A stretch of 20,257 bases of DNA from positions 1-20,257 of the IMG/VR virus record IMGVR_UViG_3300042883_001796; one strand, written 5' to 3'. The DNA is from a virus. The position numbers were made by a program, and so were the translations under genes. The notes under the pieces were generated by a model. It did no database searches, was not told where the DNA came from, and was given only the letters and a program-made list of their open reading frames with translations. This document shows, piece by piece, positions 1-20,257 of the stretch; positions within the stretch are counted from its first letter, which is position 1, and every line of letters begins with the position of its first letter.

Positions 1-544
1 CTTTGCCCGCGATTGCGGCAGCCTGGCTTTTCGAGAACCCTGCCTCACGCAGGAAATTCTCAAATTCGGGTAAGGTAGGAAGTCGTCCGTCCTCGACGAA
101 CGACTTCACGGCAGTGATCACTGCTCGCTCGTTCATCGGGATGGTGACAAGACTTACCTCGTAAAGGGTAAGCTCGAGCAGCTGACGGGTTTTGCCGACC
201 AGTTGCTCGCGGATCGTGCGGTAGCCGATCGATAGCCCGCCTATGGCACCGTCGCGAACCAGAGCATGGGCTTCCTGGCCTGCGCGGGATGAGAGCGAGA
301 GCTGCCCTTTTACAACAAGGCCGTCGCGGCTTTCGATAAAGTCTGTCCAGACGCCAGCCGGACGGGTCTGGTCATGGTACATCAGCATCGGCACTGATGT
401 GCGACCTTTCAGCGATCGGGCCAGCGCTCCGGGGACAATAACATCGCCGCCGGCATCAACATTGCCGTATCCGGCTGCGAGCCCTTCGATCTGGCCATCT
501 TCGGTGACGGCCTTGGTATCGAGGGCGAAGTCGAGATGGTTCAT
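1..544 (-). CDS. HK97-family prohead protease (partial, C-terminus outside the window)
   Basis: Reading the minus strand from ATG at 544 gives an open frame to the window edge: MNHLDFALDTKAVTEDGQ and onward. It has the prohead-protease pattern. An N-terminal strand leads to GYGNVDAGGDVIVPGAL, then MLMYHDQTRPAGVW (candidate catalytic His), GGLSIGY (candidate catalytic Ser) and LYEVSLVTIPMN. In this family the enzyme cleaves the scaffold or delta domain of the major capsid protein during head maturation inside the prohead. The ATG overlaps the portal stop as ATGA (541-544), so the two are translationally coupled. The order terminase-portal-protease is canonical for HK97-like phages, and the capsid gene should follow just outside the window. 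About 181 residues are visible and no frame break is seen. Confidence 0.93.
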   Translation of the reverse strand, partial: MNHLDFALDTKAVTEDGQIEGLAAGYGNVDAGGDVIVPGALARSLKGRTSVPMLMYHDQTRPAGVWTDFIESRDGLVVKGQLSLSSRAGQEAHALVRDGAIGGLSIGYRTIREQLVGKTRQLLELTLYEVSLVTIPMNERAVITAVKSFVEDGRLPTLPEFENFLREAGFSKSQAAAIAGK

Positions 545-1794
545 GGAGTAGCTCCGGGATCTTTAGGCGGCAGTGCTGCTGCCACCGCGCCTGATCCAGT
601 CTGGGTGATGGGTACGTTCTGCATCTGCATGCGGGGGACATCGCCGCCTTCCACCGGCGGAAGGTTCTCGAGCGCGCGGACCTCGTTGATGGTCATCACG
701 CCATTGGTCAGCATCTGCTGGTAGAAGGAAGCGCGTGCGCCGCTGTCGCCGCGCAGCAGGCCTTCCAGGTTGAACTCGATAACGATCCCGGCCTGACGGT
801 CAGCGGGTGACAGGAGCTGTTTGGAGAGCGCCTGTTCAATGCGTTTGAGGCGCCGGCGCAGTGTAAATTTCTGGAACCCCAGTGTCTGTTGTTCGAGGCC
901 GGTGCCCCAGCTGGTGGTCTTTTCGGTGTGGCCAACCATGAACGGCGGCACGCCAAAGAACCGGCAGACTTCCTCCACGGAGAAAGCCCGGCTCTGCAGC
1001 ATCTGCGCGTCTTCCGGGCTGATCGAGAGCTGGACCCAGTCCATCCCCCGGTCGAGCAGCATTGGCCGCCCTGCGTTGATCGCGCCGGCAAACTTCTCCT
1101 GGAGCAGCTCCTCGGCCTGTTTGCGCTGATCAAGCGTCAGCGTGTCAGCGGTCTTCAAGAGCCCCGAAGGACGCACCCCGTTGCGGAAGGTGTCGCCCGA
1201 CGCCCGTTCGATGGCCTGTGCGAGACCGAAGGTCTGGCGGCCGAACGAAAGGGTCGAGAGCCCGCCCAGCGGATTGCCGCCAAAGCCCCGGATATGGAGC
1301 ATGTTGTCTTGGGCAACGACTGAACGCACGCCGCCATCTGACCACTCATATTGAAGGCTGCCGCCGCGCAGACGGCGCACCGTCATGATCTCCGGCGCGA
1401 TGGGGACGCTGAGGGCCACAACCCGGCCGTTGCTGCCCCGAATGATCTCGGCATAGGCATTGCCGCCAAGCTCAATGCAGGCGCAGATGAATTCCCAAAA
1501 ATCGACCGCAGTCTGGTCGGCATTCGGGCTGTCATGCAGGATCCGGTAAAGCGGATGGTCAGTGGCGACCGTCCGCGCTCCGCTACGGGTCCGGTAGACC
1601 ATGAGCGGCAGTGAGGCGATCGTGCCGGCGAGAAGATTGACGCAGGCCCCGGCGGACGCCAGCCCCAGCACCGAGGTGGTTGAGACCACTTCGCCGGTTG
1701 TCGTTGTGCGGCCGCCAACGGCCTGAGTGAGGCGTGGATCGGTCAGACCGATGGAGCGCGCGACATATCCGAGCGCCTTTTGGAATAGGTTCAT
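541..1794 (-). CDS. Phage portal protein, HK97 family
   Basis: 417 residues, typical of HK97/lambda-like portals. The N-terminus MNLFQKALGYVARSIGL is followed by a region with PLYRILHDSPN, then ELGGNAYAEIIRG, NMLHIRGFGGNPLGG, and a C-terminal segment with EVCRFFGVPPFMVG and LEQQTLGFQKFTLRRRLKRIE. These are the conserved blocks of the family. The portal forms the dodecameric ring at one head vertex through which terminase pumps DNA and to which the tail connector binds. The ATG at 1794 overlaps the large-terminase stop as ATGA (1791-1794), and the stop overlaps the protease start in the same way. The gene therefore sits in a tightly coupled late operon on the minus strand. Confidence 0.95.
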   Translation of the reverse strand: MNLFQKALGYVARSIGLTDPRLTQAVGGRTTTTGEVVSTTSVLGLASAGACVNLLAGTIASLPLMVYRTRSGARTVATDHPLYRILHDSPNADQTAVDFWEFICACIELGGNAYAEIIRGSNGRVVALSVPIAPEIMTVRRLRGGSLQYEWSDGGVRSVVAQDNMLHIRGFGGNPLGGLSTLSFGRQTFGLAQAIERASGDTFRNGVRPSGLLKTADTLTLDQRKQAEELLQEKFAGAINAGRPMLLDRGMDWVQLSISPEDAQMLQSRAFSVEEVCRFFGVPPFMVGHTEKTTSWGTGLEQQTLGFQKFTLRRRLKRIEQALSKQLLSPADRQAGIVIEFNLEGLLRGDSGARASFYQQMLTNGVMTINEVRALENLPPVEGGDVPRMQMQNVPITQTGSGAVAAALPPKDPGATP

Positions 1795-3614
1795 GCGTGC
1801 AGGCTCTTCAGCCAGTCATCGATCGAGCCGGAGGTGTCGCCTGCCATTGCTGCCCCCACTGCCATGCACAGCGCTACGGCTGCGTCGATCTTGTTGATGG
1901 CCCGCTGCTTGGAGAGCCACTTGTTGTCCCAGCGATCGGTTTCGGTGACCGCCGACATCATTGCGGAAATCAGCACCGGATTGCGTTTGAGCCGGATCCG
2001 GCCCTCAAGGATCAGTTCCTCGAGATGCCGCAGCGAGCCAGGCATCCACAGGCCTTCGCTCATCCCGTCCTGCGGTTTGCCGCGTTTGGTGCCGCCTTGG
2101 GGGTGCTCGACGAAATTGACCGACAGGCCAAGCTCGCTGACTTCCTCTTCAAACCGGCGGAAGGCGTAACGGTCGTAGGCCACGGTCTCGACGCGGTAAT
2201 TGCTGTCCAGTTCAGCCAGCGCCTGCGCCACTTGGCGCAAGCTGATGTTCTCGCCCGGCGGCGCATTCAGAAATCCGCCAGCCACCCAAACGTCGTAGGG
2301 CTGCTTGTCGCGCAGAACTCGTGCCGACAGCGTATCGCCCGGAGTCCAGACCTCGACCCAGGCATCAAAGCAGGGCTTGCCGTTCTTCTCGCCATTGCGC
2401 TGGACGCTAGCCAGTGCGGTCAGGTCGCGGTTCTGGCTGAGATCGAGCCCGAGCCAGACCGGCTGGCCTGCCTTTGGTTCGAACTCGGCGAGCAGCGGTT
2501 CCAGCGTTGCCCGCGCCATCCAGGCAGTCTCGGCATCGGTCCAGATGCAGAAGTGTAGCCTTAGGATCCCGTTCAATTGACCCGGAATGGCTTTGGCCTG
2601 GGCGACCACCTCTGAGAGGTATTGCTCCGTGATCGTGACGCCCAAGAGGGGGTTGGCCTTGATCCAGCAACTGGGGTCGGTAAGCGGATCGTCGCCTTCA
2701 TCGAGCGCGCAAACATAGCTGAACGTCGTGTCGTCGATGACCTGCCCGAGGTAAGTCGGATCGGTCACTGCATCGGGATTGCCGGCTGCCACCCGCACCC
2801 CGTGTTCGTGTTCCTCCCAGGCGACTGAATTGCGGTTGGAACCGCTGTTGGTGATCATGAACAGCAGCGGATCGCGGCGGAACTTAAAGCCGCGCTCCAG
2901 CATCTCGATAATCGAACGATCGGGCAGTTCGTGGACCTCGTCCGCCAGCACAAAATAGGGTCGCGGGCCGGAACCTGTCTTGCCGGTATCGCGCGAGACC
3001 GGGCGGAAGAAACTTCCGCTAGGCAAATGCGCAATATTGAACTCGCGACCCAGGCCGCCGGAGAACTCGAGCCGCCGGGCCAGCGCCGGGGATTGCCGCA
3101 CCATATTCACCGCATCGCGGAAAAGGATGTTGGCCTGTTCCTTTTTGGCGGCAGCCGCATAGATCTGGGCTCCTGCCTCTTTGCAGGCGGTCATCCCGTA
3201 AACGCCAATGCCGCCAGCGATCGGCGATTTGCCGTTGCCTTTTCCCTGTTCGATGTAAGCGCGGCGAAACCGGCGCCTGCCGTCCTTGCGTTTCCAGCCA
3301 AACAGCGAACCGATGATGAAGGCTTGGCTCGGTTCCAGCTGGAAAGGCTGGCCTTCGAACTGGCCCTCAGAAAGCTTCAGCACCTCCTCGAAAAAGGCGA
3401 AGGCATGGTTTGCTGACGTCTGGTCGAACCAGATGCCGTCCTTGCGCTTCAGATCCGCAATGTGCCTGCGACAGGCATTGCGGACGTGCGGTCCAGCGAC
3501 GATGTCGCCCGCGACCACCGCCTCGGCATAAGCCAGCGTCCGGTCAGGCGAAGAACCGGTCGGCGGGGTCGCCGCCGTCCTCTGGCGGCGCGGCCGCGAT
3601 CCTGCTCCTGGCAC
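1791..3614 (-). CDS. terL: Phage terminase large subunit
   Basis: 607 residues with the two-domain terminase architecture. The ATPase half has a Walker A-like EQGKGNGKS (about residues 122-130), Walker B FVLADEVHE (about 221-229) and the coupling motif TNSGS (about 255-259). The RNase H-like nuclease half has LGLDLSQNRDLT, YDRYAFRRF and a C-terminal NKIDAAVALCMA with acidic residues. It cuts concatemeric DNA and powers packaging through the portal. The start is a GTG at 3614, overlapping the small subunit by 71 bases. The only later alternative, GTG at 3518, would remove the RTLAYAE segment that I expect to be conserved, so I keep 3614. The first 20 or so residues are Arg/Pro-rich and may not be real protein. 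It belongs to the Terminase_1-type group found beside P27 small subunits. Confidence 0.95.
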   Translation of the reverse strand: MPGAGSRPRRQRTAATPPTGSSPDRTLAYAEAVVAGDIVAGPHVRNACRRHIADLKRKDGIWFDQTSANHAFAFFEEVLKLSEGQFEGQPFQLEPSQAFIIGSLFGWKRKDGRRRFRRAYIEQGKGNGKSPIAGGIGVYGMTACKEAGAQIYAAAAKKEQANILFRDAVNMVRQSPALARRLEFSGGLGREFNIAHLPSGSFFRPVSRDTGKTGSGPRPYFVLADEVHELPDRSIIEMLERGFKFRRDPLLFMITNSGSNRNSVAWEEHEHGVRVAAGNPDAVTDPTYLGQVIDDTTFSYVCALDEGDDPLTDPSCWIKANPLLGVTITEQYLSEVVAQAKAIPGQLNGILRLHFCIWTDAETAWMARATLEPLLAEFEPKAGQPVWLGLDLSQNRDLTALASVQRNGEKNGKPCFDAWVEVWTPGDTLSARVLRDKQPYDVWVAGGFLNAPPGENISLRQVAQALAELDSNYRVETVAYDRYAFRRFEEEVSELGLSVNFVEHPQGGTKRGKPQDGMSEGLWMPGSLRHLEELILEGRIRLKRNPVLISAMMSAVTETDRWDNKWLSKQRAINKIDAAVALCMAVGAAMAGDTSGSIDDWLKSLHA

Positions 3615-4026
3615 TGGGCGTCATCCCGAATTCTGCAGCGTAACGCATCATGTCCGCCGCCGCCTTGTTGGCGGTGCCCACCAGCGGGTTCTGGATCGCG
3701 TTGCCGTTCGATGTTTTGATCATGAGCCCGCCGGTCAACTGGTCCTTCTCGGCCATCTTGGCGATCGCCCGCTCGGCCTGGACCCAGCGGCCGTAGGCCT
3801 GCGCGTAGGCCGCGAGTGCCGCCCGGTCGATCTCGGAGAGAATGCCGAGGTTGTAGAGATCCGTTGCGACCCGGTTCCATTCCTCAACCGCGTCGGCCGT
3901 GAGGTGGACGGGCGGAGCGGGTATCGCCGCTTTGACCTTGGCCTCTTTGCGGTTCAGCGCCCGTTTGCCGGGATTGCCGGTGACCAATTTGAGATGGGTC
4001 GGCTTGGGTTTTGTGCCGGGTTTCAT
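3544..4026 (-). CDS. terS: Phage terminase small subunit, P27 family
   Basis: 160 residues starting MKPGTKPKPTHLKLVTGNPG, the hallmark N-terminus of P27 small terminases. Helical blocks follow: AVEEWNRVATDLYNLGILSEID, then AYGRWVQAERAI and NPLVGTANKAAADMMRYAAEF, then the GMTPSARSRI end motif. The small subunit recognises phage DNA and presents it to the large subunit. The ATG at 4026 is chosen over a TTG at 4077 because a purine-rich GAGGAAGG ribosome site lies about 10 bases upstream and the family N-terminus begins there. It is first in the terminase-portal-protease run. Upstream, a gene is transcribed the other way from 4113, so the 86 bases between them probably contain divergent promoters. 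Confidence 0.93.
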   Translation of the reverse strand: MKPGTKPKPTHLKLVTGNPGKRALNRKEAKVKAAIPAPPVHLTADAVEEWNRVATDLYNLGILSEIDRAALAAYAQAYGRWVQAERAIAKMAEKDQLTGGLMIKTSNGNAIQNPLVGTANKAAADMMRYAAEFGMTPSARSRIAAAPPEDGGDPADRFFA

Positions 4027-4112
4027 GGCCGAGCGCCTTCCTCTATGTCTCGCGCCTGACCGGTTCCAAGCCTCCAAAATCCGAGGACACGACGATATTT
4101 GAATTTCTGATC

Positions 4113-4529
4113 ATGGCCGCTGCCGCAGTGATTGCACCGCAAGGCACGACGTTTACTTGCACGCCGACCCGGGTCTGGGATGGCGATGGGCCGGTCTGGT
4201 GCGCCGAAGGTCCGCGTATCCGCCTGTCCGGCATCGCTGCGCGTGAAAGCGACGGTAGCTGCAGATCCAATCAACCATGTCCGCGTGCCTCAGCGGAAGA
4301 AGCTAGAGATGCGCTGGTCAGGCTGATCGGCCGCCCGGTTGGCGTGTCGCGTGAAGGGCATATTCTTGTAAGCGGTCCGGCAATGCAGTGCCGCTCTGAA
4401 GGCGGTGCCGGAGGGTCACGAACTGCTGCTTGGTGTGTGTCGCCGAAATCTGGCGATATTTCTTGCGCGATGGTCAGAGGTGGCTGGGCTCTACGATGGG
4501 ATCGGTATTGGCGAGGGCATCGCTGCTGA
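4113..4529 (+). CDS. Thermonuclease-like (staphylococcal nuclease fold) protein
   Basis: 138 residues. TRVWDGDGPVWCAEGPRIRLSG matches the SNase pattern of DGDT, a strand, then R-I-R-L-x-G. GGSRTAAWC and SCAMVRGGWALRW match the second catalytic Arg region and the final helix. Compared with S. aureus nuclease, the Thr after DGD is Gly, and the acidic residue of the GIDAPE-type motif is Ala (GIAARE), while the Glu and both Arg positions persist. Seven or so Cys residues suggest disulfides or metal, but no clear signal peptide follows the ATG. It is the only plus-strand gene in the late region. It lies back to back with the small terminase, and its last 56 bases overlap the methyltransferase 3' end. 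That arrangement is typical of a moron or cargo gene. Activity is uncertain. Confidence 0.8.
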   Translation: MAAAAVIAPQGTTFTCTPTRVWDGDGPVWCAEGPRIRLSGIAARESDGSCRSNQPCPRASAEEARDALVRLIGRPVGVSREGHILVSGPAMQCRSEGGAGGSRTAAWCVSPKSGDISCAMVRGGWALRWDRYWRGHRC

Positions 4530-5763
4530 CGATCCCAGCGATGTCGTCAAATGTCCGGCCATCGCCCTCCAGCATTGCGGCCTTGCCGGTAAAATCTTGC
4601 CAGCGCTTGATGGTCACATCAACGTAGGCCGGGTTGAGCTCAATTGCGTGGACCGAGCGGCCGGTCATTTCCCCGGCAATGATGGTGGTGCCCGACCCTG
4701 AAAACGGCTCGTAGACGGCCTGACCAGGACTGGAATTGTTCTCGATAGGCCGCTTCATGCACTCGACGGGCTTCTGAGTGCCATGTCCGGTTTCGTTCTT
4801 CTTCGGCTTAGGAATGTGCCAAATCGTAGTCTGTTTGCGGTCGCCGGCCCAGTGGCCCTTTGCGCCCTTTTTGACGGCGTACCAGCAAGGCTCATGCTCC
4901 CAGTGGTAGTCGCCTCGTGAGAGAACCAGCTGGCCCTTGTCCCAGATGATCTGGGAACGGAGCAATAGGTCGCAGGCAGCCAAGCTGTCGCCGACCACGC
5001 CCGCGAAGAGGCCCGCGTGCCAGACATAGGCAACATCGCCTGGGAACAGTGCCCAGGCCTCGCGCCAGTCCGCCTTGTCGTCGTTCAGCACCTTACCTTT
5101 GGCGGTGCCAGAAGCGGCAACGCCGGCCTTCTCGCGCCAGGCGGGATCGTACTCCACGCCGTAGGGCGGATCGGTGACCATAAGGTGGGGCGAGACGCCG
5201 TTTAGCGCCTTGGCCACTGTGTCGGCATCGGTGCTGTCGCCGCAGACCAGGCGATGCTTGCCGAGCAGCCAGACGTCGCCGGGTTTGGCGATGGGATCGA
5301 TGGGCGCTTCGGGGATCTCGTCGGGGTCGGTGTTACCTTCGGTCTTTTCGGCTAGCAGCTTGGAGAGCTCGTCATCCGAGAAGCCGGTCAGCATTAGGTC
5401 GAAGTCGAAGCCCTGCAGATCGCCCAATTCGACTGCCAGTAGTTCGAGGTCCCAGCCGGCATTCAGCGCCAGCTTGTTGTCGGCGATGACATAGGCCTTC
5501 TTCTGGGCCTCGCTCCAGCCCTTGGCGACCATAGTCGGAATCTGCGTCAGCCCCAGCTTGCGCGCAGCAAGCAGACGTCCATGGCCAGCAATCAGCCCGC
5601 CATCCTCATCAACGAGGATCGGATTGGTCCAGCCCCATTCACGGATTGAGGCCGCGATCTGCGCAACCTGTTCGTCAGAGTGCGTGCGGGAGTTGCGCGC
5701 ATAGGGCGTGATCTTCTCTATCGGCCAAAACTCACTGCTCTGGGCCGGCCAGTTCTGATCCAT
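4474..5763 (-). CDS. ParB-domain DNA methyltransferase (N4/N6 type, beta order)
   Basis: 429 residues. Residues about 12-90 form a ParB/sulfiredoxin-like domain with GHGRLLAARKLG (60-71). The methylase half has motif IV VTDPPYG (DPPY 198-201) before the AdoMet motif I YEPFSGSGTT (351-360), so it is a beta-class amino methyltransferase. HGTQKPVE (327-334) is the usual motif before motif I. It transfers methyl from AdoMet to adenine or cytosine amino groups in DNA. No restriction enzyme is adjacent, so it is an orphan phage methylase, perhaps protecting phage DNA or affecting packaging or regulation. The ATG at 5763 is preceded by AAGGA six bases upstream. The 3' end overlaps the opposite-strand thermonuclease gene. 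The recognition site cannot be deduced. Confidence 0.93.
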   Translation of the reverse strand: MDQNWPAQSSEFWPIEKITPYARNSRTHSDEQVAQIAASIREWGWTNPILVDEDGGLIAGHGRLLAARKLGLTQIPTMVAKGWSEAQKKAYVIADNKLALNAGWDLELLAVELGDLQGFDFDLMLTGFSDDELSKLLAEKTEGNTDPDEIPEAPIDPIAKPGDVWLLGKHRLVCGDSTDADTVAKALNGVSPHLMVTDPPYGVEYDPAWREKAGVAASGTAKGKVLNDDKADWREAWALFPGDVAYVWHAGLFAGVVGDSLAACDLLLRSQIIWDKGQLVLSRGDYHWEHEPCWYAVKKGAKGHWAGDRKQTTIWHIPKPKKNETGHGTQKPVECMKRPIENNSSPGQAVYEPFSGSGTTIIAGEMTGRSVHAIELNPAYVDVTIKRWQDFTGKAAMLEGDGRTFDDIAGIVSSDALANTDPIVEPSHL

Positions 5764-5833
5764 AGATGTCCTTGAATAGCGTTTGGCCGCGGAAGCCTTG
5801 AGGCTCGCGGCGCGTGATCAAATTGTCAGGTCG

Positions 5834-5860
5834 AAGGGTAGCTGGGGGGCTAGTACCCTT
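5834..5860. repeat. Hairpin-forming inverted repeat between small gene and methyltransferase
   Basis: AAGGGTA (5834-5840) and TACCCTT (5854-5860) are perfect 7-base arms, and the minus-strand RNA could extend the stem with TAGC/GCTA after a bulge. It sits just after the stop at 5864 and about 70 bases before the methyltransferase start in transcription order. There is no T-run on the minus-strand side, so it is more likely an RNA-processing, stabilising or attenuating hairpin than a classical terminator. Confidence 0.45.
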
Positions 5861-5863
5861 GGG

Positions 5864-6088
5864 TCAGACCAGTTCGAGCTCGTTCAGCACCTTGGCAGTG
5901 TCGAGCAACTGGTCGGTCCGGACCGTGATTTCGATGGTGAAGCTGTCAGCGCTTGCGCTGGCGTAAACGCCGCTTTCGTAAAGTTCCTGCTCGATCGTCT
6001 CGAGCACCACACCAATTCGGCTACGGTCGAAGTTCTCTGGCAACGTGCGGATCGCAAGGCGGACCGTGCTGGTGACACCCGCGCTCAT
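5864..6088 (-). CDS. Small hypothetical phage protein (74 aa)
   Basis: Not recognised. 74 residues, MSAGVTSTVRLAIRTLPENF onward, with a predicted strand-helix-strand character: RLAIRTLP, then an acidic helix IGVVLETIEQELYESG, then SFTIEITVRTDQLLDTAKVLNEL. It is acidic, with no Cys, signal peptide or membrane segment. The ATG at 6088 overlaps the stop of the preceding gene as ATGA (6085-6088), so it is coupled to the 120-residue protein and they may work together. Its place between the HNH nuclease and the methyltransferase/terminase block suggests a packaging-region accessory role, but that is only positional. Confidence 0.7.
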   Translation of the reverse strand: MSAGVTSTVRLAIRTLPENFDRSRIGVVLETIEQELYESGVYASASADSFTIEITVRTDQLLDTAKVLNELELV

Positions 6089-6447
6089 TCCGCGTCTGCC
6101 AAGATTTCGTAGAGGCCGACAAAGCCTGTCAGGTAAGGCAGTCCGACCGGAATGCCGTGGTCGCGCGAAGTGGCGCGGTTGATGGTCCAGCCCATCCAGC
6201 GGGTGATAGCCGCGTCAATGGCAGCCTTGAGGTCGATGCCGCTATGGATGCCGTTCGCGACATCGTCGGCAAAGTGGCGTCCGTGCCGGCTGTCGAGAAA
6301 ATCCCGAACCCCTTCGGCGCTGCCGCTGGTGGCCTTCGCGACCGCGGGGAATGCGATGGTCCAGGCTGCTTGGGGGTCCGCGAAACCGCCTGTGGTGCCG
6401 AAGAAGCCCCAGGCTTCGTTGGCGGTTGTAAGGGTAGAGTTGGTCAT
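6085..6447 (-). CDS. Hypothetical phage protein (120 aa)
   Basis: Not recognised with certainty. 120 residues, MTNSTLTTANEAWGFFGTTG onward, with AVAKATSGSAEGVRDFLDSRHGRHFADDV, then a helical AAIDAAITRWMGW, and an end with GLPYLTGFVGLYEILADAE. It is soluble, with no signal peptide or Cys. Proteins of this look sit in alphaproteobacterial prophages and plasmids beside small unknowns. The gene overlaps the next one by ATGA. Upstream lies a 163-base gap with an inverted repeat at 6452-6476, so its own promoter or an RNA hairpin may sit there. Confidence 0.75.
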   Translation of the reverse strand: MTNSTLTTANEAWGFFGTTGGFADPQAAWTIAFPAVAKATSGSAEGVRDFLDSRHGRHFADDVANGIHSGIDLKAAIDAAITRWMGWTINRATSRDHGIPVGLPYLTGFVGLYEILADAE

Positions 6448-6451
6448 CTGC

Positions 6452-6476
6452 GTCGCTTTCGTTTTGGTGAAGCGAC
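6452..6476. repeat. Inverted repeat upstream of the 120-residue gene
   Basis: GTCGCTT (6452-6458) and AAGCGAC (6470-6476) are perfect 7-base arms around an 11-base loop, only five bases upstream of the ATG at 6447. It could be an operator dyad or a 5' leader hairpin. The rest of 6448-6610 holds a GGACTTT tandem pair near 6525-6540 and no gene I can support. Confidence 0.4.
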
Positions 6477-6610
6477 TAACGCTCTTTTCGAACCTGCTAT
6501 CCAGTCAAATAGACGGAATTGCTGGACTTTCCGGACTTTGACCCCCGGTCGCTAACTCGCGGTTGCGTGTTTTTTGGACCATGCGCGGTTTCCGCCTGAG
6601 AGGTGCCGAA

Positions 6611-7330
6611 CTATGCGATCCCCCCCGAACCCCGGTGCACCCAGAGGCGCTGCAGATCGGCCCATCCTGGCGGTAGCGCATCCCCCTTTTCCAGGTTGCA
6701 GGAGCGATGGGCGCAGGCGACGTTGTCGTAGGTATGCGACCCGCCAGCAGACAGCGGGATGATGTGATCAAGTTCCGGAGCGTTCCAACGCATCGTTCCG
6801 CGCAGTTCCCGAGGAGCTTCCTCGCCGCAGATGTGACAGGTCCATCCGTCACGATCCATGACCACTATAGGATTGATCGGTTCAGCTTCGGCCCCATAGG
6901 ATCTCGCGCGGGCCACGCCCTTGGTGACACGTTTGAAATGGCGGCTAGCGCAAAATTCCGAACAGAAATTACGTCGCTTGTCTCCATACGCTGGCAGGAA
7001 TGTGCTGCCGCACTCCTGACATGTGCATTCTGCCTTTGTGGCTGCCTTGCTTCGCGCCGAACACTGGTGGGAGCAAAACTTCGCACCCGCCTGTGCTTCG
7101 AACACTCCAACGCATTCAATGCACCGACGTTGACGCTCGGCCTTCCTGGCTTCGGCAAGACGGGCCAGCCTGGCAGCCCGTGAGGCAGAGCGCTCACGCC
7201 GCATCATTTCAAAACCGCACGCGCGTGAGCAGCACCGTCCACTGTCACGCGACTTTCGGATCCGCCTTGTGATTGGCTGAGAGCAGATCTGGCATAGAGG
7301 AGCGGTGCCCGCCGAGGCGAATTGTGCCAT
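6611..7330 (-). CDS. HNH endonuclease with three tandem Cys4 zinc modules
   Basis: 239 residues. The C-terminal HNH domain has CHICG (165-169), ELDHIIPLSAGG (about 187-198) and VACAHRSCNLEKG (about 205-217), all HNH landmarks. Before it lie three CxxC...CSxxC-type units: C13/C16 with C34/C38, C70/C73 with C86/C90, and C104/C107 with C123/C127. They are separated by basic Arg/Lys/Ala-rich helices and would bind zinc and DNA. In HK97-like phages an HNH protein near terminase helps nick or cleave DNA for packaging. ATG at 7330 follows a good GGGAGG site. Why it carries several zinc modules is unclear; it could instead be a homing-type nuclease. Confidence 0.88.
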   Translation of the reverse strand: MAQFASAGTAPLCQICSQPITRRIRKSRDSGRCCSRACGFEMMRRERSASRAARLARLAEARKAERQRRCIECVGVFEAQAGAKFCSHQCSARSKAATKAECTCQECGSTFLPAYGDKRRNFCSEFCASRHFKRVTKGVARARSYGAEAEPINPIVVMDRDGWTCHICGEEAPRELRGTMRWNAPELDHIIPLSAGGSHTYDNVACAHRSCNLEKGDALPPGWADLQRLWVHRGSGGIA

Positions 7331-7384
7331 GGCGACCTCCCTGTCAATTTCAGATTATATCTCGCCTTGCACGACGGCGGATTC

Positions 7385-7651
7385 TCACTCGATCGGCCAG
7401 CCATCCGGGCCAGTCCCGACGGTGCGCCGCAGCCCGAACTGCTCGGCCGTGCGGGCTCGGTGGCATTCCGCGCAGAGGCAGCGGATGTTGCTGTCGTCAT
7501 CGCTGCCGCCCTTGGTCAGCGGCACGATGTGGTCCGGCACGCTGGCCTCGCGAACAATACCCTTGGCAGCGCAGTCGCGGCAGAGCGGCTCAGCCTGCAA
7601 TCGTCGCTTGCGCTGCACGACTGCGCGGCGCCCCCGGAGCCTGGGTGTCAC
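7385..7651 (-). CDS. Small HNH endonuclease
   Basis: About 88 residues from a GTG start at 7651: TPRLRGRRAVVQRKRRLQ, then PLCRDCAAKG, VPDHIVPLTKGGSDDDSN and CLCAECHRAR, ending in DGWPIE. The Cys pair, DH-I-V-P-L-x-x-G-G, Asn and second Cys pair make a standard short phage HNH nuclease, normally a terminase partner. The frame stays open upstream, and ATG codons at 7693 or 7705 would give a longer N-terminus. They fall inside the direct repeats and promoter region of the divergent toxin gene, so I prefer the GTG. The stop at 7385 lies 54 bases before the larger HNH gene. Confidence 0.82.
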   Translation of the reverse strand: MTPRLRGRRAVVQRKRRLQAEPLCRDCAAKGIVREASVPDHIVPLTKGGSDDDSNIRCLCAECHRARTAEQFGLRRTVGTGPDGWPIE

Positions 7652-7655
7652 GACC

Positions 7656-7705
7656 TGTGCATTAGAGTTGACATATTGCGGTGAGTTGTGCATTAGAGTT
7701 GGCAT
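7656..7705 (+). promoter_or_regulatory. Direct-repeat promoter/operator of the toxin-antitoxin module
   Basis: Two copies of a 19-base unit, TGTGCATTAGAGTTGACAT (7656-7674) and TGTGCATTAGAGTTGGCAT (7687-7705), differ at one base and are 31 bases apart. The first carries a perfect TTGACA (7668-7673). Seventeen bases later lies CATTAG (7691-7696), a weak -10. If used, transcription would start at or next to the toxin ATG (7704), giving a leaderless mRNA. Repeats over the promoter are what an autorepressing antitoxin would bind. Confidence 0.6.
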
Positions 7706-8000
7706 GATCGAAGTTCGCCAGACGGAAGAATTCGCCCAATGGCTGGCCTCGCTGCGGGACGATGTGGCCACCAAACGTATCAAGCAGCGCATTGCTCGCG
7801 TGCAGATCGGACTGTTTGGCGATGCCAAATCGGTAGGCGATGGCCTCAGCGAACTGCGGATCGATCACGGCCCAGGCTACCGGGTCTATTTTATGCGCCG
7901 CGGCGACATCCTGGTCATCCTGCTGTGTGGTGGTGACAAAGGTAGCCAGGCCCGAGACATCAGCCGCGCCAAGGCAATGGCTGAACAACTGGAGGACTGA
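7704..8000 (+). CDS. RelE/HigB-type addiction-module toxin
   Basis: 98 residues. TEEFAQWLASLRD, then RIKQRIARVQIG and GDAKSVGDGLSELRIDHG, then GYRVYFMRRGDILVILLCGGDKGSQ and DISRAKAM follow the pattern of the 'addiction module killer protein' family of RelE-fold toxins. Members are ribosome-dependent or free mRNA interferases, held inactive by the partner antitoxin. The ATG at 7704 lies at the end of the second 19-base direct repeat. No ribosome site precedes it, consistent with leaderless translation. The stop TGA at 7998-8000 directly abuts the antitoxin ATG at 8001. The module runs against both flanking minus-strand blocks, as expected for inserted cargo. Confidence 0.92.
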   Translation: MIEVRQTEEFAQWLASLRDDVATKRIKQRIARVQIGLFGDAKSVGDGLSELRIDHGPGYRVYFMRRGDILVILLCGGDKGSQARDISRAKAMAEQLED

Positions 8001-8285
8001 ATGATGGCCCTGAAAACTCTACCGTTCGATGCTGTGGACGCACTCGACACGCCCCATGCTCAGGCTGAACTGCTTGCCGAGGCGCTTGGCAGCGGAGATG
8101 CCAAGGTTGTGACCGCTGCCCTTGGCATGATCGCCCGCGCCAAGGGGATGAGCCAGATGGCTCGCGAAGCCGGCATCAGTCGGGAAGCGATTTATCGTGC
8201 CACCGGCCCTGACGGCAATCCGACCCTTTCGACCCTGATGGCGATTGTTCGGTCTGCAGGACTGAAACTCTCAGCGGCTGCCTGA
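8001..8285 (+). CDS. Addiction-module antidote protein (HTH antitoxin)
   Basis: 94 residues. DAVDALDTPHAQAELLAEAL, GDAKVVTAALGMIARAKG, then an HTH: GMSQMAREAGISREAIYRAT, and GNPTLSTLMAIVRSAGLKL. This is the usual antidote layout, with N-terminal toxin-binding and a C-terminal Xre/Cro-type HTH that represses the operon. It directly follows the toxin with no gap, and tandem ATG ATG codons (8001, 8004) may both serve as starts. A GGAGG-like stretch in the toxin 3' end (7991-7996) supplies the ribosome site. A hairpin terminator follows at 8294. Confidence 0.92.
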   Translation: MMALKTLPFDAVDALDTPHAQAELLAEALGSGDAKVVTAALGMIARAKGMSQMAREAGISREAIYRATGPDGNPTLSTLMAIVRSAGLKLSAAA

Positions 8286-8293
8286 TGCGAAAC

Positions 8294-8322
8294 GCGCCCG
8301 AAAGCCGATGGGCTCCGGGCGC
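8294..8322 (+). terminator. Hairpin terminator after the toxin-antitoxin module
   Basis: GCGCCCG (8294-8300) pairs with CGGGCGC (8316-8322), and an inner AGCC/GGCT pair closes a short loop. The following GGTTCTTAATT is only moderately T-rich. It ends the plus-strand unit before the converging minus-strand gene that stops at 8412. The rest of 8323-8411 shows no feature. Confidence 0.65.
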
Positions 8323-8411
8323 GGTTCTTAATTCTCGAATTTCGGAACACTATGTCAGATGTATAGTCCCGTCAACCTGAAATCGAACAATACTCCAACA
8401 TAATCAGTTTG

Positions 8412-9014
8412 TTAGTCTACTTGATAGGCAAGCGAAACTGATAACGAACTGTCCCTGCGGACGCGAAACAGCCGGCACAATGCATCAAGGCCATGGCAAA
8501 GGTTGCGCCGGTCCGCTGGCGACCACTGCGATGCCTCGGCGTCGTGGCGTACCACGGCGTGGACCAGAACGCTGGGCTTGCGCCCGGCAGTCCCCGGAGC
8601 ATCACTGTCGGCGGTCCTGAGCATCAGGATCGCGGCTGCCGCCTGCTTGCGGACCTTTGCGACTAGATCCGGATCAGGGTCAGGCGCACCGCCACCGAAT
8701 ATCCCCTCGTTGATCAGCAGGGCCGTGACCGAGCGCGGCTGATCCATCGGCAGGCCCATGACTGCGCGGTTGCGCGCCATGATCTCCCCGTAGATCTCAC
8801 CGGCAGCATACTGGTCAGGCGTGATCTGGTCAGCAAAGGCAAGCCGGCCCAGCGCTGTGCCCAGCCGTTCATCCTTCGCCTGGGCAGCCGTGACGCAATA
8901 GTGGCGCTGCCGGGCTGCCATAACGGTGGCCATGGCTTCCTTGCGGACATCCTCGCGGGGGCGCTTTCCGCAGGGCAAGCGCTTGCCTGCCTTGCGCTTA
9001 CGCCCGCGAACCAT
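8412..9014 (-). CDS. Hypothetical phage protein (200 aa), basic N-terminus
   Basis: Not recognised. The protein begins MVRGRKRKAGKRLPCGKRPR, a strongly basic tail that could contact nucleic acid. It continues with RKEAMATVMAARQRHYCV, DERLGTALGRLAF, ITPDQYAAGEIYGEIMARNRAVMG, and a helical C-terminal half with a GGGAPDPDPD linker. ATG at 9014 overlaps the preceding 62-residue ORF by 17 bases. It is the last gene of the replication operon. Similar proteins occur as unnamed ORFs near the end of early regions in sphingomonad prophages, from memory. A role in replication or late regulation is possible, based on position only. Confidence 0.75.
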   Translation of the reverse strand: MVRGRKRKAGKRLPCGKRPREDVRKEAMATVMAARQRHYCVTAAQAKDERLGTALGRLAFADQITPDQYAAGEIYGEIMARNRAVMGLPMDQPRSVTALLINEGIFGGGAPDPDPDLVAKVRKQAAAAILMLRTADSDAPGTAGRKPSVLVHAVVRHDAEASQWSPADRRNLCHGLDALCRLFRVRRDSSLSVSLAYQVD

Positions 9015-9186
9015 TTGCGCCTCCGTAGAGCCGCTCACCGATTGCGCGGATGGCCTCGCGCTCAAGTGTGGTGAGCCGCTGGTCACTGACCGAGACGGCG
9101 AGGATGCCGCTGCGCCAACCATCGCGTTTGAGTTCTTCGCCGTCACGCTGCCGTGCGCTGTCGTAGATCCGGGAGGTTATGCTCAC
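8998..9186 (-). CDS. Small hypothetical protein (62 aa), GTG start
   Basis: Not recognised. It begins at GTG 9186 in a GTGA overlap with the DUF6378 gene stop, and it ends by overlapping the next gene by 17 bases. It encodes MSITSRIYDSARQRDGEELK, then DGWRSGILAVSVSDQRLTTL and EREAIRAIGERLYGGANGSRA. Charged and soluble, probably helical in the C-terminal half. The tight double overlap supports it being a real, coupled gene rather than a spurious frame. Confidence 0.6.
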   Translation of the reverse strand: MSITSRIYDSARQRDGEELKRDGWRSGILAVSVSDQRLTTLEREAIRAIGERLYGGANGSRA

Positions 9187-9440
9187 GAGCGGATCTCCCT
9201 CAGCAGGGCGGCATAGCCGATGACATCAATCACGCTGTCGACATGCCCGGGATCGTAGGCGAGCCGGACCAGCTTCAGGTCGATCATGCAAAGTGCGACC
9301 TGTGCCGGGGTCACCGGCATACCGAGTGTGATCGACCAGCGAGCAGCGATCGATTTGAACTGATCGGCGGGATCACCGTAATCGTCGCGGCGTTCCTCCA
9401 GAACCTTGGCCGTGTGGCCGAGAATGGACCAGTTGGTCAT
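9183..9440 (-). CDS. DUF6378 domain-containing protein
   Basis: 85 residues. HTAKVLEERRDDYGDPADQF, then SIAARWSITLG and VTPAQVALCMIDLKLVRLA, then DPGHVDSVIDVIGYAALL match the DUF6378 pattern (R-x-D-Y-G-D-P; K-x-x-R; D-S-x-x-D-x-x-G-Y). The family is common in phages. Its D-Y-G and D-x-x-D-x-x-G-Y spacing recalls all-alpha NTP pyrophosphohydrolases, but activity is unproven. ATG at 9440 overlaps the RuvC-like stop as ATGA (9437-9440), and its stop overlaps the next GTG start. It may adjust the nucleotide pool in the replication operon. Confidence 0.8.
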   Translation of the reverse strand: MTNWSILGHTAKVLEERRDDYGDPADQFKSIAARWSITLGMPVTPAQVALCMIDLKLVRLAYDPGHVDSVIDVIGYAALLREIRS

Positions 9441-9976
9441 CGCACACCGCCGCGGGTCTCGATGGCCCAGAGCAGGATGGCAATCGCATCAGCCTCGTTG
9501 TCATCGGCGGGCGCAAAACCCTTGGCCTGGACGGCGGCGATGACAGCGGCCTTGTCGGCATTGCCCTTGCCGGCGATGAACTGCTTGATCGTGCCGACCG
9601 GTACGCCCTGGTAGGCAACGAGGTGCTCCTCGCACCAGGAGGTCAGCACACCCAGCAGCCCGCCGTAGACATGGGCTGCATCGGTGCCGACATGCCGACG
9701 TACCTCTTCATAGTGGATCGCCTCGATCGGCCCGGCATCGATGTCGAGCTGTTCCAGCCAGCGGCGGAAGCGCAGGAAGCGCATCCCGCCGCCATCGAAG
9801 CGGGTGTGCTTGAGCGACACCGTGCCGCTGGTGATAAAATCGTCGCCCGTCTGCAGCGCCCAGCCAGTCGTGGTGCCGAGGTCGAGGGCGAGCATGGCGC
9901 CGCGTGCAATCGTGCCCGGCCTTGTCGCCGGTGGGGTTGCGCTGCGCGCTGCGCCGCGCAGAGTCAGGATATCCAT
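9437..9976 (-). CDS. RuvC-like Holliday junction resolvase (phage)
   Basis: 179 residues with an RNase H/RuvC-type fold signature. LALDLGTTTGWAL gives the first catalytic Asp, IEAIHYEEVRRHVG gives the Glu, and DNEADAIAILLWA gives the C-terminal acidic pair. VPVGTIKQFIAGKGNADKA is the usual Lys/Gly-rich loop. Such phage resolvases cut Holliday junctions and branched DNA before packaging. ATG at 9976 is preceded by GGAG eight bases upstream. It lies after a 117-base gap with no gene that I can support. The first 27 residues before MLALDLG may be an extension, and an internal ATG there is an alternative start. Confidence 0.88.
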   Translation of the reverse strand: MDILTLRGAARSATPPATRPGTIARGAMLALDLGTTTGWALQTGDDFITSGTVSLKHTRFDGGGMRFLRFRRWLEQLDIDAGPIEAIHYEEVRRHVGTDAAHVYGGLLGVLTSWCEEHLVAYQGVPVGTIKQFIAGKGNADKAAVIAAVQAKGFAPADDNEADAIAILLWAIETRGGVR

Positions 9977-10093
9977 GGTGATTCTCCGTCAAAAGGGATG
10001 GATCGTGGTGCGGACGGCGGCGGCTTGGTGCTTGGCGGTACTGGCTGCCGTCGTCCGGTCTGGGGCGGTGGGTTCAGGTCATCGGCTGCTCCA

Positions 10094-10636
10094 TCAGAAC
10101 GGGATGTCTGACAGCTCGTCGTCGAGCTGCTCGAGCGCGGCGCGGCTGGGACGAACGCTCACCACCTGCGCGCCGGGAAAAGCGTCCTTCGCCGCGGCGA
10201 GGATCGGGTGGCAGCGGATGACGTTGGCGACCTCATCGAGCGACCAGACCTGAGCTTGCCGGCCATGACGCTGGACCCGGCCAGTATCGCGCAGGTCGCG
10301 CACAAGGATGACGAGGCCGTTCGGCGTCTCGAGCTCCCACTGGTCGACCGGCAGCGGTGCGCCCTTGGCTTCCCGGGCCAACTGGTCGAGCTTGTCGTAG
10401 GCCCGCAGCATGGCGTTGCCGTGCTGGCGAACGAGCTTGAGGTCGAACTCCCACACAGCAGCGTTGAACAGCTTGTGCTGCTGGTGGAACCGTTCAGCCC
10501 ATTCGATCGGCACCAGCATGGGCAAGCGGCCGATGCCCCAGTGCTGGTCCAGTTCACTACCACGCTGGTCGACGCAGTTGATGATGACCTGCATGTCGCT
10601 GATCTGACCATGCCGGGTCGGTGGCGCGCCTTTCAT
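10094..10636 (-). CDS. Hypothetical phage protein (180 aa), replication region
   Basis: Not recognised as a named family. It reads MKGAPPTRHGQISDMQVIIN, then RLPMLVPIEWAERFHQQHKL and AAVWEFDLKLVRQHGNAMLR, then WELETPNGLVILVRDLRDTG, VWSLDEVANVIRCHPILAAA and DELSDIPF. Mixed alpha/beta and soluble. The acidic, hydrophobic tail DDELSDIPF is the kind of C-terminal tip seen on SSB proteins (D-D-I-P-F). That is a striking resemblance and suggests interaction with replication partners. The ATG overlaps the 66-residue ORF stop as ATGA and follows AAGGAGGGG. Its position next to the repeat array and primase supports a replication role. Confidence 0.8.
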   Translation of the reverse strand: MKGAPPTRHGQISDMQVIINCVDQRGSELDQHWGIGRLPMLVPIEWAERFHQQHKLFNAAVWEFDLKLVRQHGNAMLRAYDKLDQLAREAKGAPLPVDQWELETPNGLVILVRDLRDTGRVQRHGRQAQVWSLDEVANVIRCHPILAAAKDAFPGAQVVSVRPSRAALEQLDDELSDIPF

Positions 10637-10833
10637 GCGCCCCTCCTTTCTTTGCTGATAAATTGAGGCTGACGACGCGCTTGGGCGTTGTCGGAAGCCC
10701 TAGGGGGTATGGGGGGGAAGCGACTGCGCGTTCCGACGGCTTCCGACCGTGCTTCCGCCGCCTTCCGACTGGCTTCCGACTGACGCAAAACCGTGCTTCC
10801 GACTGCTTCCGACAACTGGGTTTTGGGGCTCAT
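10633..10833 (-). CDS. Small repeat-built ORF (66 aa) carrying the CTTCCGAC array
   Basis: Starts ATG 10833 in an ATGA overlap with the primase-helicase stop (10830-10833) and ends in an ATGA overlap with the next gene (10633-10636), so it fits the operon exactly. It reads MSPKTQLSEAVGSTVLRQ, then SEASRKAAEARSEAVGTR, then SRFPPIPPRASDNAQARRQ, then PQFISKERRGA. Composition is Ser/Glu/Ala/Arg-rich and probably partly disordered. The region is built from copies of GTCGGAAG read in three different frames, so the protein repeat is imperfect while the DNA repeat is preserved. It could be a real small protein, or a frame kept open to couple translation across a DNA signal. Function unknown. Confidence 0.55.
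   Translation of the reverse strand: MSPKTQLSEAVGSTVLRQSEASRKAAEARSEAVGTRSRFPPIPPRASDNAQARRQPQFISKERRGA
10690..10813. repeat. Iteron-like CTTCCGAC repeat array, candidate replication origin
   Basis: On the plus strand, CTTCCGAC occurs at 10740, 10762, 10773, 10796 and 10806. Near copies occur at 10730 (GTTCCGAC) and 10752 (CTTCCGCC), and an inverted copy GTCGGAAG lies at 10690-10697. Start-to-start spacings of the direct copies are about 10, 12, 10, 11, 23 and 10 bases, so sites recur on one helix face. It lies between the primase-helicase and a replication-region gene, in the 66-residue ORF. The flanks contain runs of G (10703-10717) and an AT-richer stretch near 10660. Confidence 0.65.
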
Positions 10834-12869
10834 CTGTCGGGCTCCAGGTACTTGACGACCCTGAGTCCAGAGGCCTTTCCGTGAAACTTTCCGGCCTCGG
10901 TGACGAGGTAGCCATGCTGCTGCCACTTGGTGATCGAGGTCTCTGCCTCGCGCTTGGTGACCCCATATTGATCCGAGATCAGGTCAACGGCGAACCGGCC
11001 CTTGCGCCGGGCATGGGGGAATACCGACCAGGGCGCGCCGCCTCGCCAGGCCTCGTCGATCGCCTGGAAGATATCTCGGATCTGGTGCCAGCTGAGGCGC
11101 TTTTCCCCGACCGGCGTTGCACCGGCGCCCAGCACCGGCACCAGCGTGCTCTGCTCGGCCCCAAGCCCCGTGGCGAGATCGACCACCTTCATCGTGAAAT
11201 GGAGGTCGTCGAGCTCTTCGCCGTCCTTCTGCTTCTCGACCGACAGGACCGTTTTGTCCTCGTCCTTGGCGACCCGGATCGAGGTGTCGCAGCCGCCCAG
11301 CAGCACGGTCGAGCCGCGCATGCCGCGGTCGAGATTCTTGCCCGCGTGGTGGACGCCGATCACGCTCCCGCTGCAATGTTGCTGAATGTCGGCGCAGCCA
11401 TCGATGAACATCGACATGGCTTCCTGGCTGTTCTCATCCTCTCCAGGGATCGAGCGCGACACGGTGTCGATCACGACCAGACCGATCTCAAAATCGACCT
11501 CGGCGCGCACTTGGTCGATCGTCCGCTTCAGCTTCTCGATGCTGGCAGGATCAAGCATGTGGACGGCAAAGGGCAGCAGCTTGAACGGCGCGTCGACGCC
11601 TTCCAGCCCGTGCTCACGGCGCCAGCCCTTGATGCGCTGGCCGATGCCGTATTTGCCTTCGCCCGCAATGTAGAGGATGCCCGTCTGCCTGGTGGCCTTG
11701 CCGTGCCAGTCGAGGCCGTAGGCAACCCTGAGCACCATATCGAGCGCGATGAAGGTCTTGTGCTCCCCTGGCCGGCCGTAGAGCAGGACGAGGCCGTGCG
11801 ACGGGATCAGGCCATCGATCCGCCAGCTGGGCGGCGGCATATTGTCGATCTCGTCGAGGCTGAGGGTCTCGAAGACGTCTGGGCTGACGGTAATATCAGC
11901 GGGCGCGCTGCCGGCCTCCAGCGAGGCCCTGACGGCATCCATGCCCGACAGCGCGGCCATGTCGTTGAAGTCAGTGCCGGGGCTGGCAGCTGGAAATGTG
12001 GGGAATACCGCCCGGCAACCAAGGATGTACGCAGCGGCGATGGCCGCTTCGCGTCCGGGGTTCTTGGCCTTGCCGCGATCATCATCGCCGGCCACTATCC
12101 AGTCAGTGCCTGGGTGAGCCGATACCAGCCTCTCGGCGACCTTGGCGAGATTACCGGCGTTGAAGACCACGACAACGGTGTTGCCGGTCGCTTCGTGAAG
12201 CGTGGCACCAGTGGCAAACCCTTCGCAAAGGAGGACAGGCCCCAAAGCCTCGCCGATCCTGCTGCCAATTATGAACATGCCGCCCGCGGTCGGCAGGTCG
12301 GAGCAGAATAGCTTGTGGCCCGCTGCGTCGATTGTCTGCAGCGACTGGATTTTGCCGTCCGGCCCATGGAGGGGAACGAGAATGTTGGCGCCATCGAGCC
12401 GCGTGCCGACCGGCCCGATGCCCTTCGCCGCGAGATAGGGATGGCTGGTGTAGGTGGGGTCCGCTGCAATCCAGCGCTCGCGCGCCTGGCGCATGGCGGC
12501 ATCGCGGCGCATCGCCTGTTCGGCCTCGAACAGTGCTTGGCGGACCTTGAGTTCGGCGACGCGGTCGGCCGACATAACCGGGAATGTCCCGCCGGTCAGG
12601 CTCTCTGCCGCCGCCCGGATATCGAGGCCTTCCTGGTGCTGCAGGAAATCGAAGATGTCGCCGTGAGTCCCGCAGCCAAAGCAATGGAACCGCTCTTCCT
12701 GCGGATAAACAGTGAAGGATGGCGTGCGCTCCATATGGAACGGGCACAGGCCCACAATGGTTTGCCCCCGGCGCTTCAGCACCAGATGCCGGCGCACCTC
12801 ATCGGCCAGAGGGAACTGGTCCTTGATAGCGTCGATATCGATGCTGCCGGTTTCAATACGACGCGCCAT
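10830..12869 (-). CDS. Phage primase-helicase fusion (CHC2 zinc finger, Toprim, RecA-like ATPase)
   Basis: About 679 residues from ATG 12869. A GTG at 12932 would add 21. Order: a CHC2-type zinc finger (C42-P-F-H45, C63-F-G-C66), a middle region, then a Toprim domain with VLLCEGFATG (E216) and GDDDRGK (about 261-267). Next comes a RecA-like ATPase with Walker A YGRPGEHKT (about 364-372), Walker B LVVIDTVSRS (464-473) and IGVHHAGKN. A C-terminal winged-helix-like tail ends VVKYLEPDR. It should unwind DNA and make RNA primers at the phage fork. The fusion of primase with a KaiC/RepA-type ATPase is typical of temperate phages and plasmids. It ends in an ATGA overlap with the 66-residue repeat ORF. 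Confidence 0.93.
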   Translation of the reverse strand: MARRIETGSIDIDAIKDQFPLADEVRRHLVLKRRGQTIVGLCPFHMERTPSFTVYPQEERFHCFGCGTHGDIFDFLQHQEGLDIRAAAESLTGGTFPVMSADRVAELKVRQALFEAEQAMRRDAAMRQARERWIAADPTYTSHPYLAAKGIGPVGTRLDGANILVPLHGPDGKIQSLQTIDAAGHKLFCSDLPTAGGMFIIGSRIGEALGPVLLCEGFATGATLHEATGNTVVVVFNAGNLAKVAERLVSAHPGTDWIVAGDDDRGKAKNPGREAAIAAAYILGCRAVFPTFPAASPGTDFNDMAALSGMDAVRASLEAGSAPADITVSPDVFETLSLDEIDNMPPPSWRIDGLIPSHGLVLLYGRPGEHKTFIALDMVLRVAYGLDWHGKATRQTGILYIAGEGKYGIGQRIKGWRREHGLEGVDAPFKLLPFAVHMLDPASIEKLKRTIDQVRAEVDFEIGLVVIDTVSRSIPGEDENSQEAMSMFIDGCADIQQHCSGSVIGVHHAGKNLDRGMRGSTVLLGGCDTSIRVAKDEDKTVLSVEKQKDGEELDDLHFTMKVVDLATGLGAEQSTLVPVLGAGATPVGEKRLSWHQIRDIFQAIDEAWRGGAPWSVFPHARRKGRFAVDLISDQYGVTKREAETSITKWQQHGYLVTEAGKFHGKASGLRVVKYLEPDR

Positions 12870-12956
12870 GACGGCCAGGGTCACTTTCTGCTGGGGGATG
12901 AACGGCGTGTCAGAAGGCTGGAGCCGGGCCACCGCAGCAGCCCGGCATCATCGCGA

Positions 12957-13592
12957 TCAGAACAGCGGCGCGCCGCCGGGCGCAGCGGCTGCGGGCGGCG
13001 GCATGTGCGCGGCTGGGGCTACTGGTGCCGGTGCGGCCGCTGCCGGTGCCGGTGCCACGGGAACAGGAGCCGCCGCGCCAGCTTCGCCAAGAGCCGCAGG
13101 CCGATCGGTCCAGCCGACGATCTCGAACTTCGGCTGGTAGTTGGTGCCGTGCTTGTTGGTGACCGGCTGGACACCGATGCAGCGCACCACCGGGAGCTTG
13201 CCGGTGGCAGTCTCGGGCGCTGCCAGCCACAGATCGTAGAGCGCGTTCATGGCCTCAATGACGATGCCGGCGGTGGAACTGAACTCCCGCAGGCCCAGCA
13301 GGTTCTTCTCGGAGTAAAGATCGAGCTGGAAGCCGCGCTTGAAGTCCTGGCCGGGATTGGGCGCGGCCAGTGAGAACGAGGGGTCCATGACCTTTTCTGG
13401 GGCCACGTTCGCTGCGAACTTGAACCAGCCAGTCTGCAGGCCCGGCATGTCGAATACCGCGGTCATGTCGGTGACCTCGAACTGCGGTTCGTCCTGGCCG
13501 TCGCGCTTGGTGTACCAGCGTCCAGCCTTTGCGTTGAAAGAGATAAACACCTTAAAATCCGCGCCAGTGGCGGATGGAGTCATAAAACCCAT
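12957..13592 (-). CDS. Possible phage ssDNA-binding protein, Ala/Pro-rich tail
   Basis: 211 residues. Residues 1-165 are a beta-rich domain, FKVFISFNAKAGRWYTKRDG, then FEVTDMTAVFDMPGLQTGW and FKFAAN, then FKRGFQLDLYSEKNLLGLRE, then YQPKFEIVGWTDRP. A low-complexity Ala/Pro linker of about 35 residues follows, ending GGAPLF. A beta domain, a flexible linker and a short hydrophobic tip resemble phage SSB proteins (gp2.5-like). The typical acidic tail is absent here, and it may be the next-but-two gene that carries one. I do not recognise the family firmly. It sits between the Cas4/RecB-like nuclease and the primase, a common place for SSB and recombination proteins. ATG at 13592. Confidence 0.7.
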   Translation of the reverse strand: MGFMTPSATGADFKVFISFNAKAGRWYTKRDGQDEPQFEVTDMTAVFDMPGLQTGWFKFAANVAPEKVMDPSFSLAAPNPGQDFKRGFQLDLYSEKNLLGLREFSSTAGIVIEAMNALYDLWLAAPETATGKLPVVRCIGVQPVTNKHGTNYQPKFEIVGWTDRPAALGEAGAAAPVPVAPAPAAAAPAPVAPAAHMPPPAAAAPGGAPLF

Positions 13593-13627
13593 AATCCTGT
13601 TTCCTTGTTACATGTGAGGTGCCGCAT

Positions 13628-14416
13628 TCAGGCCTGCGGCGCAGCCTCGGGGGCCAAGCCCCAGATCTCTTCGGCAGCCGCACGGGCGCCGGGGTCGTTC
13701 CAGTAAAAGCTGTCGAAGTCGGGGGAGAGCGACCGGGTCAGTGCTTCTCCGTCATCTGACAGGCTCAAGAACCGCTCGATCGAGTTCGCGATGCTGACCA
13801 CCCGCGCGAGGTGCGACCGGGGATCATCGAGACGATAGACACCGACCTTCTGCGGCGTGACGTAAGCAAAGCGGATCTCAGCATTGCCATGGGCGGCATG
13901 GTAGATCGCGCCTTGCCGGGCATGCGGATCGGAGATCTTGGACGACAGCCGCAGCTGGGTCTTGAGATCGACGATGATGCCGTGTTCCGGGAACCAGAAG
14001 TCGAGCCAGCCAATGAACGGCACCGGCACGCCGGGCAGCACCACTTCGATCCGGTGCTGGCGATTGCCGTCGGCAGCTGCCGGAACACCGTATTGGCGAA
14101 GCTCGGCCAGACCGATGGCGACGGCCGGGGCAATGGCGGCGCGTTCCTTGTCGACGCCAGGATGACCGGACAACGCGGTCAGCTGGTTGAACCGGGCAAT
14201 CGCCAGTTCCTGGCAGGCCTCGACCGGCGCATCGGGCTCAAACAGGCCCATCTCGACACCAGCCTCGATGGACGTGCCGCGGTGGGCGGCAGGACCGACG
14301 GTCGATTTGCGGCCCATCAGCTTCTGCATCGCCCACATCGCGGGCTGCGCCACGAACAGGTTGATCGAGGACGCCGACAGATGGTCCAGCTTATGACGCT
14401 CAAAGGCATTGGTCAT
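13628..14416 (-). CDS. PD-(D/E)XK nuclease (Cas4/RecB-like exonuclease)
   Basis: 262 residues. Motifs of the RecB/Cas4 group appear in order: HRGTSIEAG (45-53), WLDFWFPEHGIIVDLKTQ with Asp139 and D150-L-K152, and the RecB-specific QxxxY as RQGAIYHAAHG (Q168, Y172). Such phage enzymes are 5'-3' or single-strand exonucleases used in recombination and concatemer repair. There are no Cys residues for a Cas4 iron-sulfur cluster, so it is closer to phage recombination exonucleases. ATG at 14416 overlaps the previous stop by one base (TGATG). An in-frame extension upstream shadows the preceding gene and is rejected. Confidence 0.9.
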   Translation of the reverse strand: MTNAFERHKLDHLSASSINLFVAQPAMWAMQKLMGRKSTVGPAAHRGTSIEAGVEMGLFEPDAPVEACQELAIARFNQLTALSGHPGVDKERAAIAPAVAIGLAELRQYGVPAAADGNRQHRIEVVLPGVPVPFIGWLDFWFPEHGIIVDLKTQLRLSSKISDPHARQGAIYHAAHGNAEIRFAYVTPQKVGVYRLDDPRSHLARVVSIANSIERFLSLSDDGEALTRSLSPDFDSFYWNDPGARAAAEEIWGLAPEAAPQA

Positions 14417-14757
14417 CACGCCGCCTCCGACAGTTCGATGTCGGCCAGCGGATTGCGCGCGCCCGGAGCTCTGGGGCGGGCAATGGCAATGTAGCTGTAG
14501 CAATCCGGACCCAGCCGCTCCTGGACCAGATGGACGCAGCCTTTGTCTGCAGCCCAGCGCACCCGCTCCGCCAGGCGCTCGAGAAGCTTGCGCTCCGTAT
14601 CGCCAAGGCGGCGCCTGGGCCCATCCTCGATGTCTTTGGCGAGAAAGCCGCGGTGGTATTCGTAGCGCTCCCCGCCCGCCGCACTGGTGAGCCAGGCACA
14701 AAAGAGCAGTTCGTGTCCGACCTGTCGGCGCGCAGTTGTTCGTGATATGTTCTGCAT
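14416..14757 (-). CDS. Hypothetical phage protein (113 aa)
   Basis: Not recognised. MQNISRTTARRQVGHELLFC, then AWLTSAAGGERYEYHRGFLA, KDIEDGPRRRLGDTERKLLE, then RLAERVRWAADKGCVHLVQE, ending in ARNPLADIELSEAA. RYEYHRGFLA and the helix RKLLERLAERVRWAADKG recur in my memory of small early phage proteins, without a function. It is coupled at both ends: TAATG overlap with the Cro-like stop (14757) and TGATG overlap with the nuclease start. An acidic tail suggests a soluble partner protein. Confidence 0.75.
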   Translation of the reverse strand: MQNISRTTARRQVGHELLFCAWLTSAAGGERYEYHRGFLAKDIEDGPRRRLGDTERKLLERLAERVRWAADKGCVHLVQERLGPDCYSYIAIARPRAPGARNPLADIELSEAA

Positions 14758-14993
14758 TATACCTTGCCTTGCGAATCGTTGGAGGAGCGGTGGGAAAGAC
14801 GGCCGCGGACAGGCTTCTGGTAGAAGGCCATGAAGGCGCGGATGCGAGCCTCGGTGTCCGGCCAGAGCCGGCGACCGGCGCGCAGTTGGCGCACGAGCTT
14901 CCAGTCGTTGGCAGCTTTGCGGCCGAAGTAGCTCTCGGCCATCTGGTGGGCCGTGAGGAAGGAATCGATCTCGAGAACGATGGGATGGGTCAT
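14757..14993 (-). CDS. Cro-like HTH protein (78 aa), first gene of the early operon
   Basis: 78 residues, MTHPIVLEIDSFLTAHQMAE, SYFGRKAANDWKLVRQLRAG, RRLWPDTEARIRAFMAFYQ, then a basic tail with RGRLSHRSSND. The helical layout, a helix-turn-helix-like MAESYFGRKAANDWKLVRQL, and its position directly across three operators from an S24 repressor all argue for a Cro/Cox-type transcription factor. The ATG at 14993 has AGAAGG only one base upstream, too close for a normal ribosome site. GATAAA with TTGTGA seventeen bases before it could drive a nearly leaderless mRNA. It is the promoter-proximal gene of the minus-strand replication operon. Assignment is by context and resemblance. Confidence 0.7.
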   Translation of the reverse strand: MTHPIVLEIDSFLTAHQMAESYFGRKAANDWKLVRQLRAGRRLWPDTEARIRAFMAFYQKPVRGRLSHRSSNDSQGKV

Positions 14994-15007
14994 ACCTTCT
15001 TTATCTC

Positions 15008-15072
15008 GGGATCAATCCAACATCACAAGTAGGGTAATGTCCCACAATTAAGATTGCGGGAAGTATCCCGCA
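15008..15072. promoter_or_regulatory. Three-operator lysis-lysogeny switch region
   Basis: Three dyads with GGG-N6-CC(C/A) spacing lie between the divergent genes: GGGATCAATCCA (15008-15019), GGGTAATGTCCC (15032-15043) and TGCGGGAAGTATCCCGCA (15055-15072). The last has perfect 7-base arms. Their starts are 24 and 26 bases apart, similar to lambda operator spacing. Read in one orientation, all share GGGA-N4-(T/A)CC. They cover the likely promoters for both directions: a TAAGAT -10 candidate (15049-15054) for the repressor and TTGTGA/GATAAA on the minus strand for the Cro-like gene. Confidence 0.68.
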
Positions 15073-15088
15073 GTGCTACCCACAGCCC

Positions 15089-15814
15089 ATGACCCAGACC
15101 GCAGCCTTCAACATCGCGTTCCTGCGCAACATCCTCGAGGAAGCGACTGCGCCAGAAGCGAAGTGGAACTCGCGCTCGCTCTCGATGGCGGCGACCGGCG
15201 GCAAGAACGCCTACCTCGTGCGCGACATCATCAAGGGCAAGAGCGTCAACCCGACGCTCGATACGCTCGTCGGCCTGGCTAAGGCGCTCGAGCTGGACAT
15301 CTCGCAGATGATCCCGGCGGCCACCATGATCATGCACCGTGCTGGCGGAGCACAGCCCTGCGAAGCCCTGGAAGTGGTCGGCGCTGTCGCAGCAGGTGTC
15401 TGGCGCGAAGAGACCACCTGGGGCCAGGAAGACCGCTATTCCATCGAGGTGGCTCCCAATCCCTACCCAGGTAGCGAGCGCTTTGCGCTACAGATGGAGG
15501 GTTATTCCATGGACAAGATTATTCCGCCTGGCTCCGACCTTGAATGCCTTAGGGTTGCCTATGGCTATGTCGAGCCGCAACCCGGCGACATCGTCATCGT
15601 CCAGCGTGATCGCCATGATCTACACGAACTCACCTGCAAGCGGCTCGATCACGACGGGCAGAACTTCGTGCTACGTGCCGAGTCGACCCGGGCGGAGTTC
15701 CAGGAGCCGATCATCATTGGCCGCCCGGATGAAGAACATGTCGGTGACAACGGCATCACGATCCTGGCGATCGTCCTGCGCGCGCACCAGAGTCTCTACA
15801 CCCGGCGGCGGTGA
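15089..15814 (+). CDS. CI-type phage repressor, S24/LexA-like self-cleaving
   Basis: 241 residues. An N-terminal helix-turn-helix of the Xre type spans about residues 28-75 (LVRDIIKGKSVNPTLDTLVG, then LAKALELDISQM). A C-terminal S24 peptidase domain follows. The cleavage site is Ala102-Gly103 in VGAVAAGVW, the nucleophile is Ser140 in LQMEGYSMDK, and the general base is Lys184 in LTCKRLDHDG. It would keep the prophage silent and self-cleave on RecA activation by DNA damage. It starts directly after the third operator. No strong ribosome site precedes ATG 15089, so a leaderless or weakly translated mRNA is possible. A GACAAAA hairpin follows its stop. Confidence 0.94.
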   Translation: MTQTAAFNIAFLRNILEEATAPEAKWNSRSLSMAATGGKNAYLVRDIIKGKSVNPTLDTLVGLAKALELDISQMIPAATMIMHRAGGAQPCEALEVVGAVAAGVWREETTWGQEDRYSIEVAPNPYPGSERFALQMEGYSMDKIIPPGSDLECLRVAYGYVEPQPGDIVIVQRDRHDLHELTCKRLDHDGQNFVLRAESTRAEFQEPIIIGRPDEEHVGDNGITILAIVLRAHQSLYTRRR

Positions 15815-15841
15815 CAAAACCCTTTTTGTCAAGGGGGTTTG
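15813..15841 (+). terminator. Hairpin(s) at the repressor 3' end
   Basis: GACAAAA (15813-15819) and TTTTGTC (15824-15830) form a perfect palindrome with loop CCCT, overlapping the repressor stop codon. A competing stem pairs ACAAA-ACCCTT with AAGGG-GGTTTGT (15831-15841). There is a T-stretch inside but not after the stem, so this may be a weak terminator or a switchable structure. Confidence 0.5.
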
Positions 15842-15895
15842 TGATCGGAGACCGTTTGTATTGGGATATGTCCATCGTTATCCTTGAGAGCTGAA

Positions 15896-15928
15896 ACAGG
15901 GAAAACCCGAAGTACGGGTCGCCCCTGT
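15896..15928. repeat. 33-base symmetric inverted repeat upstream of the recombinase cassette
   Basis: ACAGGG (15896-15901) pairs with CCCTGT (15923-15928), and inside it ACCCG (15905-15909) pairs with CGGGT (15915-15919) around AAGTA. The layout 6-3-5-5-5-3-6 is exactly symmetric. There is no T-run after it. It lies in the 178-base gap between the repressor and the small ORF, which otherwise shows no gene. Candidate operator for the cassette or a recombinase crossover/binding site. Confidence 0.5.
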
Positions 15929-15992
15929 CCACCTCATCATGGATGTCGCGATGCCGCCCACTGCTCACTCCAATGGCCTTTGTCCGACCCAG

Positions 15993-16166
15993 ATGACAAC
16001 TGACGCCCGGCTGTCCGAGCTGGGCCGCATCCTCGCCGCGGGCGTCCTGCGCATGCGCCAACAGTCCAGTCCTATATCTGCTGCCAGCGGAGATAGTTCA
16101 CTTGGCTCATCGGCGGCCAAGAGCGTCAGTCGTCCCCGGGCACGAGCCCGAGTTGGAGGACGATAA
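15993..16166 (+). CDS. Small cassette ORF (57 aa) upstream of DUF2924 gene
   Basis: MTTDARLSELGRILAAGVLR, then MRQQSSPISAASGDSSLGSS, AAKSVSRPRARARVGGR. The stop TAA (16164-16166) overlaps the next ATG by one base (TAATG), so the genes are coupled. An N-terminal amphipathic helix, LSELGRILAAGVLRMRQQ, is followed by a Ser-rich, then Arg-rich disordered tail. From memory, short ORFs with T-x-D-A-R-L-x-E-L-G-x-I-L-A-A-G often precede DUF2924 genes in sphingomonads, which supports a real gene. In-frame ATGs at 15939 and 15951 are possible longer starts. Function unknown; it could be a partner or regulator of the recombinase. Confidence 0.6.
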   Translation: MTTDARLSELGRILAAGVLRMRQQSSPISAASGDSSLGSSAAKSVSRPRARARVGGR

Positions 16167-16648
16167 TGCAAAATCAGACAATGAAAGTGGTGGCGGACAA
16201 CGCCCAGGTGCTGGCCAGGCTGGCGGCCTTGAAGGACATGACGGTGGTCGAACTGAAGGCGCAGTGGCAGGCCCTGATCGGCACGCCTGCGCCCAACAAC
16301 AGCCGGTCGTTTCTGGAACAGCGGATCGCTTACCGCATCCAGGAACTGACCTGGGGCGGGCTGGCCAAGCCTGCCGCCCGGCTGCTCGATGCGCTGGCCG
16401 ATGAGGTCGAGGGCAAGAAAGTTCGCCAGTCCGTGATCAGCGACCCGCGCAACCCGGTCATTGGCACCCGGCTGGTGCGCGAATGGGACGGCGCCGAGCA
16501 CGTCATCACCGTGATGACGGACGGGTTCAACTGGCAGGGCCGCCGCTACAAGTCGCTCTCGGCGGTCGCCCGCGACATCACCGGAACCCGCTGGAACGGC
16601 TACCGGTTTTTCGGCCTGCGCGACATCAAGAGGGGAGACGCACGATGA
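16166..16648 (+). CDS. DUF2924 domain-containing protein
   Basis: 160 residues. The N-terminal half has a helical VLARLAALKDMTVVELKAQW, then NNSRSFLEQRIAYRIQEL and GLAKPAARLLDAL. The C-terminal half is the DUF2924 signature: GTRLVREWDGAEHVITVM, then DGFNWQGRRYKSLSAVARDI, then TGTRWNGYRFFGL. That C-terminal strand pattern resembles RAMA-type domains. The gene is always next to a serine recombinase in the genomes I recall, so it is probably a recombination directionality or accessory DNA-binding factor, but this is unproven. GGAGGA lies eight bases before ATG 16166. The stop overlaps the recombinase start as ATGA (16645-16648). Confidence 0.9.
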   Translation: MQNQTMKVVADNAQVLARLAALKDMTVVELKAQWQALIGTPAPNNSRSFLEQRIAYRIQELTWGGLAKPAARLLDALADEVEGKKVRQSVISDPRNPVIGTRLVREWDGAEHVITVMTDGFNWQGRRYKSLSAVARDITGTRWNGYRFFGLRDIKRGDAR

Positions 16649-17964
16649 CGGAGATGACACCCCGGCGCCGCCTGCGCTGCGCGGTCTACACCCGCAAGAG
16701 CTCCGAGGAAGGGCTCGACATGGAGTTCAACAGCCTCGACGCCCAGCGTGAGGCCTGCGAGGCTTATATCACCAGCCAGAAGGCCGAGGGCTGGGTCCCG
16801 GTCCGCGACCGCTACGACGACGGCGGGTTTTCGGGTGGGACGCTCGACCGGCCGCGGCTCAAGGCGCTGATCAAGGATATCGAGGCCGGGCTGGTCGACG
16901 TGATCGTCGTCTACAAGATCGACCGCCTGTCACGCTCGCTGATGGACTTCTCGCGGCTGGTGGAAGTGTTCGACCGGCATGGCGTGACCTTCGTCTCCAT
17001 CACCCAGTCGTTCAACACCACCACGTCAATGGGCCGCCTGACGCTGAACATCCTGCTATCGTTCGCCCAGTTCGAGCGCGAGGTCACCGGCGAACGGATC
17101 CGCGACAAGTTCGCTGCCAGCCGCGCAAAAGGCATGTGGATGGGTGGTCACACCCCGATGGGCTACGACGTCGTGGCCCGCAAGCTGATCATCAACGAGA
17201 CGGAGGCCCTGGCCATCCGCCGGATGTTCGAGCGGTTCGTCGAGCTGGGCTCAGCCACGCTCCTGACCCGGGAACTGGTCGCCGCTGATGCCCTGAACAA
17301 GCGCGGCAAACCCATCGACAAGGGCTTTCTCTACAAGGCGCTGAACAACCGGGTGTACCTGGGCGAGGCCGTCCATAAAGGCACCAGCTATCCCGGCGAG
17401 CATCAGGCGATCATCCCGCATGAGCTCTGGGATCAGGTGCATTCCATATTGCAGGAGAGCCCGCGGAGCCGGGCGGCCAACACCCGCACCCAGACCCCGG
17501 CGCTGCTCAAGGGGCTGATATTCACCGCAACCGGTATCGCCATGACGCCGACCGCGACAAAAAAGGGCAGCCGCCATTATCGCTACTACACCTCGATGGA
17601 TGCCATCCGGAACCGCGCCGGCGAAGGCACCGACGGGTTCGTCCGGCTCAATGCCGGGATGGTGGAGAATGCCGTAGTCCAGCACATCCGATCGCTACTT
17701 CGCACACCGGAGGTCGCGGCCCGGGCAGTCGAAACCGCGCGCCGGAATGATCCGGACATCGACGAACATGAAGTGGTCACTGCGCTGTCGGGCTTTGACG
17801 GACTGTGGGAATCGCTGTTCCCGGCCGAGCAGGCGCGCATCGCCCGGCTGCTGATCGAGCGGGTCACGGTCAGCGCTGAGGGCATGGCCGTGGATCTGCG
17901 GACCGAGGGACTGGGGTCGGTCATCCGCGAGATGGTGACCCCGAAACAGGAGTTGTCAGCATGA
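16645..17964 (+). CDS. Serine recombinase (resolvase/integrase family)
   Basis: 439 residues. The catalytic domain has CAVYTRKSSEEGLD (nucleophile probably Ser19), YDDGGFSGGTLDRP (57-70) and VYKIDRLSRSL (89-99). A recombinase DNA-binding domain follows (GYDVVARKLIINETEALAIR, then LNNRVYLGEAVHKGTSYPGE). The zinc-ribbon position reads LLKGLIFTATGIAM (288-300) with no Cys where most large serine recombinases have CxxC. A C-terminal coiled region, LIERVTVSAEGMAVDLRTEG, closes it. It should cut and join att sites through a 5'-phosphoserine link. ATG 16645 overlaps the DUF2924 stop, and the stop overlaps the next ATG, both as ATGA. As no tyrosine integrase is visible, it is the best candidate for the prophage integrase. 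Confidence 0.93.
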   Translation: MTEMTPRRRLRCAVYTRKSSEEGLDMEFNSLDAQREACEAYITSQKAEGWVPVRDRYDDGGFSGGTLDRPRLKALIKDIEAGLVDVIVVYKIDRLSRSLMDFSRLVEVFDRHGVTFVSITQSFNTTTSMGRLTLNILLSFAQFEREVTGERIRDKFAASRAKGMWMGGHTPMGYDVVARKLIINETEALAIRRMFERFVELGSATLLTRELVAADALNKRGKPIDKGFLYKALNNRVYLGEAVHKGTSYPGEHQAIIPHELWDQVHSILQESPRSRAANTRTQTPALLKGLIFTATGIAMTPTATKKGSRHYRYYTSMDAIRNRAGEGTDGFVRLNAGMVENAVVQHIRSLLRTPEVAARAVETARRNDPDIDEHEVVTALSGFDGLWESLFPAEQARIARLLIERVTVSAEGMAVDLRTEGLGSVIREMVTPKQELSA

Positions 17965-18350
17965 GCGCCCCCACCACCATGCGGGTGTTCATCCCGCTCA
18001 CCATCCGCAAACGCAACGGGCGGCCGAAGATCCTCCCGCCGGCGGACATGATGCCGACCAATGACGACGGCGTCGATCCGCATGTGCTGAAGGCGATCGC
18101 CAAGGCGTGGAGTTGGCGGCGCAAGCTGGAGGGCGGCACGGTCGGCACCATGTCCGACATCGCAGAGACCGAGGGCGTCACGCCGCCCTACGTTGGTCGG
18201 ATGCTCAAGCTGGCTTATCTGGCGCCAGCCGTGCTGGAAAAGCTGCTGATCGCGCGCATTGCGCCGACGGTGTCGGTAAAGGATTTGGCGGCGGTGGCGG
18301 AGTTACCGTGGGCGGAGCAGGAAGCAGCGGTTTTTGATCGCGGCCCATAG
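17961..18350 (+). CDS. ParB/KorB-like HTH protein of the recombinase cassette (129 aa)
   Basis: Starts in an ATGA overlap with the recombinase stop. MSAPTTMRVFIPLTIRKRNG and a basic patch are followed by DPHVLKAIAKAWSWRRKLEG, then a helix-turn-helix: TMSDIAETEGVTPPYVGRML, then KLAYLAPAVLEKLLIARI, SVKDLAAVAELPWAEQEAAVF. The pattern D-I-A-x-x-x-G-V-x-x-x-Y-V-x-R-x-L-K-L-A-x-L resembles the ParB/KorB HTH. It is probably a DNA-binding accessory or regulator of the DUF2924/recombinase unit. Family unnamed; assignment is by motif. It is the last coupled gene, and a 218-base gap follows in which I see no gene. Confidence 0.8.
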   Translation: MSAPTTMRVFIPLTIRKRNGRPKILPPADMMPTNDDGVDPHVLKAIAKAWSWRRKLEGGTVGTMSDIAETEGVTPPYVGRMLKLAYLAPAVLEKLLIARIAPTVSVKDLAAVAELPWAEQEAAVFDRGP

Positions 18351-18568
18351 TTTTGACTTAGCCAACAGAGCAGAATGCCATGCGGAGTTCCCGCTGGCGG
18401 CGTTCGGGGCGGGCGCTATGTCTTGCGATTGGCGATCGAACAGGAATGTGTTGCCCCCAACTGAGCATGGCTGCATAAACTGCCGACCATAGGAGACGAT
18501 CAACGAGAGCGGATACAACGCTCTGCAAACCAAATATTGGCTCGTTCATTGTAATAAGAGGTCTGATT

Positions 18569-19000
18569 TTGGATCAATCACGCGTCATATTTTATTTAAA
18601 AACATCACCTTCTGGGCCTATAGATCCGAACGATGCCGCCACGACAAGCTGGCGGTTTTTCAGCGATAGCAATGACTACAAGCTTGAGGTCGTGCGCCGT
18701 ATTGGAAGGCGGCGTAAGACGCGCAAAGTGGTCATCGGCAAAAAGCAGGCAAAGCAGTGGCTCGATACGATCGGGTGCGTGCAGATTTCTATGTTCCCTA
18801 TTGCACAACAAAGCTGCGATGGCAGCTTCTATGAGCTGCGCACCACTGGAGCAATGTGCGCGGCTGTTTCTTTAGGATGGTACAATGGCGCACCTCAGGG
18901 AGCGGAGCCTCTAGATAAACTGATAGACCGGCTGTGGGACTTCGTGACGCCTGATCTGAATTTTTCAGTTGAAGACCACAGTGCCACCTGCACCTGGTGA
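18569..19000 (+). CDS. Hypothetical protein (143 aa), TTG start
   Basis: Not recognised. TTG at 18569 has AAGAGG (18556-18561) seven bases upstream, which decides the start, and no in-frame ATG occurs early. MDQSRVIFYLKTSPSGPIDP, then RFFSDSNDYKLEVVRRIGRR and RKTRKVVIGKKQAKQWLDTI, SFYELRTTGAMCAAVSLGWY, then DFVTPDLNFSVEDHSATCTW. A basic central helix and a few Cys, with no signal peptide. Codon use is more AT-rich than in the phage genes, suggesting a separate origin. It lies between the recombinase cassette and the unknown 240-residue gene, so it may be phage or island cargo. Confidence 0.6.
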   Translation: MDQSRVIFYLKTSPSGPIDPNDAATTSWRFFSDSNDYKLEVVRRIGRRRKTRKVVIGKKQAKQWLDTIGCVQISMFPIAQQSCDGSFYELRTTGAMCAAVSLGWYNGAPQGAEPLDKLIDRLWDFVTPDLNFSVEDHSATCTW

Positions 19001-19114
19001 TTTTGTAAAACCAAGCTGCGCCCGGCCACCTCACCAAGGGCACTGTGCCGCGCAATTCTGGCAACCCCAATCTCCATGTTGGCTTTCAGGCATTGCTGCG
19101 CCAGACACTGAGAC

Positions 19115-19837
19115 ATGATCGCGTTCTCGCCCGTCCCCGATGATGATCCATCTCTTGCCGTGTCGCCGCTGTTGCGGGGCGCATTGCTAACGCTGGACTA
19201 CATCGAGGCCAATGGTCCCATCGGCCTGACGCCGTTGATGGCACTGAAACGGTATTTTGTGCAGTGGGCTGCCGAGGCGTTTGCGTGGCCAGACTACACG
19301 GCAGAGGAACTCTACTACCTCAACAAGGTGCTCAACGAGCACGACTTTCTGCCGCTGATGGTTCTGCACGAGGTGATGATCAGCGCAAAGTTGGTGCGCC
19401 ACTACAAGGGCGCGCTGCACAGCACTCGCCTCGGCAAGGAACTCAGGGCCAACCCCGGTGAGCTGTGGGCGCGGCTGACCCATCACCTCCTCAGTGTCAT
19501 CGATCACAATCAATACACCAGGGTCAGACATCAGCTAATGGGGAACTGGGACATCTTCCTCAACGTCATCAACGTCGAGGCGCAGGCTGGCGTTTCAGAG
19601 GAACGGCTCTGTTCGGTCCTCTATGGCGGCGATGAGGAATATCGGCGTCACGAATTTGAACTATCGGGTACCTTCTACATTCACATACTGCGCCCACTAT
19701 GCTGGGCCGGGCTGCTGCAGGCGCACCGGACTGGCAAGAGGTTCATGAAGAGTGAAATTTACACCAAGACGCCCTTGTGGGCTGCCGCCCTTGATCTGGA
19801 AACGGACAGACATCTAACGGAGCCAACCCGGCATTGA
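19115..19837 (+). CDS. Hypothetical protein (240 aa), winged-helix-like
   Basis: Not firmly recognised. MIAFSPVPDDDPSLAVSPLL, then TLDYIEANGPIGLTPLMALK and RYFVQWAAEAFAWPDYTAEE, then LYYLNKVLNEHDFLPLMVLH, EVMISAKLVRHYKGALHSTR and LGKELRANPGELWARLTHHL. From memory this helical block with a Lys-Gly turn and 'T-x-L-G-K-E-L' recurs in the C-terminal part of pRiA4b ORF-3-like proteins and in stand-alone proteins near mobile elements. The second half, TFYIHILRPLCWAGLLQAHR, then KSEIYTKTPLWAAALDLE, looks like a winged helix. No membrane segment or signal peptide. Standalone on the plus strand; last gene before the tRNA scar. Confidence 0.72.
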   Translation: MIAFSPVPDDDPSLAVSPLLRGALLTLDYIEANGPIGLTPLMALKRYFVQWAAEAFAWPDYTAEELYYLNKVLNEHDFLPLMVLHEVMISAKLVRHYKGALHSTRLGKELRANPGELWARLTHHLLSVIDHNQYTRVRHQLMGNWDIFLNVINVEAQAGVSEERLCSVLYGGDEEYRRHEFELSGTFYIHILRPLCWAGLLQAHRTGKRFMKSEIYTKTPLWAAALDLETDRHLTEPTRH

Positions 19838-19924
19838 TGTCGCGGGCATGCTCGGGCCGAAATTTGGCCTGTTACGTAACCAAACCGCCGGTTCTCACAC
19901 CGACCGCCTGCCGAGATCGGGTGA

Positions 19925-19991
19925 AAAAGGTATAGGTCTCTGTATCACAAAAAACTCATAAAATAAGCCGCTTATGGAGACTATACCTTTT
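19925..19991. repeat. Nested inverted repeats in the gene-free tail (19838-20257)
   Basis: AAAAGGTATAGGTCTC (19925-19940) pairs with GAGACTATACCTTTT (19977-19991), 15 bases with one bulge. Inside it ATAAG (19963-19967) and CTTAT (19971-19975) form another dyad. GTCTCTG recurs at 19937-19943 and 20055-20061, and in inverse at 20028-20034. The 19838-20257 stretch has no gene I can support. The repeats resemble recombinase arm sites or a small RNA, but neither is proven. Confidence 0.5.
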
Positions 19992-20023
19992 CGAGCGAGG
20001 TTTAGGTGAAAAGAGACAAATGC

Positions 20024-20042
20024 CGGTCAGAGACCGATTTTT
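20024..20042 (+). terminator. Short hairpin with T-run
   Basis: CGGTC (20024-20028) and GACCG (20032-20036) pair around AGA, followed by A and five Ts (20038-20042). This could end transcription from the plus-strand unit or a small RNA from the inverted repeat upstream. The stem is short, so confidence is low. The same bases contain the inverse GTCTCTG copy. Confidence 0.42.
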
Positions 20043-20122
20043 GGGGTTCCGGCAGTCTCTGAGGTTCGGATGGCATAGCCAAAACGGCGCAGAAGCTGGG
20101 GGTTTTTGCCCTATCAAAGGGC

Positions 20123-20147
20123 CATCTCATTGATTCGCATTGAGATG
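20123..20147. repeat. Hairpin next to the tRNA fragment
   Basis: CATCTCA (20123-20129) and TGAGATG (20141-20147) are perfect arms. Beyond a T-T mismatch, TG/CA extends the stem. It abuts the last base of the tRNA 3' end, on its downstream side, so it could be a leftover of the tRNA region or a recombinase site. A second small dyad, GCCCT/AGGGC, lies just to its left (20108-20122). Confidence 0.45.
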
Positions 20148-20148
20148 T

Positions 20149-20176
20149 TGGCGGAGCGGCAGGGATTCGAACCCCA
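20149..20176 (-). other. tRNA 3'-end fragment (Ser-type), candidate attachment-site scar
   Basis: The minus strand reads GGGGTTCGAATCCCTGCC then GCTCCGCCA: T-stem, the TTCGAAT loop, the acceptor 3' strand CCGCTCC, discriminator G and encoded CCA. Bases upstream on the minus strand do not continue as a tRNA, and the matching 5' acceptor GGAGCGG is not found within about 90 bases. It is therefore a truncated copy, as left when an element integrates into a tRNA 3' end. The acceptor GGAGCGG and the sequence look Ser-type, but the identity is a guess. Confidence 0.72.
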
Positions 20177-20257
20177 ATAAAAAAGTACGTAAATGCGCCA
20201 CATATTTTCAGTTTCGGGGTGCGATCCCCACCTAAGTCCCTACCCCACGCCCGGGAG

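Follow-up and report, generated by a model that had tools for sequence, protein, structure and literature searches.

To find the origin, a helicase of the RepA/DnaB kind usually depends on a separate initiator and a loader; RSF1010 has an iteron origin. RSF1010 uses three proteins, RepA, RepB' and RepC, of which RepC opens oriV for RepA (PMC8965321, PMC4234260). SaPI and PICI elements have their origin immediately 3' of the gene for the initiator, in a region that supports plasmid replication (PMC6092414). The isolated C-terminal domain of SCCmec Cch2 binds repeats directly downstream of its gene (PMC7581432), and the SaPI Rep origin has been described in similar terms, with the C-terminal domain reading iterons 3' of the gene (Ubeda et al., 2007, as cited in PMC7581432). 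In PMC4234260, P4 alpha is described as a single polypeptide with a Toprim primase, a hexameric helicase and a C-terminal winged-helix origin-binding domain, and pRN1 ORF904 has a C-terminal winged helix too. In Vibrio cholerae PLE, the DNA-binding domain of RepA and the iterons have been swapped repeatedly as a module, and these specificity swaps are probably driven by an origin-directed nuclease (PMC8263062).

Here we analyzed a stretch of virus DNA of 20,257 nucleotides (IMG/VR record IMGVR_UViG_3300042883_001796), referred to below as the window. A preliminary description had noticed an array of short repeats and left its initiator unidentified; the evidence now favors a domain of the neighboring primase-helicase, its C-terminal winged helix. 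Quite likely the array is the iteron-type origin of a temperate sphingomonad phage and is read by this domain of the upstream primase-helicase, and we regard the iteron-origin reading as the best one. The supporting observations, all made at the sequence level, are the array itself, its conservation, the predicted winged-helix fold, the concerted switching of domain and repeats, their exchange as a cassette, and the covariation of wing residue 684 with repeat bases in held-out loci. The features of the protein are as follows.

10830-12932, minus strand: primase-helicase, 700 aa (Pfam, PDB profile and fold matches)
Residues 33-113, minus strand: CHC2 Zn ribbon of the primase-helicase (Pfam PF01807, 2.9e-24)
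Residues 233-330, minus strand: Toprim domain (Pfam PF13362, 9e-9)
Residues 363-533, minus strand: RecA-fold, RepA-type helicase domain (Pfam PF13481, AAA_25, 1.1e-31)
10833-11132, minus strand: winged-helix domain, residues 601-700, proposed to bind the origin (AlphaFold2, Foldseek, exchange with the array)
10917-10955, minus strand: predicted recognition helix, residues 660-672 (AlphaFold2 model)
10881-10883, minus strand: codon of the wing-tip residue His684, between strands 676-679 and 689-692 (covariation and held-out rule)

Profile and fold searches agree that the closest solved structure to the helicase domain is hexameric RSF1010 RepA (PDB profile match to 1g8y, 1.7e-10; fold matches to 1nlf/1g8y, E 5e-11, TM-score (target) 0.70-0.73). 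Residues 601-700 match no Pfam family and are predicted to fold as a winged helix. Their AlphaFold2 model has a mean pLDDT of 83.8 with a core >90 and the order H-H-H-H-E-E (helices 615-630, 639-644, 648-656 and 660-672; strands 676-679 and 689-692). The top Foldseek matches are winged-helix domains, with probabilities mostly of 0.9-0.98, and the nearest solved structures are almost all winged-helix proteins, for example of the PefI, LexA, IscR and MarR types; since the E values are 0.04-0.2, the fold call rests on the topology together with the search score. At the other end of the protein, four relatives (loci L026, L027, L030 and L031) keep the helicase, the winged helix and the array and have a replaced N-terminal half with no match to the CHC2/Toprim region of the window. 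These halves are perhaps PrimPol-like primases, and from the sequences primase domains seem to be exchanged too in this helicase family.

The array and its surroundings comprise the following features.

10806-10813, minus strand: iteron 1, GTCGGAAG (motif scan)
10796-10803, minus strand: iteron 2, GTCGGAAG (motif scan)
10773-10780, minus strand: iteron 3, GTCGGAAG (motif scan)
10762-10769, minus strand: iteron 4, GTCGGAAG (motif scan)
10752-10759, minus strand: iteron 5, GGCGGAAG, one mismatch, perfect in some relatives such as L001 and L006
10740-10747, minus strand: iteron 6, GTCGGAAG (motif scan)
10730-10737, minus strand: iteron 7, GTCGGAAC, one mismatch (motif scan)
10698-10722, minus strand: C-rich element CTTCCCCCCCATACCCCCTAGGG, conserved in the alignment of relatives, between iteron 7 and the inverted copy
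10690-10697, plus strand: inverted iteron, covarying with the direct copies (L008, L025 and L042 have CTTCCGCA)
10640-10670, no strand: A+T-richer stretch (55% vs 38% in the window), the sole candidate unwinding element seen
10633-10833, minus strand: 66-codon bridging ORF containing the array, with an ATGA overlap at both ends and a frame kept in close relatives
10094-10636, minus strand: 180-aa gene, the same in all three cassette types

The motif scan of the window found five perfect direct copies of CTTCCGAC, which reads GTCGGAAG in the gene sense (minus strand), starting at 10740, 10762, 10773, 10796 and 10806, two direct copies with one mismatch starting at 10730 and 10752, and a single, perfect inverted copy starting at 10690. 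The earlier count of seven direct copies (five perfect) and one inverted copy in 124 bases (10690-10813), mostly 10-12 bases apart, was thus exact on recount; the steps between successive direct copies are 10, 12, 10, 11, 23 and 10. No perfect copy of CTTCCGAC occurs elsewhere in the 20-kb window. Counted on both strands, the top 7-mer, GTCGGAA, is found seven times in the 300 bases past the primase stop, while the most frequent 7-mer in 200 dinucleotide shuffles reaches a maximum of 3, and in the 194 other stretches of 300 bp in the window a 7-mer count of 7 is never reached (maximum 4). The A+T content of the array is 30-44%, vs 38% for the window, and the composition scan found no clear A+T-rich element in the window array, the stretch at 10640-10670 being the one richer part. 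A C-rich or hairpin element lies in or at the 3' edge of the arrays (CCCCCCCATACCCCCTAGGG in the window at 10698-10722, CCCCTAAAGGGG in relatives) and is also found behind the helicase gene in L026, L031, L120, L121, L134 and L135; it may be a priming site, a single-strand initiation hairpin or a terminator.

Primase relatives were gathered from viral and bacterial sequence collections. The close relatives with named hosts belong to sphingomonads, including Novosphingobium sp. ST904, and every close relative has an array right after the primase stop. Their repeat is mostly GTCGGAAG; some carry a regular mixture with GTCGCAAG, and L008, L025 and L042 are of the TGCGGAAG type throughout. Arrays with differing motifs accompany the helicase family in alpha- and gammaproteobacterial phages: distant members carry TACGGAAGT, TGCCGGAAGT, ACGGAACTT, TGCGGAAGC, GTGCTGCAA and others, Rhizobium phage RHph_N65 has TGGCGGAGAT, Roseobacter phage CRP-406 has GCTGGAAATG, and Alteromonas XX1924, Salicola CGphi29 and Idiomarinaceae 1N2-2 have TGGTTCA, GGGGACA and CGGTACA, respectively. 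The repeat count beats all 200 shuffles at 24 of 26 family loci, including these five isolates, and at none of nine loci that have a different C terminus or a different gene. Across the family, most neighboring copies are spaced by 10 (42 cases), 11 (12 cases) or 12 bases (21 cases). The copies carried 3' of the helicase gene number 6-14 and lie at varying distance; in a further subgroup that lacks one immediately after the gene, an array of this kind is often present 0.2-2 kb further downstream. In the sequence examined, 8 of 37 winged-helix relatives had no array. Not all RepA-like phage helicases come with the module: those of mycobacteriophages and Gordonia differ in their C termini, and no array follows the gene.

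Several further features were seen in the relatives. Plasmid p1 of Caenibius sp. WL (L155, NZ_CP081845.1, 1-38127) is circular, 38 kb long and phage-like; it carries the module with 12 TGCGGAA repeats as well as capsid, terminase and integrase genes and is possibly a phage-plasmid. Blocks of the AAGTCATTGAAATCATTG type lie between repeat clusters in L026, L027, L030, L031, L112, L141, L145, L179, L186 and L201, and their reverse strand fits the IHF consensus WATCAANNNNTTR with 0-1 mismatch. Good matches occur in distant members, with none in the window group at <=1 mismatch, so IHF sites are not claimed for the window. L138 has TGTAACA-type repeats, direct and inverted, at ~6500-6800, about 0.5 kb downstream of an unrelated primase, and L205 has a dense GCCGCA/GACGCC triplet-like repeat at 6100-6400 that is probably an alanine-rich coding stretch. 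In three of five isolate genomes the GC skew has its minimum within 1-2.5 kb of the array, where genes diverge; we rejected GC skew as independent proof of an origin because it is confounded by divergent transcription and the minimum is absent in the other two.

The placement of the arrays bears on what they do. Iteron initiators often autoregulate, and the window array sits inside an operon, between two overlapping genes, so it could be an operator through which the primase-helicase represses or times the replication operon via its own 3' region, with no start of replication there. We consider this unlikely: the array is behind the gene and not at a promoter, the 6-14 copies at varying 3' distance are more than an operator needs, and the proposed binder is the replicative primase-helicase. 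The neighboring genes also argue against an operator, since the next gene is convergent in RHph_N65 and an opposed gene overlaps the helicase end in EBPR siphovirus 5; the array is thus placed between or beside converging genes in these two. It is quite unlikely that the array serves the same domain as a partition, incompatibility or origin-decoy site while replication starts elsewhere. Arrays up to 2 kb away from the gene would fit such a role, but no partition genes were recognised beside the array, the array sits in the replication module, and SaPI and PICI origins occupy the same place (PMC6092414, PMC7581432). This shared layout with SaPI/PICI and Cch2 replicons makes a replication origin the most likely function of the array.

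Next, we consider which protein reads the repeats. The approximate boundaries of an exchangeable unit were obtained from the identity breaks of L008, L025 and L042 against the window.

10682-11132, minus strand: exchangeable cassette of winged helix and array, approximate

In these three relatives the DNA has an identity of 0.74-0.86 to the window up to -300 from the primase stop and of 0.56-0.70 beyond that point, and it is back to ~0.9 at +150, just beyond the inverted copy; at the protein level the drop falls at codon 601. From these breaks, the winged helix and the array have been swapped together, between a helicase body and a 180-aa gene that are unchanged. In 25-residue blocks, the three winged helices are 92-100% identical among themselves vs about 48-64% to that of the window, and upstream of residue 601 the same proteins are as near to the window as other relatives are (L025 is 88-100% identical over residues 451-600). 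In L074, L124 and L125 the same 180-aa gene is preceded by a third cassette, with another C terminus and an unrelated array. Judged by these sequences, winged helix and iterons are exchanged as one cassette in natural recombinants.

A finer correspondence was found within the domain. For 32 non-redundant members with a CGGA core, the two repeat bases 5' of CGGA were scored against the protein columns. Column 684 has a mutual information of 1.75 bits vs 0.69 by chance (z = 10.3), and the next-ranked columns are gap-driven (z 6.3 and 5.4), with amino-acid columns at about 4. All ten GG arrays go with K684, five of six TA arrays with D684, and all 11 TG arrays with H, N, R or M. Close pairs of unlike class also differ at this position (L155/L164, H/D; L141/L178, K/D; L027/L030, D/H; L026/L122, T/R), and in the AlphaFold2 model the residue sits at the wing tip. 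The rule (K-GG, D-TA, H/N/R-TG) was fixed before the last two scans, and in 43 of 45 discovery sequences the pattern used to locate residue 684 picks the same residue as the alignment column. In 17 held-out arrays, which come from new contigs with <90% C-terminal similarity to the discovery set and are not phylogenetically independent of it, the rule gave the exact dinucleotide in 13 and was wrong in four (chance 4.8; 0 of 20,000 permutations as good). It was right in 11 of the 12 held-out arrays with a clear consensus and in 9 of the 13 held-out loci with <0.75 similarity. Loci with S684 have no dominant dinucleotide, a mixture that the rule foresaw. In the window's own group the rule fails, H being found with GT and not TG. 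Across the sequences compared, residue 684 thus appears to predict largely the two repeat bases 5' of CGGA.

These data also bear on the possibility that another phage or host protein binds the array and the winged helix merely contacts that protein. The obvious candidate is the product of the 180-aa gene, which follows the array in all close relatives, is strongly conserved across every cassette type and has no match in Pfam or PHROG. We rejected it as the binder because the gene stays the same where motif and winged helix have been swapped; it is also absent from distant members that still carry arrays. Indirect contact through any such protein would not let a single wing residue predict repeat bases in new sequences, and we consider this explanation very improbable. 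Putative binding of the array by the winged helix of the primase-helicase is strongly supported by the sequence evidence.

The ORF across the array was examined for selection on its peptide. As described earlier, it is fitted by ATGA overlaps at both ends: its ATG shares bases with the TGA of the primase-helicase, and its own TGA with the ATG of the 180-aa gene. The repeat is indeed translated as SEA, VGS or RK, depending on the frame. The suggestion that selection acts on the DNA and not on the peptide also held: within the GTCGGAAG group repeat positions are 11% variable vs 37% for spacers, the three codon positions are equally variable, and the peptide is unrelated between cassettes where the repeats are conserved in kind and place. 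Neither of the outcomes that were to count against the array, a protein kept with synonymous changes in the repeats or repeats lost with the same primase, was seen. That the repeats are a by-product of repetitive coding sequence or of base-composition chance, as the open frame with its ATGA junctions kept in relatives might suggest, has a negligible probability and is refuted by the use of three frames, the even codon-position variation and a GTCGGAA count above all shuffles and other window stretches.

The frame itself is open in all close relatives, where compensating one-base indels preserve the stop/start overlap at both ends. In the third cassette, of unrelated sequence, a 90-codon frame again joins both neighbors. 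A frame was open by chance in 36%, 23% and 8% of shuffles, so openness alone is not very unlikely. A stop-free frame with ATGA or TGATG junctions on both sides is nevertheless present in three unrelated repeat cassettes (10633-10833 in the window, L042 and L074), and the exact junctions suggest that translation across the array region is useful. The 66-codon ORF is probably kept open to let ribosomes pass over the proposed origin and reach the 180-aa gene.

For the array as an origin read by the winged helix, we propose the following mechanism. Several winged-helix copies would bind GTCGGAAG sites one or two helical turns apart, with the recognition helix reading the core and the wing tip reading the two bases 5' of CGGA. 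Binding would gather the RecA-fold helicase and its fused CHC2/Toprim primase at the origin, where the assembled primase-helicase would open the DNA, load and prime. We infer from the comparisons above the physical binding, the opening and loading that would proceed without a separate initiator, and the start of replication at the array. Extended to the relatives, the proposal describes a large phage family with a self-recognising, self-loading RecA-fold primase-helicase that works without a separate initiator or loader, in a cassette with the wing-tip code at residue 684 (K-GG, D-TA, H/N/R-TG); on balance we lean slightly toward this broader claim.

If the proposal is true, primase, helicase and origin reader in one chain with an adjacent origin would constitute a minimal, portable replicon in which the loading of a RecA-fold ring could be studied cleanly. 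It would also provide a rule by which sequence shows where the origins lie in many uncharacterised phages and phage-plasmids, and with the wing-tip code origin sequences could be read from the protein. The joint exchange of reader and sites, together with switches that coincide with one wing residue, would form an evolutionary series that bears on how DNA-binding specificity and a set of sites change in step. Since the PLE exchange is probably nuclease-driven (PMC8263062), a similar conflict may act on the winged-helix/array cassettes.

The working principle is already known from P4, SaPI/PICI and Cch2. The window locus resembles SaPI/PICI Rep, Pri-Rep and Cch2 in its combination of primase and helicase functions, in a C-terminal domain that recognises short, many-copy iterons directly 3' of the helicase gene, and in a specificity that varies between elements; the window array does lie directly 3' of the primase/helicase gene, and at the sequence level the C-terminal DNA-binding domain of the helicase appears to read it. 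The helicases differ: those of SaPI/PICI/Cch2 are D5-, DUF927- or related AAA+ proteins, whereas that of the window has a RecA fold nearest to RSF1010 RepA, matching Pfam AAA_25 and RepA instead of a D5-, DUF927- or SF3-type AAA+ helicase. In PICI origins an A+T-rich region is flanked by two iteron sets, whereas the window has a single cluster and one inverted copy. The helicase of P4 alpha is of the SF3 type, and the binding sites of this protein are not known to form a single array behind its gene. The window protein likewise has a Toprim primase, a helicase and a C-terminal winged helix in one chain, but its helicase is of the RecA fold and not SF3, and no sequence relation to P4 alpha was found. 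Because the helicase superfamily and the two-block layout differ, we do not claim membership in the P4, SaPI/PICI or Cch2 families.

RSF1010 shares the helicase family, with both sequence and fold matching RepA (SF4), as well as an iteron origin. It divides among three proteins what the window has in one chain as primase, helicase and proposed iteron reader, and no RepC-type match was found in Pfam or PHROG for the proteins next to the array. PLE RepA is alike in that binding domain and iterons are exchanged together; its RepA_N domain, however, is at the other end of a protein unrelated to that of the window, and its iterons are ~30-bp semi-palindromes. The analogy with lambda drawn in the preliminary description is a loose one: in both, iterons overlap an ORF in a phage replication module, but the lambda iterons are inside the initiator gene O, whereas the window array is outside the primase-helicase gene and behind it, as in P4/SaPI-type replicons, in a separate ORF whose peptide is not conserved. 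A RepA-type phage helicase with such an origin was not described in the open-licence PMC papers searched, and a description may exist elsewhere. What we regard as new in comparison with these systems is a RepA-type (RecA-fold) helicase with a putative fused origin reader, widespread and with diversified arrays, whose reader and sites apparently move together as a cassette and whose wing residue would provide a code for predicting the origin sequence.
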